DNA of 64,000 bases from contig NZ_JACCFH010000001.1 of assembly GCF_013410775.1 (NCBI RefSeq), positions 3,348,001 to 3,412,000 on the forward strand. The letters run 5' to 3'. The translations under genes and the position numbers were made by a program. Source of the stretch: Sphaerotilus montanus (GTDB lineage: Bacteria > Pseudomonadota > Gammaproteobacteria > Burkholderiales > Burkholderiaceae_C). Positions within the stretch are counted from its first letter, which is position 1; each line of letters starts with the position of its first letter. Positions 1-64,000 of this stretch are shown piece by piece. The notes beneath the pieces are model-generated. The model saw only the letters and a list, made by a program, of their open reading frames with translations, was not told where the DNA came from and searched no databases.

Positions 1-1512
1 CACGACAACGCCGGCGTGGCCAGCGCGGCGGCGTTCCACCCGACGGGGGCCTTCCTGTTCGTCGCGCTGGAGGCCAGCCGCCACATCGCAGTGGTCGATC
101 CGGTCGGGCGGCGCGAGCTGTTCCGCTTCGACACGGGCCGCGCGCCGCAGGGCGTGGCGGTGTCGGCGGACGGGTTCACGCTCTATGTCCACCACTTCAT
201 GGACCGCAGCATCGGCGTGTTCGACCTGCGCCCGCTGCTGCAGCGCGGGGAAGCGGTGGTGCCCGCCACGGCGACGCTGGCGGCCACGGCCAGCGAAGTG
301 CTGCCGGCGGCGGTGCTGCGCGGCAAGCAGCTGTTCTACGACGCCCGCGACCCGCGGCTGGCGCGCGACGGCTACATGAGCTGCGCCGCCTGCCACCACG
401 ACGGTGGCCACGACGGCCGCACCTGGGACTTCACCGGCCAGGGCGAGGGCCTGCGCAACACCATCAGCCTGCGCGGACGGGCCGGTGCACAGGGCCGGCT
501 GCACTGGAGCGCCAACTTCGACGAGGTGCAGGACTTCGAGGGCCAGATCCGCGGCCTGCAACAGGGCACCGGCCTGATGAGCGACGCCCAGTTCGCCACC
601 GGCACGCGCAGCCAGCCGCTGGGCGATGCCAAGGCCGGCGTCAGCACCGACCTGGACGCGCTGGCGGCCTATGTCGCCTCGCTGAGCACCCACGCGCCGA
701 CGCCGTACCGGCAGGCCGATGGCACGCTGACCCCCGACGCGGTGGCGGGCCGCGCGGTGTTCGCCGGCAAGTGCGCGAGCTGCCACGGCGGCGCCGATTT
801 CACCGACAGCGCCTCCAGTCCGTTGCGCAACGTCGGCACGCTGAAAGCCTCCAGCGGCCAGCGCCTCGGCGCCACGCTGACGGGGCTGGACACCCCGACG
901 CTGCGGGATGTCTGGTCAACCGCACCTTACCTGCACGATGGCGCGGCCGCCACCATCGAGGCCGCCGTGCAGGCGCACACCACGCTGTCGCCCGCGCTCA
1001 CCGCCGCCGAGCTGGCGCAGGTCAGCGCCTATGTGCGCCAGATCGGCCGCGAGGAACCCACGGCGCCGACCCCGACCGGCGCCGGCACCGGCCTGCGCGG
1101 CGAGTACTTTGCCGGCACCGCGCTGGCCGGCACGCCGCTGCGCACCACCGCCGAGGCGGTCGACTTCAACTGGGACCGGGGCGCGCCGGCCGCGGGGGTG
1201 CCGGTCGACAACTTCTCGGTGCGCTGGAGCGGCTGGGTCGAGGCGCCGGAGACGGGCACCGTGGTGTTCCAGACGCGCTCGGACGACGGCGTGCGTGTCT
1301 GGGTCAATGGCGTGCAGGTCATCAGCAACTGGACCGACCACGGCGTGACCGACAACACCAGCGCCGCGGTCAGCATGGTGGCCGGACAGCGGCTGCGCAT
1401 CGTCGTCGAATACTACGAGCGCGGCGGTCGTGCCGAGATCGCGCTGCGCTGGCGCTGGCCGGCCGCGAGCGTGTTCACCGCGGTGCCTGCGAACCGGCTG
1501 TACCTGCCGTGA
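1..1512 (+). CDS. Exported di-heme c-type cytochrome with beta-propeller remnant and C-terminal PA14 domain (5' partial)
   Basis: The frame is open from base 1, so the true start lies outside the window. The first ~75 residues read like the last blades of a YncE/lactonase-type beta-propeller (repeated VDP, VAVS and LYV strands). Next comes a MauG/cytochrome c peroxidase-like part with two CxxCH haem sites, CAACH at 382-396 and CASCH at 772-786, each in a CHxxG-type context. From about base 1090 to the stop there is a PA14-like domain (GLRGEYF, then DDGVRVWVNG). The family suggests a periplasmic or surface redox protein with a carbohydrate- or protein-binding tail. The substrate is unknown. 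The stop overlaps the GTG start of the next cytochrome gene by 4 bp, so the two are probably co-translated. Confidence 0.8.
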   Translation, partial: HDNAGVASAAAFHPTGAFLFVALEASRHIAVVDPVGRRELFRFDTGRAPQGVAVSADGFTLYVHHFMDRSIGVFDLRPLLQRGEAVVPATATLAATASEVLPAAVLRGKQLFYDARDPRLARDGYMSCAACHHDGGHDGRTWDFTGQGEGLRNTISLRGRAGAQGRLHWSANFDEVQDFEGQIRGLQQGTGLMSDAQFATGTRSQPLGDAKAGVSTDLDALAAYVASLSTHAPTPYRQADGTLTPDAVAGRAVFAGKCASCHGGADFTDSASSPLRNVGTLKASSGQRLGATLTGLDTPTLRDVWSTAPYLHDGAAATIEAAVQAHTTLSPALTAAELAQVSAYVRQIGREEPTAPTPTGAGTGLRGEYFAGTALAGTPLRTTAEAVDFNWDRGAPAAGVPVDNFSVRWSGWVEAPETGTVVFQTRSDDGVRVWVNGVQVISNWTDHGVTDNTSAAVSMVAGQRLRIVVEYYERGGRAEIALRWRWPAASVFTAVPANRLYLP

Positions 1513-1994
1513 GGCCGCGGCAGCGCGTGTCGCTCGCCGGCGCCGGCCTGGCGGCCCTGGTCGTCGCTGGCGCGTTGTTCTGGTCAGGGGAGCGGGCCGG
1601 GCCGGCGCAAGCCGGGCTGCAGGGGGCTGCGCTGTGGCGTGGCACGCTGCCGCTGACCGCCCGCATCGCCGGTCATGCGCACGCGCTGCCACCCGTGGCG
1701 GCGCGTTGCATCAACTGCCACGGCGGCGAGTCTGGTGCCTCCGCGTCCGCGTCGGCCGCGGGCCGTGATCCGCTGGACGGGGCCGCGCCCGTGCTGACAG
1801 CCCGCCATCTGCGCGAGCCGACGGCCCGGCGCGGCGGACCGCCTTCCCGCTATGACGCGGCCGCGTTCTGCACGCTGCTGCGGACCGGGGTCGATCCGGC
1901 CTCGGTGCTGCTGCCCCGCCACATGCCGCGCTACGAGATCACCGCGGCGGATTGCGACGCGCTGTGGATCCATCTGACCGGGATGCCCGCATGA
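1509..1994 (+). CDS. Small membrane-anchored or exported c-type cytochrome
   Basis: 161 residues from a GTG start that overlaps the preceding TGA (GTGA). I chose it because the N-terminus then reads as a hydrophobic signal or anchor (about residues 8-24, rich in A, G, L, V). One haem-binding motif, CINCH, lies about 70 residues in, followed by HGG. There is no second CxxCH. The C-terminal half has two further cysteines (AAFCTLLRTG and AADCDAL) and a conserved-looking LLPRHMPRYEI stretch that could supply the distal Met ligand. By position it is a likely electron-transfer partner of the upstream di-heme protein. The GTG start is inferred. Confidence 0.7.
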   Translation: MRPRQRVSLAGAGLAALVVAGALFWSGERAGPAQAGLQGAALWRGTLPLTARIAGHAHALPPVAARCINCHGGESGASASASAAGRDPLDGAAPVLTARHLREPTARRGGPPSRYDAAAFCTLLRTGVDPASVLLPRHMPRYEITAADCDALWIHLTGMPA

Positions 1995-2569
1995 ACAGGG
2001 CGCGGCGGACGTTCCTGGGCGCGGCGGGTGCGGCACTGTGCTGGCCCGCGCCCGGGCTCCGGGCCCACGGCCTGCTCGGGCCGGTCTTGCCGGCGCTGGC
2101 CCTGCCAGCCGTCGAGGTGACCCTGCATGATGGCCGGCGCCTGCCGCTGGCCGCCGTGCTGCGGGGGCGGCCGACCGCGCTGCAGCTGATGTTCACCGGC
2201 TGCAGCGCGATCTGCCCGGTGCAGGGCGCCGTGTTCGCCGAGTTGCAGGCGGCGTTGCGGCGGGACGGTGCAGGCCGCGGACCGGCGGTCCAGCTGCTCT
2301 CGATCAGCATCGATGCACTGGGCGATGACGCACGCGCGCTCGCCGCCTGGCGTGCCCGGTTCGGGGCCGGGCCCGACTGGCGGGCCGCCGTGCCGGATGT
2401 GGCCGGTGTCGACCGGCTGCTGGACACCCTGCGCGGGCGCACGGCGGGTGCGGATCGCCACAGCACCCAGGTGTTCCTTCTTGACACGGCGGGTCGCCTG
2501 GTCTTCCGCTGTGCCGAACTGGCCTCGGCCGATGCGGTGGCTCAGGCGTTGCGCCAGAGCCGGACGTGA
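1991..2569 (+). CDS. SCO1/SenC-family copper-binding thioredoxin-fold protein
   Basis: 192 residues. The ATG overlaps the upstream stop (ATGA). The N-terminus is signal-like with a twin arginine (RARRTFLGAAGAAL), suggesting export. The SCO copper site is visible: CSAIC followed by P (CxxxCP) at about residues 73-78, and the downstream histidine in DRHSTQVFLLD. SCO proteins deliver copper or act as thiol reductants for cytochrome oxidases and other redox enzymes. Here the neighbours are two c-type cytochromes rather than an oxidase, so the client may be one of them or a copper-dependent step in the same pathway. The family call is firm and the client is inference. Confidence 0.8.
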   Translation: MNRARRTFLGAAGAALCWPAPGLRAHGLLGPVLPALALPAVEVTLHDGRRLPLAAVLRGRPTALQLMFTGCSAICPVQGAVFAELQAALRRDGAGRGPAVQLLSISIDALGDDARALAAWRARFGAGPDWRAAVPDVAGVDRLLDTLRGRTAGADRHSTQVFLLDTAGRLVFRCAELASADAVAQALRQSRT

Positions 2570-2901
2570 TTCCGCACGCACCGCACCGGATGGCTGCCCG
2601 GTCGAAACACCGCGCACGAAAGTGATAAAAACGAATTTATTGTCACAAAACGTATCAAATTGTCGCGTTTGTGCTGTGATTTTCTAGACGAATTCTTCGC
2701 TAAAGTTAGCTAAAGTTAACAAGCGGGTGCGCTGTGTTACCACATGCGGTTAGCCTTTGATCCATCGAAAAAGCGGTCCGGTGGCTCGTTTCATGAGGCT
2801 GCGGACCGTTGCAGACGGCATTGGTGCTTGCACCGGCCGCCGTGCGGCACCGGTCGCATGCACGCACGCTCGCTCGCCAACAAGAACATTCAAGGCAGGA
2901 T
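2570..2901 (+). promoter_or_regulatory. AT-rich intergenic region upstream of the giant surface-protein operon
   Basis: There is no gene in this 332-bp gap. Bases ~2615-2720 are strikingly AT-rich for this genome. They contain a perfect tandem 10-bp repeat GCTAAAGTTA (2699-2708 and 2709-2718) and an imperfect inverted pair CACAAAACG / CGTTTGTG (about 2644-2672). This is the expected site of the operon promoter. Weak -35-like TTGTCA/TTGTCG hexamers are present, but I see no convincing -10 at proper spacing. A purine-rich AAGGCAGGA just before 2902 serves as the ribosome-binding site. Confidence 0.5.
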
Positions 2902-5900
2902 ATGTCCTCGCACGCCACACGCGCTCACCGTTTTTCCACCTTCCATGCGCTGGTTCGATGGTTGGCCGTGCTGCTGCTGGGCAGCGTGATGGCCTCGGTG
3001 GCGCAGGCCGCGTCGTTCAACTGGTCTGCTGCCAGCTGCATCACGGCAGGCAACTGCACCACGGTGGGCAGCATCACCCGCTTCAGCAACGCGGTCGTCG
3101 GCGTCAATGCGCGCGACATCCTGCTGGAGGTGATCGAGACCACCAATGGCGCATCCGTCTACGCGGCGGCCATTGGCACGGTGAACGGTGGGGCGTCCTA
3201 CATCGACGGCAAGGTGGGCACGAACCTGGCACCGAGCGCCGTGTCGCAGGTGCGCTTCCGGCTGCGCTTCGTCAATCCGGGCACCACGACCGACAACCCG
3301 CTGCCGGGTCCGGTCTATTTCACCAGCCTTGACACCGACGGCATGCAGAGTGCTGTCTCGGGCGGCTACCGCGAGCGCTTCGAGATCATCACGCCGACGT
3401 CCACCGTCGCGATCGGTCCGCAGCTGGAAAGCACCTCGGCCCTGGTGCCCGGCGGCGTCGCCTATTCGCCGATCATCTGCGCGAACGGCACCACGGTCGG
3501 CTGCAACGACTCGAGCTACGGCGGGACCGGCAACTACGTCTTCTACCCGCTGCTGAGCACCACGCCCAACGTCGCCGCGACGGCGGTCTACACCGGCATG
3601 GTCGGCAACATCGACTTCGCGTTCGGTCTGGAGGTCTCGGCCGCGGGCCCGGGCAGCGTGCAGGAAAGCTTCCGCCAGTACGGCATCGCCGGTGGTGTGC
3701 CGGATGCCGACATGGTGCCGACACTGATCCAGTGCACGCCCGATCCGGTGGCCGCTGGCGCAGCGACGACCTGCGCGCTGACCTGCACCAACAACGGCCC
3801 GGACGTGGCCATCAATCCCTCCTGCGATTTCACCGGCACGCTGCCCGCCGGCGCGGTGCGCAGTGCCGGCTGCGGCACGCTGACCGGCCTGCTCACCAGC
3901 GGCAGCAGCCGTGCCTGCAGCATCACCTTCACGCCCACGGTCGGCGGCACGCTCAACCTGACCGGCGGGACGGGTGCGGCCAACGACACCAACGGCGGTG
4001 CGGTGGTGACCGCCGGCAACAACCCGAGCACCGGCTCGGTCGTCGTGACCGCCCCGACCACCGCGGACATGAGCCCGGTGTTCGGCAACCTGCCCGCGCT
4101 GCTCAGCCCGGGGGCCAGCCATTCCGGTCTGACCCTGACCTGCTCGAACGCGGTCGGCGGTGCAGCCGCGCTGGCGGCGACCTGTGTGCCGACCGCTTCG
4201 GCCGGTGTGGTCAGTGCAGTGAACTGCCTGCCGGTTTCCGGCAGCCCTGTGGCGGCCGGTGCCAGCATCGCCTGCACCTTCAGCTACACCGCACCGGGCA
4301 ACGCCGGCGGCAGCGACACGGCCGACACGGCGGTGGTGTTCACGGGCACCACCGGCGCCACCAACGACGCGGTGGCCACCAACAACACGGCCACCGCGCC
4401 GGTGCCGCTGCTCGACGCCGTCGACGAATCCACCACCACGCCCTACGGCACCGCCGCCTTGCTGGGCGTGCTGACCAACGACACCCGCGGCGCGACGCCG
4501 GCCAGCTTCGGCAGCGTGTCGCTGACCGTGCTCGTGGCGCCCACGCCCGGCTCCACGATCGATCCCTCCAGTGGCGCCTTCAGCACCACCGCGGCGACAC
4601 TGCCCGGCACCTACACGGTCACCTACCAGCTCTGCGCCAACCCGGCGCTGACACCGGCCGTCTGCGACACCGCCACCGCGACCATCGTCGTCGGCCCCGG
4701 CGCGGACATGGTGCCCACCTTCGGCGCACTGCCGGGCGCCGTGCACCCCGGCCAGCTCTACACCGGCCTGACGCTCAATTGCACCAACGTCGCCGGCGGT
4801 GCCAGCGCGGCCACCGCCCGCGGCACGCTCTGCCAGCCGCAGGCCAGCGTCGGCACGGTCAGCAACGTGGTCTGCACGCCGCTGGTCGGCGCCGATGTCG
4901 CCAGCGGCGCGGTGCAGACCTGCAGCTTCTCCTACCAGGCCCCGGGCACGCAGGGCGGCACCGACGAGCCGACCACCGCCGTGACCTTCACCGGCACGAC
5001 CGGCGCGGCCAACGACCTCAACGGCGGCCTGACCACCGGCGGCAACAACCTGGTCACGGCCGCCGCCGTGGTGATCGACGCGCTGGACGACACGGCCACC
5101 CGCGCGGGCGGCCTGACCGGCCAGACCTCGCCGCTCGACCCCAACGACCAGATCCCCACGGGCAGCGTCTACACCCTGCGCGCTGGCGGCACCTGCGCCA
5201 ATGCCAGCGTGTCCACCACCGGCCTGGCCACCTACGACGTGCCGGCTGCCGGCACCTGCACCGTGCCCTACCAGGTCTGTGCCCCGGCGCCGAACGCGAC
5301 CGCCTGCGACACCGCGACGCTCACCGTCACCGCCACCAGCGCCGACATGGCCGCGGCCTTCAGCGGCCTGCCGACGGTGGTCCACCCGGGCCAGACGCTC
5401 ACCGGCCTCGGCCTGAGCTGCACCAACGTCGCTGCCACGGGGGCGGCCACGGCAGCGACCTGTGCGCCGACGGTCAGTGCCGGCACCGTCTCCGCCCTGA
5501 GCTGCAGCCCGCCGGTCGGTGGTGCGGTGGCGGCGGGTGCCGCGATCGCCTGCACCTTCAGCTACACGGCCCCCGGCGTGCAGGGCGGGGCGGACGAGCC
5601 CGTGCTCTCGGTCGTCTTCACCGGCACGACCAGCGCCAGCAACGACAGCAACGCCGCCAACAACGTGGTCCAGTCGCCGGCCACCGTGATCGACGCCGTC
5701 GACGACCGCATCGGCCAGCCCGGCGGCAGCACCGGCCGCACCACGCCGCTGGCCCCCAACGACCAGGTCCCGACCGGCAGCAGCTTCACCGGCACCGGCG
5801 GCACCTGCGCCCGCGCCAGCGTCGGCAGCACCGGCATCGCCACCTACGACGTGCCGGCCAGCGGCAACTGCACCGTCACCTACCAGGTCTGCGCCCCGGC

Positions 5901-8900
5901 GCCGGCCCAGACCACCTGCGACTTCGCCACCCTCACGGTCACGGCCGGTGCAGCCGACCTGTCGCCCGCGTTCAGCAACCTGCCGCGCGTGGTCGGCCCC
6001 GGCCAGCGCTACACCGGGCTGGCGCTCACCTGCACCAACGTCGCCGGCGGCGCCGTGGCGACCTCGCCGACCTGTGCCCCCGAGGCCTCGGTCGGCAGCG
6101 TCGCCGATCTGGTCTGCACGCCGGCACCGGGTGCCGAACTGGCGGCCGGTGCGGCGATCGCCTGCACCTTCTCGTACACGGCGCCCGGCACCCGCGGCGG
6201 CGTGAACGAACCCGCCGAGAACGTCGTCTTCCGCGGCCTGACCGGCGCGCTCAACGACAGCGACGGCGGCACCAGTGCCAACGGCAACAACCTGACGCTG
6301 GCCTCGGCCGTGCTGATCGATGCCCTCGACGACACCGACTTCCACCCCGCCGGCCTGACCGGACAGACCACCAACGTGGCCGAGAACGACCAGTTCCCGG
6401 CCGGCAGCACCTTCACCCGCACGGGCGGCACCTGCACCTTCGCCAGCATGGCCCCGACCGGCCTGGCCACCTACGACATGCCGGCCACCGGCGCCTGCAC
6501 CGTCGTCTACCAGGTCTGCGCCCCGGCGCCGGACACGGCGTCCTGCGACACCGCCACGCTCACCGCCACGGTGAACTCGTCCGACATGGTCCCGGCCTTC
6601 TCGGGCCTGCCGACCGCGGTCTTCCCGGGCCAGCAGCTCACCGGCCTGGGCCTGAGCTGCCGCAACGCCACCGGCGTGGCGGCCGCCACCGGCGCGCTGT
6701 GCCAGCCGAGCGTCTCGGTCGGCACCATCACCAGCCTGCAGTGCACGCCGGCCAGCGGCAGCACGGTCGCCGCGGGCGCGGCCATCGCCTGCACCTTCGA
6801 CTACACCGCGCCCGGCGCCCTGGGCGGCAGCCGCGAAACGGCCACGGCGGTGGTCTTCACCGGCACGACCGGCGCGGCCAACGACAGCAACGGCGGTCTG
6901 ACCACCGGCGGCAACAACAGCGTCAGCAGCAGCGCCACGCTGATCGATGCGGTCAGCGACGGCCCGGCCACCGTGCCGAGCACCGGCGCGCGCGTGCCGC
7001 TGTATGGCAATGACACGCTCGGCGGCAGCACCGTGGCCGCGGTGCAGGTCGTGCCGACGCTGGTCGACACCAGCAGCCTGATCGGCGCGACCGTGGACGC
7101 CGCCACCGGCGAACTCGTCGTCCCGGCCGGTGCCGCTCCGGGCAGCTACACGCTGACCTACCAGATCTGTGCCGCCGGCTCGACCACCGTGTGCGACCGC
7201 GCCACGGTGCTGGTCACCGTGCAGGGCGCCGACATGGTCCCGACCTTCACCGGCCTGCCCGGTGCCGCCTCGCCGGGCAGCACCGTCACGGGCACGCTGA
7301 CCTGCGCCAACAGCGGCCCGTCCGCCGCCACGCAGGCCACCTGTGCCGCCACCGGCGCCACGGTCGGCGCCTGCACGGTCGGCGGCGTGGCGGTGGCCCT
7401 GCCGGTGGCGAGCCTGCCGGCGGGCAGCGCCATCGTCTGCGCCCTCACGGCCACGGCGCCTGCCAGCGGCGTGGTCAACCTGACCGGCCTGACCGGCGCC
7501 ACCAACGACACCCAGGGTGGCACCGGCCCCGGCGGCAACAACAGCACCACCACGGCATTGCCGGTGATCGACGCGGTCAACGACGGCCCGGTGGCGGTGC
7601 CCGCGACCGGCAGCACCATCGCGCTGCTGACCAACGACACGCTCGGCGGCTCCCCGGTGGTGCCGGCCCAGCTGACGCTCACGCTGACCAGCCCGGGCGG
7701 CCTCACCGGCGCCACGGTCGATCCGCAAGGCCGCCTCACGGTGCCGGCCAACACGACCCCCGGCCCCTACACGCTGACCTACCAGATCTGCGTCAACCCG
7801 GCCACCACCCCGGCGGCCTGCGACACGGCCACCGTGACGGTCAACGTGCTGGGCCAGCCGGACCTGCAGGTCAGCAAGATCCACAGCCCGGCGGTCTTCA
7901 CCGAGCGCCACACCGGCACCTACACCATCGCCGCGCGCAACACGGGTGGTTTTGCGACCAGCCTGCCGTACACGGTGGTGGACACGCTGCCGGCCGGCAT
8001 GACGGTCGCCGCGGTGCCCACCGGCAGCGGCTGGGACTGCAGCACGACCGCCCTCGGCGCCACCAGCGCCACCTGCACCGCGTCGACGCCGATCGCGGCC
8101 GGCGCGTCCGCCGCGCCGATCACGCTCGTCGTGAACGTCGCAGCGGGCGCCTGCGCGGCGCCGGATGCCAACGGGCTGTGCTCGGTGGCCAACGGCACCG
8201 CGCTGGTCAACCACGTCCGCATCAGCGGCGGTGGCGAGTCCGGTGCCGGCGGCACGGGCGACAACAACACCGCCACCGACCCGACCCCGGTCCAGCAGGC
8301 CGGCGCCATCTCCGGCCGGGTCTGGGGCGACACCAACCACGACCGCGTGCAGTCCGGCAGCGAGTCGGGGGTGGCCGGCATGGCGGTCGAGGTGCTGGAT
8401 GCCGGCGGCGCGGTCGTCGGCACCTCCACCACCGATGCGCTGGGTGACTACCGTGTCGACGGACTGGTCCCGGGCACCGGCTTTGCTGTGCGCTTCCGCG
8501 ATCCGGTCAGCGGCGCCTACTTCGGCCGCCCGGTCTCCAACGACCCGGCCGGCGGCAACGACCCGACCGCTGCCACCGGCACGGGCGTGGTCACCAGCGG
8601 CACGATCCGCAACCTGACCGTGCCTTCTGGCCAGCGCGCCCGCATCAACCAGAGCTTGCCGCTGGACCCGAGCGGGGTCGTCTACGGCACCGACTCCCGC
8701 GCCCCCGTGGGCGGTGTGCGGGTCGAACTGCTGGACGCGGCCGGCGCGGTCGTTCCGGCCGGCTGTCTGGTCGGCGGCGCGAACAGCGTCGTCACCTCGG
8801 CGGCCGGCACGCTGGCAGGGGTCTACAGCTTCCTGCTGAACAACCCGGCACCCGCGGGCTGCCCGGGCGCGGCCACCTACCAGCTGCGCACCACGCCGAC

Positions 8901-10071
8901 CAGCGACTACGTGGTCAGCCGCACGCTGCCCGCGCAGGCCGGCACGCTGACCCCGCCGGTGGGCTGCACCAACGGCGCGGCCGGTGGCATCTGCACCGTG
9001 CAGGCGCAGAACGTGGCGCCGACCGGCACCGAGCCCACCACCTGGTACACCGCGCTGCGCCTGGATCCCGCCGCCGGTCCGGACGTGGTGAACAACCACA
9101 TCCCGCTCGACCCGTCCGTGGTGCCGGCGTTGCTGGTCATCAAGACTGGCGACCGTGCCCAGGCGGAACTCGGCGACTCGGTGCGCTACACCGTGGTCAT
9201 CAAGCGCTCGGACAGCGGCAACGCGCTGCTGCCGGCGCTGGAAGTGGTGGACATGCTGCCCGCCGGCTTCCGCTACATCGACGGCACGGCGCAGGTCAAC
9301 GGCGTCAGCATCGCCGATCCGGTCGGCAAGCCCGGCCCGGCGCTGCGCTTCTCGCTTGGCGCGATGGCCTCGGGCAGCACGGTCACGCTGACCTACCGCG
9401 TCCGCCTCGGCGTCGGCGCGATGCAGGGCACCGGCATCAACAGCGCGCAGGCCACCGGCACCCCCGGCGCCACCTGCGGCACGACGCCGAACGCGCTGTG
9501 CTCCAACGTCAGCCAGTTCCGCGTCCGGGTCACCGGGGGCGTGTTCGCGGCCGAGGCCTGCGTCGTCGGCAAGGTCTTCGTCGACTGCAACCACAACCAC
9601 GTGCAGGACGACGAGGAGCTGGGCATCCCCGGTGTGCGCATGTACCTCACCGACGGCACCAGCCTCATCAGCGATGTCGAAGGCAAGTACAGCCTCTGTG
9701 GCCTGGCGCCGCGCACGCAGGTGCTGGTGGTCGACCAGACGACGCTGCCGCGCGGCAGCCGCCTGACGACCACGTCCAGCCGCAACGCGGGCGACGCCGG
9801 CAGCCTGTTCCTCGACCTGAAGAACGGTGAGCTGCACCGGGCCGACGTGGTCGAGGGCAGTTGCTCGAACCGCGTGCTGGAGCAGGTCAAGGCCCGCCGC
9901 GCCCGCGGCGAGACGCAGGGCGTGGACACCGAGCAGCGCGGCCAGGTGCTGCGCTTCGACGGCAAGCCGGTCACCGCACCGGCCCAGGCCACCGACAGCG
10001 CCCGCCAGCGGGGCGGCACGGTCAAGCCGCGCCAGCCAGACAGCGGCTCCACCACCGGAGCTGCGCAATGA
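2902..10071 (+). CDS. Giant exported repeat protein with DUF11-like and SdrD-B-like domains
   Basis: 2,389 residues. The start at 2902 follows AAGGCAGGA and gives a clean signal peptide cut after AQA (residue 36). Residues ~37-268 form a unique N-terminal domain. Seven units of about 120-215 residues follow, starting near residues 269, 388, 601, 814, 1018, 1227 and 1443, each opening with a [AS]D[ML]xPxF-like motif. Most carry regularly spaced cysteines, CTFSYTAPG, FTGTTGA.ND and, in several, YQVCAPAP. A DUF11-like domain starts near 1653, an SdrD-B-like domain (ISGRVWGDTNHD) near 1801, a second DUF11-like domain near 2076 and another SdrD-B-like unit (VVGKVFVDCNHNH) near 2219. The tail is charged and has no LPxTG or autotransporter barrel. 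It is probably a long surface or matrix adhesin. Its stop overlaps the next start (ATGA), tying it to the barrel protein. Confidence 0.8.
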   Translation: MSSHATRAHRFSTFHALVRWLAVLLLGSVMASVAQAASFNWSAASCITAGNCTTVGSITRFSNAVVGVNARDILLEVIETTNGASVYAAAIGTVNGGASYIDGKVGTNLAPSAVSQVRFRLRFVNPGTTTDNPLPGPVYFTSLDTDGMQSAVSGGYRERFEIITPTSTVAIGPQLESTSALVPGGVAYSPIICANGTTVGCNDSSYGGTGNYVFYPLLSTTPNVAATAVYTGMVGNIDFAFGLEVSAAGPGSVQESFRQYGIAGGVPDADMVPTLIQCTPDPVAAGAATTCALTCTNNGPDVAINPSCDFTGTLPAGAVRSAGCGTLTGLLTSGSSRACSITFTPTVGGTLNLTGGTGAANDTNGGAVVTAGNNPSTGSVVVTAPTTADMSPVFGNLPALLSPGASHSGLTLTCSNAVGGAAALAATCVPTASAGVVSAVNCLPVSGSPVAAGASIACTFSYTAPGNAGGSDTADTAVVFTGTTGATNDAVATNNTATAPVPLLDAVDESTTTPYGTAALLGVLTNDTRGATPASFGSVSLTVLVAPTPGSTIDPSSGAFSTTAATLPGTYTVTYQLCANPALTPAVCDTATATIVVGPGADMVPTFGALPGAVHPGQLYTGLTLNCTNVAGGASAATARGTLCQPQASVGTVSNVVCTPLVGADVASGAVQTCSFSYQAPGTQGGTDEPTTAVTFTGTTGAANDLNGGLTTGGNNLVTAAAVVIDALDDTATRAGGLTGQTSPLDPNDQIPTGSVYTLRAGGTCANASVSTTGLATYDVPAAGTCTVPYQVCAPAPNATACDTATLTVTATSADMAAAFSGLPTVVHPGQTLTGLGLSCTNVAATGAATAATCAPTVSAGTVSALSCSPPVGGAVAAGAAIACTFSYTAPGVQGGADEPVLSVVFTGTTSASNDSNAANNVVQSPATVIDAVDDRIGQPGGSTGRTTPLAPNDQVPTGSSFTGTGGTCARASVGSTGIATYDVPASGNCTVTYQVCAPAPAQTTCDFATLTVTAGAADLSPAFSNLPRVVGPGQRYTGLALTCTNVAGGAVATSPTCAPEASVGSVADLVCTPAPGAELAAGAAIACTFSYTAPGTRGGVNEPAENVVFRGLTGALNDSDGGTSANGNNLTLASAVLIDALDDTDFHPAGLTGQTTNVAENDQFPAGSTFTRTGGTCTFASMAPTGLATYDMPATGACTVVYQVCAPAPDTASCDTATLTATVNSSDMVPAFSGLPTAVFPGQQLTGLGLSCRNATGVAAATGALCQPSVSVGTITSLQCTPASGSTVAAGAAIACTFDYTAPGALGGSRETATAVVFTGTTGAANDSNGGLTTGGNNSVSSSATLIDAVSDGPATVPSTGARVPLYGNDTLGGSTVAAVQVVPTLVDTSSLIGATVDAATGELVVPAGAAPGSYTLTYQICAAGSTTVCDRATVLVTVQGADMVPTFTGLPGAASPGSTVTGTLTCANSGPSAATQATCAATGATVGACTVGGVAVALPVASLPAGSAIVCALTATAPASGVVNLTGLTGATNDTQGGTGPGGNNSTTTALPVIDAVNDGPVAVPATGSTIALLTNDTLGGSPVVPAQLTLTLTSPGGLTGATVDPQGRLTVPANTTPGPYTLTYQICVNPATTPAACDTATVTVNVLGQPDLQVSKIHSPAVFTERHTGTYTIAARNTGGFATSLPYTVVDTLPAGMTVAAVPTGSGWDCSTTALGATSATCTASTPIAAGASAAPITLVVNVAAGACAAPDANGLCSVANGTALVNHVRISGGGESGAGGTGDNNTATDPTPVQQAGAISGRVWGDTNHDRVQSGSESGVAGMAVEVLDAGGAVVGTSTTDALGDYRVDGLVPGTGFAVRFRDPVSGAYFGRPVSNDPAGGNDPTAATGTGVVTSGTIRNLTVPSGQRARINQSLPLDPSGVVYGTDSRAPVGGVRVELLDAAGAVVPAGCLVGGANSVVTSAAGTLAGVYSFLLNNPAPAGCPGAATYQLRTTPTSDYVVSRTLPAQAGTLTPPVGCTNGAAGGICTVQAQNVAPTGTEPTTWYTALRLDPAAGPDVVNNHIPLDPSVVPALLVIKTGDRAQAELGDSVRYTVVIKRSDSGNALLPALEVVDMLPAGFRYIDGTAQVNGVSIADPVGKPGPALRFSLGAMASGSTVTLTYRVRLGVGAMQGTGINSAQATGTPGATCGTTPNALCSNVSQFRVRVTGGVFAAEACVVGKVFVDCNHNHVQDDEELGIPGVRMYLTDGTSLISDVEGKYSLCGLAPRTQVLVVDQTTLPRGSRLTTTSSRNAGDAGSLFLDLKNGELHRADVVEGSCSNRVLEQVKARRARGETQGVDTEQRGQVLRFDGKPVTAPAQATDSARQRGGTVKPRQPDSGSTTGAAQ

Positions 10072-13000
10072 GACCGACCACGATGCCAGTTCAGACCCGT
10101 GCCCTCCACGCCGTTGCGGCGGCGGTGGTGTTGCTAGGCGCCAGCGCGGCGCATGCCGAGCCGGGCGACGCCTCCCGCTACCAGCCGCTGTTCGCCCCGG
10201 TCCCCGGCACGACCGCTCCCGCGATCGTGCTCGACGGCCAGTACGCCGCCAACGCCCGGGTCGGGCAGCTCAAGGTCGAGGTGCGCGGGGCTGGCGCCAC
10301 GGCCGACGGCGTCACGCCGGTCAGCATCACCGTGACGGTGCACGACCGCGACGGCGCGCTGCTGAAGGACGCCGTGCTCGTCACCATCGAGCACAGCGGC
10401 ACCGCCCGCCTGCAGATGCAGGGCACGGCCACCGACGAGTTCGGCCCGAGCCGCAAGGACGCCGACCGCCGCGTGCCCGGCACGCAGCTGAAGGTCGTCG
10501 GCGGCAGCGCCACCTTCAGCCTGATCGCCCCGAGCCAGCCCGAGGACGTGCGGCTGCGCCTCACGGCGGGCGAGGCCGAGGTGTCCGGCCTGATCGGCTT
10601 CTCGCCCGACCTGCGCGAGATGATCGCCGCCGGTCTGGTCGAAGGCGTGATCGGCAGCACCCGCCGCCGCTACGACAGCGCCATCACCCCGGCCCGCATC
10701 GACGACGGTTTCGAGGCCGAGCTGCGCCAGTGGAGCCGCGGCTTCGACAACGGCCGCGGCCAGGTGGCGGCACGGGCGGCGCTGTTCCTGAAGGGCAAGA
10801 TCCGCGGCGACATGCTGCTGACCATGGCCTACGACAGCGACAAGGAGACCCGCGCCCGCTTGCTCAACGACATCAAGCCGGAGGAGTTCTACCCCGTCTA
10901 CGGCGATTCGAGCGTCAAGGGCTTCGAGGCGAAGAGTTCGTCCAAGCTCTTCGTGCGGGTCGACAAGGACCGCCATTTCCTGCTCTACGGCGACTTCTCG
11001 ACCGGCGACGCCTACACCGCATCCGCCGGCGGTGGGGTCGTGGCTGGCACCCGGATGCGCCAGCTCGGCGCCTACAACCGGGTGATGACCGGCGTGCGCG
11101 GCCACTGGGAAACACCGACCGGCGTGGCCAACGCCTACGCCAGCCGCGACACGCTGCGCCACGTCGTCGAGGAGGTCCAGGCCAACGGCACCAGCGGCCC
11201 CTTCGCCGTCAGTGGCACGCAGGCGCTGGAGAACAGCGAGCAGGTGCAGCTCGTCGTGCGCGACCGCAACCACCGCGACACCGTGCTCTCGGTGACGACG
11301 CTGGTGCGGCTCAACGACTACAGCTTCGAGCCCTTCAGCGGCCGCATCCTGCTGACCCGCCCGGTGCCCAGCCAGGACGCCGACGGCAACCCCGTCTCGC
11401 TGCGCATCAGCTACGAGATCGACCAGGGCGGGGCGGCCTTCTGGCTGGCGGGCGCCGATGCGCAGCTCAACCTCGGCGAGCGCCTCACCGTCGGCGGCAG
11501 CGCCGTGGAGGACCGCAACCCGAACGCGCGCTTCCGCCTGGCCAGCGTCAACACCGGCGTCAAGCTGAACGAGCAGACCAGCCTGGTCGCCGAACTCGCC
11601 TTCACCGACGCCGACCTTGCCGCGCTGCGCCCGACCCTCACCGCGGCTGGACAAACGCCGCTGCCCGGCGGCGACACGGCGATCGGCCGCGCCGGCCGCA
11701 TCGAGCTGGCCCACCGCAGCGAGACGCTGACCGCCAAGGTCTACGCCAGCCGCACCGGCGCCGGTTTCGCCAACACGGCCGCTGGCGTGCAGCCCGGCAG
11801 CCAGCAGGTCGGCGCGTCGGCGGCACTCAAGGCCACCGACACCGTGACCCTGAAGGCCGACGCCCAGCGCACCGACGACACCGGCAACGACGCCCGCCGC
11901 ACCGGCCTGACCGTCGGCGCCGAGGTGGCGGTGACACCCGCGCTGACGCTCGGCGGCGGCCTGCGCCGCATCGACGAGCGTGGCCGGATCCGCGGCGCGC
12001 TCGCCACGCTCGGCGCGAATCCCAGCGCGGGCAGCTACTTCACCCCCGGCTCGGAAGGCGGCTTCAGCGGTGCGGGCAGCAGCACGCTGTTCAACGTCAA
12101 CAATGCGCTCGCCACCACCGGCGCCGCCCCCGGCACCGTGCCCGATCTGGAGGCGACCACCGCCTTCGTCAGCGCCGCGTTCAAGGCCACCGACCGGCTC
12201 ACGCTGCGCGCGCTGGCCGAGGCCGACGTGACCGGCGACGACCGCCACCGGGTCGAGGTTGGCGCCAGCTACCAGCTCGCCGAGCGCACCCGGCTCTACC
12301 TGCGCGGCGAGTCGCAGACTGGCCTGTCCTCGCAGTACGCGCTCGACAGCGCCGCGCACAGCAACGCCATCGCGCTCGGCATCGACGGCAGCTACATGGA
12401 AGGCGGCAACGTCTTCAGCGAATACCGGCTGCGCGATGCCAGCGACGGCCGCGCTTCGCAGGTCGCCACCGGCGTGCGCAATGTCTGGCATGTCCGCGAA
12501 GGCCTGGCGCTGACCACCGGGCTGGAGCGCCTGAAGATCCTCGACGGCACCGGCCAGAACGCCACCGCCGCGGCGCTGGGTGCCGACTACACCGCCAGCG
12601 AATGGTGGAAGGCGTCGGGCCGGCTGGAATGGCGCCGGCTGGACGCCGTGTCCACCAGCGTGACGCAGGACAGCTGGCTCTCCACCGTGACCGTGGTGCG
12701 CAAGCTCGACCGCGACTGGACCGCGCTGGCCCGCAACTACTACCTCTCCACCGACAACCACGGCGCCCGCCCGGACGGCTGGCAGGACCGCTTCCAGATC
12801 GGTTTCGCCTACCGGCCGGTGGACCACAACCGGCTCGATGTGCTCGGCAAATACGAATACAAGACCGAGGACAACATCAACGCCACCGACGAGTCGCGCC
12901 GTGTCCACGTCGGCGCGCTGCAGGCGAACTTTCACCCGAGCCGGGTCTGGTGGACCTCGGCCCGTGTCGCTGCCAAGGACGTGCGCGAGCGCTTCCCGAA

Positions 13001-13346
13001 CACGCAGGGCGGCGGCGACGACCGCTACCAGGCGTGGCTGCTCGGCGGCCGGCTGGTCTACGACCTCACCGAGGACTGGGACCTGGGCCTGCAGGCCAGC
13101 GTCATGCACGGCAAGGCCGATGGCCAGACCGGCGCGTCGCTGCAGAAGTCCATCGGCGTCGAGGCGGGGTATCTGGTCAAGACCAACCTCTGGCTCTCCG
13201 CCGGCTTCAACTGGGCCGGTTTCAGCGACCGCGACCTGTCGAGCGACTACACCGCGCGCGGGGTCTACCTGCGCCTGCGCTACAAGTTCGACGCCGACCT
13301 CTGGGCCGGCAGCAACCCCGACATCAACCGCAGCCTGCCGCGATGA
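10068..13346 (+). CDS. Large predicted outer-membrane beta-barrel protein with periplasmic Ig-like N-terminus
   Basis: 1,092 residues with a signal peptide cut after AHA (residue 30). Residues ~50-180 look like an invasin/Ig-type domain (VSITVTVHDRDGALLKDAVLVTIE), followed by a DLREMIAAGLVEG linker. From about residue 220 to the end, alternating hydrophobic/polar strands rich in Y, R, G and terminal aromatics suggest a large beta-barrel. The C-terminus is YKFDADLWAGSNPDINRSLPR, not a classic terminal Phe. I see no TonB box or plug domain. It overlaps the repeat-protein gene and the OmpA-like gene by 4 bp each, so the three products are probably made in a fixed ratio. Likely roles are exporting or anchoring the repeat protein. 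The barrel reading is by eye. Confidence 0.7.
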   Translation: MRPTTMPVQTRALHAVAAAVVLLGASAAHAEPGDASRYQPLFAPVPGTTAPAIVLDGQYAANARVGQLKVEVRGAGATADGVTPVSITVTVHDRDGALLKDAVLVTIEHSGTARLQMQGTATDEFGPSRKDADRRVPGTQLKVVGGSATFSLIAPSQPEDVRLRLTAGEAEVSGLIGFSPDLREMIAAGLVEGVIGSTRRRYDSAITPARIDDGFEAELRQWSRGFDNGRGQVAARAALFLKGKIRGDMLLTMAYDSDKETRARLLNDIKPEEFYPVYGDSSVKGFEAKSSSKLFVRVDKDRHFLLYGDFSTGDAYTASAGGGVVAGTRMRQLGAYNRVMTGVRGHWETPTGVANAYASRDTLRHVVEEVQANGTSGPFAVSGTQALENSEQVQLVVRDRNHRDTVLSVTTLVRLNDYSFEPFSGRILLTRPVPSQDADGNPVSLRISYEIDQGGAAFWLAGADAQLNLGERLTVGGSAVEDRNPNARFRLASVNTGVKLNEQTSLVAELAFTDADLAALRPTLTAAGQTPLPGGDTAIGRAGRIELAHRSETLTAKVYASRTGAGFANTAAGVQPGSQQVGASAALKATDTVTLKADAQRTDDTGNDARRTGLTVGAEVAVTPALTLGGGLRRIDERGRIRGALATLGANPSAGSYFTPGSEGGFSGAGSSTLFNVNNALATTGAAPGTVPDLEATTAFVSAAFKATDRLTLRALAEADVTGDDRHRVEVGASYQLAERTRLYLRGESQTGLSSQYALDSAAHSNAIALGIDGSYMEGGNVFSEYRLRDASDGRASQVATGVRNVWHVREGLALTTGLERLKILDGTGQNATAAALGADYTASEWWKASGRLEWRRLDAVSTSVTQDSWLSTVTVVRKLDRDWTALARNYYLSTDNHGARPDGWQDRFQIGFAYRPVDHNRLDVLGKYEYKTEDNINATDESRRVHVGALQANFHPSRVWWTSARVAAKDVRERFPNTQGGGDDRYQAWLLGGRLVYDLTEDWDLGLQASVMHGKADGQTGASLQKSIGVEAGYLVKTNLWLSAGFNWAGFSDRDLSSDYTARGVYLRLRYKFDADLWAGSNPDINRSLPR

Positions 13347-14419
13347 ACTACACCACTTCCTCCCCCCGCATGGCACTGCGTCCCCTCGTGCTGGCCCTCG
13401 GCCTGCTGGCCGCTGCGCCGCTGGTCCACGCGGATGCGGCCACCGACGGCGCGCTCGCCGCCGACCACCAGGGCTACAAGGTCCAGCAGGACGCGATCCA
13501 GGCCCTCAACGACACCGGCCGCCACCGCCTGGCCAGCTACCCGCTGGCCAAGGCGCAGTGCTGGCTCGACGTGAGCTTCCACGAGTACACGCGCAACGAC
13601 CGTTCGGCCTTCCCGCAGGGCGCGCTCGACGCCTCGCGGCAGATCACCGACTACCTGGCCCGCGGCGGCGCCCCCGGTGCGGCCGAGAACCCCGCGCAGC
13701 AGACCCCGCTGGTCAACGACGCGCTGAAGCTGCGCGACGACCTGTGGGCGCAGACCGCTGCGCTGAAGACCCACACCGGCTGGCGCTGTGCCGAGAAGCT
13801 GGTCGCCTGCGGCGAGGTCGAACTCGTGCACGCCGGCAACGAGCACCGCCAGCAAGGCTGGCGCCACGCCAAGCCGTATGTGCAGATCGCCGAGGACCTG
13901 ATCAGCGACGCCCGTCTGGCGGCCGAGGCCTGCCCGGCGCTGCCCGTGCCGGTGGCGCCGGTGGTGGCCAGCCCGGTGGAGGCGCCGCAGCCGCCGGCGG
14001 TGGTTCCCGTGGCGCCGCCGCCGGTGGTGCACGAGCGCATCGTGCTGAGCGCGAACGTGCTGTTCGCCTTCGACCGCCGTGGTCTGGCCGATCTGCTGCC
14101 CGAAGGCCGCGGGCAGCTCGACCAGCTCGTCGCCCGTCTGGACCGGATGTATGCCCGCATCGACCGGCTGGAGCTGACGGGCCACACCGACCGCCTCGGC
14201 ACCGAGGCCTACAACGCCAGGTTGTCGACCGACCGTGCCGACACGATCAAGGCCTACCTGCAGCAGCAGGGCGTGAAGGCGGACATCGTGGCGGCGGGGC
14301 GTGGTGCCGCCGAGCCGCTGCCGAACCTCACCTGCGCGCAGCGCACCCAGACCGCCCTGGCGAAGTGCCTGCAACCGAACCGCCGCGTCGAGATCAGCAT
14401 CACGGGCGTGCCGCGCTGA
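13343..14419 (+). CDS. OmpA-family peptidoglycan-associated protein
   Basis: 358 residues. The ATG overlaps the barrel gene's stop. Signal peptide cut after VHA (about residue 30). Residues ~35-190 form a helical, alanine-rich domain with four cysteines. A proline/valine linker (~195-230) leads to a C-terminal OmpA domain: VLFAFDRRGL, LTGHTDRLGTEAYNARLS, then TDRADTIKAYL. These carry the Asp and Arg that bind meso-diaminopimelate in this family. It would tether the outer-membrane assembly of this operon to the cell wall. The pattern repeat protein + barrel + OmpA resembles an envelope-spanning display apparatus, which is inference. Confidence 0.85.
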   Translation: MNYTTSSPRMALRPLVLALGLLAAAPLVHADAATDGALAADHQGYKVQQDAIQALNDTGRHRLASYPLAKAQCWLDVSFHEYTRNDRSAFPQGALDASRQITDYLARGGAPGAAENPAQQTPLVNDALKLRDDLWAQTAALKTHTGWRCAEKLVACGEVELVHAGNEHRQQGWRHAKPYVQIAEDLISDARLAAEACPALPVPVAPVVASPVEAPQPPAVVPVAPPPVVHERIVLSANVLFAFDRRGLADLLPEGRGQLDQLVARLDRMYARIDRLELTGHTDRLGTEAYNARLSTDRADTIKAYLQQQGVKADIVAAGRGAAEPLPNLTCAQRTQTALAKCLQPNRRVEISITGVPR

Positions 14420-14535
14420 GGCGCGTGCGGCCGGTTTTCTGAAGACGCCCCGGATACGGGTGCCGGTAGCGTCGTGAATGCAGTTATGCTTCAGAACGAT
14501 CGAGTACCAACTTCGACGCGCTGAAGCAGCGGTTT

Positions 14536-15891
14536 ATGACGACCCAGATCTGGCACCAGGTAATTCGACACGGCATCGAGAACGTCGCGAACAACCCGCA
14601 CGTCCTCGAGTTGCTGCAGCACTGGCAGACCGCGCGCATGGCGCAGCGTCGGCCATCGGTGGCGATGTTCCACGCCGGGCGCTGGCCCGAGCTGTACCCA
14701 CGCCTGATGCTGCTGCGCCGGGAGGGCGACGAGTTCGTCTACGGCCACTACGGCGCCGAGATCGCCCGCCACTCGCAGGGCGACATGACGGGGCGCAAGG
14801 TGTCGGACTTCGGTGGACGCCTGTCGGCGTTCTTCCTGGCGACCTACCAGGACGCCCTCGCGCACGACCAGCCGATCTACACGGTCCACGTCTCGGACCG
14901 CTCGCTCTCCGTCTTCACCTGGGAGCGCCTGATCCTGCCGCTGGACAGCCAGGACGGCGCGGACTGGCTGCTGGTCTACGGCCATCCCCTGCAGATGCGC
15001 CACCAGCTGCTGGAGTCCGTGCTGGACGCGACCAGCGACGCCCTGCTGGCGCTGCGCCGCGTGCACGATGCGCAGGGTGTCGATCTCGGCTGGATGGTGC
15101 TGGTGATCAACCCGGCGTTCACGGAGATGTTCGGGCTCGTGTCCCGGGCGCTGGTCGGGCATCTGGTGCACGAGGCGCTGGCGGACTGGGCGGCGCTCAA
15201 TGTCGAGGCCGAGTGCCTGCTGACGATGGCCTCGGCGACGCCCCGGGCCGTGACGCGGGTGCTGCTGACCAGCCAGAACCTGCTGCGCTACCTTGACATC
15301 CAGATCCGCCCGCTCAAGGACGGGGTCGTCGTCAGCCTGACCGATGCCACCGACCTGCACGAGGCCCAGAAGCGCCTGCGCCACCTGGCCACCACCGATG
15401 CGCTGACCGGGCTGGCCAACCGGCGCGAGTTCGACGAACAGCTGCACCTCGAAGTGCAGCGCGCGCGCCGCTCGGGCGAGCCGCTGGCGCTGGTGATGGC
15501 CGACATCGACGCCTTCAAGGCCTACAACGACCACTGCGGCCACGCGGCCGGCGACGACTGCCTGCGCCAGTTCGCGCTCGCCATGAAATCGGTCTTCGCC
15601 CGTGAACTCGACGTGGTGGCCCGCTACGGCGGCGAGGAGTTCGCGATCCTGCTGCCCGGCACCGGTGTCGAGGGGGCGTTCAACCTGACCGAGCGGCTGC
15701 TGCAGCGGCTGCAGCGCGAGGCGCTGCCGCACCCGGCCTCGCCGGTGGCTGCGGTGGTGACGGCCAGCTTCGGCATCACGGCCTTCGGGGCCCGGGATCC
15801 GGACGACGAGATCCACCTGCTGCGCCGCGCGGACCGTGCGCTCTACGAGGCCAAGCAGACGGGGCGCAACCGGGTCTGTCTCGCGCGCTGA
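14536..15891 (+). CDS. PAS-GGDEF diguanylate cyclase
   Basis: 451 residues, no signal peptide. The N-terminal ~150 residues show no family I can name (possibly a PAS-like sensor, with [15 protein letters not shown]). A PAS-like region follows (~155-270: [28 protein letters not shown]). The GGDEF domain starts near residue 285 ([15 protein letters not shown]). The active-site motif is GGEEF, preceded five residues earlier by RELD, which fits the RxxD product-inhibition site. It should make c-di-GMP from two GTP and be feedback-inhibited. c-di-GMP control would suit the surface and pilus genes nearby. It stands alone as a transcription unit, and the start has no strong ribosome-binding site. 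Confidence 0.85.
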
Positions 15892-15986
15892 GGCGGTGCC
15901 GATGTCGTGGCGGGCGACCGCTGCGGTGTCCAGCAGGGTGCGGATCTGCAATTCCGGCGCCATTGCCGGGCAGAATCCCGCGCACC

Positions 15987-17540
15987 ATGCTCGATGACCT
16001 CAAAAAGACCCTCTGGGCCACCGCCGACAAGCTGCGCGCCAACATGGACGCGGCGGAGTACAAGCACCTCGTGCTTGGCCTCATCTTCGTCAAGTACGTC
16101 TCCGACACCTTCCAGGCCAAGCACGCGGAATTGACGCTGCGGCTGGCGGATCCGGACGACGCGTATTTCTACGGCGAGGCCGCGCCCGAAGACATCGCCG
16201 CCGAACTCGAAGACCGCGACTACTACCGCGAGGCCAATGTGTTCTGGGTGCCGGAGGCGGCGCGCTGGGAGGCCTTGCGTGCGGCGGCCAAGCAGCCTGA
16301 CATCGGCAAGCGCATCGACGAGGCGCTGGCGCTGATCGAGGTCGAGAACACCAGGCTGAAGGGCATCCTCGACAAGCGTTATGCCCGGGCGCAGTTGCCG
16401 GACGGGAAGCTGGGCGAGCTGGTCGATCTGGTGTCCACGATCGGGTTCGGGGCGACGGCGGGCGAGGCGCGGGATGTGCTCGGGCAGGTCTACGAATACT
16501 TCCTCGGCCTGTTCGCCAACGCCGAGGGCAAGCGGGGCGGCCAGTTCTACACGCCGCGCAGCATCGTCAAGACGCTGGTCGCCGTGCTCGCGCCGCACCA
16601 CGGCAAGGTGTACGACCCGTGCTGCGGCTCGGGTGGCATGTTCGTGCAGAGCGAGGAGTTCATCGAGGCGCACGGCGGCAAGGTGGGCGACGTGGCGATC
16701 TTCGGGCAGGAGGCCAACCCGACGACGTGGCGGCTGGCGGCGATGAACCTGGCGATCCGCGGCATCGACTTCAACCTCGGGCGGGAGCCGGCCGACACCT
16801 TCTCGCGCAACCAGTTCCCGGACCTGCGCGCTGACTTCATCCTGGCGAACCCGCCGTTCAACATCAGCGACTGGTGGCACGCGAGCCTGATGGGCGACGC
16901 GCGCTGGCAGTACGGCGACCCGCCGGCCGGCAACGCCAACACTGCGTGGCTGCAGCACATGCTCCACCACTTGGCGCCGAACGGCCGGGCGGGCATCGTG
17001 CTGGCGAACGGGTCGATGAGTTCGAGCCAGAACAGCGAGGGGCAGATCCGCGCGGCGATGGTCGAGGCGGACGTGGTGGAGGTGATGGTGGCGCTGCCGG
17101 GGCAGTTGTTCTTCAACACGCAGATCCCGGCGTGTCTGTGGTTCCTGGCCAAGTCCAAGCGGGCGCGGCGGGGCGAGGTGCTGTTCATCGATGCGCGCAA
17201 GCTGGCGACGATGATCAGCCGCGTGCAGTGCGAGCTGACCGACGCGGTGATCGAGCGCATCGCTGGGACCGTGGCGGCGTGGCGCGGGGAGTCTGGCGCG
17301 GGGGTGTATGCCGACGTGGCGGGATATTGCCGCAGCGTGCCGCTGGCCGAGATCGCCGAACACGGGCATGTGCTGACGCCGGGGCGCTATGTGGGCGCGG
17401 AGGCGGTGGAGGACGACGACGAGGACTTCGAGGCCAAGATGCGGGCGCTGACGGAGAAGCTCGGGGAGCAGATGGCGAAGGGGGCGGAGCTGGATCTGGT
17501 GATTCGCGCCAAGCTGGGGGGGCTGGGATATGAGTTCTGA
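15987..17540 (+). CDS. hsdM: Type I restriction-modification system, N6-adenine methyltransferase subunit
   Basis: 517 residues, starting at [17 protein letters not shown], the usual start of this HsdM subfamily. A start 24 bp upstream is also open. The helical N-terminal domain includes [18 protein letters not shown]. The methylase domain carries [10 protein letters not shown], the S-adenosylmethionine motif DPCCGSGGM (about base 16615) and the catalytic NPPF (about 16849). It methylates adenine in the HsdS target sequence and joins HsdS and HsdR in the restriction complex. It overlaps hsdS by 11 bp. Its GC content matches the host, unlike hsdS. Confidence 0.95.
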
Positions 17541-18891
17541 GTGGCGGAGCACCACGCTTGGTGCGATATGTGACATACAAGGAGGAGCGATTCAGACCGG
17601 ACCTTTTGGCAGTCAACTTCACACGTCTGACTATAAAGAGGTTGGTATTCCTGTTGTGATGCCGACCAATATTGGTGACAGTGGCATCATTGAAGATGGG
17701 ATAGCGAGAATTGGGCAAATAGATGTTGATCGATTGAGCCAGCACGTACTTCGATTAGGTGACATTGTTTTCAGCCGGCGTGGAGATGTCACCAAAAATG
17801 CACTGATTCGGAATCGTGAAGTCGGCTGGTTTTGTGGAACGGGGTGCCTGAAAGTTCGGTTGGGAACTGAGTCAATTGCCAGTGCAAAATTTATCTCGCA
17901 CTGCTTGCGATTGCCTGATACTAAAGACTGGTTGGTGCGACATGCTGTTGGTGCGACCATGCCGAACCTTAATACTGGCATTCTTTCTGCTGTTCCAATT
18001 CACCTGCCTCCGCTGAAAGATCAGCGTGAAATGGCGGGAATTCTTGATGCGCTCGACTACCGCATTGCCCTACTGCGCGAAACCAACGCTACCCTTGAAT
18101 CCATCGCCCAAGCGTTGTTCAAGTCGTGGTTCGTCGATTTTGATCCCGTGTATGCAAAGCAGCAAGGCATCGCGCCTGCGGGGATGGACGACGCCACGGC
18201 GGCGTTTTTTCCGGATGGGTTCGAGGAGTCGGCGTTGGGGTTGGTGCCGAAAGGGTGGCTGGTACATCGACTGGGAGATGTTGTTATGCGGATAACAAAA
18301 GGCACAACACCGACCACATTAAAAAGGCCATTTGTTGAGGCAGGCATCAATTTTGTCAAAGCTGAATCCATGACGGATGATGGTGGATTTATTGTAGAAA
18401 AGTTTGCCTTTATTGATCGTGAAACGCACGATTTGCTGGGGCGATCTCAACTGAAGGCAGGCGATGTCTTGATTTCAATTGCCGGAACCATCGGACGAGT
18501 TGCTATCATGCCCGAGGATTTTTTGCCTGCCAATACTAATCAGGCCGTAGCCTTAATACGACCGATGCAAACCCGTTTTCCGAGTGGATTGATAAGTCGA
18601 TTCCTGCAAAGAGACGAATCGAGGCAACTGATGAGTGAACGAGTAGTTCAGGCCGTGCAGGCTAATTTGAGTTTGGGCACATTGTCAGACCTAAAAATTG
18701 CACTGCCGTCTGCAGAAATAACTTGCCAGCTTTACCGGACGGGTATGGAACAAGTCGATGCAGGCAAAGCCCTGAACCATCAAAAAATTCGCACCCTTGC
18801 CACCCTGCGCGACACCCTGCTCCCGCGCCTGATCTCCGGCCAACTGCGCCTGCCCGAAGCCGAGGAGCAGATCGAAGCGGCCATCGCCTGA
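17530..18891 (+). CDS. hsdS: Type I restriction-modification system, specificity subunit
   Basis: 453 residues, overlapping hsdM by 11 bp. Architecture is TRD1 (about residues 5-150), a conserved helical spacer (~155-210, containing [17 protein letters not shown]), TRD2 (~235-400) and a second conserved spacer ([18 protein letters not shown]) at the C-terminus. The two target-recognition domains are much more AT-rich than the surrounding DNA, while the spacers and C-terminus return to host composition. That pattern is typical of recognition-domain exchange by recombination. The recognition sequence cannot be read from the protein. Confidence 0.93.
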
Positions 18892-19006
18892 CACTGAAGA
18901 GGCTGTGGCACTGTGAAATGCGCCACACAGTCGAATATCTGAAGGTGCCTGCCGCTCCAGACAATCGCAGTCTTGCCATCAATACAGAAACGACAAGGGG
19001 ATGGGC

Positions 19007-22213
<3,207 letters not shown>

Positions 22214-22230
22214 AGCGGGTCTCGCCGAAG

Positions 22231-22305
22231 TGGTCCCCCCGACAGGAATCGAACCTGTATCTGGCGCTTAGGAGGCGCCCGTTCTATCCATTGAACTACG
22301 GGGAG
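22231..22305 (-). tRNA. tRNA-Arg (anticodon CCT)
   Basis: Read on the minus strand, 5' end at 22305. Acceptor CTCCCCG pairs with CGGGGGG (one U-G). The D stem is GTTC/GAAC, the anticodon stem GGCGC/GCGCC encloses loop CTCCTAA (anticodon CCT, reading AGG), and the T stem is ACAGG/CCTGT with loop TTCGATT. CCA is encoded at the 3' end (22231-22233). The first ~10 nucleotides overlap the last codons of tamB on the same strand, which is unusual. hsdR ends 17 bp from the tRNA 3' end. Confidence 0.95.
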
Positions 22306-25300
22306 GACTGCGCTGCAGGACGCGCGGTAGAGCTCGGAATTGTAGCCTGCGGCCCCCACTTCCACGTCCAGATCAGGTCCAGCGCGTTTTCCGCACCGGA
22401 TTGCGCGCGCAGCGTGAAGCGCTGGGCGGCGCGGTAGATGAGCTGCCAGGTGCCGCTGGCGGCGTTCAGGCTGCGCTCGTAGCCGACGTACCAGCGCCGG
22501 CTGATCTGCTTGCCGAGGGTGACCACCGTCTCGCGCGTGTCGCCGTCGCCGGCCTGCCGCACCGAGAGCTGGTCGAGGCCGATGCGCTCGACCAGGCTCG
22601 GGCTGTCGCTCTCGCCGGCGATGAGCGCGTAGGCGGCGCGCTGCAGCAGCGCGAGGTCGGTGCGGCCCAGGCCGTCGGAGGCGCGGCCGAGGATGAGCCA
22701 GGACAGGCGGTCGGTGTCGGTCATGCTCGGCTCGCTGAACAGGCGGATGCGCGGGTTCTGGGCCGTGCCCGTGACGGTGACACCGACCCGCACGTCCTCC
22801 AGGTCCGGGCGGATCGCCTCGACGTCCAGCCGCGGGTTGTCGGCCACGCCGGTGAAGGCGATGACCGAGCGCTCGATGCGCAGCTTCTGGCCGTAGGCCG
22901 CGTAGGTGCCGTCCACCGCGCGGATGTTGCCGTGGATCGCCAGCCGGTTGGCCGGGCTGGTCAGGCGCAGCTCGCCGGCCAGCCGGGTGTTCAGGCCGCG
23001 CCCGCGCAGCACGAAGGCGTCGCCCAGATCGGCCCGCAGGTCGAGCGTGGTGGTGCGGCGGCTGGCGGGGCCGGTCTCGCGGGTCCGGGGCTCGCCGGTG
23101 CCGCGGTCGACATCCACATCGTCGGCCAGCGCGGGCGCGTCGCTCTGCGTGAAGTCGAAGCGGCCTTCGTCGGCGCGCAGCCGGCCCTTGAGCTGGGTGC
23201 TCTGGGCGTCGAGCACCAGATCGGATTCGCCGCTGACGACGAGCTTGCGGTCGACCCGCTGCAGCGCGGCGAAGCGGTCGGCCGTGACCTTCACCGCCAG
23301 GCGCGGCGCAGCCCCCAGCGTGGCCTCGCCGCGGGCGACCAGCGTGCCGGCCCCGGCGCGCACGCTGAAGGTGTCGATGCGGGCCGTGTCGCCGGCCAGC
23401 TGCACCTTGAGCTGGGCGTCGGTCCAGTCCACGCCCTGCAGCGTGTTGCGCACGGCGATCTGGCTGCCGTTCAGCTCGCCGGCGAAGGCCGGCGCGCCGA
23501 AGGTGCCGCCGACGCGGGCTTCGGTGGCGAGCTGGCCCGACAGGCGCCAGCCCGCCGGCAGCCAGCGGCCCCAGTTGCCGAGCTGGGCGATCTGCAGATC
23601 GATCTGGCCGCCCACCGCCGCGTCCGCCGCGGGCCAGAGGGCGTGGCGGTCGGTGCGCACGGTCTGCTGGCCGTTCAGGCTGCCGAGGTTGCCGCCCGAG
23701 ACCAGCTGGGTCAGGCGCCAGACGCCGTCGGCCGCGTCGAGCCGCAGCCGCAGGTCGGCGAGGCCGAGGCGGCGCGGGCCGGTGCCAAGCTCCGCGTCCT
23801 CGACGCTGAGATCGCCGCTGTCACGTTGCAGCGTGACGGCAGCGGTGAACTGCTCGGGGGTGGACTGCAGCTCGATGCGTCCGCCGAGCGTGAGGTCACC
23901 GCCCCAGCCGAAGTCGGGCTGGGCGCGCGCCAGCAGCGGGGCCACCCGCAGCGGTGCGAGCTGGGCGCGCAGGCTCAGACCCGCCGCCGCACCGCTCTGC
24001 CAGTCGAGGTGGTCGATCAGCAGTTGCACGTCCATCAGCGACAGCCGGCTGGCACCGAGCTTCACGGCCAGACCGCTGCTGTCCTGCACGATGGCCAGGG
24101 TGGCCGGCTCCAGCTGCAGCAGCGGCGGCGGGACGGCGGCCGTGACCGGACCGCCGGCCGGCACCACCGCGACGTCCCGAAGCTCCAGCTGCCCGACCCG
24201 GCCGTTCCAGCGCAGGCCGGCTTCCCGGTGCGCCAGCGACGGCCCGATCTCTTCGGCCAGGCCGCCGTTCAGCGACAGCAGCGCCTGCAGCTTGCGGGCC
24301 GGGAGGTCGGTGCGGGCGGGCACGTCGATCTGGCTGCGCAGCTGCAGCTGGTGGCTGGCGGCCGTGCCCTGGGTGCGCAGCGTCAGGCCGCTCAGGTTCT
24401 GGCCACCCGCGCGCAGGGTGCCGACCGTGGCGCTGACGTCGATCGGGTCGGCGGGAAAGGTGCCGGCCTTCCAGTGCAGGTCGAGGGCCTGCAGATCGGA
24501 CGCGCCCAGGTGCAGCTGGCCGCTGCGCAGCTGGCCGGTGCTGCGCACGCGGGGCCAGCGGCCGGCGAGGTCGAGCTGGCCTTCGGTGTCGCCGCTGATC
24601 CGGGCGGGCGAGCCGGCGAGCTTCATCCAGGGATTCAGGCGTTCGGGGGCGCTGCTTTTCCACTGGAGGGTCCAGCGGTCCTCGCTGCCGGACGGGGCGA
24701 GGTCGCCGGTCAGGTGCAGATCGGTGGCGTCGGCGGCGCCGACCGGGGCGCCGGCGGTGGCCTTCAGGTCGAGATTCCAGCGGGGCGCGCCGGTGGTGCC
24801 CGCACCTGCGCGGGTCTGCAACTTGAGCTGGCCCGCCAGCGGCACACCGGCGATCAGGCTGGGGTCGAGGTGCAGGTCGGCGTGGCCCGTGATCTCGGCC
24901 AGTCCCGCCAGCCCCGTGGCCAGCGGCACGGGGATGCGCAGGTCGGTGTCGAGCCTGCCGTCCAGGCGGTGGACGCTGCGCGGCCCCGGAGCCGCCTCCT
25001 GGGCCGCGCCCGGCCACCACACGCCGGGGTCGAAGGCCTCCAGATCGCCCTGGAGGCGCACCTGCCAGTGTGCGTCGGCCTGTTCGGCGTGGCCGCTGGC
25101 CTCCAGCCGGGCGGTGCCGCTGCGGGCCTGGAGCTGTTCCAGGTCGATGCGTTGCGGCGTGGCCTGGGCCTGCAGCAGCAGCCGGACTTCGGGCAGTCCG
25201 GCGCCGACGAGCAGGCCGCGCAGGTCGGTGTGCAGCGTGATGCGCCGGCTGGCCGCGCTGTTCTCGCCCAGCGACTGGCCATAGGTCAGCGTGAGCGGGC

Positions 25301-26552
25301 CGCTGACCTGCACGGCGGGTGCCCGCGGATCGAGCCGCGCCGGGTGCAGGTCCTGCCAGGTGCTGCTGAGGGCCGTGTCCAGGCGGCGCTGGGCGCCGGT
25401 GCCGCTGAGCGTCCAGCGGCCGCTGCCGAGCACGGTGCCGGCGTCGTCGGTGCCGTCGTTCAGGTGGATGCGCAGGGTGTCGAGCGTGCCGGTGTCCGGG
25501 TTGCGCAGGTCGCCGCTGGCGGTGAGCTGGACGGTCTCGACAGGCACCAGGTGCTGCGTCCAGGGGCCGGGCCGCAGATTCTGCAGATCGACCTGCACCT
25601 GCAGGCGCTGCTGGGCCGTGCCGGTGCGGGTGCGGTTGTCGAGCAGGGCGTCGATCTGTCCGGACAGCGCCGTGGTGGGCAGGCCGCTGGCGAAGGGGGC
25701 GAGGTCGAGCGCCTGCAGCCGGGCCTGCAGGTGGCTCAGGGGCTGGCGCTGGGCGGGCCGGACCTCGGCCTGCACTTCCAGCGACTGGCCGCGCGCGACC
25801 ATGCGCGTGTCGACCGCGATCTGCTGCAGCGGTCCGTGGGCGCGCAGATCGACGCGCCAGTCCTGCGGCAGTCCGGCGGGCGCCGCCGTGTCCGGCGCGG
25901 CCGCTGCGCCGGGGGTCAGCACCAGCCGCGCCTCCAGCGGCATCGGCGCGTCCGCCCCCAGTGTCACCAGGCCGTGCAGCACGAGCCGGTCCCAGTGCAG
26001 CTGCAGCCCGTCCACGCGGTGCAGACCGCCACGCCCGGCCTGCAGGCTCAGCGACGCCGACAGCGCGCGCACCGGCCGATCGCGCAGCGCGTCGAGGCTC
26101 AGGCGGTCGATCCGCACCTCGCCGATCTGGACACCGAGCGGCAGGTCCAGCGCCGTCGGCAGCACGGGGGGCTGGTCGCTGGCGGACGCGCCTTGCAGGT
26201 CGAGGTGGCCGATCAGCAGCTGGGCGAGGTTCAGCACCGGCGCCTTGCCATCGGACCAGTCCAGTGCCAGCCCGCGCCAGCGCAGCTGGTCGATCTGCAG
26301 TGTTTGGCGGTCATTGAGCCGGTAGCGGAGCTGGTCGGCGTCGAAATCGCCCAGCAGCCGACCGCGCACCCCGCTGGACTGCAGGCCCGGCACCATCCCG
26401 AGCAGCCAGCGGCTGCCGGGCTCGGTGGCGAGGGCGGCGTACAGGCCGGCGCCCAGGAGGAGCAGCAGCGCGGCCAGTCCGGCGAGCACTGGCCACCAGG
26501 ACCGGTGGGCCTGCGGGGAACGGATCGGAGCGTCGGGGGTGTCGTCAGCCAT
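22296..26552 (-). CDS. tamB: Translocation and assembly module inner-membrane subunit TamB
   Basis: 1,418 residues. The start at 26552 (MADDTPDAP) lies 2 bp after the tamA stop. An N-terminal membrane anchor (SWWPVLAGLAALLLLLGAGL) is followed by the long beta-helical/groove region and the conserved C-terminal DUF490 domain, ending with the family hallmark DLIWTWKWG-like strand. After that strand it carries an extra ~14-residue tail because the natural stop has moved downstream. The TAG at 22296-22298 lies inside the tRNA-Arg gene. TamB bridges the inner membrane and TamA, helping place outer-membrane proteins and move phospholipids. It is the last protein gene of the VWA-tamA-tamB operon. Confidence 0.93.
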   Translation of the reverse strand: MADDTPDAPIRSPQAHRSWWPVLAGLAALLLLLGAGLYAALATEPGSRWLLGMVPGLQSSGVRGRLLGDFDADQLRYRLNDRQTLQIDQLRWRGLALDWSDGKAPVLNLAQLLIGHLDLQGASASDQPPVLPTALDLPLGVQIGEVRIDRLSLDALRDRPVRALSASLSLQAGRGGLHRVDGLQLHWDRLVLHGLVTLGADAPMPLEARLVLTPGAAAAPDTAAPAGLPQDWRVDLRAHGPLQQIAVDTRMVARGQSLEVQAEVRPAQRQPLSHLQARLQALDLAPFASGLPTTALSGQIDALLDNRTRTGTAQQRLQVQVDLQNLRPGPWTQHLVPVETVQLTASGDLRNPDTGTLDTLRIHLNDGTDDAGTVLGSGRWTLSGTGAQRRLDTALSSTWQDLHPARLDPRAPAVQVSGPLTLTYGQSLGENSAASRRITLHTDLRGLLVGAGLPEVRLLLQAQATPQRIDLEQLQARSGTARLEASGHAEQADAHWQVRLQGDLEAFDPGVWWPGAAQEAAPGPRSVHRLDGRLDTDLRIPVPLATGLAGLAEITGHADLHLDPSLIAGVPLAGQLKLQTRAGAGTTGAPRWNLDLKATAGAPVGAADATDLHLTGDLAPSGSEDRWTLQWKSSAPERLNPWMKLAGSPARISGDTEGQLDLAGRWPRVRSTGQLRSGQLHLGASDLQALDLHWKAGTFPADPIDVSATVGTLRAGGQNLSGLTLRTQGTAASHQLQLRSQIDVPARTDLPARKLQALLSLNGGLAEEIGPSLAHREAGLRWNGRVGQLELRDVAVVPAGGPVTAAVPPPLLQLEPATLAIVQDSSGLAVKLGASRLSLMDVQLLIDHLDWQSGAAAGLSLRAQLAPLRVAPLLARAQPDFGWGGDLTLGGRIELQSTPEQFTAAVTLQRDSGDLSVEDAELGTGPRRLGLADLRLRLDAADGVWRLTQLVSGGNLGSLNGQQTVRTDRHALWPAADAAVGGQIDLQIAQLGNWGRWLPAGWRLSGQLATEARVGGTFGAPAFAGELNGSQIAVRNTLQGVDWTDAQLKVQLAGDTARIDTFSVRAGAGTLVARGEATLGAAPRLAVKVTADRFAALQRVDRKLVVSGESDLVLDAQSTQLKGRLRADEGRFDFTQSDAPALADDVDVDRGTGEPRTRETGPASRRTTTLDLRADLGDAFVLRGRGLNTRLAGELRLTSPANRLAIHGNIRAVDGTYAAYGQKLRIERSVIAFTGVADNPRLDVEAIRPDLEDVRVGVTVTGTAQNPRIRLFSEPSMTDTDRLSWLILGRASDGLGRTDLALLQRAAYALIAGESDSPSLVERIGLDQLSVRQAGDGDTRETVVTLGKQISRRWYVGYERSLNAASGTWQLIYRAAQRFTLRAQSGAENALDLIWTWKWGPQATIPSSTARPAAQSSP

Positions 26553-26554
26553 CG

Positions 26555-28429
26555 TCAGAAGGTGATGCCCACGCTGAAATGCAGGCGCACCTTGCGCACC
26601 TGCTGCCCGTAGGCGAGGTCCAGGCGCAGCGCGCCGACGGGGCTGCGCCAGCGCAGGCCGACGCCGTAGCCGAGGGCGGCCTTGTAGGAGGGCCAGTCCG
26701 GCGCGGCGTTGCCGGCGTCGATGAAGGTGGCGCCCCACAGTGCGGGCATCCGGGCCAGGATCGGCCGGGCCAGCTCGACGCTGCCGACGGCCGTGACCCG
26801 CCCGCCGACCGCCGTGCCGGCCGCGTTGCTCGGGCCGAGGCTCTGGTAGGCGTAGCCGCGCACCGAGTCATCGCCGCCGGTGCGGAACAGCAGCGAGTAG
26901 GGCACCGCCACATCCGTCGCCGACAGCACCTGCCCGATCTGCAGCCGGCTGGTGCTGTACCAGTTCTGGCCGAGCGTGGCGTAGTGGGTCAGCCGGCCGT
27001 TGAGGCGGCCGAAGACGCCGCTGCGCTGCGCCGTGGTGGTGAACGAGCGGCCCAGCGCCGTGTCCAGCGACAGGCTCACGCCCTTCGTCGGCAGCAGCGG
27101 GTGGTCGAGCTGGCGCCAGATCCACTGGTAGTTGCCGGAGAGGGCCGAGGTGTCGTCCACGGTCAGGCCGTTGTCGAGCTGGCGGGTGAGGGAGCGCTGC
27201 CACTCCAGGTAGTACAGGCGCTCCAGCCGCTCGTCGTCCTTGCTGCGGCCGATCCGGGCGCGCTGCGAGGTGACCTCCAGCCCGCTGGCGTCGGTCTGGC
27301 CGATCGAGGCCGAAATGAGATTGCGATACGGGCCGGGCAGGGGGTGCGAGGTGAGGTCGATCGACGCCTGCTGGTCGGTGCGGCCCAGTTGCAGCTTGCT
27401 CTTGGCCTGCCAGGGAAAATCGAAGACACGCTGGTGCAGGTGTTCGAGCGTGACCCGCGGCCCTGTGTTGTCGGAGATGCCCAGACCGAGCGTGGCCTGC
27501 TGCAGCGAGCGCTCGCGCACTTTGACGACCACCGGCATGGCGTCTGCCAGCGCCGGGTCCGGCTCCATCTCGATCGCGACGCTGTCGAACAGCGCCGACT
27601 TGACCAGCCGGTCCTGGTAGTCGAGCAGCGCCTGCTCGCGCAGCGGCTGCCCGGCGGAGAAGGTCTGCAGCGCCTGCACTGCCTCGGCATCGACGTGGTC
27701 CAGCCCGGTGACCTGCACCGCGCCGAAGCGGTAGAGCGGGCCGCTGTCGGCGACCAGGAACAGCGCCGCACGGTCCTCGACGGCGCGCACCTGCGCCACG
27801 GTGCCGCTCCAGCCGGCGGTGGCGTAGCCCTCGGCGCGCAGCAGCGCGAGCACCTCGCCCTTGGCGCTGCTCCAGCGGTCCTGCGTGTAGGCCTCGCCGG
27901 CCGGCAGCGACCAGCGGCTCCGCACCCGATCGACCAGCGCGACCGCGGCGGGCTCGCCCGCTTCGGCGGCGACCGACAGGGGACCTTCGAATTCCACGCG
28001 GGCCTGGCTGACGCGCGCGCGGGGGCCTGGTTCGACCAGCAGCTTCAGCGCGATGACACTGCCGTTGTCGCGCGCCTGGGTGCTGACGCTGGCGTTGAAG
28101 TAGCCCTCGGTTTCCAGCAGCGCGCGGGCCTGGGCGGGGGCGGCCTGCCGCAGCCGCATCAGCTCGCCGCGCGGGACCCGGGCGGTGTCCGGCGTGGCGA
28201 GGTAGCGCGAGAGGTCGAGGTAGCGCGCCAGCAGCGTGCGCAGCGCGGGTGGCGCGGCGATGTCGAGTGTCCAGGTGACATCGCGGGTGTCGGCGTCGTC
28301 TTCGGCTGCGGAGGCCGCCTGCGCCACTGGCGGCGCCGCGACCTGGGCCATGGCGGGTGCGGTGGCAGCAGCCTGAACGACCAGAGCCGCCAGCAGCAGC
28401 GGTGGGTGTCTTCTCCTGCGTCCGGTCAT
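26555..28429 (-). CDS. tamA: Translocation and assembly module outer-membrane subunit TamA (Omp85 family)
   Basis: 624 residues from an ATG that overlaps the VWA gene's stop by 4 bp. The signal peptide ends near PAMAQ. POTRA-like segments occupy about residues 50-290 (ALLETEGYFNASVS, VLALLRAEGYATAGW, LYRFGAVQVTGLDHV). A C-terminal Omp85 barrel includes VRGYAYQSLGP, the lid-loop VRGY motif, and FIDAGNA. It ends in F, as outer-membrane barrels usually do. It works with TamB in outer-membrane assembly. I find no reason to call it BamA: no BamA context, three rather than five POTRAs, and tamB follows. Confidence 0.93.
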   Translation of the reverse strand: MTGRRRRHPPLLLAALVVQAAATAPAMAQVAAPPVAQAASAAEDDADTRDVTWTLDIAAPPALRTLLARYLDLSRYLATPDTARVPRGELMRLRQAAPAQARALLETEGYFNASVSTQARDNGSVIALKLLVEPGPRARVSQARVEFEGPLSVAAEAGEPAAVALVDRVRSRWSLPAGEAYTQDRWSSAKGEVLALLRAEGYATAGWSGTVAQVRAVEDRAALFLVADSGPLYRFGAVQVTGLDHVDAEAVQALQTFSAGQPLREQALLDYQDRLVKSALFDSVAIEMEPDPALADAMPVVVKVRERSLQQATLGLGISDNTGPRVTLEHLHQRVFDFPWQAKSKLQLGRTDQQASIDLTSHPLPGPYRNLISASIGQTDASGLEVTSQRARIGRSKDDERLERLYYLEWQRSLTRQLDNGLTVDDTSALSGNYQWIWRQLDHPLLPTKGVSLSLDTALGRSFTTTAQRSGVFGRLNGRLTHYATLGQNWYSTSRLQIGQVLSATDVAVPYSLLFRTGGDDSVRGYAYQSLGPSNAAGTAVGGRVTAVGSVELARPILARMPALWGATFIDAGNAAPDWPSYKAALGYGVGLRWRSPVGALRLDLAYGQQVRKVRLHFSVGITF

Positions 28430-29607
28430 TTCGACAGCAGCCGCATCGCCTGTTCCAGCCCGGCCAGCGACAGCGGAAACATCCGCTGGCTCATCAGTTG
28501 CTGGATCATCGCGATGCTCTGGCGGTATTCCCAGACGCCGGGCGGCTCCGGATTGATCCAGGCGAATTTCGGGAAGGCGTGGGTCAGGCGCTGCAGCCAC
28601 TCGGCGCCGGGTTCCTCGTTGTTGTATTCGACGCTGCCGCCGCGCTGCACGATCTCGTAGGGGCTCATCGTCGCGTCGCCGATGAAGATCAGCTTGTAGT
28701 CGCGGTTGTACTTGCGGATGATGTCCCAGGTCGGGAACTTCTCGGCGTAGCGGCGGCGGTTGTTCTTCCACACGAAGTCGTAGACGCAGTTGTGGAAGTA
28801 GTAGAACTCCAGGTGCTTGAACTCGGTTTTCGCGGCGCTGAAGAGTTCTTCCACGCGGTGGATGTGCTCGTCCATCGTGCCGCCCACGTCCATCAGCAGC
28901 AGCACCTTGACCTTGTTGTGGCGCTCCGGGACCAGCTTGATGTCGAGCAGGCCGGCGTTGGCCGCGGTGCAGTGGATGGTGTCGTCCAGATCCAGCTCTT
29001 CCGCCGCCCCTTCGCGGGCGAAGCGGCGCAGGCGGCGCAGCGCGACCTTGATGTTGCGGGTGCCGAGTTCCAGGTTGTCGTCGTAGTCACGGAACGTGCG
29101 CTGGTCCCAGACCTTCACGGCGCTCTTGTTCTTGCCCGCACCGCCAATCCGGATGCCTTGGGGGTTGTAGCCGCCGTGGCCGAAGGGGCTGGTGCCGCCG
29201 GTGCCGATCCACTTGCTGCCGCCGGCGTGGCGTTCCTTCTGTTCCTCGAAGCGCTTCTTGAGCGTCTCCATCAGCTCGTCCCAGCCCATCTTCTCGATCT
29301 TCGCCTTCTCCTCGGGGCTCAGCTCCACCTCCAGCGTCTTGCGCAGCCAGTCGAGCGGCACCTCCTGCGTGAAGTCGGTCAGCATCTCCACGCCCTTGAA
29401 GTAGGCCGAGAAGGCGCGGTCGAACTTGTCGAACTGGACCTCGTCCTTGACCAGCGTGGTGCGGGCCAGGTAGTAGAACTTGTCGACCGAGGGGCCGCCG
29501 TCGTCATCGATCACGCCGGCCTGCAGGGCTTCGAGCAGGGTCAGGTACTCGCGGATCGAGACCGGCAGCTTGGCGGCCCGCAGGGTGTAGAAGAAGTCGA
29601 TCAGCAT
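28426..29607 (-). CDS. VWA-domain protein, CoxE-like
   Basis: 393 residues. The start at MLIDFFYTLR is preceded by GGAG on the minus strand. The N-terminal half is helical (KVEMLTDFTQEVPLDW and a Lys/Glu-rich stretch). A Gly-rich linker (GGTSPFGHGGYNPQG) precedes the VWA domain. The metal site reads DVGGTMD rather than the canonical DxSxS, so MIDAS metal binding may be altered. CoxE-type VWA proteins act with MoxR AAA+ ATPases in assembling or activating metalloenzyme complexes. A MoxR is encoded at 37184-38038, about 7.6 kb away. This gene is first in an operon with tamA-tamB, joined by a 4-bp overlap. Confidence 0.85.
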   Translation of the reverse strand: MLIDFFYTLRAAKLPVSIREYLTLLEALQAGVIDDDGGPSVDKFYYLARTTLVKDEVQFDKFDRAFSAYFKGVEMLTDFTQEVPLDWLRKTLEVELSPEEKAKIEKMGWDELMETLKKRFEEQKERHAGGSKWIGTGGTSPFGHGGYNPQGIRIGGAGKNKSAVKVWDQRTFRDYDDNLELGTRNIKVALRRLRRFAREGAAEELDLDDTIHCTAANAGLLDIKLVPERHNKVKVLLLMDVGGTMDEHIHRVEELFSAAKTEFKHLEFYYFHNCVYDFVWKNNRRRYAEKFPTWDIIRKYNRDYKLIFIGDATMSPYEIVQRGGSVEYNNEEPGAEWLQRLTHAFPKFAWINPEPPGVWEYRQSIAMIQQLMSQRMFPLSLAGLEQAMRLLSK

Positions 29608-29786
29608 GGGGGTGTCTCCGGACGCACGGCAACCACGTCGTGCCTGCAAGTCTAGGCCACGTGGTGCAGTCCGGCGCCGACCCGGGCTGAATTGCGCGGG
29701 CATTGACCGTTTCTTCGGGGGCTGCGGCAGGGCAGCGTTTCCTTACATTCAGCATCACCTTCATTCGCCTGAACCGCGCCTGTCCG

Positions 29787-30335
29787 ATGCTGTCGCCGAT
29801 TGTTCCGATGCCGAACCTCCCTGCCGCTGCCACGGCTGCTGCCGTGCGGGGCTTCACGCTGGTCGAGCTGATGGTGACGGTGAGCGTGCTGGCCATCCTG
29901 GGGGCGGTGGCCATGCCGTCGCTGACGGCCTTCACGGCCAGCAACCGGCTCTCGGCGCTGTCGTCGGACCTGGTCTCCTCGCTCATGCTGGCGCGCACCG
30001 AAGCGGCCCGGGCTGGTCTGCCGGTGCTGGTGCTGCCCGCCACGGGAGGGGTCACCGGCAACGAATTTGCCAAGGGGTGGAACCTTTACCTCGACAACAA
30101 CAGCAGCGGCACCCAGGACAGCGGTGACACGCTGGTGCGCACCTATGCGGCACTGCCGGGCACGCTGAAGATGCAGGGCTCGTCCACCCTGCGCTTCAGC
30201 GCCATCGGCTACCTGACGCCGGCCGCCACCGTGACCTTCGTGCTGTGTCCGAGCACGGGCCTGAAGAATGGGGTGCTGGTCACGGTGCCGCCCAGCGGAC
30301 TGGCCGATGTGACGAGGATCTCCACATGCGCCTGA
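29787..30335 (+). CDS. fimT: Type IV minor pilin, FimT/FimU (GspH-like)
   Basis: 182 residues from ATG 29787. ATG 29808 is equally plausible and gives a 15-residue leader. The prepilin cleavage site is RG|FTLVELMVT with Glu5 and a hydrophobic helix, processed by PilD. The C-terminal domain resembles GspH/FimT (MLARTEAARAGLPV, then WNLYLDNNSSGTQDSGDTL). It opens a six-gene minor-pilin operon in which every join is an overlap or a short gap. These pilins form the pilus-tip priming complex. No clear ribosome-binding site distinguishes the two starts. Confidence 0.85.
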   Translation: MLSPIVPMPNLPAAATAAAVRGFTLVELMVTVSVLAILGAVAMPSLTAFTASNRLSALSSDLVSSLMLARTEAARAGLPVLVLPATGGVTGNEFAKGWNLYLDNNSSGTQDSGDTLVRTYAALPGTLKMQGSSTLRFSAIGYLTPAATVTFVLCPSTGLKNGVLVTVPPSGLADVTRISTCA

Positions 30336-30844
30336 GCCGGAGCCGGAGCGTGCGCAGGGCCTCCCGGACCCCGCACGGGTTCGCGATGATCGAGGTGCTG
30401 GTGTCGGTCGTGATCCTGGCGGTGGCGGCACTGGGCTACGCCGCATTGCAGTTGCGCGGGCTGTCCGCCAACTCCAGCGCGATGTGGCGCAGCAAGGCCA
30501 CCGTGCTGGCCTACGAGGCCGCCGACCGCGTACGTGCCAACCTGCCCGGTGTGACGGCAGGGCAGTACAGCCTCCTGGTCACGCCATCGACCGCGACCTC
30601 CGCCTGCACGCTGACCAATGTCTGCAGCACCACCCAGATGGCGGCCCGCGATTTCGTGCAGTGGCGCACCGCGGTCCTGAACGCGCTGCCCGGCGGTTCC
30701 GGTGCGATCTGTCTGGACAGCTCGGCCGACGACGGCACGGCCGCCGCGCCAGCCTGCGACGGAACCGGGTCCCAGATCGCCATCAAGGTCTTCTGGAGCG
30801 AACGGGGCACGGAGTCCCGCTTCGTCAACGTGGTGCGGCCATGA
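30326..30844 (+). CDS. pilV: Type IV minor pilin PilV (GspI-like)
   Basis: 172 residues, overlapping fimT by 10 bp. An 18-residue basic leader ends at HG|FAMIEVLVSVVILAVAALG, a type III signal with Glu5. The globular part has three cysteine pairs (SACTLTNVC, AICLDSS, PACDGTG), presumably disulfides. It ends with VFWSERGTESRFVNVV, a form common in betaproteobacterial PilV. It is a component of the PilVWX-FimT tip complex. Confidence 0.88.
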   Translation: MRLSRSRSVRRASRTPHGFAMIEVLVSVVILAVAALGYAALQLRGLSANSSAMWRSKATVLAYEAADRVRANLPGVTAGQYSLLVTPSTATSACTLTNVCSTTQMAARDFVQWRTAVLNALPGGSGAICLDSSADDGTAAAPACDGTGSQIAIKVFWSERGTESRFVNVVRP

Positions 30845-31896
30845 CGTCAACCCGCCGCCTGCGCCGTGTCCGAGGGGTCACGCTGGTCGAGCTGCTGGTG
30901 GCCATGGGGCTGGGGCTGTTCCTGGTGGGGGTCATGGGCACGATCTTCCTGGGCAGCAAGGGCACCTTCCAGTCGCAGAACCATGTCGCCCGCCTGCAGG
31001 AGAGCGCCCGCTTCAGCGTGGACACCCTTTCCGCCGACCTGCGCATGGCCGGGTTCCAGGGCTGCCGCGGCCTGGGACTCACGACCCCGATGCTGAACAC
31101 GCTCAACACGCCCACGGCGTTCCTCTACAACTTCGCGCAGGGTGTCTGGGCGTCGCGCCACAACGGCTCGGCCTGGGGGCCGGCGCTGGCGTCGACCCTC
31201 ACCAGCCTGAGTCCGGCCCCGGACAGCGCCGGCGACGTGCTGACCGTGCGCCGCGCCGTGGGGACGGGCTGGTCGCTGACGGCCGAGATGGGCAGCGCCA
31301 CCGCCGCGCTGAATGTCACGTCGACCGGGCGCATCACGACGGGTGACCTGCTGATGGTGTCCGACTGCGCTGGCGCCGCCGTCTTCCAGGCGACCAACGC
31401 CACGCCCGGCGTGAGTGGCTCGATCGAGCACAGCGCCAGTGTCACGGCCACGCCAGGGGTCAGCACGAACAGCCTGGGGCGTCCCTTCCTGCAGGATGCG
31501 GTGGTCTACCGTCTGGGCACCGTCACCTATTACCTGGCCCCCAGCCAGCGCACCGGCAAGACGACGCAGCGGGCCCTGTGGTCCTTCACCAGCCCGGTCT
31601 ACGACGGCACGGTGCAGCCGCAGGAGCTGGTCACCGGTGTCGAAAGGTTCCGGGTCACGCTGGGCCTGGACAGCAACGGCGACGGTGCCGCCGACGCCTA
31701 TGCCGCACCGGCCGCCGTCACCGACTGGGCCCGGGTGGTGACGGTCCAGACCGAGCTGCTGCTGGCCAGCACCGAGGATGGCATCTCCAGCAGCGTCCAG
31801 CCCTACACCTTCGACGGCACGACCGTGACGCCGACCGACCGCCGGCTGCGCACGGTCGTGTCACTGACCGCGCAGGTACGCAATGCGCTGCGCTGA
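30841..31896 (+). CDS. pilW: Type IV minor pilin PilW (GspJ-like)
   Basis: 351 residues, start overlapping pilV (ATGA). The leader is 12 residues. The cleavage site is RG|VTLVELLVAMGLGLFL, so residue +1 is Val rather than Phe, while Glu5 is kept. After the helix come RLQESARFSVDTLSADLRMAGFQGCRG (typical PilW) and a long beta-rich domain. It partners PilX and PilV at the pilus tip. Confidence 0.9.
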   Translation: MTSTRRLRRVRGVTLVELLVAMGLGLFLVGVMGTIFLGSKGTFQSQNHVARLQESARFSVDTLSADLRMAGFQGCRGLGLTTPMLNTLNTPTAFLYNFAQGVWASRHNGSAWGPALASTLTSLSPAPDSAGDVLTVRRAVGTGWSLTAEMGSATAALNVTSTGRITTGDLLMVSDCAGAAVFQATNATPGVSGSIEHSASVTATPGVSTNSLGRPFLQDAVVYRLGTVTYYLAPSQRTGKTTQRALWSFTSPVYDGTVQPQELVTGVERFRVTLGLDSNGDGAADAYAAPAAVTDWARVVTVQTELLLASTEDGISSSVQPYTFDGTTVTPTDRRLRTVVSLTAQVRNALR

Positions 31897-31906
31897 GGGG
31901 AGGCGC

Positions 31907-32461
31907 ATGGTCCGTGGTCGCACCCGCGGGTTTTCGCTCGTCACCATCCTGGTGATGCTGGTGGTGCTGATGTCGCTGGCGCTGGCGGGCATGAACTCCG
32001 GCATCGTGCAGGAGCGCATGGCTGGCAATGCCCGCGACCGCAACACCGCGCTGCAGGCGGCCGAGGCCGCGCTGCGGGACGCCGAAGCGGACATCGAGGC
32101 CAACCTCACGGTGGCGTCCGCCTTCGTGTCGGCCTGTACCGGGGGGCTGTGCCTGCCGCCATCGATGACGTCCGCCAGTCCCACCTCGCTGCCGCTGTGG
32201 CAGACGATCGACTGGGGCGCCTCGGCTGGCAAGAGCCGCGCCTACGGCAGTGTCACCGGGGCGACCGCACTGCCGGGTGTGGGCAGCCAGCCGCGCTACA
32301 TCGTCGAGCGGCTGCCTCCGCTGGCACCGGCCAGCGGCACGTCGGCCAGCCTGGCCAGCAGCCTCGATGACGCGCCCCAGGCATTTCGCATCACGGCCCG
32401 CGGCACCGGCGTGCGGGCATCGACCGTCGTCATTCTCCAGTCCACCTACATCAAGCAATGA
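31907..32461 (+). CDS. pilX: Type IV minor pilin PilX (GspK-like)
   Basis: 184 residues. I chose ATG 31907 over 31883 because GGGGAGG lies just upstream and the leader becomes 8 residues (MVRGRTRG). The mature protein begins FSLVTILVMLVVLMSLALAG. Position 5 is Thr, so the otherwise conserved Glu5 is missing. That is known for PilX/GspK-type tip pilins. RNTALQAAEAALRDAEADIE is the usual PilX helix. It overlaps pilY1 by 4 bp. Confidence 0.87.
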   Translation: MVRGRTRGFSLVTILVMLVVLMSLALAGMNSGIVQERMAGNARDRNTALQAAEAALRDAEADIEANLTVASAFVSACTGGLCLPPSMTSASPTSLPLWQTIDWGASAGKSRAYGSVTGATALPGVGSQPRYIVERLPPLAPASGTSASLASSLDDAPQAFRITARGTGVRASTVVILQSTYIKQ

Positions 32462-35436
32462 CCTCTCCCACTGCCATGGCCGTGTCTTGCACCGATCCGC
32501 GGGCGCGTCTGGGCGGGCTGTGCCTGCTGCTGCTGGGGGCCTTGCCCGGCGCCATGGCCCAGACCGTCAGCTTCGCGCAGAAGCCGCCCTACCTGGCGAC
32601 CGGCGTGCAGCCGAACCTGCTGGTCATCTACGACAACTCGCAGTCGATGGAAGCGGTGATGCCGGGCGGCAACCGCACGACCTTCACCGACGTCAACACC
32701 CGCGGCAACATCGCCCGCCAGGTGCTGCGCGAGAGCATCGCGGCCTACCAGAACAGTTTTCGCTGGGGCCTGGCCACCTTCGCGGCGACTGCACCCTACG
32801 TCCTTGACTACAGCCAGTACGGCTACCCGCCGCCGATGATCCTGTACTACTCGGACAAGGTCACGGGTCTGGGCACCATCCGGCAGCCGGTGCAGACGAC
32901 CTCGGCGACCCACCTGGCCGCGCTGAGCAGCCTGCTGGCCAACCAGACCGCCAATGCCGCGACCACCGAGATCAAGAACTCGACCTGGGCGACGCCGCTG
33001 GCCGGCGCGATCGAGACGGCCGGCAAGTACTTCGGCAACAAGTTCAGCGCCACCCCGACGCCGATCACCGACAACAGCTGCCAGCGCCAGTTCGTCGTGC
33101 TGGCCACCGACGGCGACCCCAACTACAGCAAGGGCGCCCACCGCTACACGACCGACACCGAACTGCGCAACACCAAGGTCAACGGCACCTGGACCTACAG
33201 CCCCGCGACGACCGAGGTCATCGACGAGATCCGGAACCTGCGGGCCGTGACGGTGAACAACCACGCCACGATGAACGGCACCTACGACGTGCAGACCTAC
33301 ATCGTCGGCATGGGCTCCTCGTTCGAGAACGAAAGTTCGGTGGCCGGCATGAACCGCATGGCCGAGGTGGGGGGCACCCAGGCGGCCTACCTTGCCAACG
33401 ACCGCGCCTCGCTCACGGCCGCCTTCGCCGCCATCAACGCCGACATCACGGCGCGGACCGCGTCCTCGTCCGGCGTGGCGCTGAATGCCGGTGCCTGGAG
33501 CAACGGCTCGGTGGCCTACCTGTCACGGTTCAACTCGGGCGACTGGTCGGGACAGTTGCAGGCCTACACGCTGCTGGCCTCCGGGGCCACCAGCGCGACC
33601 GCGCTGTGGGACGCCGCGCAGCGCGTCAACCTGCAGAACTGGAACAGCGGTCGCCAGATCCTCACCTACCGCGGCTCCTCGGCGCTGGGCAGCCGCGGCG
33701 TGGCCTGGCGCTGGCCCGCCAATCCGGCGGCCACCACCGCCACCGAGATTCCCGCCGCGATGGCCACTGCGCTGAACCGCAACGGCGCCGGTACAGCCGA
33801 TACTTACGGGCCATTCCGGCTGAACTACCTGCGCGGCGACACGAGCCGGGAGCTGCGCAACTGCGCGGCCTGCACCGCACCGACCGCGTTCCGCAACCGG
33901 CCGACCACGGTGCTCGGCGACATCATCAACTCCTCGCCGCTCTACCTGGCCAGCGGAGGCCGCTACGTCCGCGACGGTGCCGAGGCCGCCGCCTACGCGA
34001 CCTACCGCACGGCCCGGGCCGCGATGACGCCGATGGTCTACGTCGGGGCCAACGACGGCATGCTCCACGGCTTCAATGCCAGCACCGGCGACGAAGTCTT
34101 CGCCTACGTGCCGGCGATGGTGGCCGACCGGCTCAGCGCCTTGCCGGAGCAGGGCTACGGGCACCAGTACAGCGTGGACGGCCCCCTGGTCGGCGGCGAT
34201 GTCTACTACGGTGGCGGCTGGAAGACCGTGCTGCTGGGCAGCCTCGGTGCCGGCGGCAAGGGCCTGTATGCGCTGGACGTGAGCAACCCGGCCACCTTCA
34301 CCGAGGCCCAGGCGGCCAAGGTCGCTCGCTGGGAGATCGACGGCTCGGATGCTGGCGTCGGCCACATCCTCCAGCCGCCACTGCTGGCCCGTACCCGCGA
34401 CGGCAAGTGGCGGGCGCTCGTCGGCAATGGCTACAACAGCACCGACGGCGTCGCCATGCTGATGGCCATCGACATCGAGACCGGCCAGATCACCCGGATC
34501 AGCACCGGCACCGGCACGGCTGCCGCCCCCAACGGACTGCTCGGTCTGGTCGGTGTCAGCAGCAGCAACAACGGCGTGGTGGACATCGTCTACGCCGGCG
34601 ACCTGCAGGGCAGGCTCTGGAAGTTCGACCTTTCGTCCACCAGCGCGGCGGGCTGGAAGGTCGCCCATGGCACGAGCGCAGCCCCGGCGCCCCTGTTCAC
34701 CACGGCATCCGGCCAGTCGATCACGGCCCGGCCCGATGTCACCCCGCACCCCGAAGGGGGCTACATGGTCACCTTCGGCACCGGCCTCTACCTCTCGACC
34801 ACCGACACGTCGAGCACCGCGCCGCAGGCGCTCTACGGCATCTGGGACAAGGGGGAGACCGTGGCGGCCAGCCAGCTGGTCACGCAGTCGGTGCTCGGCA
34901 CGACGACCGGACCGGACCTGCGCGACTACCGCTTCACCACCTACGCCGTCGGCACGCCAGCCACGGTGTACGCGGGGGACAGCACCGTCACCTCCGCCCT
35001 CTACCGCAGCGACAAGCGCGGCTGGACGCTGGCGCTGCCGACTTCGGGCGAGCGGGTCGTGACGCAGGCGGCCGTGCGTTACGGCAAGGCGATCTTCTCC
35101 ACCATGGTGCCCGGCACGGTCAACTGCAAGGGCGGGGGCGATGGCTGGATCATGGAAGTCGATGCGGTCACCGGCAACCGGTCCGACCTGCCGGCGCTCG
35201 ACACCAATGCCGACAACCTGGTCGATTCGGCGGACCTGCTGACCTTGCAGGCCGCCAGGACGCCGGTGTCCGGGGTGCGCATCGGCGCCATCCCGACCGC
35301 GCCCGGGTTCATCCGCACCAAGGACCGCAAACTCGACGACAAGCTGGTCAATACCTCGGACGGCACGGTGGTCCGCGTCCGGGAAACGGGCGGGTCGCGC
35401 CCCTCGGGCCGCGCCGGCTGGGAGCAGATTCAGTGA
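32458..35436 (+). CDS. pilY1: Type IV pilus tip adhesin PilY1
   Basis: 992 residues, start overlapping pilX (ATGA). The signal peptide ends near GAMAQ. The N-terminal VWA-like domain contains the metal site DNSQSM (LLVIYDNSQSM, about residue 58). The C-terminal half (from about residue 500: VYVGANDGMLHGFNASTGDEVFAYVP) is the PilY1 beta-propeller that defines the family. An EF-hand-like loop, DTNADNLVDSADLL, near residue 915 could bind calcium and control extension/retraction, as in Pseudomonas PilY1. It probably caps the pilus made of the minor pilins encoded here. Confidence 0.92.
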   Translation: MTSPTAMAVSCTDPRARLGGLCLLLLGALPGAMAQTVSFAQKPPYLATGVQPNLLVIYDNSQSMEAVMPGGNRTTFTDVNTRGNIARQVLRESIAAYQNSFRWGLATFAATAPYVLDYSQYGYPPPMILYYSDKVTGLGTIRQPVQTTSATHLAALSSLLANQTANAATTEIKNSTWATPLAGAIETAGKYFGNKFSATPTPITDNSCQRQFVVLATDGDPNYSKGAHRYTTDTELRNTKVNGTWTYSPATTEVIDEIRNLRAVTVNNHATMNGTYDVQTYIVGMGSSFENESSVAGMNRMAEVGGTQAAYLANDRASLTAAFAAINADITARTASSSGVALNAGAWSNGSVAYLSRFNSGDWSGQLQAYTLLASGATSATALWDAAQRVNLQNWNSGRQILTYRGSSALGSRGVAWRWPANPAATTATEIPAAMATALNRNGAGTADTYGPFRLNYLRGDTSRELRNCAACTAPTAFRNRPTTVLGDIINSSPLYLASGGRYVRDGAEAAAYATYRTARAAMTPMVYVGANDGMLHGFNASTGDEVFAYVPAMVADRLSALPEQGYGHQYSVDGPLVGGDVYYGGGWKTVLLGSLGAGGKGLYALDVSNPATFTEAQAAKVARWEIDGSDAGVGHILQPPLLARTRDGKWRALVGNGYNSTDGVAMLMAIDIETGQITRISTGTGTAAAPNGLLGLVGVSSSNNGVVDIVYAGDLQGRLWKFDLSSTSAAGWKVAHGTSAAPAPLFTTASGQSITARPDVTPHPEGGYMVTFGTGLYLSTTDTSSTAPQALYGIWDKGETVAASQLVTQSVLGTTTGPDLRDYRFTTYAVGTPATVYAGDSTVTSALYRSDKRGWTLALPTSGERVVTQAAVRYGKAIFSTMVPGTVNCKGGGDGWIMEVDAVTGNRSDLPALDTNADNLVDSADLLTLQAARTPVSGVRIGAIPTAPGFIRTKDRKLDDKLVNTSDGTVVRVRETGGSRPSGRAGWEQIQ

Positions 35437-35447
35437 GCAGGCCTTCC

Positions 35448-35819
35448 ATGAACCCCTCTTCATCCAGCACCAGATTCAGCGCCAGCGCCTCCCCGGCACC
35501 GTGGTGCCGGACAGCCCTTGCGCTGCTGGTCAGCGTGCTGGCGGTATCCGCGCAAGCAGCGCCTCCGCGCGGGCTGGACATCGACCAGCACAGCGGTGTG
35601 ATCGGCCGCATCGATGTGGCGCGCCAGGTGCTGCAGGTCAGCGGCCAGTCGCTGTCGTGGGACCCGGAGCGCCTGCGGGTGCTGCACGAGCTGACCGGTC
35701 AGCCGGTGCCCCTGTCGCGGCTGCGCAGCGGGATGCGGGTGCGCTACGCACTGGAGCCGATGGGCGCGCGTCCTGCGACGCTGCGCATCGTGACCGTCTA
35801 CGTCCAGGATCTGCCATGA
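35448..35819 (+). CDS. Small exported protein in PilY2 position
   Basis: 123 residues. Signal peptide (ALALLVSVLAVSAQA) cut after AQA. The mature part is a small predicted beta domain (SGVIGRIDVARQVLQVSGQSLSWDPERLRV, then SRLRSGMRVRYALEP). It sits between pilY1 and pilE, where Pseudomonas carries pilY2, and overlaps pilE by 4 bp. I cannot show homology to PilY2. The position and size are the only link. The fold might be an OB-like or TrmB-like beta barrel. Confidence 0.65.
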   Translation: MNPSSSSTRFSASASPAPWCRTALALLVSVLAVSAQAAPPRGLDIDQHSGVIGRIDVARQVLQVSGQSLSWDPERLRVLHELTGQPVPLSRLRSGMRVRYALEPMGARPATLRIVTVYVQDLP

Positions 35820-36250
35820 ACCGCCCGCACCGTATCCGTCATCGCCTGGTGCGTGGTTTCACGCTGGTGGAGCTGACCATCGCGGTGGCGGTGGTCGGGA
35901 TCCTGGCGGCCGTGGCCTTGCCCTCCTACCGCGAGCATGTGGCGGCTTCGCGCCGCGCCGATGCCCGGTCGGCGCTGCTGGGTGTCGCGCAGGTGATGGA
36001 GCGCTACTACACCGAGCGGGGCACGTATGTCGGAGCCACGCTGGGTACGGGCGGACTCCATCCGGCGACCTCGCCGCAGGGCTACTACACGCTGTCCATC
36101 GCCAGTCAGAGTGCCGGCGCGTTCAGCCTGAGTGCCACCCGGGCCGGCGCCCAGGTCGGCGACAAGTGCGGCAACTACACCTACGACCAGGCCGGCACCA
36201 AGGGCGTTGCTTCGGCTTCGACGGGCTACACCGCCGCGAAGTGCTGGTGA
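35816..36250 (+). CDS. pilE: Type IV minor pilin PilE
   Basis: 144 residues, overlapping the previous gene (ATGA). The 14-residue leader ends RG|FTLVELTIAVAVVGILAAVALPSY, with Glu5 and the Pro kink. It continues EHVAASRRADARSALLGVAQVMERYY, typical of PilE minor pilins. A C-terminal disulfide loop runs between the Cys of GDKCGNYTY and the final Cys (AAKCW). It closes the pilus tip operon. The major pilin and pilus motor genes are not in this window. Confidence 0.9.
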   Translation: MNRPHRIRHRLVRGFTLVELTIAVAVVGILAAVALPSYREHVAASRRADARSALLGVAQVMERYYTERGTYVGATLGTGGLHPATSPQGYYTLSIASQSAGAFSLSATRAGAQVGDKCGNYTYDQAGTKGVASASTGYTAAKCW

Positions 36251-36269
36251 GCCTGCGCCGTGCAGGTGT

Positions 36270-36869
36270 TCAACGCGGCGGCAGATCGAGCCGGGCGCGC
36301 AGGTGCTGGTGCACCGTCGGCCACTCCGGCGCGGTGATGCTGTAGACGCAGGTGTCGCGCAGGCTGCCGTCGGCGGTGCGCTGGTGGTGGCGCAGGATGC
36401 CGTCGAGCTGGGCGCCGAGCCGCTCGATGGCGCGGCGGCTCTGCAGGTTGAAGCGGTGGGTGCGGAACTCGACCGCGATGCAGTCCAGCGTCTCGAAGGC
36501 GTGGCGCAGCAGCAGCCACTTGGCCTCGGTGTTCAAGGCCGTGCGCTGCACGCGCCTGGCCAGCCAGGTCGAGCCGATCTCCACGCGCCGGAAACGCGCG
36601 TCGATGTGCATGTAGGTGGTCATGCCGACCGGCACGCCATCGGCATCCAGCACCGCGAACGGCAGCATCGATCCGGTTGCCTGCAGGCCGAGCCGGCGCT
36701 CGATCTCGGCGGCCATGCCCTCCGGCGACGGCACCACGGTGTACCAGGTGGTCCAGAGTTCGCCTTCGCGCACGGCGTCGGCCAGCGCCAGGGCGTGGTC
36801 AGGGCGCAGCGGTTCCAGCCGCACGTGCGTGCCGTTCAGCACCACCGGGATGGGCCAGGCGCCGCTCAT
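36270..36869 (-). CDS. GNAT N-acetyltransferase, RimJ/RimL-like
   Basis: 199 residues. A GNAT fold is suggested by VRLEPLRPDHA at the N-terminus, PVGMTTYMHIDARFRRVEIGSTWLARRVQRTALNTEAKWLLLRHAF (the acetyl-CoA region; the usual Q/RxxGxG/A is degenerate) and VEFRTHRFNLQSRRAIERLGAQLDGILR, a RimJ-like signature. It probably acetylates a protein N-terminus or small molecule, substrate unknown. The start overlaps the stop of the small membrane protein upstream, so it is likely co-transcribed with it and moxR. It converges on pilE. Confidence 0.85.
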   Translation of the reverse strand: MSGAWPIPVVLNGTHVRLEPLRPDHALALADAVREGELWTTWYTVVPSPEGMAAEIERRLGLQATGSMLPFAVLDADGVPVGMTTYMHIDARFRRVEIGSTWLARRVQRTALNTEAKWLLLRHAFETLDCIAVEFRTHRFNLQSRRAIERLGAQLDGILRHHQRTADGSLRDTCVYSITAPEWPTVHQHLRARLDLPPR

Positions 36870-37159
36870 CGCTTGCGTGCCTTGCCGGACGGTGTCGCCG
36901 GTCTGGCGGGTGCCACCGGTGCGGGCGCCGTCACCGCCACGGGCTCCCGCCGCAGCAGCTTGCGCGCCAGTGTCTTGCCCAGACCGGCACCCAGGCCGAC
37001 CAGCAGGATGCCGCCGATCGAGCCGGTGCCCCAGCCCTGCTCGGTCAGGAAGTCCAGCCCGAAGGCCCGGGCGATCAGGCCACCCGCCATCGCGCCGGCC
37101 ACGAACCCCAGCGCATCCACCAGCCCTTCACCGAGGGCGTTCTTCGTTTCGATGTTCAT
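36866..37159 (-). CDS. Small membrane protein of unknown function
   Basis: 97 residues. Two hydrophobic segments (GLVDALGFVAGAMAGGLIARAFGLDFL and GSIGGILLVGLGAGLGKTLARKLL), Gly/Ala rich, are followed by a Pro/Ala tail ending in Lys/Arg. I recognise no family. It lies 24 bp after moxR and overlaps the GNAT gene by 4 bp. It could be a membrane accessory to the MoxR unit, but that is position only. Confidence 0.6.
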   Translation of the reverse strand: MNIETKNALGEGLVDALGFVAGAMAGGLIARAFGLDFLTEQGWGTGSIGGILLVGLGAGLGKTLARKLLRREPVAVTAPAPVAPARPATPSGKARKR

Positions 37160-37183
37160 CGTTGTCTCCTGTGCCCGAGGGCC

Positions 37184-38038
<855 letters not shown>

Positions 38039-38176
38039 GCGGGTCTCGGGTCGGGAAGGGCAGCAGTGCAGCCGGGGTGGGTGGGGCGGACGGAATCAGT
38101 ATATCGGCGCGGTGGGGGGCGACGCGCCTTGGGGTCGTGGACAATCCGGGCCGGGAAATCAGGGGAAAACAAGACC
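38039..38176. promoter_or_regulatory. Divergent intergenic region, moxR / MfnB-like gene
   Basis: This 138-bp gap must hold promoters for both directions. CAGTATATCGG around 38097-38107 is the only visible AT-rich patch and could be a -10 for either strand. AGGGGAAAAC at 38161-38170 gives a usable ribosome-binding site for the plus-strand gene. I see no clear inverted repeat. Confidence 0.35.
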
Positions 38177-38911
38177 ATGAACCTTCAACTTTGTGTGCGC
38201 GACCCTGCCGAGGCGGCCTGGGCGGTCCGCGCGGGTGCTGCCGGGGTCGAGGTGATGTCGGCCGCGCCGGAGGTGATCCGGGCGGTGGTGACGCGGCTGC
38301 GGCTGCTGCGCGACGGCGTGGTGGTCGGCGCCGGCATCGGTCCGCTCGCGGCACCGACGCCGTCCGCCGTGCGCCAGCGGGTGCTGCGGATCGCCGATTG
38401 CGGGGTGGACCGGGTGCGGGTGCCGGTGCCGGCGCGGCCGTCGTCGGTGCTGCTGCTGACCCAGCTCGGACAGCTCGCCCGCGAGGGTGTGCCGGTGACG
38501 CCGGTGCTGCGCGTGCCGCTGGACCGTGGCGACGGCGCGGCCTGGGCGCAGCGCCTGAGCCTGGCAACCCGGCAGGGCTTCGCCAGCGTGCTGCTGGACG
38601 CCCGCGGCACGGACGCGCAGGGCAGCGATCTCTGGCAGCAGCGCGTCTCGCCGGAGCGCCTGCTCGGGGCCTTCGATGGCCTGCGGCGCATGGACGTGCC
38701 GGTCGGACTGCTGGCCGCACCGCGCCGCGCCGATCTGCCGCAGCTGCTGCGCTGGGCGCCGGACGAGGTGGTGATCGACTGCGGGCGCGAGGATCCGCGC
38801 GAGGGCAGGGTGGTCGACGCGTACCAGTTCGACCAGTGGGTGGCGGCGTTGAAGGGCTTCCAGGCACCGGCGAGCCGGTCGAATGGCGGTCTGGCTTCGG
38901 CCTGGGCTTGA
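38177..38911 (+). CDS. TIM-barrel-like protein resembling MfnB/DUF556 but lacking its lysines
   Basis: 244 residues. The pattern of alternating strands and helices (RDPAEAAWAVRAGAAGVEV..., VVVGAGIGPLAAPTPSAV, GFASVLLDARGTDAQGSDL, VGLLAAPRRADLPQLLRWAPDEVVI) recalls (5-formylfuran-3-yl)methyl phosphate synthase, the methanofuran-pathway MfnB fold. That enzyme forms its Schiff base with a Lys and uses several other Lys residues. This protein has only one Lys, near the C-terminus, so it cannot use that chemistry. It may be a diverged paralogue or a non-catalytic subunit of the C1 pathway cofactor route, whose H4MPT genes are 18 kb away. It lies 43 bp before narX. The family link is by eye and tentative. 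Confidence 0.4.
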   Translation: MNLQLCVRDPAEAAWAVRAGAAGVEVMSAAPEVIRAVVTRLRLLRDGVVVGAGIGPLAAPTPSAVRQRVLRIADCGVDRVRVPVPARPSSVLLLTQLGQLAREGVPVTPVLRVPLDRGDGAAWAQRLSLATRQGFASVLLDARGTDAQGSDLWQQRVSPERLLGAFDGLRRMDVPVGLLAAPRRADLPQLLRWAPDEVVIDCGREDPREGRVVDAYQFDQWVAALKGFQAPASRSNGGLASAWA

Positions 38912-38954
38912 GCTGCGTCAATCTGATCGTGCGATCGGCCCCTAGAGTGCGCCG

Positions 38955-40853
38955 ATGGAGACAAGCAAACGACACTGGACGCTCGGCGTCAAGCTGACGC
39001 TGGTCGCGGCACCGCTGCTGCTGTTGGCGCTGGTGTCGATCGGGCTGACGCTGTGGGTGTCGTGGCAGCTGGACGGTGGTGCGGCTGCGGTCAACGAGGC
39101 CGGGCGCATGCGCATGCAGGCTTACCGCATGTCGCTGTCGATCGGTACGGGCGATGTCGCTGCCCTGCCGCATGAGGTCCGCGAATTCGAGCACGGCCTG
39201 GCGCTGCTGCGCCACGGGGATCCGGAGCGCCCGCTGTTCATGCCCTGGGACGACACCGTGCGGGCACGCTACGCCACCGTCGAGTCGCACTGGACGCGGT
39301 TTCGTGACCGCTGGACCCGCGGCGATCCACCGGCCGTCTCGGGCATCGTGGCCGACACGGCGCAGTTCACGGACCGCATCGACGCCATGGTCGGTGCCAT
39401 CGAGGCCCACCTGTCGCGCTGGACCACCCTGCTGCACCTGCTGCAGATCGGGGTGATGGCGCTGGCGGTGCTGGGCTCGGCGCTGCTGCTGTTCATGGGC
39501 TACCTGTTCGTGCTGGAGCCGGTGGCGCTGCTCAAGCAGGCGATCGAGAGGATCCAGACCGGTGACTTCAACGCCCGCGTCGCCTGCGTCACCCGCGACG
39601 AGTTCGGCACCCTGGCCGAGGGCTTCAACGGCATGGCCGAGCACCTGCAGTCCATGTACCGCGACCTCGAAGCCAAGGTCGCCGCCAAGACCTCCGAACT
39701 CGCCGACAAGCGCGAGCGGCTGGAGGCGCTCTACGACGTGACCAGCCTGGTGGCCCGCGCCGGCACCCTCGACGAGCTGGCGCTGGGCTTCGTGCAGCGC
39801 ATCCGGCGGGTGGCCCATGCCGACGGCGTCGCGCTGCGCTGGTCGGACGAGGCCAACGAGCGCTACCTGATGCTGGCCCATGTGGGGCTGCCCGCGTCGA
39901 TGGTCGAGGGCGAACACTGCATCCGCACCGGCGACTGCCACTGCGGCGTGCAGCCGGCGGAGCACGAAGTTCGGGTGATCCCCATCCGCCAGATGGCCGC
40001 GCCGATGCTGGGCCACTGCCGCGAAGCGGGGTTCGAGACGGTGGTGTCGATTCCCGTGCGGCTCAAGGAGCACCTGATCGGCGAGGTCGACCTGTTCTTC
40101 CACGCCCGCTACGACCTCACGGCGGCCGAGCGCTCGCTGCTGGAGGCGCTCACGGCGCACCTGGCCAGCGCGATCGAGAACCTGCGGCTCAACGCGCTGG
40201 AACTGGAAGCGGCGGTGTCGCAGGAGCGCACCTTCCTGGCCCGCGAGCTGCATGACTCGATCGCGCAGTCGCTGGCGTTCATGAAGATCCAGGTGCAGCT
40301 GATGCGCGACGCGATGGCCAGCGGCGAGGCCGCGCGCATGCAGCAGGTCATCGGCGAGATCGATGTCGGCGTGCGCGAGTGCTATGGCGACGTGCGCGAG
40401 CTGCTGGTGCATTTCCGCACCCGGGCCAACACCGAGGACATCGAGCCGGCGCTGCAGACCACGCTGCGCAAGCTCGAACACCAGAGCGGCCTGTCCACCC
40501 ATTTCAACGTGACCGGGCAGGCGCTGCCGCTGCTGCCGGACGTGCAGATCCAGGTGCTGCACATCGTGCAGGAGGCGCTGTCGAACGTGCGCAAGCACGC
40601 TGGCGCGCGCCGTGTCTGGCTGGACGTGGCCAAGCAGCCGCAGTGGCGCATCGAGGTGCGCGACGATGGGGCCGGCTTCGACGCCGAGCGCGGCCCGCCC
40701 GACGAGACCCATGTCGGCCTGCGCATCATGAGCGAGCGGGCCGAGCGGATCGGCGCGGTGCTGGAGGTGCTGTCCACCGCTGGCCGCGGCACGTCCGTGG
40801 TGCTGACCCTGCCCGAGCGCCTGCCTGCCGCAGCCTCCGTGCCCACCGCCTGA
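38955..40853 (+). CDS. narX: Nitrate/nitrite sensor histidine kinase NarX
   Basis: 632 residues. TM1 covers about residues 14-36. The periplasmic P-box AVNEAGRMRMQAYRMS (~45-60) is the nitrate-binding signature, and TM2 is near residues 158-182. A HAMP domain follows, then a GAF-like region with a cysteine cluster (EHCIRTGDCHCG). The HisKA_3 H-box RELHDSIAQSLAFMKIQ has His433 as phospho-acceptor, and the HATPase domain has RDDGAGFD and a G2-like motif GRGTSVVLTLP. It senses nitrate and phosphorylates NarL, encoded 6 bp downstream. Confidence 0.92.
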   Translation: METSKRHWTLGVKLTLVAAPLLLLALVSIGLTLWVSWQLDGGAAAVNEAGRMRMQAYRMSLSIGTGDVAALPHEVREFEHGLALLRHGDPERPLFMPWDDTVRARYATVESHWTRFRDRWTRGDPPAVSGIVADTAQFTDRIDAMVGAIEAHLSRWTTLLHLLQIGVMALAVLGSALLLFMGYLFVLEPVALLKQAIERIQTGDFNARVACVTRDEFGTLAEGFNGMAEHLQSMYRDLEAKVAAKTSELADKRERLEALYDVTSLVARAGTLDELALGFVQRIRRVAHADGVALRWSDEANERYLMLAHVGLPASMVEGEHCIRTGDCHCGVQPAEHEVRVIPIRQMAAPMLGHCREAGFETVVSIPVRLKEHLIGEVDLFFHARYDLTAAERSLLEALTAHLASAIENLRLNALELEAAVSQERTFLARELHDSIAQSLAFMKIQVQLMRDAMASGEAARMQQVIGEIDVGVRECYGDVRELLVHFRTRANTEDIEPALQTTLRKLEHQSGLSTHFNVTGQALPLLPDVQIQVLHIVQEALSNVRKHAGARRVWLDVAKQPQWRIEVRDDGAGFDAERGPPDETHVGLRIMSERAERIGAVLEVLSTAGRGTSVVLTLPERLPAAASVPTA

Positions 40854-40859
40854 TCCAGG

Positions 40860-41582
40860 ATGTCCATGACCCTCCCCGAACCGACCCTGCCGATCCGCAT
40901 CCTGGTCGTCGACGACCACACGCTGTTCCGCCGCGGCCTGACGGCGCTGCTGTCGCGCGATCCGCAGCTGCAGGTGGTCGGCGATGCCGCCGACGCCGGT
41001 CAGGCGCAGCGCCGCGCGCAGGAGCTGCAGCCGGACGTGGTCCTGCTCGACAACCACCTGCCCGGCGTGAACGGTGTCGATGCGTTGCCGGCACTGCGCG
41101 AGGCGGCGCCGCGGGCCCGGGTGCTGATGCTGACCGTCAGCGAGGACGGCGACGACCTGGCAGCAGCGCTGCGCGGCGGGGCCTGCGGCTACCTGCTCAA
41201 GACGATCGAGGGCGACGAACTGGCGTCGTCGATCCGGCGCGCCATGCGGGGCGACAGCGTCGTGTCGCCCGAGATGACGGGCAAGCTGGTGGCGGCCTTC
41301 CGCGGGGCCGATGCCCGTTCGGCCGGCGAGCCGGTGTCGGCGGACCGGCCCGCTCCCTTGCTGCTGGCCGACGGGCCGGTCTCCCCGCTGGCGCTGCTGT
41401 CACCGCGCGAGCTGGACATCCTGCGTGGCATCGCCCGGGGCGACAGCAACAAGGAGATCGCCCGCGAGCTGGCGATCGCCGAGACGACGGTCAAGATCCA
41501 TGTCCAGCACATCCTGCGCAAGCTCGGCATGAGTTCCCGCGTGCAGGCGGCCGTGCTCGCCAGCGGACACGGACTGTCCTGA
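40860..41582 (+). CDS. narL: Nitrate/nitrite response regulator NarL
   Basis: 240 residues. The receiver domain has acidic VVDDH and phospho-acceptor Asp64 ([10 protein letters not shown]). The C-terminal LuxR/FixJ HTH starts at [21 protein letters not shown]. The linker between domains is longer than usual (~60 residues, proline rich). Directly downstream of narX and just upstream of narK1, so it probably controls the nar genes. I find no convincing heptamer NarL site in the 194-bp gap before narK1. Confidence 0.92.
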
Positions 41583-41776
41583 TCCGTCGCGGCCTTGCCT
41601 TGATCTGGGGCAAGCCCGCCGCGATCCGCGCGCCGGGTAGTTCTTCCGGACGATGCCGCGTGTGGTGGCATCCTTCTCCCGGACCGCGTGACGCATTCCA
41701 CAGAAGGATGCCCCGCCACCACCGTCCTTTCTAAAGTCACTCCAGCCCCCGAAATCGATCGGGGTGGAGACAGGAC
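41583..41776 (+). promoter_or_regulatory. narL-narK1 intergenic region with FNR-like box and long inverted repeat
   Basis: The 194-bp gap contains TTGATCTGGGGCAA at 41600-41613, which matches the FNR/Anr consensus TTGAT-N4-ATCAA at all five left positions and three of five right. It also contains a long inverted repeat: GTGGTGGCATCCTTCT (41662-41677) against AGAAGGATG...CCACCAC (41702-41722), forming 16 pairs with one five-base bulge. Either a NarL/FNR-controlled promoter for the narK-narGHJI operon or a terminator for narXL could explain it. GGTGGAGACAGG precedes the narK1 ATG. Confidence 0.55.
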
Positions 41777-43045
41777 ATGACCAAGAAGGGACAGGCGCTG
41801 TCGGTGCTGCTGGTCAGCACGCTGGCGTTCACCGTGTGTTTCATGGTGTGGATGATGTTCGGCGTCATCGGCATCCCGCTGAAGAAGACGCTCGGGCTCA
41901 ACGCCACCGAGTTCGGCCTGCTGACGGCCACCCCCGTGCTGACGGGCTCGCTGATCCGCGTGCCGCTGGGCATCTGGACCGACAAGTACGGTGGCCGCAT
42001 CGTGATGACGGTGCTGATGGCCATCACCGTGCCGGCGATCTGGCTGATGGCCTATGCCACCGCGTACTGGCACTTCCTCGTCATCGGCCTGTTCGTCGGT
42101 CTGGCGGGCGGCTCGTTCTCGGTGGGCACGCCCTATGTCGCGCGCTGGTTCCCGAAGAACCGGCAGGGCTTCGCGATGGGCGTCTACGGCGCTGGCAACT
42201 CGGGTGCCGCGGTCAACAAGTTCATCGCGCCGGCCCTGGTGGTCGCCTTCGGCTGGACCATGGTGCCGCAGGTCTACGCCGCCATCATGCTGGGCGCGCT
42301 GGTGCTGTTCTGGCTGTTCAGCGCCAGCGATCCGGCGCACCTCGTGCCCAGCAACACCCGGTTCTCGGACCAGTTGCGGGCGCTGAAGGACCCGAAGGTC
42401 ATCAAGTACTGCCAGTACTACAGCATCGTGTTCGGCGGCTACGTGGGCCTGAGCCTGTGGATGGTGCAGTACTACATCGGCGAGTTCGGCCTCGACATCC
42501 GTGCGGCGGCGCTGCTGGCGGCGTGTTTCTCGCTGCCCGGTGGCGTGCTGCGTGCGGTGGGTGGCTGGCTGAGCGACAAGTACGGCGCGCACAGCGTCAC
42601 CTGGTGGGTGATGTGGGTGAGCTGGGTCTGCCTGTTCCTGCTGAGCTACCCGCAGACCGACTTCACCGTGCTCACCGTCACCGGCCCGAAGACCTTCCAC
42701 CTCGGCCTGAACGTCTACGCCTTCACCACGCTGATGTTCGTGCTCGGCATCGCGTTCGCGTTCGGCAAGGCCTCGGTCTTCAAGTACATCGCCGACGACT
42801 ACCCGACCAACATCGGCACCGTCAGCGGCATCGTCGGCCTGGCCGGCGGCATGGGCGGCTTCATCCTGCCGATCCTGTTCGGCGTGCTGATGGACTTCAC
42901 CGGCATCCGCTCCAGCGCCTTCATGTTGCTCTACGGCGTGGTCTGGGTCTCGCTGATCTGGATGTACTGGACCGAAGTGCGCCGCACCCCGGTCATGGGC
43001 CAGGACGCCCCCGCCTCGCCCCTGTCGCGTTCGTTCGCACGCTGA
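41777..43045 (+). CDS. narK1: Nitrate/nitrite transporter, NarK1 type (MFS)
   Basis: 422 residues, 12 predicted membrane helices. NNP-family motifs include [10 protein letters not shown] (after TM2) and [13 protein letters not shown] and GGMGGFILP (nitrate-signature Gly-rich helices 5 and 11). NarK1-type proteins are thought to be nitrate/proton symporters that start respiration. It is followed after 46 bp by a second narK, an arrangement that in some bacteria is fused into one protein. The tandem repeat GCTGATCAC at 43041-43058 overlaps the stop codon. Confidence 0.9.
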
Positions 43046-43091
43046 TCACGCTGATCACGCGGACACCCGCTCTTCCGGAGAACCCTTTCCC

Positions 43092-44705
43092 ATGCACAAG
43101 ACCGACCTCACCGACTGGCGTCCGGAAGACGACGCCTTCTGGAACAGCACCGGCAAGAAGATCGCCTACCGCAACCTCTGGCTCTCCGTGCCCGCGCTGC
43201 TGTGCGGCTTCGCGATCTGGGGCATGTGGGGAATCATCACGGTGCAGATGCTCAACCTGGGTTTCCCGTTCACCCAGGCCGAGCTGTTCACGCTGACCGC
43301 CATCGCCGGCCTGTCCGGCGCCACGATGCGCATCCCGGCATCCTTCCTGATTCGCCTGGCCGGTGGACGCAACACCATCTTCCTGACGACCGCGATGCTG
43401 CTGGCCCCGGCCATCGGCACCGGCATCGTGCTGCAGCACAAGGACTGGCCGCTGTGGGCGTTCCAGCTGATGGCGCTGTGGTCGGGGGTGGGCGGCGGCA
43501 ACTTCGCCTCGTCGATGTCGAACATCAGCACCTTCTTCCCGAAGCGGCTGCAAGGTACCGCGCTCGGCCTGAACGCCGGCCTGGGCAACTTCGGCGTGAC
43601 GACGATGCAGATCGTCATCCCGCTGGTGATGACGGTGGGCCTGCTCGGCAGCGTCGGTGGCGAGCCGATGACGCTGGTGAAGGACAGCGGCTGGATCCTC
43701 GGCAAGATCGTGGCCGGCACGCCGACCTGGATCCAGAACGCCGGCTTTGCCTGGGTGTTGTCGCTGGTGCCGCTGTCGGTGCTGTGCTGGTTCGGCATGA
43801 ACAACCTGACCACCGTCTCGCCGGCCATCGGCGGCACGGTCCCGGCCTTCCTGAAGATCATCTGGCTGTACACGCTGTCCTTCGTGCCGGCCGGGCTCGG
43901 GCTGTACCTCTACCTGCCGAAGCCGACCGGGCTGGGCGTGCTGAACATGTGGCTGGCGATGCCGCTGATCGTCGTCAGCACGCTGATGGTGATGAAGCTC
44001 ACCGCCTTCGGCACGATGAAGGACAACATCGCCAGGCAGTTCGCCATCTTCGGCAACAAGCACACCTGGTCGATGACGCTGCTCTACATCGTCACCTTCG
44101 GCTCGTTCATCGGCTTCTCGATGGCGCTGCCGCTGTCGATCACGGTGATCTTCGGCATCAGCCACGTGCCGGATGCCAACGGCGTGCTGCAGCACACGCT
44201 GAAGAACCCGAACGCCGTATCCGCGCTGACCTACGCCTGGATCGGCCCCTTCGTCGGCGCACTGGTGCGGCCGGTGGGCGGCTGGATCTCGGACAAGGTC
44301 GGCGGCTCCATCGTCACGCAGGTGATCTCGGCCGTGATGGTGGGCGCCTCGGTCTGGGTCGGGCAGGTGATGCTGCAGGCCTACCAGTCCGCCACGCCGG
44401 AGGTCTACTTTTCGACCTTCATGTGGCTGTTCATCGTGCTGTTCACCGCCAGCGGCATCGGCAACGGCTCGACCTTCCGCACCATCGGCGTGATCTTTGA
44501 CCGCCAGCAGGCCGGCCCCGTGCTGGGCTGGACCTCGGCGATCGCCGCCTACGGCGCCTTCATCGCCCCCGTCGTGATCGGCGCCCAGATCAAGGCCGGC
44601 ACGCCGCAGACCGCGATGACCGGTTTCGCCATCTTTTATGCCCTGTGCCTGGTGCTGAACTGGTGGTTCTACCTGCGCGCCAACGCCTACGTGAAGAACC
44701 CTTGA
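43092..44705 (+). CDS. narK2: Nitrate/nitrite antiporter, NarK2 type (MFS)
   Basis: 537 residues. Longer than NarK1, with a soluble N-terminal ~30 residues (TDLTDWRPEDDAFWNSTGKKIAYRNL) that marks the NarK2 class. Signature helices: GGGNFASSMSNISTFFPKR and YGAFIAPVVIG, with GWISDKVGG in the loop. NarK2-type proteins exchange nitrate in for nitrite out, feeding the cytoplasmic-facing NarG active site. It is followed by narG after 32 bp. Confidence 0.9.
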   Translation: MHKTDLTDWRPEDDAFWNSTGKKIAYRNLWLSVPALLCGFAIWGMWGIITVQMLNLGFPFTQAELFTLTAIAGLSGATMRIPASFLIRLAGGRNTIFLTTAMLLAPAIGTGIVLQHKDWPLWAFQLMALWSGVGGGNFASSMSNISTFFPKRLQGTALGLNAGLGNFGVTTMQIVIPLVMTVGLLGSVGGEPMTLVKDSGWILGKIVAGTPTWIQNAGFAWVLSLVPLSVLCWFGMNNLTTVSPAIGGTVPAFLKIIWLYTLSFVPAGLGLYLYLPKPTGLGVLNMWLAMPLIVVSTLMVMKLTAFGTMKDNIARQFAIFGNKHTWSMTLLYIVTFGSFIGFSMALPLSITVIFGISHVPDANGVLQHTLKNPNAVSALTYAWIGPFVGALVRPVGGWISDKVGGSIVTQVISAVMVGASVWVGQVMLQAYQSATPEVYFSTFMWLFIVLFTASGIGNGSTFRTIGVIFDRQQAGPVLGWTSAIAAYGAFIAPVVIGAQIKAGTPQTAMTGFAIFYALCLVLNWWFYLRANAYVKNP

Positions 44706-44737
44706 AGAACGCCTGAAGAACGAAGAGGACCAACCCC

Positions 44738-47700
44738 ATGAGTCACTTTCTTGATCGTCTGAATCACTTCGCGCAACCGAAGGAAGCCTTCTCCGGCGAC
44801 CACGGCCGCACCACGGGCGAAGACCGCACCTGGGAAGACGCCTACCGCAACCGTTGGGCCCACGACAAGGTCGTGCGCTCCACCCACGGCGTGAACTGCA
44901 CGGGCTCGTGCTCGTGGAAGATCTACGTCAAGGGCGGCATCGTCACCTGGGAAACCCAGCAGACCGACTACCCGCGCACCCGCTGGGACATGCCCAACCA
45001 CGAGCCGCGCGGCTGCCAGCGCGGCGCGAGCTACTCCTGGTACCTCTACAGCGCCAACCGCGTGAAGCACCCGATGGTGCGCGCCCGGCTGCTCAAGCAC
45101 TGGCGCGAGGCCCGGCTGCACCACGACCCGGTCGATGCCTGGGCGTCGATCATGGCCAACGAGACCAAGCGGCGCGACTACCAGCAGGTGCGCGGCCTGG
45201 GCGGCTTCGTGCGGTCAAGCTGGGACGAGGTCAACGAGATCATCGCCGCCGCCAACGTCCACACCATCAAGCAGCACGGCCCCGACCGTGTCATCGGCTT
45301 TTCGCCCATCCCGGCGATGAGCATGGTGAGCTACGCCGCCGGCAGCCGCTACCTCAGCCTGATCGGCGGGGTGTGCATGAGCTTCTACGACTGGTACTGC
45401 GACCTGCCGCCGGCCAGCCCGCAGATCTGGGGCGAGCAGACCGACGTGCCCGAATCGGCCGATTGGTACAACAGCAGCTACATCATCGCCTGGGGCTCCA
45501 ACGTGCCGCAGACGCGCACGCCGGACGCGCACTTCTTCACCGAGGTCCGCTACAAGGGCTGCAAGACGGTGGCGGTGACACCCGACTACTCCGAGGTCGC
45601 CAAGCTGGCCGACCTGTGGATGCACCCGAAGCAGGGCACCGACGCCGCGCTCGCGATGGCGATGGGCCACGTGATCCTGAAGGAGTTCTACTTCGACCGC
45701 CGCGCGGCGTACTTCGACGACTACGCGCGCCGCTACACCGACCTGCCGATGCTGGTGATGCTGCGCGAGCAGGCGCTGGACGACGGCCGCACGGTGCTGG
45801 TGCCGGACCGGCTGCTGCGCGCCAGCGACTTCAACGGCAAGCTCGGCCAGGCCAACAACCCGGACTGGAAGACGGTTGCGTTCGACACGGCGGGCAAGGC
45901 CGTGCTGCCGAACGGTTCGATCGGCTTCCGCTGGGGCCCGGAAGGCCGGGCGGATGCCGGCAAGTGGAACCTGGAAGACAAGGAAGCCCGCACGGACACG
46001 GACGTGAAGCTCAAGCTCTCGGTACTGGAGGATGCACACGGCGAAGGCGGCGCGCAGGCGCACGAGATCGTCGAGGTCGGCTTCCCGTACTTCGGCGGCG
46101 TGGTCAACCCGCACTTCACCGGCAACGACCAGGGCAGCGACGTGCGGCGCATCCACGTGCCGGCCGTGCGCCTGCGTCTGGGCAAGGCCGGTGAAGAACG
46201 CCACGCGCTGGTCGCCACCGTGTTCGACCTGCAGGCCGGCCAGTACGGCATCGACCGTGGTCTGGGCACCGGCGCGAAGAGCTTCGACGACGACGCGCCC
46301 TACACCCCGGCGTGGCAGGAGGCCATCACCTGCGTGCCGCGCGAGCAGGTCATCGCGGTGGCGCGCCAGTTCGCCGAAAACGCCGAGAAGACCGAAGGCC
46401 GCTCGATGGTCATCATCGGCGCGGCGATGAACCACTGGTACCACGCCGACATGAACTACCGCGGCGTCATCAACATGCTGATGATGTGCGGCTGCATCGG
46501 CAAGAGTGGCGGCGGCTGGGCGCATTACGTGGGCCAGGAGAAGCTGCGCCCGCAGACCGGCTGGACAGCACTCGCCTTCGCGCTCGACTGGATCCGCCCG
46601 CCGCGCCAGCAGAACTCGACCAGCTTCTTCTACGCCCACACCGACCAGTGGCGCTACGAGAAGCTCGGCATGGACGAGGTGCTCTCGCCGCTGGCGGACA
46701 AGGCCGCGTTCCAGGGCAGCGCGATCGACTTCAACGTGCGCGCCGAGCGCATGGGCTGGCTGCCGTCGGCGCCGCAACTGAATGTCAATCCGATCCAGGT
46801 GGCCAAGGCGGCCCGCGCTGCTGGCGTGGATCCGAAGGACTACACCGTGCAGGGCCTGAAGGACGGCTCGATCGACCTGGCCTGCCACGACCCGGATGCG
46901 CCGCAGAACTGGCCGCGCAACATGTTCGTCTGGCGCTCCAACATCCTGGGCTCCAGCGGCAAGGGCCACGAGTACTTCCTCAAGCACCTGCTGGGCACCA
47001 GCAACGGCGTGCAGGGCAAGGACCTGGGCCCGCAGGACGCCAAGCCCACCGAGGTCAAGTGGCACGACAAGGCGCCCGAAGGCAAGCTCGACCTGCTCGT
47101 GACGCTCGATTTCCGCATGAGCACGACCTGCCTGTACTCGGACATCGTGCTGCCGACGGCGACCTGGTACGAGAAGAACGACCTCAACACCAGCGACATG
47201 CACCCCTTCATCCACCCGCTGTCGGCGGCGGTGGACCCGGCCTGGCAGAGCCGCAGCGACTGGGAGATCTACAAGGGCTTCGCGAAGAAGTTCAGCGAGG
47301 TCTGCGTCGGCCACCTCGGCGTGGAGCAGGAAGTGGTGCTCACGCCGCTGATGCACGACTCGCCGGCCGAACTCGGCCAGCCGATGGGCGTGCAGGACTG
47401 GAAGCGCGGCGACTGCGACCTCATCCCCGGCAAGACGGCGCCGCAGATCACGGTGGTCGAGCGCGACTACCCGAACGTGTTCAAGCGCTTCACCGCCCTC
47501 GGCCCGCTGATGAACAAGATCGGCAACGGCGGCAAGGGCATCGCCTGGAACACCCAGGTCGAGGTGACGCAGCTCGGCCAGCTCAACGGCCTGGTGCGCG
47601 AAGAGGGCGTGACCAAGGGCATGCCGAAGATCGACACCGACATCGACGCCTGCGAGGTCGTGCTGCAGCTCGCGCCGGAAACCAATGGCCACGTGGCGGT

Positions 47701-48556
47701 GAAGGCGTGGGAAGCGCTGTCCAAGGCCACCGGCCGCGCGCACAAGCACCTGGCGCTGTACCGCGAGGACGAGAAGATCCGCTTCCGCGACATCCAGGCG
47801 CAGCCGCGCAAGATCATCAGCTCGCCGACCTGGAGCGGCATCGAGAGCGAGACGGTCAGCTACACCGCCGGCTACACCAACGTGCACGAGCTGATCCCCT
47901 GGCGCACCCTGACCGGCCGCCAGCAGTTCTACCAGGACCACGCGTGGATGCTGGCGTTCGGCGAAGGCTTCGGCAGCTACCGGCCGCCGGTGGACATGAA
48001 GGCCACCGCGCTGATGCACAACCAGCGCAGCAACGGCCAGCCCGAGATCCTGCTGAACTTCATCACGCCGCACCAGAAGTGGGGCATCCACTCGACCTAC
48101 ACCGACAACGTGCTGATGCTCACGCTCAGCCGGGGCGGCCCGATCGTCTGGCTGAGCGAGGACGACGCGAAGAGCGCAGGCATCGTCGACAACGACTGGG
48201 TGGAGCTGTTCAACGTCAACGGCGCGATCGCGGCGCGGGCGGTGGTGAGCCAGCGGGTCAAACCGGGGATGGTGATGATGTACCACGCCCAGGAAAAGAT
48301 CATCAACACACCCGGCAGCGAGATCACCCACGTGCGCGGCGGCATCCACAACTCGGTGACCCGCATCGTGCTGAAGCCGACCCACATGATCGGCGGCTAC
48401 GCCCAGCTCAGCTACGGCTTCAACTACTACGGAACCATCGGCACCAACCGCGACGAGTTTGTCGTGGTGCGCAAGATGGACAAGATCGACTGGCTGGACA
48501 CCCCCGTTGGCGCCGAGCGCGTCACCCGCGTGCAGGCCCAAGGAGAAAACGCATGA
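44738..48556 (+). CDS. narG: Respiratory nitrate reductase alpha subunit NarG
   Basis: 1,272 residues. The N-terminal HGVNCTGSCSWKIY with a later Cys (EPRGCQRGASYSW) is the unusual His-Cys3 ligand set of the FS0 4Fe-4S cluster. YDWYCDLPPASPQIWGEQTD holds the Mo-coordinating Asp. Molybdopterin-bis-MGD domains fill the rest (GAAMNHWYHADMNYRGVINMLMMCG, TCLYSDIVLPTATWYEKND). It reduces nitrate to nitrite on the cytoplasmic side, taking electrons from NarH. No Tat signal, as expected. narH starts within its stop codon. Confidence 0.97.
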   Translation: MSHFLDRLNHFAQPKEAFSGDHGRTTGEDRTWEDAYRNRWAHDKVVRSTHGVNCTGSCSWKIYVKGGIVTWETQQTDYPRTRWDMPNHEPRGCQRGASYSWYLYSANRVKHPMVRARLLKHWREARLHHDPVDAWASIMANETKRRDYQQVRGLGGFVRSSWDEVNEIIAAANVHTIKQHGPDRVIGFSPIPAMSMVSYAAGSRYLSLIGGVCMSFYDWYCDLPPASPQIWGEQTDVPESADWYNSSYIIAWGSNVPQTRTPDAHFFTEVRYKGCKTVAVTPDYSEVAKLADLWMHPKQGTDAALAMAMGHVILKEFYFDRRAAYFDDYARRYTDLPMLVMLREQALDDGRTVLVPDRLLRASDFNGKLGQANNPDWKTVAFDTAGKAVLPNGSIGFRWGPEGRADAGKWNLEDKEARTDTDVKLKLSVLEDAHGEGGAQAHEIVEVGFPYFGGVVNPHFTGNDQGSDVRRIHVPAVRLRLGKAGEERHALVATVFDLQAGQYGIDRGLGTGAKSFDDDAPYTPAWQEAITCVPREQVIAVARQFAENAEKTEGRSMVIIGAAMNHWYHADMNYRGVINMLMMCGCIGKSGGGWAHYVGQEKLRPQTGWTALAFALDWIRPPRQQNSTSFFYAHTDQWRYEKLGMDEVLSPLADKAAFQGSAIDFNVRAERMGWLPSAPQLNVNPIQVAKAARAAGVDPKDYTVQGLKDGSIDLACHDPDAPQNWPRNMFVWRSNILGSSGKGHEYFLKHLLGTSNGVQGKDLGPQDAKPTEVKWHDKAPEGKLDLLVTLDFRMSTTCLYSDIVLPTATWYEKNDLNTSDMHPFIHPLSAAVDPAWQSRSDWEIYKGFAKKFSEVCVGHLGVEQEVVLTPLMHDSPAELGQPMGVQDWKRGDCDLIPGKTAPQITVVERDYPNVFKRFTALGPLMNKIGNGGKGIAWNTQVEVTQLGQLNGLVREEGVTKGMPKIDTDIDACEVVLQLAPETNGHVAVKAWEALSKATGRAHKHLALYREDEKIRFRDIQAQPRKIISSPTWSGIESETVSYTAGYTNVHELIPWRTLTGRQQFYQDHAWMLAFGEGFGSYRPPVDMKATALMHNQRSNGQPEILLNFITPHQKWGIHSTYTDNVLMLTLSRGGPIVWLSEDDAKSAGIVDNDWVELFNVNGAIAARAVVSQRVKPGMVMMYHAQEKIINTPGSEITHVRGGIHNSVTRIVLKPTHMIGGYAQLSYGFNYYGTIGTNRDEFVVVRKMDKIDWLDTPVGAERVTRVQAQGENA

Positions 48557-50085
48557 AAGTCCGCGCACAGATCGGCATGGTGCTGAACCTGGACAAGTGC
48601 ATCGGTTGCCACACCTGCTCGGTGACCTGCAAGAACGTCTGGACCAGCCGCCCCGGGGTGGAATACGCCTGGTTCAACAACGTCGAGACCAAGCCCGGCA
48701 TCGGCTACCCGAAGGAGTGGGAGAACCAGAGCAAGTGGAACGGTGGCTGGGTGCGCAAGGCGGACGGTTCGATCGAGCCGCGCCAGGGCGGCAAGTGGAA
48801 GCTCTTGATGAAGATCTTCGCCAACCCGAACCTGCCGGAGATCGACGACTACTACGAGCCCTTCACCTTCGACTACGACCACCTGCAGAGCGCGCCCGAG
48901 ATGAAGGCCAGCCCGACCGCCCGGCCGCGCAGCCTCATCACCGGCCAGCAGATGGACAAGATCGTCTGGGGCCCGAACTGGGAAGAGATCCTCGGCGGCG
49001 AGTACGCCAAGCGCAGCGTGGACAGCAACCTCGACAACTTCGACGCGGCGCAGAAGGCCATGGTCGGCGAGTTCGAGAACACCTTCATGATGTACCTGCC
49101 GCGCTTGTGCGAGCACTGCCTGAACCCGGCGTGCGTGGCGAGCTGCCCCAGCGGCAGCATCTACAAGCGCGAGGAAGACGGCATCGTGCTGATCGACCAG
49201 GACAAGTGCCGGGGCTGGCGCATGTGCGTGTCGGGCTGCCCGTACAAGAAGATCTATTACAACTGGAAGAGCGGCAAGGCCGAGAAGTGCATCTTCTGCT
49301 ACCCGCGCATCGAGGCGGGCCAGCCGACGGTGTGCTCGGAGACCTGCGTGGGCCGGATCCGCTACCTCGGCGTGCTGCTGTATGACGCCGACCGCATCCA
49401 GGAAGCCGCCAGCGTCGAGCGCGACAAGGACCTGTACCAGGCGCAGCTCGACATCTTCCTCGACCCGAACGACCCGAAGGTGATCGAGCAGGCGCGCAAG
49501 GACGGCATTCCCGACGCCTGGATGGCGGCGGCCCGCAAGAGCCCCGTCTACAAGATGGCGATCGACTGGAAGGTCGCGCTGCCGCTGCATCCGGAATACC
49601 GCACGCTGCCGATGGTCTGGTACGTGCCGCCGCTGTCGCCCATCACGGCAGCGACCCAGGCGGGCCACGTCGGCCACAACGGCCAGCTCCCGGACGTGAA
49701 CCAGCTGCGCATCCCGGTGCAGTACCTGGCCAACCTGCTGACGGCGGGCGACACGATTCCGGTCGTGCGGGCGCTGGAGCGGATGCTGGCGATGCGCGCC
49801 TTCCAGCGCAGCAAGCACGTCGATGGCGAGACGAATCTGGCCGTGTTGCAGCAGGTCGGCCTCACGCAGGACATGGTCGAGGACATGTACCACACGATGG
49901 CGATCGCCAACTACGAGGACCGCTTCGTCATCCCGAGCACGCACCGCGAGTACGCCGAGAACACCTTCAACGTGCGCGGCGGCTGCGGCTTCAGCTTCGG
50001 CAACGGCTGCTCCGAAGGCACGGGCGAGACCAGCCTGTTCGGCAGCGAGAAGCGCCGGACCATCCCGATCCAGGCGGAGATCTGA
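48553..50085 (+). CDS. narH: Respiratory nitrate reductase beta subunit NarH
   Basis: 510 residues, start overlapping narG (ATGA). Four Fe-S cluster ligand groups are present: CIGCHTCSVTC, CEHCLNPACVASCP, CRGWRMCVSGCP and CIFCYPRI...CSETC. The Trp in CRGW replaces a Cys, giving the 3Fe-4S cluster. It carries electrons from the NarI haems to NarG. Family length is about 510, so it is intact. Confidence 0.97.
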   Translation: MKVRAQIGMVLNLDKCIGCHTCSVTCKNVWTSRPGVEYAWFNNVETKPGIGYPKEWENQSKWNGGWVRKADGSIEPRQGGKWKLLMKIFANPNLPEIDDYYEPFTFDYDHLQSAPEMKASPTARPRSLITGQQMDKIVWGPNWEEILGGEYAKRSVDSNLDNFDAAQKAMVGEFENTFMMYLPRLCEHCLNPACVASCPSGSIYKREEDGIVLIDQDKCRGWRMCVSGCPYKKIYYNWKSGKAEKCIFCYPRIEAGQPTVCSETCVGRIRYLGVLLYDADRIQEAASVERDKDLYQAQLDIFLDPNDPKVIEQARKDGIPDAWMAAARKSPVYKMAIDWKVALPLHPEYRTLPMVWYVPPLSPITAATQAGHVGHNGQLPDVNQLRIPVQYLANLLTAGDTIPVVRALERMLAMRAFQRSKHVDGETNLAVLQQVGLTQDMVEDMYHTMAIANYEDRFVIPSTHREYAENTFNVRGGCGFSFGNGCSEGTGETSLFGSEKRRTIPIQAEI

Positions 50086-50087
50086 CC

Positions 50088-50819
50088 ATGGGCCTGTTCA
50101 CGACACCCTTTCCGAGCGGCCCGAAGCCCGCGCCGCGCACGCTGCGCGCGCTGGCCCGGCTGCTCGGCTATCCCGACGCCGAGCTGCGCGCCCACCTGCC
50201 GCAGATCCGCGAGGTGCTCCATGCCGAAGGCGCGCTGCCGGCTGCACGGCTGGCCGAACTCGATGCGCTGATCGCCAGCCTGACGCGCCAGAGCGACCTC
50301 GACGCCGAGGCCGACTACGTGCAGCTCTTCGACAGCGGCCGGCGCACCGCGCTGCACCTGTTCGAGCATGTCCACGGTGACTCGCGCGAGCGGGGCCCGG
50401 CCATGATCGACCTGGCGCAGACCTACGAGAAAGCGGGCCTCTACCTGGCCGAAGGCGAGATGCCGGACCACCTGCCGGTGGTGCTGGAGTTCGCCTCGAC
50501 GCAGCCGCCGCGCGAGGCGGTGGCCTTCCTCGGCGAGATCGCGCACCTGATCAATGTGGTCTTCAACGCGCTGGAAAAGCGCGAGAGCCGCTACGCCAGC
50601 CTGATGGGCGCGCTGCTCGACCTGGCGGGCGAGCCGCCGCGCGCCGTGCAGATCGCCGACGAGGACGCCATCGACGCCGTCTGGGACGAGCCGGTGGCCT
50701 TTGACGGCTGCAGCAGCGGGGCGGCCGGCGCGGGCACGGCGCCGGGACAGCCGCAACCCGTCCACATCGTCCGCCGTGCCGGACACCAGGCACCAACCCC
50801 ACCGGGAGCCACCGCATGA
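50088..50819 (+). CDS. narJ: Nitrate reductase assembly chaperone NarJ
   Basis: 243 residues. Helical TorD/NarJ fold: RALARLLGYPDAELRAHLPQI near the N-terminus, YVQLFDSGRRTALHLFEHVHGDSRERGPAMIDL (NarJ signature) and LPVVLEFAS. It helps insert the molybdenum cofactor into NarG and attach the complex to NarI. A proline/glycine-rich tail of ~45 residues is variable. It overlaps narI by 4 bp. Confidence 0.93.
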   Translation: MGLFTTPFPSGPKPAPRTLRALARLLGYPDAELRAHLPQIREVLHAEGALPAARLAELDALIASLTRQSDLDAEADYVQLFDSGRRTALHLFEHVHGDSRERGPAMIDLAQTYEKAGLYLAEGEMPDHLPVVLEFASTQPPREAVAFLGEIAHLINVVFNALEKRESRYASLMGALLDLAGEPPRAVQIADEDAIDAVWDEPVAFDGCSSGAAGAGTAPGQPQPVHIVRRAGHQAPTPPGATA

Positions 50820-51541
50820 ACACCTACCTGCACGACTTCTTCTTCACCGTCTACCCGTACATCTGTCTGGCGGTGTTCTTCATGGGCAGCCTGGCCCGCT
50901 TCGACCGCGACCAGTACACCTGGAAAAGCGATTCGTCGCAGATGCTGCGCGCGGGCCTCTTGCGCTGGGGCAGCAACCTGTTCCACGTCGGCATCCTGTT
51001 CCTGTTCTTCGGGCACTCGGTCGGCATGCTGACACCGCACGCGCTGTACGAGCCCTTCATCACCCCGGCGCAGAAGCAACTGCTGGCCATCGTCGCAGGC
51101 GGCGTGGCCGGGCTCATCTGCTTCATCGGGCTGTCGATGCTGCTGTGGCGCCGGCTGTTCGACCCGCGCATCCGCCTGACCAGCCACCGCACGGACATCG
51201 CGATCCTGGTCATCCTGTGGGTGCAGCTCACGCTCGGACTGATCACGCTGCCGTTCTCGCTGTCGCATGCCGATGGCAGCGTGATGATGGTCCTGGCCGA
51301 CTGGGCGCAGCGCATCGTCACCTTCCGCCCGCTGGCGGCGAACCTGATCGGGCTGGCCTGGCCGTACAAGGTCCACATGGTGCTGGGCATGACGATCTTC
51401 CTGCTGTTCCCGTTCAGCCGGCTGGTGCATGTGTGGAGCGGCTTCGCGTCGATCACCTACGTGCTGCGGCCGTACCAGCTGGTGCGCGCCCGCCGCCTGA
51501 ACCTGCCGGAAGGCCACAACACGCCGCGGCGTGTGCTGTGA
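50816..51541 (+). CDS. narI: Respiratory nitrate reductase gamma subunit NarI (b-type cytochrome)
   Basis: 241 residues with five membrane helices. Haem-ligand histidines are visible in LFHVGILFLFFGHSVG and in KVHMVLGMTI...SRLVHVWSG. It takes electrons from ubiquinol at the periplasmic side. The start overlaps narJ (ATGA). A parvulin gene follows after 10 bp. Confidence 0.95.
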   Translation: MNTYLHDFFFTVYPYICLAVFFMGSLARFDRDQYTWKSDSSQMLRAGLLRWGSNLFHVGILFLFFGHSVGMLTPHALYEPFITPAQKQLLAIVAGGVAGLICFIGLSMLLWRRLFDPRIRLTSHRTDIAILVILWVQLTLGLITLPFSLSHADGSVMMVLADWAQRIVTFRPLAANLIGLAWPYKVHMVLGMTIFLLFPFSRLVHVWSGFASITYVLRPYQLVRARRLNLPEGHNTPRRVL

Positions 51542-51551
51542 GGAACGCACC

Positions 51552-52334
51552 ATGACCATGACCGCCATGCAAACATCCATGCCGATCGCCAGCGTCAACG
51601 GCACCGCGCTGCACGGCCTCGACGAAGTGCTGGACGAGTCCGCGCTGCGCCAGCGGGCCTGCACCGAACTGCTGCGCCAGGCCGCGCAGCAGGCGGGCCT
51701 GCTCGCGCTCGACGACCCGGCGAACACCGACGGTGTGCCCAGCGCCGCCGCCAGCGACGCCATCGAGCAACTGCTGGAGCGCGAACTGCGCCAGCCCGAA
51801 CCGGGCGAGGACGCCTGCCGCCGCCACTACGCCGCCCACCTCGACCGCCACCGCCAGGGCGACCGTGTCCGGCTGCGGCACATTCTGTTCGCGGTGACGC
51901 CGGGCGTCGATGTGAAGCGGCTGCGCGACCGGGCCGAGCACGCGATGCTGGAGGTGCGCTGCGACGACGCCGACCTGTTCGCCCGCCGCGCGGCCGAGCT
52001 GTCGAACTGCCCGAGCGGCGCCACCGGCGGTGACCTCGGCTGGCTGCACGCCGCCGACTGCGCACCGGAATTCGCCCGCGACGTCTTCAGCGGGCAGGAG
52101 ATCGGCGTGCTGCCGCGCTTGGTCCACAGCCGCTTCGGGCTGCATGTGGTCGAGGTGCTCGAACGGGAAGAGGGCGTGACGCCGCCGTTCGAGGCGGTGC
52201 AGCAGGCCGTGCGCCTGTCGCTGCAGCAGCAAGCCTGGGCCACGGCGCTGCGGCAATACCTGCAAGTGCTGGCCGGCGCGGCCCGGCTGGTCGGCGTGCC
52301 GCTCGACGCCAGCGACACCCCGCTGCTCCAGTAG
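51552..52334 (+). CDS. Parvulin-type peptidyl-prolyl isomerase of the nar operon
   Basis: 260 residues from the ATG after GAGGAAC. The parvulin (PpiC) domain covers residues ~110-215: VRLRHILFAV, RAAELSNCPSGATGGDLGWLHAADCAPEFA, HSRFGLHVVEVLERE. It has no signal peptide, so it is cytoplasmic. Parvulins following narI are common in betaproteobacteria and resemble NifM, which matures nitrogenase. Here it probably helps fold NarG or NarH. The fit to the nar operon is strong, but the exact client is unproven. Confidence 0.88.
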   Translation: MTMTAMQTSMPIASVNGTALHGLDEVLDESALRQRACTELLRQAAQQAGLLALDDPANTDGVPSAAASDAIEQLLERELRQPEPGEDACRRHYAAHLDRHRQGDRVRLRHILFAVTPGVDVKRLRDRAEHAMLEVRCDDADLFARRAAELSNCPSGATGGDLGWLHAADCAPEFARDVFSGQEIGVLPRLVHSRFGLHVVEVLEREEGVTPPFEAVQQAVRLSLQQQAWATALRQYLQVLAGAARLVGVPLDASDTPLLQ

Positions 52335-52355
52335 GCCCCCTGCCACGCCAAACCC

Positions 52356-52390
52356 CCGTCATGCCCGCGAACGCGGGCACCCACGCCCCC
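52356..52390. repeat. REP-like palindrome
   Basis: CGTCATGCCCGCGAACGCGGGCACCCACGC contains the perfect palindromic stem GCCCGCG/CGCGGGC with an AA loop. On the minus strand it would encode the WVPAFAGMT motif typical of a widespread betaproteobacterial intergenic palindrome. It lies in the 74-bp gap between the parvulin and RIC genes. It could slow or end transcription of the nar operon. Only this copy was noticed in the window. Confidence 0.5.
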
Positions 52391-52408
52391 AGAAAACGCC
52401 CCCTGCCC

Positions 52409-53113
52409 ATGACCACCCCCGACACCCCCTTGCTCGACGACGCCCTCGGCACCCTGGCCCGCACCATCCCCGGCGCCACCGCGCTGTTCCACACCCACCA
52501 GCTCGATTTCTGCTGCGGTGGCAAGAAGTCGCTTCGCACCGCGGCGGCCGAACGCAGCCTCGACACCGCCCCGATCGTGGCGGCCCTGCAGGCGCTGCAG
52601 GCCGTGCCCGCGGGCGACGGCCGCGACTGGCAGCAGGCGTCCCCTGCCGAGCTGATCGAGCACCTGCTGACCCGCTTCCACGCCCGCCACCGCGAGCAGC
52701 TGCCCGAGCTGATCCGCCTGTCGCGCCGCGTCGAGACGGTTCATGCCGACCGCCCCGAATGCCCGACCGGACTCGCCGACCACCTGACCACGATGACCGA
52801 AGCGCTGGAGTCGCACATGCAGAAGGAGGAGCAGATCCTGTTCCCGATGCTGCTGCGCGGTTTTTCACCGATGGTGCGCATGCCGATCGGCGTGATGCGC
52901 CTGGAGCACGACGACCATGGCGTGGCACTGGCCCGTCTGGTGGCGCTGGCCCACGGGCTGGAGATGCCACGCGGCGCCTGCAACACCTGGCGCGCGCTGG
53001 TCCTGGGCCTGCGCACGCTGCGCGAGGACCTGATGGAGCACATCCACCTCGAAAACAACCTGCTGTTCGAGGGGCTGAACCACGCGCAGCATTCGGCGGA
53101 GTCGGTGGGCTGA
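52409..53113 (+). CDS. Iron-sulfur cluster repair di-iron protein RIC (YtfE/ScdA/DnrN type)
   Basis: 234 residues. The start chosen is MTTPDTP; an upstream start (52361) would lie in the palindrome. The N-terminal ScdA-like region holds the Cys pair HQLDFCCGGKKSL. The hemerythrin-like domain carries metal-ligand histidines and glutamates (LIEHLLTRFHARHREQLPEL, HMQKEEQILFPMLLRG, LEHDDHG, EHIHLENNLLF). RIC proteins repair Fe-S clusters hit by nitric oxide, a by-product of nitrate/nitrite respiration, which matches the position after the nar operon. Confidence 0.92.
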   Translation: MTTPDTPLLDDALGTLARTIPGATALFHTHQLDFCCGGKKSLRTAAAERSLDTAPIVAALQALQAVPAGDGRDWQQASPAELIEHLLTRFHARHREQLPELIRLSRRVETVHADRPECPTGLADHLTTMTEALESHMQKEEQILFPMLLRGFSPMVRMPIGVMRLEHDDHGVALARLVALAHGLEMPRGACNTWRALVLGLRTLREDLMEHIHLENNLLFEGLNHAQHSAESVG

Positions 53114-53114
53114 C

Positions 53115-53762
53115 ATGCCGGACGAACTGCTGGCCCGCCTGCGCCGCTTCCACGAGCACACCTTCCCCGGTGTGCAGGACCAGTTCCAGGACCTCGTCAC
53201 CCACGGCCAGCACCCGACGACGCTCTTCATCGGCTGCTCCGACTCGCGGCTGGTGCCTTACCTGCTGACCGGCACCGGGCCGGGCGACCTGTTCATGGTG
53301 CGCAATGTCGGCGCCTTCGTGCCGCCGCACGACGGCTCGACCGGCTTCCACGGCACGGCCGCCGCCATCGAGTACGCGGTCCTGCAGCTCCAGGTGTCCC
53401 GCATCATCGTCTGCGGCCACAGCCACTGCGGCGGCATCCGGGCGCTCTATTTCGGCGGGCCGGCGCGGGCGTCGAACCTGGCGGTCTGGCTCGAACTCGG
53501 CCGCGAGGCGGTGCTGCCGGTGCAGCCCTCGGACGAAGCGCTGCGCCGCACCGAGCAGCGCGCGGTGGTGCTGCAGCTCGAACGCCTGATGGGCTATCCC
53601 ATGGTGCGCGAGCAGGTCGAGGCTGGCCGGCTCGCGCTGCATGGCTGGCACTACGTCATCGAGGAGGGCGAGGTCCATGTCTTCGATGTCCACAGCGGCG
53701 GCTTCCTGCCGGCCTCCGCCGCGCCCCACGCCGGCACGGGCCCCTATCATCCGGTCGGATGA
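53115..53762 (+). CDS. Beta-class carbonic anhydrase
   Basis: 215 residues. Zinc ligands are in the CSDSR motif (residues ~41-45) and GHSHCGG (His and Cys), with HGTAAAIEYAVLQL between. This is a typical beta-CA, converting CO2 and bicarbonate. It starts 1 bp after the RIC gene, so it is probably in the same transcript. Why a CA belongs here is not obvious: it may support carboxylation or formate/CO2 balance from C1 metabolism. Confidence 0.93.
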   Translation: MPDELLARLRRFHEHTFPGVQDQFQDLVTHGQHPTTLFIGCSDSRLVPYLLTGTGPGDLFMVRNVGAFVPPHDGSTGFHGTAAAIEYAVLQLQVSRIIVCGHSHCGGIRALYFGGPARASNLAVWLELGREAVLPVQPSDEALRRTEQRAVVLQLERLMGYPMVREQVEAGRLALHGWHYVIEEGEVHVFDVHSGGFLPASAAPHAGTGPYHPVG

Positions 53763-54136
53763 ACTACCTCGCCTTCAAGCACCTCCACCTCGCCTGCGTC
53801 GGCCTGAGCGCCACGCTGTTCCTCGTGCGCGGCCTGCTGATGCTGGGGCGTCCCGAGGCGCTGCGGGCCCGCTGGGCGCGGGTGCTGCCGCACGTCGTCG
53901 ACACCGTGCTGCTGTCGGCGGCGATCGGCATGCTGGTGGTCGGGCGAATCCACCCGCTGGACGCACCCTGGCTGCTGGCCAAGATCGGCGCGCTGCTGGT
54001 CTACATCGGCCTGGGCACCGTGGCGCTCAAGCGGGGCCGCACGCGCGGTGTCCGGCTGGGCGCCTGGCTGGCCGCGCTGGCGGTGCTGCTCTACATCGTG
54101 GCGGTGGCGATGACCAAGCAGGTCTGGCCGCTGTGA
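53759..54136 (+). CDS. SirB2-like four-helix membrane protein
   Basis: 125 residues, overlapping the CA gene by 4 bp. Four predicted membrane helices: KHLHLACVGLSATLFLVRGLLML, VVDTVLLSAAIGMLVVG, LLAKIGALLVYIGLGTVAL and LGAWLAALAVLLYIVAVAM. It resembles the SirB/YchQ family (N-terminal KHLHxxxxxLS, histidines in helix 1). Function unknown in the family beyond a historical link to invasion gene regulation. Confidence 0.75.
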   Translation: MNYLAFKHLHLACVGLSATLFLVRGLLMLGRPEALRARWARVLPHVVDTVLLSAAIGMLVVGRIHPLDAPWLLAKIGALLVYIGLGTVALKRGRTRGVRLGAWLAALAVLLYIVAVAMTKQVWPL

Positions 54137-54158
54137 ACCCGCACGGTCCGTACGCGCC

Positions 54159-54725
54159 ATGACCCACGCCTCGCTCCCCGGATTCGCCTCGCCCGCGGTC
54201 GGTTTCGACCAGCCCTTCGAGATGCTGCAGGCCTGCCACGAGCGGGTCGAGCGCAGCCTGGCGCTGCTGCAGCGGCTGGTGGCCCATGTGCGCGACCACG
54301 GCCACGACGCCGCCTCGCGCAGCGCCGCCCGCGACGTGCTGCGCTACTTCGACCTGGCCGCACCGCACCACCACCTCGACGAGGAGCGCCATGTCCTGCC
54401 GCCGCTGCTGGCCAGCGACGATGCCGGCCTGCGCGCGCTGGCCGAGCAACTGGTGGCAGAACACCGGCGCATGGAGGCGCTCTGGGCCGTGCTGCGCGAG
54501 CCGCTGCAGCAGTGGGCCGACGCGCCACCGGCCTCGACCACCTTCCCGCTGCCGCAGGCGCTGGCCGAGTTCATCGCGGTCTACGCCGGCCACCTCGCCC
54601 GCGAGGAGGCGCACGCCTATCCGCAGGCGCAGACCTTGCTGGATGCCACGACGCTGGCCGACATGGGCGAGGAGATGCGCGCCCGTCGACGCACCCCCGC
54701 CACCGGCCGCACCGGAGCCCCCTGA
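54159..54725 (+). CDS. Hemerythrin HHE-domain protein
   Basis: 188 residues. Metal-ligand pattern: FEMLQACHERVERSL, APHHHLDEERHVLPPLL, LVAEHRRMEALW and YAGHLAREEAHAYP, giving the His/Glu set of a di-iron hemerythrin. It differs from RIC in lacking the CCGG motif. It may bind O2, NO or iron in the nitrate/nitrosative stress context. It overlaps the following nitroreductase-like gene by 1 bp. Confidence 0.85.
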   Translation: MTHASLPGFASPAVGFDQPFEMLQACHERVERSLALLQRLVAHVRDHGHDAASRSAARDVLRYFDLAAPHHHLDEERHVLPPLLASDDAGLRALAEQLVAEHRRMEALWAVLREPLQQWADAPPASTTFPLPQALAEFIAVYAGHLAREEAHAYPQAQTLLDATTLADMGEEMRARRRTPATGRTGAP

Positions 54726-55324
54726 TGAACGACCTCACGCCCGACGACCTGCTCGGCGCACTGGCCAGCCGCTACTCGGTCGGCCCGAAGCAGCTGGAGG
54801 CGCCGGCCCCCACGCCCGAGCACCTGCGCCTGGCCGCCCAGATCGCGCTGCGCGCGCCGGACCACCAGGGGCTGCACCCGTTCCGCTTCGTGGCCGTGGC
54901 GCCGGCGCAGCGCGACCGGCTGGGCACGCTGTTCGCCCGCGCGGCGCACCGTCGGGGGCTGGACGAGACCGAGATCGCCGCCGCCCGCCGCCGCGCGCAC
55001 AACGGCCCGGCGCTGCTGGCGGTGATCGGCCGGCTGCGCGGGGACGTGGACGATGTGCCGGTGGAGGAGCAGTGGGTCTGCATCGGCGGCGGGGTGATGA
55101 ACCTGCTCAACGCGCTGCACCTGCTGGGCTACGGCGCCAAGGTGGTCAGCGGCTCGTCGGTGCGCGACCCGGAGGTGTGCGAGGCGTTCTGCCAGCCCGG
55201 CGAGGTGCTGGTGGCCTGGGTCCTTGCCGGCACCCCCACGCGCTCGACCCGTGCCCGCCACGACGACCGCGTCGACGACGTGCTCACCGACTGGACCGGT
55301 GCTGCGCCCGGCGCTGCGGCATGA
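54725..55324 (+). CDS. Nitroreductase-family FMN oxidoreductase
   Basis: 199 residues. Nitroreductase fold with SRYSVGPKQLEAPAPTPEHLRLAAQIALRAPDHQGLHPFRFVAV (FMN-binding N-terminal region), NGPALLAVIGRL, and the C-terminal GGGVMNLLNALHLLGYGAKVVSG and FCQPGEVLVAWVLAG. It probably uses NAD(P)H. The substrate is not evident. It may be a general reductase linked with the preceding nitrate/NO genes. Confidence 0.85.
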   Translation: MNDLTPDDLLGALASRYSVGPKQLEAPAPTPEHLRLAAQIALRAPDHQGLHPFRFVAVAPAQRDRLGTLFARAAHRRGLDETEIAAARRRAHNGPALLAVIGRLRGDVDDVPVEEQWVCIGGGVMNLLNALHLLGYGAKVVSGSSVRDPEVCEAFCQPGEVLVAWVLAGTPTRSTRARHDDRVDDVLTDWTGAAPGAAA

Positions 55325-55331
55325 TGCCGCG

Positions 55332-56162
55332 ATGACTTCCACCCTGTCCGCGGCCGTGCTGGCCGCCGTGCTGCTGGCCCCCGCCCTGACCCTGGCCGCG
55401 TCCCCTGATCTGCCGGTCGCCCGCCCGGTGCCGGGCGGTGTCGCCACGCTGTCGCTCGGCCCCTCCAACCTGCCGCCGACGGTGCGCCACGCGGGCGTGC
55501 CGGTGCTGGTGGTGGGTGATCCGATCGAGTGGACGGCGGTGCTCGGCTTGCCGCTGGGTGCCCGGGCGGGCCAGGACGAGGTCACCGTGCAGCGCGAGGG
55601 GGCCGCGCCGGCGCGGCTGTCCTTCACCGTGGCGCCCATGCGCTACGCCGAGCAGCGCCTGAGCGTGGCGCCGAAGCACGTCGAACTCACCCCCGAGAAC
55701 CTCGTCCGCCACGAGCGCGAGCGCGCGCACCAGGCCGAGGTCATCGCCACCTTCAGCGAGCCGCTGCCCGCCACGCTGCGTCTGCGCCAGCCGGTGCCGG
55801 GGCCGCGCTCCAGCTCCTTCGGCCTGCGCCGCGTCTTCAACGGCCAGTCCCGCAACCCGCACAGCGGCATGGACATCGCCGCCCCCACCGGCACGCCGGT
55901 CGTGGCACCCGCAGCGGGGCGGGTGGTCGACGTCGGTGACTATTTCTTCAATGGCGGCACCGTCTGGCTCGACCACGGCGGCGGCCTGCTGACGATGTTC
56001 TGCCACCTCTCGGCCACCCACGTGAAGGTGGGCGACCTCGTGCGCACCGGCGACCGCATCGCCGACGTCGGCGCCACCGGCCGCGTCACGGGGCCGCACC
56101 TGCACTGGTCGGTCAGCCTGAACCGGGCGATGGTGGACCCGGCGCTGTTCCTGGCGCCGTGA
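55332..56162 (+). CDS. M23 (LytM-type) peptidase
   Basis: 276 residues with signal peptide (AAVLLAPALTLA). The C-terminal M23 domain carries HSGMDIAAPTGTPVVAPAAGRVV (HxxxD) and the GPHLHWSV (HxH) zinc motif. The N-terminal beta domain is unassigned. It should be an endopeptidase for peptidoglycan cross-links. The gene lies between the nitrosative-stress genes and the H4MPT cluster and is not obviously linked with either. Confidence 0.92.
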   Translation: MTSTLSAAVLAAVLLAPALTLAASPDLPVARPVPGGVATLSLGPSNLPPTVRHAGVPVLVVGDPIEWTAVLGLPLGARAGQDEVTVQREGAAPARLSFTVAPMRYAEQRLSVAPKHVELTPENLVRHERERAHQAEVIATFSEPLPATLRLRQPVPGPRSSSFGLRRVFNGQSRNPHSGMDIAAPTGTPVVAPAAGRVVDVGDYFFNGGTVWLDHGGGLLTMFCHLSATHVKVGDLVRTGDRIADVGATGRVTGPHLHWSVSLNRAMVDPALFLAP

Positions 56163-56351
56163 ATCCGGCGCCGTGAGCGTCGGCCCTGGCCGGCGGGGTG
56201 ACAGTCTGTCCTGACCGCGGCACAGGCTGCGGGGCATGGCGAGGGGGACCGGGCTGCGCGGGCTGTCCCCGCAGAGGTGGACTCAGGGTAATCCGCATTT
56301 GGAATACCGATTGCTTGGAACCCCGGCAATCCCACTGTCTCCAGGTGCTCC
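56163..56351 (+). promoter_or_regulatory. Intergenic region upstream of the H4MPT operon
   Basis: This 189-bp gap holds the expected promoter of the operon. The last ~70 bp (GGGTAATCCGCATTTGGAATACCGATTGC) are AT-richer. TTTGGAATACCG could be a -35/extended -10 but it is not convincing. The direct repeat GGCGCCGTGA at the M23 gene's stop occurs twice. I see no terminator. Confidence 0.35.
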
Positions 56352-57464
56352 ATGACTCCCAACGCCCCTGCGCCCGTCGTCGACGCGTCGCTGCATGCGC
56401 CCGGTCTGCACGTCACCGTCGAGGCGCCGGCCCGGCTCCACCTGGGGTTCATGGACCCGGCCGGCACGCTCGGGCGTCCGTTCGGCAGCCTCGGTCTCAC
56501 GGTCGATGGCCTGTCGACCCGCGTCACGCTCGGGGTGGCCGACCGCCAGCAGGCCAGCCGCGCCCCGGAGGTCCCCGCGGCGGAACTCGACCGGGCGCTG
56601 GCCCACCTCCACACCCTGCAGCGGCGCACCGGCCGGGACGCGCCGCTGCACCTGCACCTGCACACCCACCTGCCCAGCCACGCTGGGCTCGGCTCCGGCA
56701 CGCAGCTCGCGCTGGCGGTGGGCCGCGCCTTCGCCTGCTGGCACGGGCTCGACCTGCCGACGGCGCTGCTCGCGCAGTGGCTGGCCCGCGGCCGGCGCTC
56801 GGGGGTCGGCATCGCCGGTTTCGACCTGGGCGGCCTGCTGCTGGATGGTGGACCACTCGCCAGCGGGGCGCCCGCGCCGCTGCTGGCGCGGGTGGTGCTG
56901 CCGGCGGCGTGGCGGGTGCTGCTCGTCACTGATCCGGGTTGCCGCGGCCTGAGTGGGGCGGCCGAGCTGGCGGCGCTGGCCAGCCTGCCGCCGCTCGGTC
57001 AGGCGAAGGCGGCGCAGATCTGCCACGAGACGCTGATGCGCGTGCTGCCTGGTGCCGCCGGCGCGGGGTTTGCGTGTGCCGCCGCCGGGCTGAGCGCGGT
57101 CCAGACCGTGCTCGGCGACCACTTCGCCCCCGCGCAGCAGGGCGAGCCCTACACCAGCCCCGCCGTCGGTCGCCTGATGCGCTGGCTGGCCGACGCGGCG
57201 CAGCAGCCCGCCGACGGGCTGGCCGCCGATGCACTCGGCGCCGGCATCGGCCAGAGTTCGTGGGGGCCGACCGGCTTCGCGCTGCTGCCCTCGGCGGCGC
57301 GCGCGCAGGCGCTGATCGACGCCGCCTGCGCCGCCGGCGTGGTCGCAGACGGCCTGCAGTGGCGCATCGCCACCCCGCTCGGCCACGGCGCCCGGATCAC
57401 CACCGCGCACCGGCTGCCCGCCGATGCCGCCCCCTCCTTGCACTCCTCCGACCCGCAGGCCTGA
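56352..57464 (+). CDS. Beta-ribofuranosylaminobenzene 5'-phosphate synthase (beta-RFAP synthase)
   Basis: 370 residues. GHMP-kinase-like fold: EAPARLHLGFMDPAGTLGRPFGSLGLTVD at the N-terminus and the phosphate loop LPSHAGLGSGTQLALAVG. C-terminal IGQSSWGPTGFALL. It condenses PRPP with a para-hydroxy/amino-benzoate, the first committed step of (tetrahydro)methanopterin synthesis. It opens the H4MPT operon, 2 bp before mtdB. Confidence 0.93.
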   Translation: MTPNAPAPVVDASLHAPGLHVTVEAPARLHLGFMDPAGTLGRPFGSLGLTVDGLSTRVTLGVADRQQASRAPEVPAAELDRALAHLHTLQRRTGRDAPLHLHLHTHLPSHAGLGSGTQLALAVGRAFACWHGLDLPTALLAQWLARGRRSGVGIAGFDLGGLLLDGGPLASGAPAPLLARVVLPAAWRVLLVTDPGCRGLSGAAELAALASLPPLGQAKAAQICHETLMRVLPGAAGAGFACAAAGLSAVQTVLGDHFAPAQQGEPYTSPAVGRLMRWLADAAQQPADGLAADALGAGIGQSSWGPTGFALLPSAARAQALIDAACAAGVVADGLQWRIATPLGHGARITTAHRLPADAAPSLHSSDPQA

Positions 57465-57466
57465 CG

Positions 57467-58381
57467 ATGGAACGCCCCTACATCCTCCACATGTTCACCC
57501 CCGGCGCCCAGATGAGCCCGTTCGACATCAACATGGCCGCCGACGCCGGCTACCAGATCCTGGCGCCGTGCTGCGGCGTGACGCTGCAGGCGGTCGCGGG
57601 CCTGACGCAGGACACCATCTTCTCGCGCAGCCCGAAGGGGTTGGCCCGCACCGGCATCTTCATCGGCGGGCGCGACGCGCTGCTGGCGTCCGACATGCTC
57701 GCGCGGGCGCAGCAGGCGCTGGTGCCGCCGTTCGTCGTGTCGATGATGGCCGACCCGAGCGGCGCCTACACGACGGCGGCGGCGATGGTCGCCTGCGTCG
57801 AGGCGGCGCTGCTCGACACGACCGGGGTGGGGCTGGCCGGCCGGCGGGTGGTTGTCCTGGGCGGCACCGGGCCAGTCGGGCGCATCGCGGGCGTGATCGC
57901 GGCGCAGGCCGGCGCCCGGGTGGGCCTGTCGAGCCGCAACGGCATCGACGTGGCCGACGCGGCCGCCCGCGAGACGGGGGCACGTTTCGGCGTCACGCTC
58001 GACGGTGTCAGCGGCGGTGACCGGGCCGCCGTGCGGGCCTCGATCGCCGAGGCGGACGTGGTGCTGGCGTGCGCGGCAGCCGGCGTGCAGGTGGTGTCGG
58101 GCGAGGACCTGGCTTGCGCGCAGGTGCTGCGGGTCGTGGCCGACGTCAACGCAGTGCCCCCGGCGGGCGTGGCCGGTGTCGGCGTGATGGACAACGCACG
58201 GCCGCTGGAGGGCGTGCCGGGGCGCGGCGCGGTCGGCATCGGCGCGCTGACCATCGGCAACGTCAAGTACCAGACCCAGCAGCAACTGCTGCGCCGCATG
58301 CACGGCGCCACCGAACCCCAGGTGCTGAGCTTCACCGAGGCCTTCGAGGTGGCGCGGGCGCACCTCGCGGCGTCCGCATGA
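57467..58381 (+). CDS. mtdB: NAD(P)-dependent methylene-H4MPT dehydrogenase MtdB
   Basis: 304 residues. N-terminal PYILHMFTPGAQMSPFDINMAADAGY, the substrate-binding IFIGGRDALLASDML, and Rossmann motif VVVLGGTGPVGRIAG. This is the methylotroph MtdB family. It oxidises methylene-H4MPT to methenyl-H4MPT in formaldehyde oxidation. It overlaps the following ATP-grasp gene by 4 bp. Confidence 0.95.
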   Translation: MERPYILHMFTPGAQMSPFDINMAADAGYQILAPCCGVTLQAVAGLTQDTIFSRSPKGLARTGIFIGGRDALLASDMLARAQQALVPPFVVSMMADPSGAYTTAAAMVACVEAALLDTTGVGLAGRRVVVLGGTGPVGRIAGVIAAQAGARVGLSSRNGIDVADAAARETGARFGVTLDGVSGGDRAAVRASIAEADVVLACAAAGVQVVSGEDLACAQVLRVVADVNAVPPAGVAGVGVMDNARPLEGVPGRGAVGIGALTIGNVKYQTQQQLLRRMHGATEPQVLSFTEAFEVARAHLAASA

Positions 58382-59499
58382 CGCTCCCCGCGCGGCTGGT
58401 GATCGCGGGCCTGTCGGTGCGCGCTGCCGCCGAAGCGGCGCGGCGCGACGGGTTCGACGTGGTGGCGGTCGACCAGTTCGGGGACGCCGACACCCGCGCT
58501 GCGGCGACCGCGTGGCACGCGCTGGCGCCGCTGCCGGACGTCGGCGGTGGCGCGCCGTGGCTGGTCACGAGCGGCTTTGACACCCCCGACGCGCTGACGG
58601 CGCTGCACACCCGCCCGCTGCTGGGCACCGCGCCGGCGGCCATGGCCCGCGTGCGTGACCCGCGCACCTTTTTCGCGGCCCTCGACGCCCGCGGCATCGC
58701 CCATCCCGCCGTGTCCCTGGCGCCGCAGACCGGCACCGGCTGGCTCTGCAAGGACTTCGCCAGCAGTGGCGGCCAGCAGGTCCGGCCCGCCGACCAGGCG
58801 CCCTGCGTGCCATCGCCCGGCCGCTATTGGCAGCGGCACGTGCCCGACGCGGCGCCGGTGTCGCTCACCTTCCTCGGCAATGGCGAGCGGGCGGCGCTGC
58901 TGGGCCTGAACCAGCCCCTGCTGCACCCGGACGCCGACTGTCCGTGGCGCTTCGGCGGCCTCATCGGGCCGCTGCCGATGACCGGGCGGCAGCAGACGCG
59001 GCTGCAGGGCCTTGCCGACCGGCTGACCAGCGAATTCGATCTGCGCGGGCTGGCGAGCCTGGACCTGCTGCAGCGCGGTGACGCGGAGGCGGACACCGGT
59101 GAAGACGAATGGCTGGTGCTGGAGATCAACCCCCGGCTGTCCGCCAGCCTGGTGCTGTATGGGGCTGCGGGCGGGCTGATGCGCGCGGTGGTCGCGGCCT
59201 GTGTCCACGGGCGCCTGCCCGACGAGCCAGCCGTGCAGCGGCTGCGTGGCCCGCACCTCCGGGGATTCGAGATCGTGCGGCTGGCGCGGCCCTGCGTGCT
59301 CGGCGCATCCGGCGTGCGGGCGCTGCAGCAGCGAGCCGCCGCGCTCGGGCTGCATGACCTGCCCGCCGGGCCGCAGGGGTTCGAGGCGGGTGATCCGCTG
59401 TGTTCGATCGAGGTCGAAGGCGACAGCGCGGACGCCGTGCAGCGCGCACTGGTTGACCAGCGGACGGCGCTGGATGAGTTTCTGGAGACGTGGACATGA
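58378..59499 (+). CDS. ATP-grasp protein of the H4MPT cluster (OrfY-like)
   Basis: 373 residues, start overlapping mtdB (ATGA). ATP-grasp fold: SVRAAAEAARRDGFDVVAVDQFGD, ASSGGQQVRP and the metal-binding LVLEINPRLSASLVLYG. C-terminal domain with GPQGFEAGDPLCSIEVEGDSADAVQRAL. Equivalents occur in all methylotroph H4MPT clusters, are needed for C1 growth, and lie next to mtdB/mch. The substrate is unknown; ligation in cofactor synthesis is likely. The Orf name is from memory of cluster order. Confidence 0.8.
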   Translation: MTLPARLVIAGLSVRAAAEAARRDGFDVVAVDQFGDADTRAAATAWHALAPLPDVGGGAPWLVTSGFDTPDALTALHTRPLLGTAPAAMARVRDPRTFFAALDARGIAHPAVSLAPQTGTGWLCKDFASSGGQQVRPADQAPCVPSPGRYWQRHVPDAAPVSLTFLGNGERAALLGLNQPLLHPDADCPWRFGGLIGPLPMTGRQQTRLQGLADRLTSEFDLRGLASLDLLQRGDAEADTGEDEWLVLEINPRLSASLVLYGAAGGLMRAVVAACVHGRLPDEPAVQRLRGPHLRGFEIVRLARPCVLGASGVRALQQRAAALGLHDLPAGPQGFEAGDPLCSIEVEGDSADAVQRALVDQRTALDEFLETWT

Positions 59500-60503
59500 C
59501 GATGACATCGCCGCCGCTGGCCGGCTGTTCCCTGAGCCTGAACGCACTGGCTGCCGCGCCGCTGGCGGCATTGACCGCGCGGGTCCAGGAATTCGGCGTT
59601 CGGGTCGAACGCACCGCGTCCGGCGTGACCCTCATCGACGCCGGGATCGAGGCGCCGGGCAGCACCGCCGCCGGCCTGCTGATCGGCGAGATCTGCCTGG
59701 GCGCGCTCGGAGCGGTCCACCAGCGCGCGGGCGGCGTCTCGCCGTGGCCGAGCTGGATCGAGGTGTCGAGCGCGCAGCCGGTGCTGGCCTGCCTGGGCAG
59801 CCAGTACGCGGGCTGGAGCCTGTCGGCGAGCAAGGAGGAGACGGGCGGGCGCAAGTTCTTCGCGCTGGGCTCCGGGCCGGCGCGGGCGCTGGCGGTCAAG
59901 GAGCCGCTGTTCGCCGAACTCGGCTACCGCGACCACAGCGACCGCGGCGTGCTGGTGCTGGAGGTGGACCGGCCGCCGCCGCAGGTCGTCATCGACAAGG
60001 TGCTGCGCGACTGCGGGCTGGCTCCCGACGGGCTGACGCTGATCCTCACGCCGACGCGCAGCCTCGCCGGCACCGCGCAGGTGGTCGCCCGCGTGCTGGA
60101 GGTGGCGCTGCACAAGGCGCACACGCTGGGCTTCGACCTGGGCGACATCGCCGAGGGGGCCGCCTGCGCGCCGCTGCCGTCGCCGGTGGCCGATGGTGTG
60201 CAGGCGATGGGGCGCACGAACGACGCCATCCTCTACGGCGGGCAGGTGCACCTGCGCGTGCGGGGCGAGCTGGCGGCGGCGCGTGCGCTGGCGCTGCAGC
60301 TGCCGTCGTCGTGCTCGCGCGACTACGGCACCCGGTTCGCCGACATCTTCCAGCGCGCCGACCACGACTTCTACCGGATCGACCCGGCGCTGTTCGCGCC
60401 CGCCGAGGTCTGGGTCAGCCACCTGGACAGCGGCCAGACCTTCCACGCCGGGGCGATGAACCTGGACCTGCTGCTGGCCGACTGGCGCCAGCCGGCGGGC
60501 TGA
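59496..60503 (+). CDS. mch: Methenyl-H4MPT cyclohydrolase Mch
   Basis: 335 residues. The ATG at 59496 overlaps the preceding stop. Mch family: LNALAAAPLAALTARVQEFGVRVE, GGVSPWPSWIEVSSAQPVLACLGSQYAGWSL and ACAPLPSPVADGVQAMGRTNDAILYGG. It converts methenyl-H4MPT to formyl-H4MPT. Next in the pathway would be Fhc, not encoded here. Length fits the ~320-residue family. Confidence 0.95.
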   Translation: MTMTSPPLAGCSLSLNALAAAPLAALTARVQEFGVRVERTASGVTLIDAGIEAPGSTAAGLLIGEICLGALGAVHQRAGGVSPWPSWIEVSSAQPVLACLGSQYAGWSLSASKEETGGRKFFALGSGPARALAVKEPLFAELGYRDHSDRGVLVLEVDRPPPQVVIDKVLRDCGLAPDGLTLILTPTRSLAGTAQVVARVLEVALHKAHTLGFDLGDIAEGAACAPLPSPVADGVQAMGRTNDAILYGGQVHLRVRGELAAARALALQLPSSCSRDYGTRFADIFQRADHDFYRIDPALFAPAEVWVSHLDSGQTFHAGAMNLDLLLADWRQPAG

Positions 60504-60509
60504 GCGGCG

Positions 60510-61469
60510 ATGCGTGTCGCGATCCTGACCGACGAGGTCGGCTGGCACACCCGGCAGTTGCAGCAGGCGCTGCGGGCGCGCGGTGCGGTCGGGCGCTGCG
60601 TGGACCTCGCCGACTGCGACATCGACACCACGGCCAGCGCGCATGGCCTGGTGATCCCCGGCTACGGGCGCGGCTTGCCGGATGCGGCGATCGTGCGCGG
60701 CGTGGCCGGTGGCAGCTTCGAGCAGGTGACCAAGCGGCTGGGGGTGCTGCACGCGCTGCAGGCGCTGGGCGTGCCGGTCTACAACGAGGCGCGCGCCATC
60801 GAGCGCAGCGTGGACAAGTCGATGACCAGCCTGCTGCTGCACGCGGCCGGGGTGCCCACGCCGCCGACCTGGGCGACCGAGTCGGCGGCACGGGCCCGGC
60901 GCACCGCGGTGCGCGAGGGCGCGGCGGGCCACGCGCTGGTGATGAAGCCGCTGTTCGGCTCGCAGGGCAAGGGGCTGCAGCAGGTGGGCGCCGTGGACGG
61001 CACGCCGCACGGCGAACACCGCCTGCTGCCCGACCTCGCGGACTTCGGGCGGCTGGCCTATTTGCAGCGCTTCGTGCCGTCCGCGGATCCGGGGCCGGGG
61101 TTCGACTGGCGCGTGCTGGTGATCGGCGGGCGGGCGGTGGCGGCGATGCGGCGGGTGAGCGAGCACTGGATCCACAACGTCGCGCAGGGCGCCCGCACCG
61201 AGGCCGCCGAGCTGACACCCGACCTGGCCCGCCTCGCCGAGGCGGCGAGCGCGGCGCTGCAGATGGATTACGCCGGCATCGACCTGATCCCGTCGCCGGG
61301 CCGTGGTCTGGGTGGCGGCGCGGTCCAGGTGCTCGAAGTCAACGGCGTGGCCGCCTGGCGCGGGCTGCAGCGGGTGACGCCGTTCAACATCGCCCGCGCC
61401 CTCGTGGACGACCTGATCGACCGCAAGCTGGCGGCCGCGGTGCCGCGGCGGGCCGCGCGCCGCGCATGA
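60510..61469 (+). CDS. RimK-like ATP-grasp ligase of the H4MPT cluster (Orf17/MptN-like)
   Basis: 319 residues. RimK-type ATP-grasp: HTRQLQQALRARGAVGRCVDL at the N-terminus, AIERSVDKSMTSLLLHAAGVPTPPTW, VMKPLFGSQGKGLQQVG (ATP lid) and QVLEVNGVAAWRGL (metal site). Such ligases add glutamate or similar to H4MPT-type cofactors. Its location beside mch is conserved. It overlaps the next gene by 4 bp. Confidence 0.85.
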   Translation: MRVAILTDEVGWHTRQLQQALRARGAVGRCVDLADCDIDTTASAHGLVIPGYGRGLPDAAIVRGVAGGSFEQVTKRLGVLHALQALGVPVYNEARAIERSVDKSMTSLLLHAAGVPTPPTWATESAARARRTAVREGAAGHALVMKPLFGSQGKGLQQVGAVDGTPHGEHRLLPDLADFGRLAYLQRFVPSADPGPGFDWRVLVIGGRAVAAMRRVSEHWIHNVAQGARTEAAELTPDLARLAEAASAALQMDYAGIDLIPSPGRGLGGGAVQVLEVNGVAAWRGLQRVTPFNIARALVDDLIDRKLAAAVPRRAARRA

Positions 61470-62344
61470 GCAGCCTCCGGCGCGCCTTCCTCGACGCCTG
61501 CGCCTGGGACGTGGCCGTGCGCAAGCCGGGCAATGTCAGCGTCCACTCTGCCGGCCACGGCATGCATGCCCGGACCTTCCTCGACAGTGCCGAGGCCTGT
61601 GCCGGTGCGCTGTGTCAGCCGGGGGCGCCGGTCGGCGTGCGCATCGAGCGGGCGGTCGCGGCGACCTGGGCCCGCGTGGGCTGCAACACCAACCTCGGCA
61701 TCCTGCTGCTGTGCGCGCCGATCGCGGCGGCGGCGGAGCGCCTGACCGCGCCCGTGGACGAGGCCCGTCTGCGGCAGGCGCTGGCGCAGACGATGGCCAC
61801 GCTGACAGTCGAGGACGCCGCCGCCGCGTTCCGGGCCATCGTGCAGGCGAATCCGGGCGGACTCGGCGCGACGGAGGCGCAGGACGTGCGGCAGTCGCCC
61901 ACGGTGACGCTGCGCGAGGCCATGGTCCTGGCCGCCGGGCGCGACCGCATCGCTGCCCAGTACCGCGATGGCGGTGCGGCGCTGTTCGATCTCGGCCTGA
62001 CCGCCTGGCGTGGCCACGCCGGCGGCGCCGCGCGGGCCGTGTCGCCGCAGACTGTCCAGCGGGTCTTCCTCGCCTGGCTGGCCTCGGACCTCGATGCACA
62101 CATTGTCCGCAAGCACGGCCCGGCACTGGCACAGATTGTCCTGAACGATGCGCAGCGCTGGTCGGCGCGTGCCGCTGCCGGCGAGCGCCTGGACGCCGAT
62201 CCGGCCTTCCTGGCGTGGGACGAGGCCCTGAAATCCGCGGGAATCAACCCCGGCACCAGCGCCGATCTCACCGTGGCGACGCTGATGCTGGCGGCGCTGA
62301 CCGTGCGGGCCGACACCGGCCGGGGTGGCACGGAACGTGTTTAG
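61466..62344 (+). CDS. CitG/MdcB-like protein of the H4MPT cluster (Orf5-like)
   Basis: 292 residues, start overlapping the preceding stop. CitG/triphosphoribosyl-dephospho-CoA synthase-like motifs: [27 protein letters not shown] and [19 protein letters not shown]. In methylotrophs this gene (Orf5) is part of H4MPT/methanofuran biosynthesis. The triphosphoribosyl transfer role is unproven for this branch. A 79-bp leader with a strong hairpin follows before fae. Confidence 0.85.
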
Positions 62345-62353
62345 AGAGCAGGG

Positions 62354-62376
62354 GTGCTGCCGCTTCGGCGCAGCAC
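62354..62376 (+). other. UUCG-capped hairpin in the fae leader
   Basis: GTGCTGC(C)GC-TTCG-GCGCAGCAC: nine base pairs with one bulged C and a cUUCGg tetraloop, the most stable RNA tetraloop. It has no U-tract, so it is unlikely to be an intrinsic terminator. More likely it protects the fae mRNA end or acts as an RNA barrier or processing site between orf5-like and fae. Fae is usually very abundant. Confidence 0.7.
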
Positions 62377-62423
62377 GGCACCCGTTCAGTTCCTTCCCAG
62401 TTCTACTCAGGAGACGAAACAAC

Positions 62424-62936
62424 ATGGCCAAGATCGATCGCATGATGGTGGGCGAATCCCTGGTGGGCGACGGCAACGAAGTCGCGCACATCGACCTGAT
62501 CATCGGCCCGCGCGGCAGCGCCGCCGAGACCGCATTCGCCAACGCGCTGACCAACAACAAGGACGGCTTCACCTCGCTGCTGGCGGTGGTGGCGCCGAAC
62601 CTGCTGACCAAGCCGGCGACCGTGATGTTCAACAAGGTCACGATCAAGGGCGCCAAGCAGGCCGTGCAGATGTTCGGCCCCGCCCAGCGCGGCGTGGCGA
62701 TGGCGGTCGCCGATTGCCTGGAAGCCGGCACGATCCCGATGGACGAGGCCGACAACCTCTTCATCTCGGTGGGGGTCTTCATCCACTGGCTGGCCGCTGA
62801 CGACGCCAAGATCCAGGACTACAACTACGCGGCCACCAAGGAAGCGCTGGAGCGGGCCGTGGCCGGCCTGCCCACGCCGGCCCAGGTGGTGGCGGGCAAG
62901 GCCTCGGCCACCCACCCGTTCGCCGCGCACGCCTGA
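62424..62936 (+). CDS. fae: Formaldehyde-activating enzyme Fae
   Basis: 170 residues. RBS AGGAG lies 11 bp upstream. Family signature: [24 protein letters not shown], with the catalytic His in HIDLIIG, then [23 protein letters not shown] and [14 protein letters not shown]. It condenses formaldehyde with H4MPT to methylene-H4MPT. It is the last gene of the operon and has the clearest ribosome-binding site, fitting high expression. Confidence 0.97.
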
Positions 62937-62945
62937 GTTGAACGA

Positions 62946-62968
62946 ACGGCGCCGGGTGACGGCGCCGT
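62946..62968. terminator. Hairpin between convergent fae and folB-like genes
   Basis: Perfect nine-base inverted repeat ACGGCGCCG / CGGCGCCGT with a five-base loop, 9 bp after the fae stop and 8 bp before the folB-like stop. No T-run on either side, so it would be a weak intrinsic terminator, but it is well placed to serve both genes. Confidence 0.6.
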
Positions 62969-62976
62969 CGGGCGGT

Positions 62977-63489
62977 TCAGCGCTTCGGGGCTGGTGTCGC
63001 TTGCGGCACCAGCCCCGAGCCGATCCAGCGCAGCACCTGGGCACCACGGCCGCTGTCGGGTTCGGTATTGGCGGGCTCGGCCTGGCGCTCGATCTGCACG
63101 CCCACGGCGGCCACGTTGTCGAACTTGCGCGGCTTGACCACCTTCACGCGCACCCGCGCCGCGCCGAACTCGACCAGCAGCATCTGCGCGATGCGCTCGG
63201 CCAGCGCTTCGAGCAGTTGCACGCCGTGGTCCCGCATCAGCGCGTCCAGCCGGTCGCGCACGACGCCGTAGTCGATCGTGTCGGCGATGTCGTCGGTGCG
63301 GCAGGCGCCCGCGCGCGGCAGACCGGCCTCGATGTCGATCACCAGCGGCTGCGGCCGGTGGAGTTCGGACTCGTGGATGCCGATGATGGTCTGGCCGGTG
63401 TAGCCCTCGATGAAGACCAGGTCCATCGGTGGGGTGGCGGCATGCGGGCGGGCGGTGGTGCGGGCCATGGAAGCGGGCTGGGCAGGCAT
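62977..63489 (-). CDS. folB: FolB-like dihydroneopterin aldolase
   Basis: 170 residues from ATG 63489 (GGAG just upstream on the minus strand). An internal Met at residue 22 (MDLVFIEGYTGQTIIG) is an alternative start. Dihydroneopterin aldolase motifs: VFIEGYTGQTIIGIHESE, QPLVIDIEAGLPR, DTIDYGVVRDRL and QLLEALAERIAQMLL. A C-terminal ~35-residue tail is extra. It makes hydroxymethyl-dihydropterin, the pterin branch shared by folate and H4MPT. The position next to fae suggests it serves H4MPT. Confidence 0.88.
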   Translation of the reverse strand: MPAQPASMARTTARPHAATPPMDLVFIEGYTGQTIIGIHESELHRPQPLVIDIEAGLPRAGACRTDDIADTIDYGVVRDRLDALMRDHGVQLLEALAERIAQMLLVEFGAARVRVKVVKPRKFDNVAAVGVQIERQAEPANTEPDSGRGAQVLRWIGSGLVPQATPAPKR

Positions 63490-63684
63490 GGGTGGTCTCC
63501 TCTTGTATCGGGTGGCGGGGGACCATTTGAGCAAGATGTGCGCCCGCTGAACGCGCGCTGAAGCAGGGTGCACGATCGGGGGTTTTCTTGGTGAAACCCC
63601 AGATGTACCGTGCAGGATTTCACACAAGAATGCAGATGGGTTCCGGCGATGACATCCGCATTGCCAGCCCGCAGGAGCGAGAAC
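63490..63684. promoter_or_regulatory. Divergent region between folB-like gene and regulator
   Basis: Contains the inverted repeat GGGGTTTTCTTGGTGAAACCCC (63579-63600), a near-palindrome with one bulged T, suited to an operator or activator site. AGGAG (63673-63677) precedes the regulator ATG. No sigma-54 (GG-N10-GC) promoter is evident. Confidence 0.5.
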
Positions 63685-64000
63685 ATGGGCATCAGTCTGC
63701 TGAGCACTGGTCAACACGCGGAGCGTGTCTTCGACGTCGTTCGCAGCGGCTTCGAGGATGGTGGCAACGACGTCGTGGCCCGCTCCTGGCGGCGCTGCCT
63801 GGACGAGTACCTGCTGCACCCGGACCGCCCGCGCGACCTGCGCTCGCTGGACGCGCAGGCCCTCGAAGACCGCCTGCAACGCATGGCGACGCTGCTCGAC
63901 AGCGCCCGCCACGAGATGTCGACGCTGTTCCAGCAGCTCGCCGACCAGGAGTCGGCGGTGGTGCTGACCGACACCGATGGCGTGATCCTGCACATGGTGG
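63685..64000 (+). CDS. Sigma-54-dependent transcriptional activator, AcoR-like (3' partial)
   Basis: 105 residues visible; the gene runs off the window. Start at MGISLLSTGQHAERVF after AGGAG. The N-terminal VVARSWRRCLDEYLLHPDRP (SWxRC) and LQQLADQESAVVLTDTDGVILHMV are the GAF-region signature of AcoR/Fis-family activators. The AAA+ and HTH parts lie outside. In methylotrophic betaproteobacteria such regulators often control alcohol-oxidation genes, which is only a guess here. Confidence 0.75.
   Translation, partial: MGISLLSTGQHAERVFDVVRSGFEDGGNDVVARSWRRCLDEYLLHPDRPRDLRSLDAQALEDRLQRMATLLDSARHEMSTLFQQLADQESAVVLTDTDGVILHMV

Follow-up and report, generated by a model that had tools for sequence, protein, structure and literature searches.

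Results

The end of tamB lies inside a tRNA gene

The window, the whole 64,000-nt stretch of Sphaerotilus montanus DNA analysed here, carries on its minus strand tamA (26555-28771, the coordinates of the listed ORF; Omp85 and POTRA domains by Pfam), tamB (22296-26552) and, predicted by ARAGORN, a gene for tRNA-Arg(CCT) (22231-22305, with nt 1 at 22305 and CCA encoded); as tamA lies directly upstream of tamB, the three genes share one direction. The tamB frame of 1480 aa matches the TamB profile PF04357 over positions 5-381 of 381, with 188.4 bits against a cut-off of 22.4, and the last model position falls at residue 1461; this match to the C-terminal end of the profile and the adjoining tamA partner identify it as a TamB family member. 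The GTG at 26738 with which this frame opens sits within tamA, so translation probably begins at the ATG at 26552, two bases beyond the tamA stop (26557-26555), and the product then has 1418 aa.

The TAG that closes the tamB frame (22298-22296) coincides with nt 8-10 of tRNA-Arg(CCT), at the junction of the acceptor and D stems; the end of tamB and the 5' end of the tRNA gene thereby share 10 bases (22296-22305, minus strand). An earlier reading made from the sequence alone (the sequence-only reading) had proposed both this same-strand overlap of 10 bases and a tamB stop in the 5' region of the tRNA: the first is confirmed, and the second can be given its exact place at nt 8-10.

The tRNA gene is also recognised by Rfam (RF00005, 22305 to 22234 on the minus strand, 64.5 bits), its predicted fold is an intact cloverleaf (-29.1 kcal/mol), and it is single-copy, the only one with a CCT anticodon among the 59 tRNAs of the genome. 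TAG occupies nt 8-10 in 98 of the 102 copies of tRNA-Arg(CCT) in the family set (TGG in three, TCG in one), and in 40 of the 59 tRNAs of the window's genome. The fate of a frame entering tRNA-Arg(CCT) depends on its phase: one phase leads to a stop at nt 8-10 in 98 of the 102 copies, the second to one at nt 36 in all 102, and the third is open through the tRNA and the following 60 bases in 50 copies and reaches a stop at nt 43 in 29. When the leader is included in the fold (22231-22308, minus strand), leader GUCC is predicted to pair with GGAC near the 3' end, with nt 2 bulged, an extension that could affect cutting by RNase P.

On its other side the tRNA is convergent with a type I restriction-modification set, hsdM, hsdS and hsdR (15963-22213, plus strand), of which hsdR (19001-22213, plus strand; Pfam) comes to within 17 bases of the tRNA 3' end. 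BLASTN aligns the nearest relative (L016) with the window only as far as the tRNA, so the hsd flank is not common to the two. In L016 a phage integrase frame (3862-5166, plus strand) starts about 175 bases past the tRNA; its central and arm-binding domains are recognised, the catalytic domain is under the Pfam cut-off, and the end apparently lies in another frame. Because this integrase adjoins the tRNA, and because tRNA-Arg(CCT) is given as the attachment site in two rows of a Variovorax prophage table (PMC9658991), mobile elements probably insert at this gene. A search of the window for an attachment repeat, in the form of another copy of the tRNA 3' end, found none: the sequence occurs once only, with up to 3 mismatches allowed.

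A tail read from a putative promoter and leader

Beyond the conserved DLIWTWKWG the TamB frame continues for 18 codons (22299-22352, minus strand), reading through the putative tRNA promoter and leader. The sequence-only reading had assigned about 14 extra residues to this region; that they are not part of the TamB core holds, and the length is revised to 18. Third-position G+C is 11/18 in this tail against 0.92 for the whole tamB frame, and over the ten loci with an overlap it is 165/220 (0.75) in the tails, their last three codons excluded, against 1715/1845 (0.93) in the conserved parts. Most TamB proteins have no tail at all: 129 of 155 ends finish 0 or -1 residues past the conserved motif, and the other 26 carry tails of 5-54 residues, 16 of them without a tRNA overlap. 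The 12 non-overlap tails of at least 11 residues are more coding-like, with third-position G+C of 0.88 against 0.94 in the body. Among the three Sphaerotilus genomes with the overlap, the tails vary in length or sequence. The overlap tail looks like tRNA promoter and leader DNA translated as protein and closed by the TAG of the tRNA, since a -10-like box sits inside it; its weak codon bias fits this origin.

That box, TACAAT (22344-22339, minus strand; tamB codons GCT ACA ATT), marks a putative tRNA promoter and stands 33 nt ahead of tRNA nt 1. Over the 65 bases preceding tRNA-Arg(CCT) it is found exactly in 42 of the 102 copies and at 5 of 6 positions in 23 more, where mononucleotide shuffles give 0.3% and 7.5%, respectively; it is exact in 8 of the 10 overlap loci, and at the same distance (33) in the two nearest relatives of the window's locus. 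An upstream -10 box shared with relatives, as expected of a sigma-70-type promoter, is thus present. A two-hexamer consensus scan of the window locus showed no -35 box at 16-18 bases, and no conserved -35 emerged from 42 aligned upstream regions of tRNA-Arg(CCT), so it is the -10-like box that carries the putative promoter. Since this box lies upstream of the tRNA and is common in relatives, tRNA-Arg(CCT) need not depend on transcription of tamB and may have a promoter of its own.

Possible transcription across the junction and predicted loss of the stop codon

A consensus scan, whose scope does not extend to Rho-dependent ends, found no terminator-like site in 21900-22900, which makes co-transcription of tamB and the tRNA plausible. 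It also means that any tamB transcript with its stop must include the first ten tRNA bases or more, and that a transcript running on would carry an RNase P substrate and should lose the tamB stop when the tRNA is matured. Cleavage before 22305 would leave the tamB message ending two bases into the codon after CAG, stopless; removal of the stop by an RNase P cut at the tRNA 5' end, as the sequence-only reading had supposed, would indeed follow from the anatomy of the junction. With a ribosome terminating at nt 8-10, the 5' part of the tRNA would be covered, and the first round of translation could finish before the tRNA folds. The genome has a tmRNA gene, with the tag ANDSTYALAA.

The overlap is scattered among relatives

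The tamB ends come from three sets: the genus (13 genomes), 46 loci in named GTDB genomes, and a sample of the family in which 116 of 150 genomes gave a match, the other 34 being uninformative on the overlap; G055, whose match in the family was too short, is left out of the count. The 167 loci represent 155 distinct tamB ends, to which 7 read later, none with a tRNA nearby, were added, making 162. Ten of these 162 overlap tRNA-Arg(CCT), each by exactly 10 nt—those of the window's genome, two close Sphaerotilus, Rubrivivax gelatinosus, G068, G062, G050, G148, G063 and G100—and a scan for overlap at any depth showed none of the deeper overlaps that other reading frames would give. The family sample alone has the overlap in 7 of the 115 genomes read. 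A same-strand tRNA-Arg(CCT) occurs in the fetched stretch at 92 of the 155 ends, and within 200 nt, overlaps included, at 77 of them, which is about half of the 162.

Within the genus 3 of 13 genomes have the overlap; in the other 10 the tRNA is separate on the same strand in 4 (6-168 nt away), convergent in 4 (two at 42-43 nt, the others at 164 and 925 nt) and not found nearby in 2. Sister species can differ: Rubrivivax gelatinosus has the overlap, whereas tamB of R. benzoatilyticus stops 37 nt short of the tRNA. At two of the convergent loci, L007 and L008 (with ends as in L019, S. natans, and L020, S. sulfidivorans), tRNA-Arg(CCT) and its TACAAT are inverted together and face tamB at 42-43 bases, a local flip within the genus. 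In L011 (end as in L022, S. mobilis) the tRNA-Arg(CCT) near tamB (1130-1204, plus strand) seems to be a replacement copy, for its body differs in sequence and nt 8-10 read TGG.

In other families of the order none of 39 tamB ends is followed by a tRNA within the fetched stretch, and the tamB-tRNA-Arg(CCT) pair therefore looks specific to this family; the 39 comprise sets of 26 and 13, three of the 26 had fewer than 160 bases downstream, and 33 further matching other-family genomes are outside the count. The spacing of non-overlapping pairs has no significant phase effect (distance modulo 3 of 27:24:16, p 0.24), and a search of the window's genome for frames entering its other 58 tRNAs, which covered frames of at least 130 codons and not shorter genes, gave 8 distinct stretches that have no Pfam match at E 0.001 and a third-position G+C of 0.43-0.69, against 0.92 for tamB.

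Probable recurrence and a fixed depth

To place the overlap on a tree we used the 155 TamB ends with their tails removed (186 columns, quick search; 28 of 150 inner branches starred). The overlap label needs 8 changes on this tree, at least 5 of them forced by starred branches, and 6 if the count is restricted to ends that have a same-strand tRNA; support is weak in many places, and gains and losses are indistinguishable in these counts. The label is more clustered than chance would have it, only 6 of 500 shuffles being as low. One starred clade of 6 genomes includes 4 with the overlap, from four genera; in one of the remaining two the tRNA lies at a distance of 423 nt, and in the other it is convergent. 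In the genome with the distant tRNA (L186, G117), tamB has its TAG 423 bases before the tRNA, and the bases before the stop slightly resemble, by eye, the start of a tRNA, possibly a remnant after an insertion. The overlap is present in several lineages and, judged from sequence comparison, most likely reflects a recurrent stop-loss event.

We then asked what depth simple stop loss would give. Removing the stop in silico from 63 separate pairs (0-150 nt apart) in three frames yielded 146 overlaps in 189 readings, of which 56 end at nt 8-10; the expected share at this depth is 0.384 for the three frames and 14/50 (0.28) for the native frame, against 10/10 observed. With the three-frame share, the chance that all lie at nt 8-10 ranges from 0.0083 for 5 changes to 0.00047 for 8, in a test that was made post hoc and that treats the tree changes as gains. 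The result suggests that translation deeper into the single-copy tRNA is disfavoured; that an overlap of 10 nt is useful does not follow.

These comparisons modify what had been supposed of the junction from the window's sequence. Conservation of the overlap is partial: it is absent from most relatives, even within the genus, but it recurs in several lineages and in most members of a second clade. The proposal that tRNA maturation is coupled to tamB expression, or else that trans-translation is needed, survives as a possible consequence; as first put it is not supported, given the tRNA's own -10-like box and the 3 of 13 genomes. An internal tRNA promoter, or a lack of conservation, had been named as what would count against the proposal: a putative promoter and the many relatives without overlap partly answer to this, and the several lineages with it do not.

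Discussion

Most likely, tamB lost its own stop, and its frame now ends ten bases into the adjoining tRNA gene. We think it probable that the overlap is a tolerated result of such recurrent stop loss rather than an evolved switch, with the tRNA coming mainly from its own promoter and ribosome rescue handling the cut messages. This reading takes as given the overlap, its presence in several lineages, the -10-like box, a tail lacking the codon bias of its gene and the tmRNA gene, all of which are directly observed; transcription, cleavage, rescue, dispensability and tolerance at the tamB-tRNA junction we infer. In several lineages tamB would have lost its ancestral stop, and the frame would then run through the tRNA promoter and leader to the TAG at nt 8-10, a replacement stop that should be stable because tRNA structure holds these bases. 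The tRNA would be made chiefly from its own promoter, in or just past the end of tamB, and some transcripts would also extend from tamB into the tRNA. On such transcripts the first ribosome would terminate normally, later RNase P cuts would strip the stop from some tamB messages, and ribosome rescue would cope with those left stopless. The overlap may be tolerated because the last 18 residues are presumably dispensable and little TamB is likely to be needed. Against this reading stand the fixed depth at nt 8-10, which hints at selection and not mere tolerance, the four overlaps in the six-genome clade, and the lack of a recognisable -35 in the putative promoter.

Selection could enter if the overlap were a working limiter, in which RNase P removes the tamB stop, each message supports about one normal round of translation before rescue takes over, and TamB output is tied to tRNA processing. 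The overlap anatomy, the lack of a terminator-like site and the presence of tmRNA are all compatible with this, and the recurrence at a single depth in several lineages, with the low chance values calculated above, and the clade with overlap in four of six genomes speak for it; a like idea was put forward for selB-selC (PMC8124441). We nevertheless regard such a limiter as unlikely, because the tRNA has a -10-like box of its own, only 3 of 13 genomes in the genus have the overlap, 129 of 155 TamB ends have no tail of any kind, and the depth test was post hoc on tree changes that may be losses. In a variant to which we give the same doubtful standing, the first ribosome would terminate in the unfolded tRNA, RNase P would then make the message nonstop, and selection would repeatedly have fixed the overlap at nt 10, since deeper overlaps would make ribosomes unfold the single-copy tRNA.

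Selection might instead have acted on the TamB tail itself, the tRNA overlap being a by-product. Tails of 5-54 residues do occur at 26 of the 155 ends, 16 of them free of overlap, and the longer non-overlap tails are nearly body-like in third-position G+C (0.88 against 0.94); the weaker codon bias of the overlap loci (0.75 against 0.93), and tails whose length or sequence varies even within the Sphaerotilus trio of overlap genomes, make this a very improbable account. It is scarcely credible that sequencing or assembly went wrong in the extended frame and that the true stop lies earlier: the window is known from a single assembly and its two nearest overlap relatives are metagenome bins, but the same overlap is seen in 10 genomes, and in the two Sphaerotilus relatives both arms of the acceptor stem carry changes relative to the window that preserve the pairing.

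The tolerated overlap that we favour has its closest precedent, by analogy of layout, in the selB-selC (tRNA-Sec) overlaps of Alphaproteobacteria, Dyella/Luteibacter and Nitrospirae, for which a nonstop message after tRNA-Sec processing, lowering protein output, figures as a hypothesis only (PMC8124441). There, as here, the frame of a real bacterial protein gene runs on into an intact same-strand tRNA gene and gains a C-terminal extension read from it, the overlap is present or absent among near relatives, and a nonstop message is predicted. The selB frame often spans the whole tRNA-Sec, or stops at nt 46-48 (Dyella/Luteibacter), whereas neither nesting of the tRNA nor a mid-tRNA stop occurs with tamB, which in 10 of 10 overlaps stops at nt 8-10 of an ordinary tRNA-Arg. 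The selB and selC products, moreover, act in one pathway; between TamB and tRNA-Arg we know of no link. Co-transcription of a protein gene and the tRNA that follows it, as may happen at tamB, reportedly occurs in E. coli, where Mohanty and Kushner in 2008 are said to have described RNase P processing of mRNA-tRNA co-transcripts such as secG-leuU; to our knowledge secG has no stop codon inside that tRNA.

Mitochondria offer further cases in which, as is predicted for tamB, cleavage at a tRNA 5' end sets the end of the upstream message. There rps12 and tRNA-Asn of Blastocystis overlap by 7, 38 or 69 bp, the depth changing with the frame (PMC5203790), and human mitochondrial nonstop mRNAs have been studied, polyadenylation completing some of the stops (PMC9674279). 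Those are compact organelle genomes, whereas the tamB case is in a bacterial genome of 5 Mb. Our literature search, limited in collection and terms, found no report of a tamB-tRNA overlap; what appears new is that the tRNA is an ordinary one, that the membrane protein is unrelated to it, that several lineages are involved and that tRNA structure fixes the depth.

The case carries a simple rule: where TAG occupies nt 8-10, the tRNA is a ready replacement stop, in one frame out of three, for a gene upstream of it whose own stop is lost. Related species with and without the overlap are natural pairs in which to see what follows when one RNA loses its stop codon through the maturation of another, and they bear also on whether gene layout creates housekeeping clients of trans-translation.
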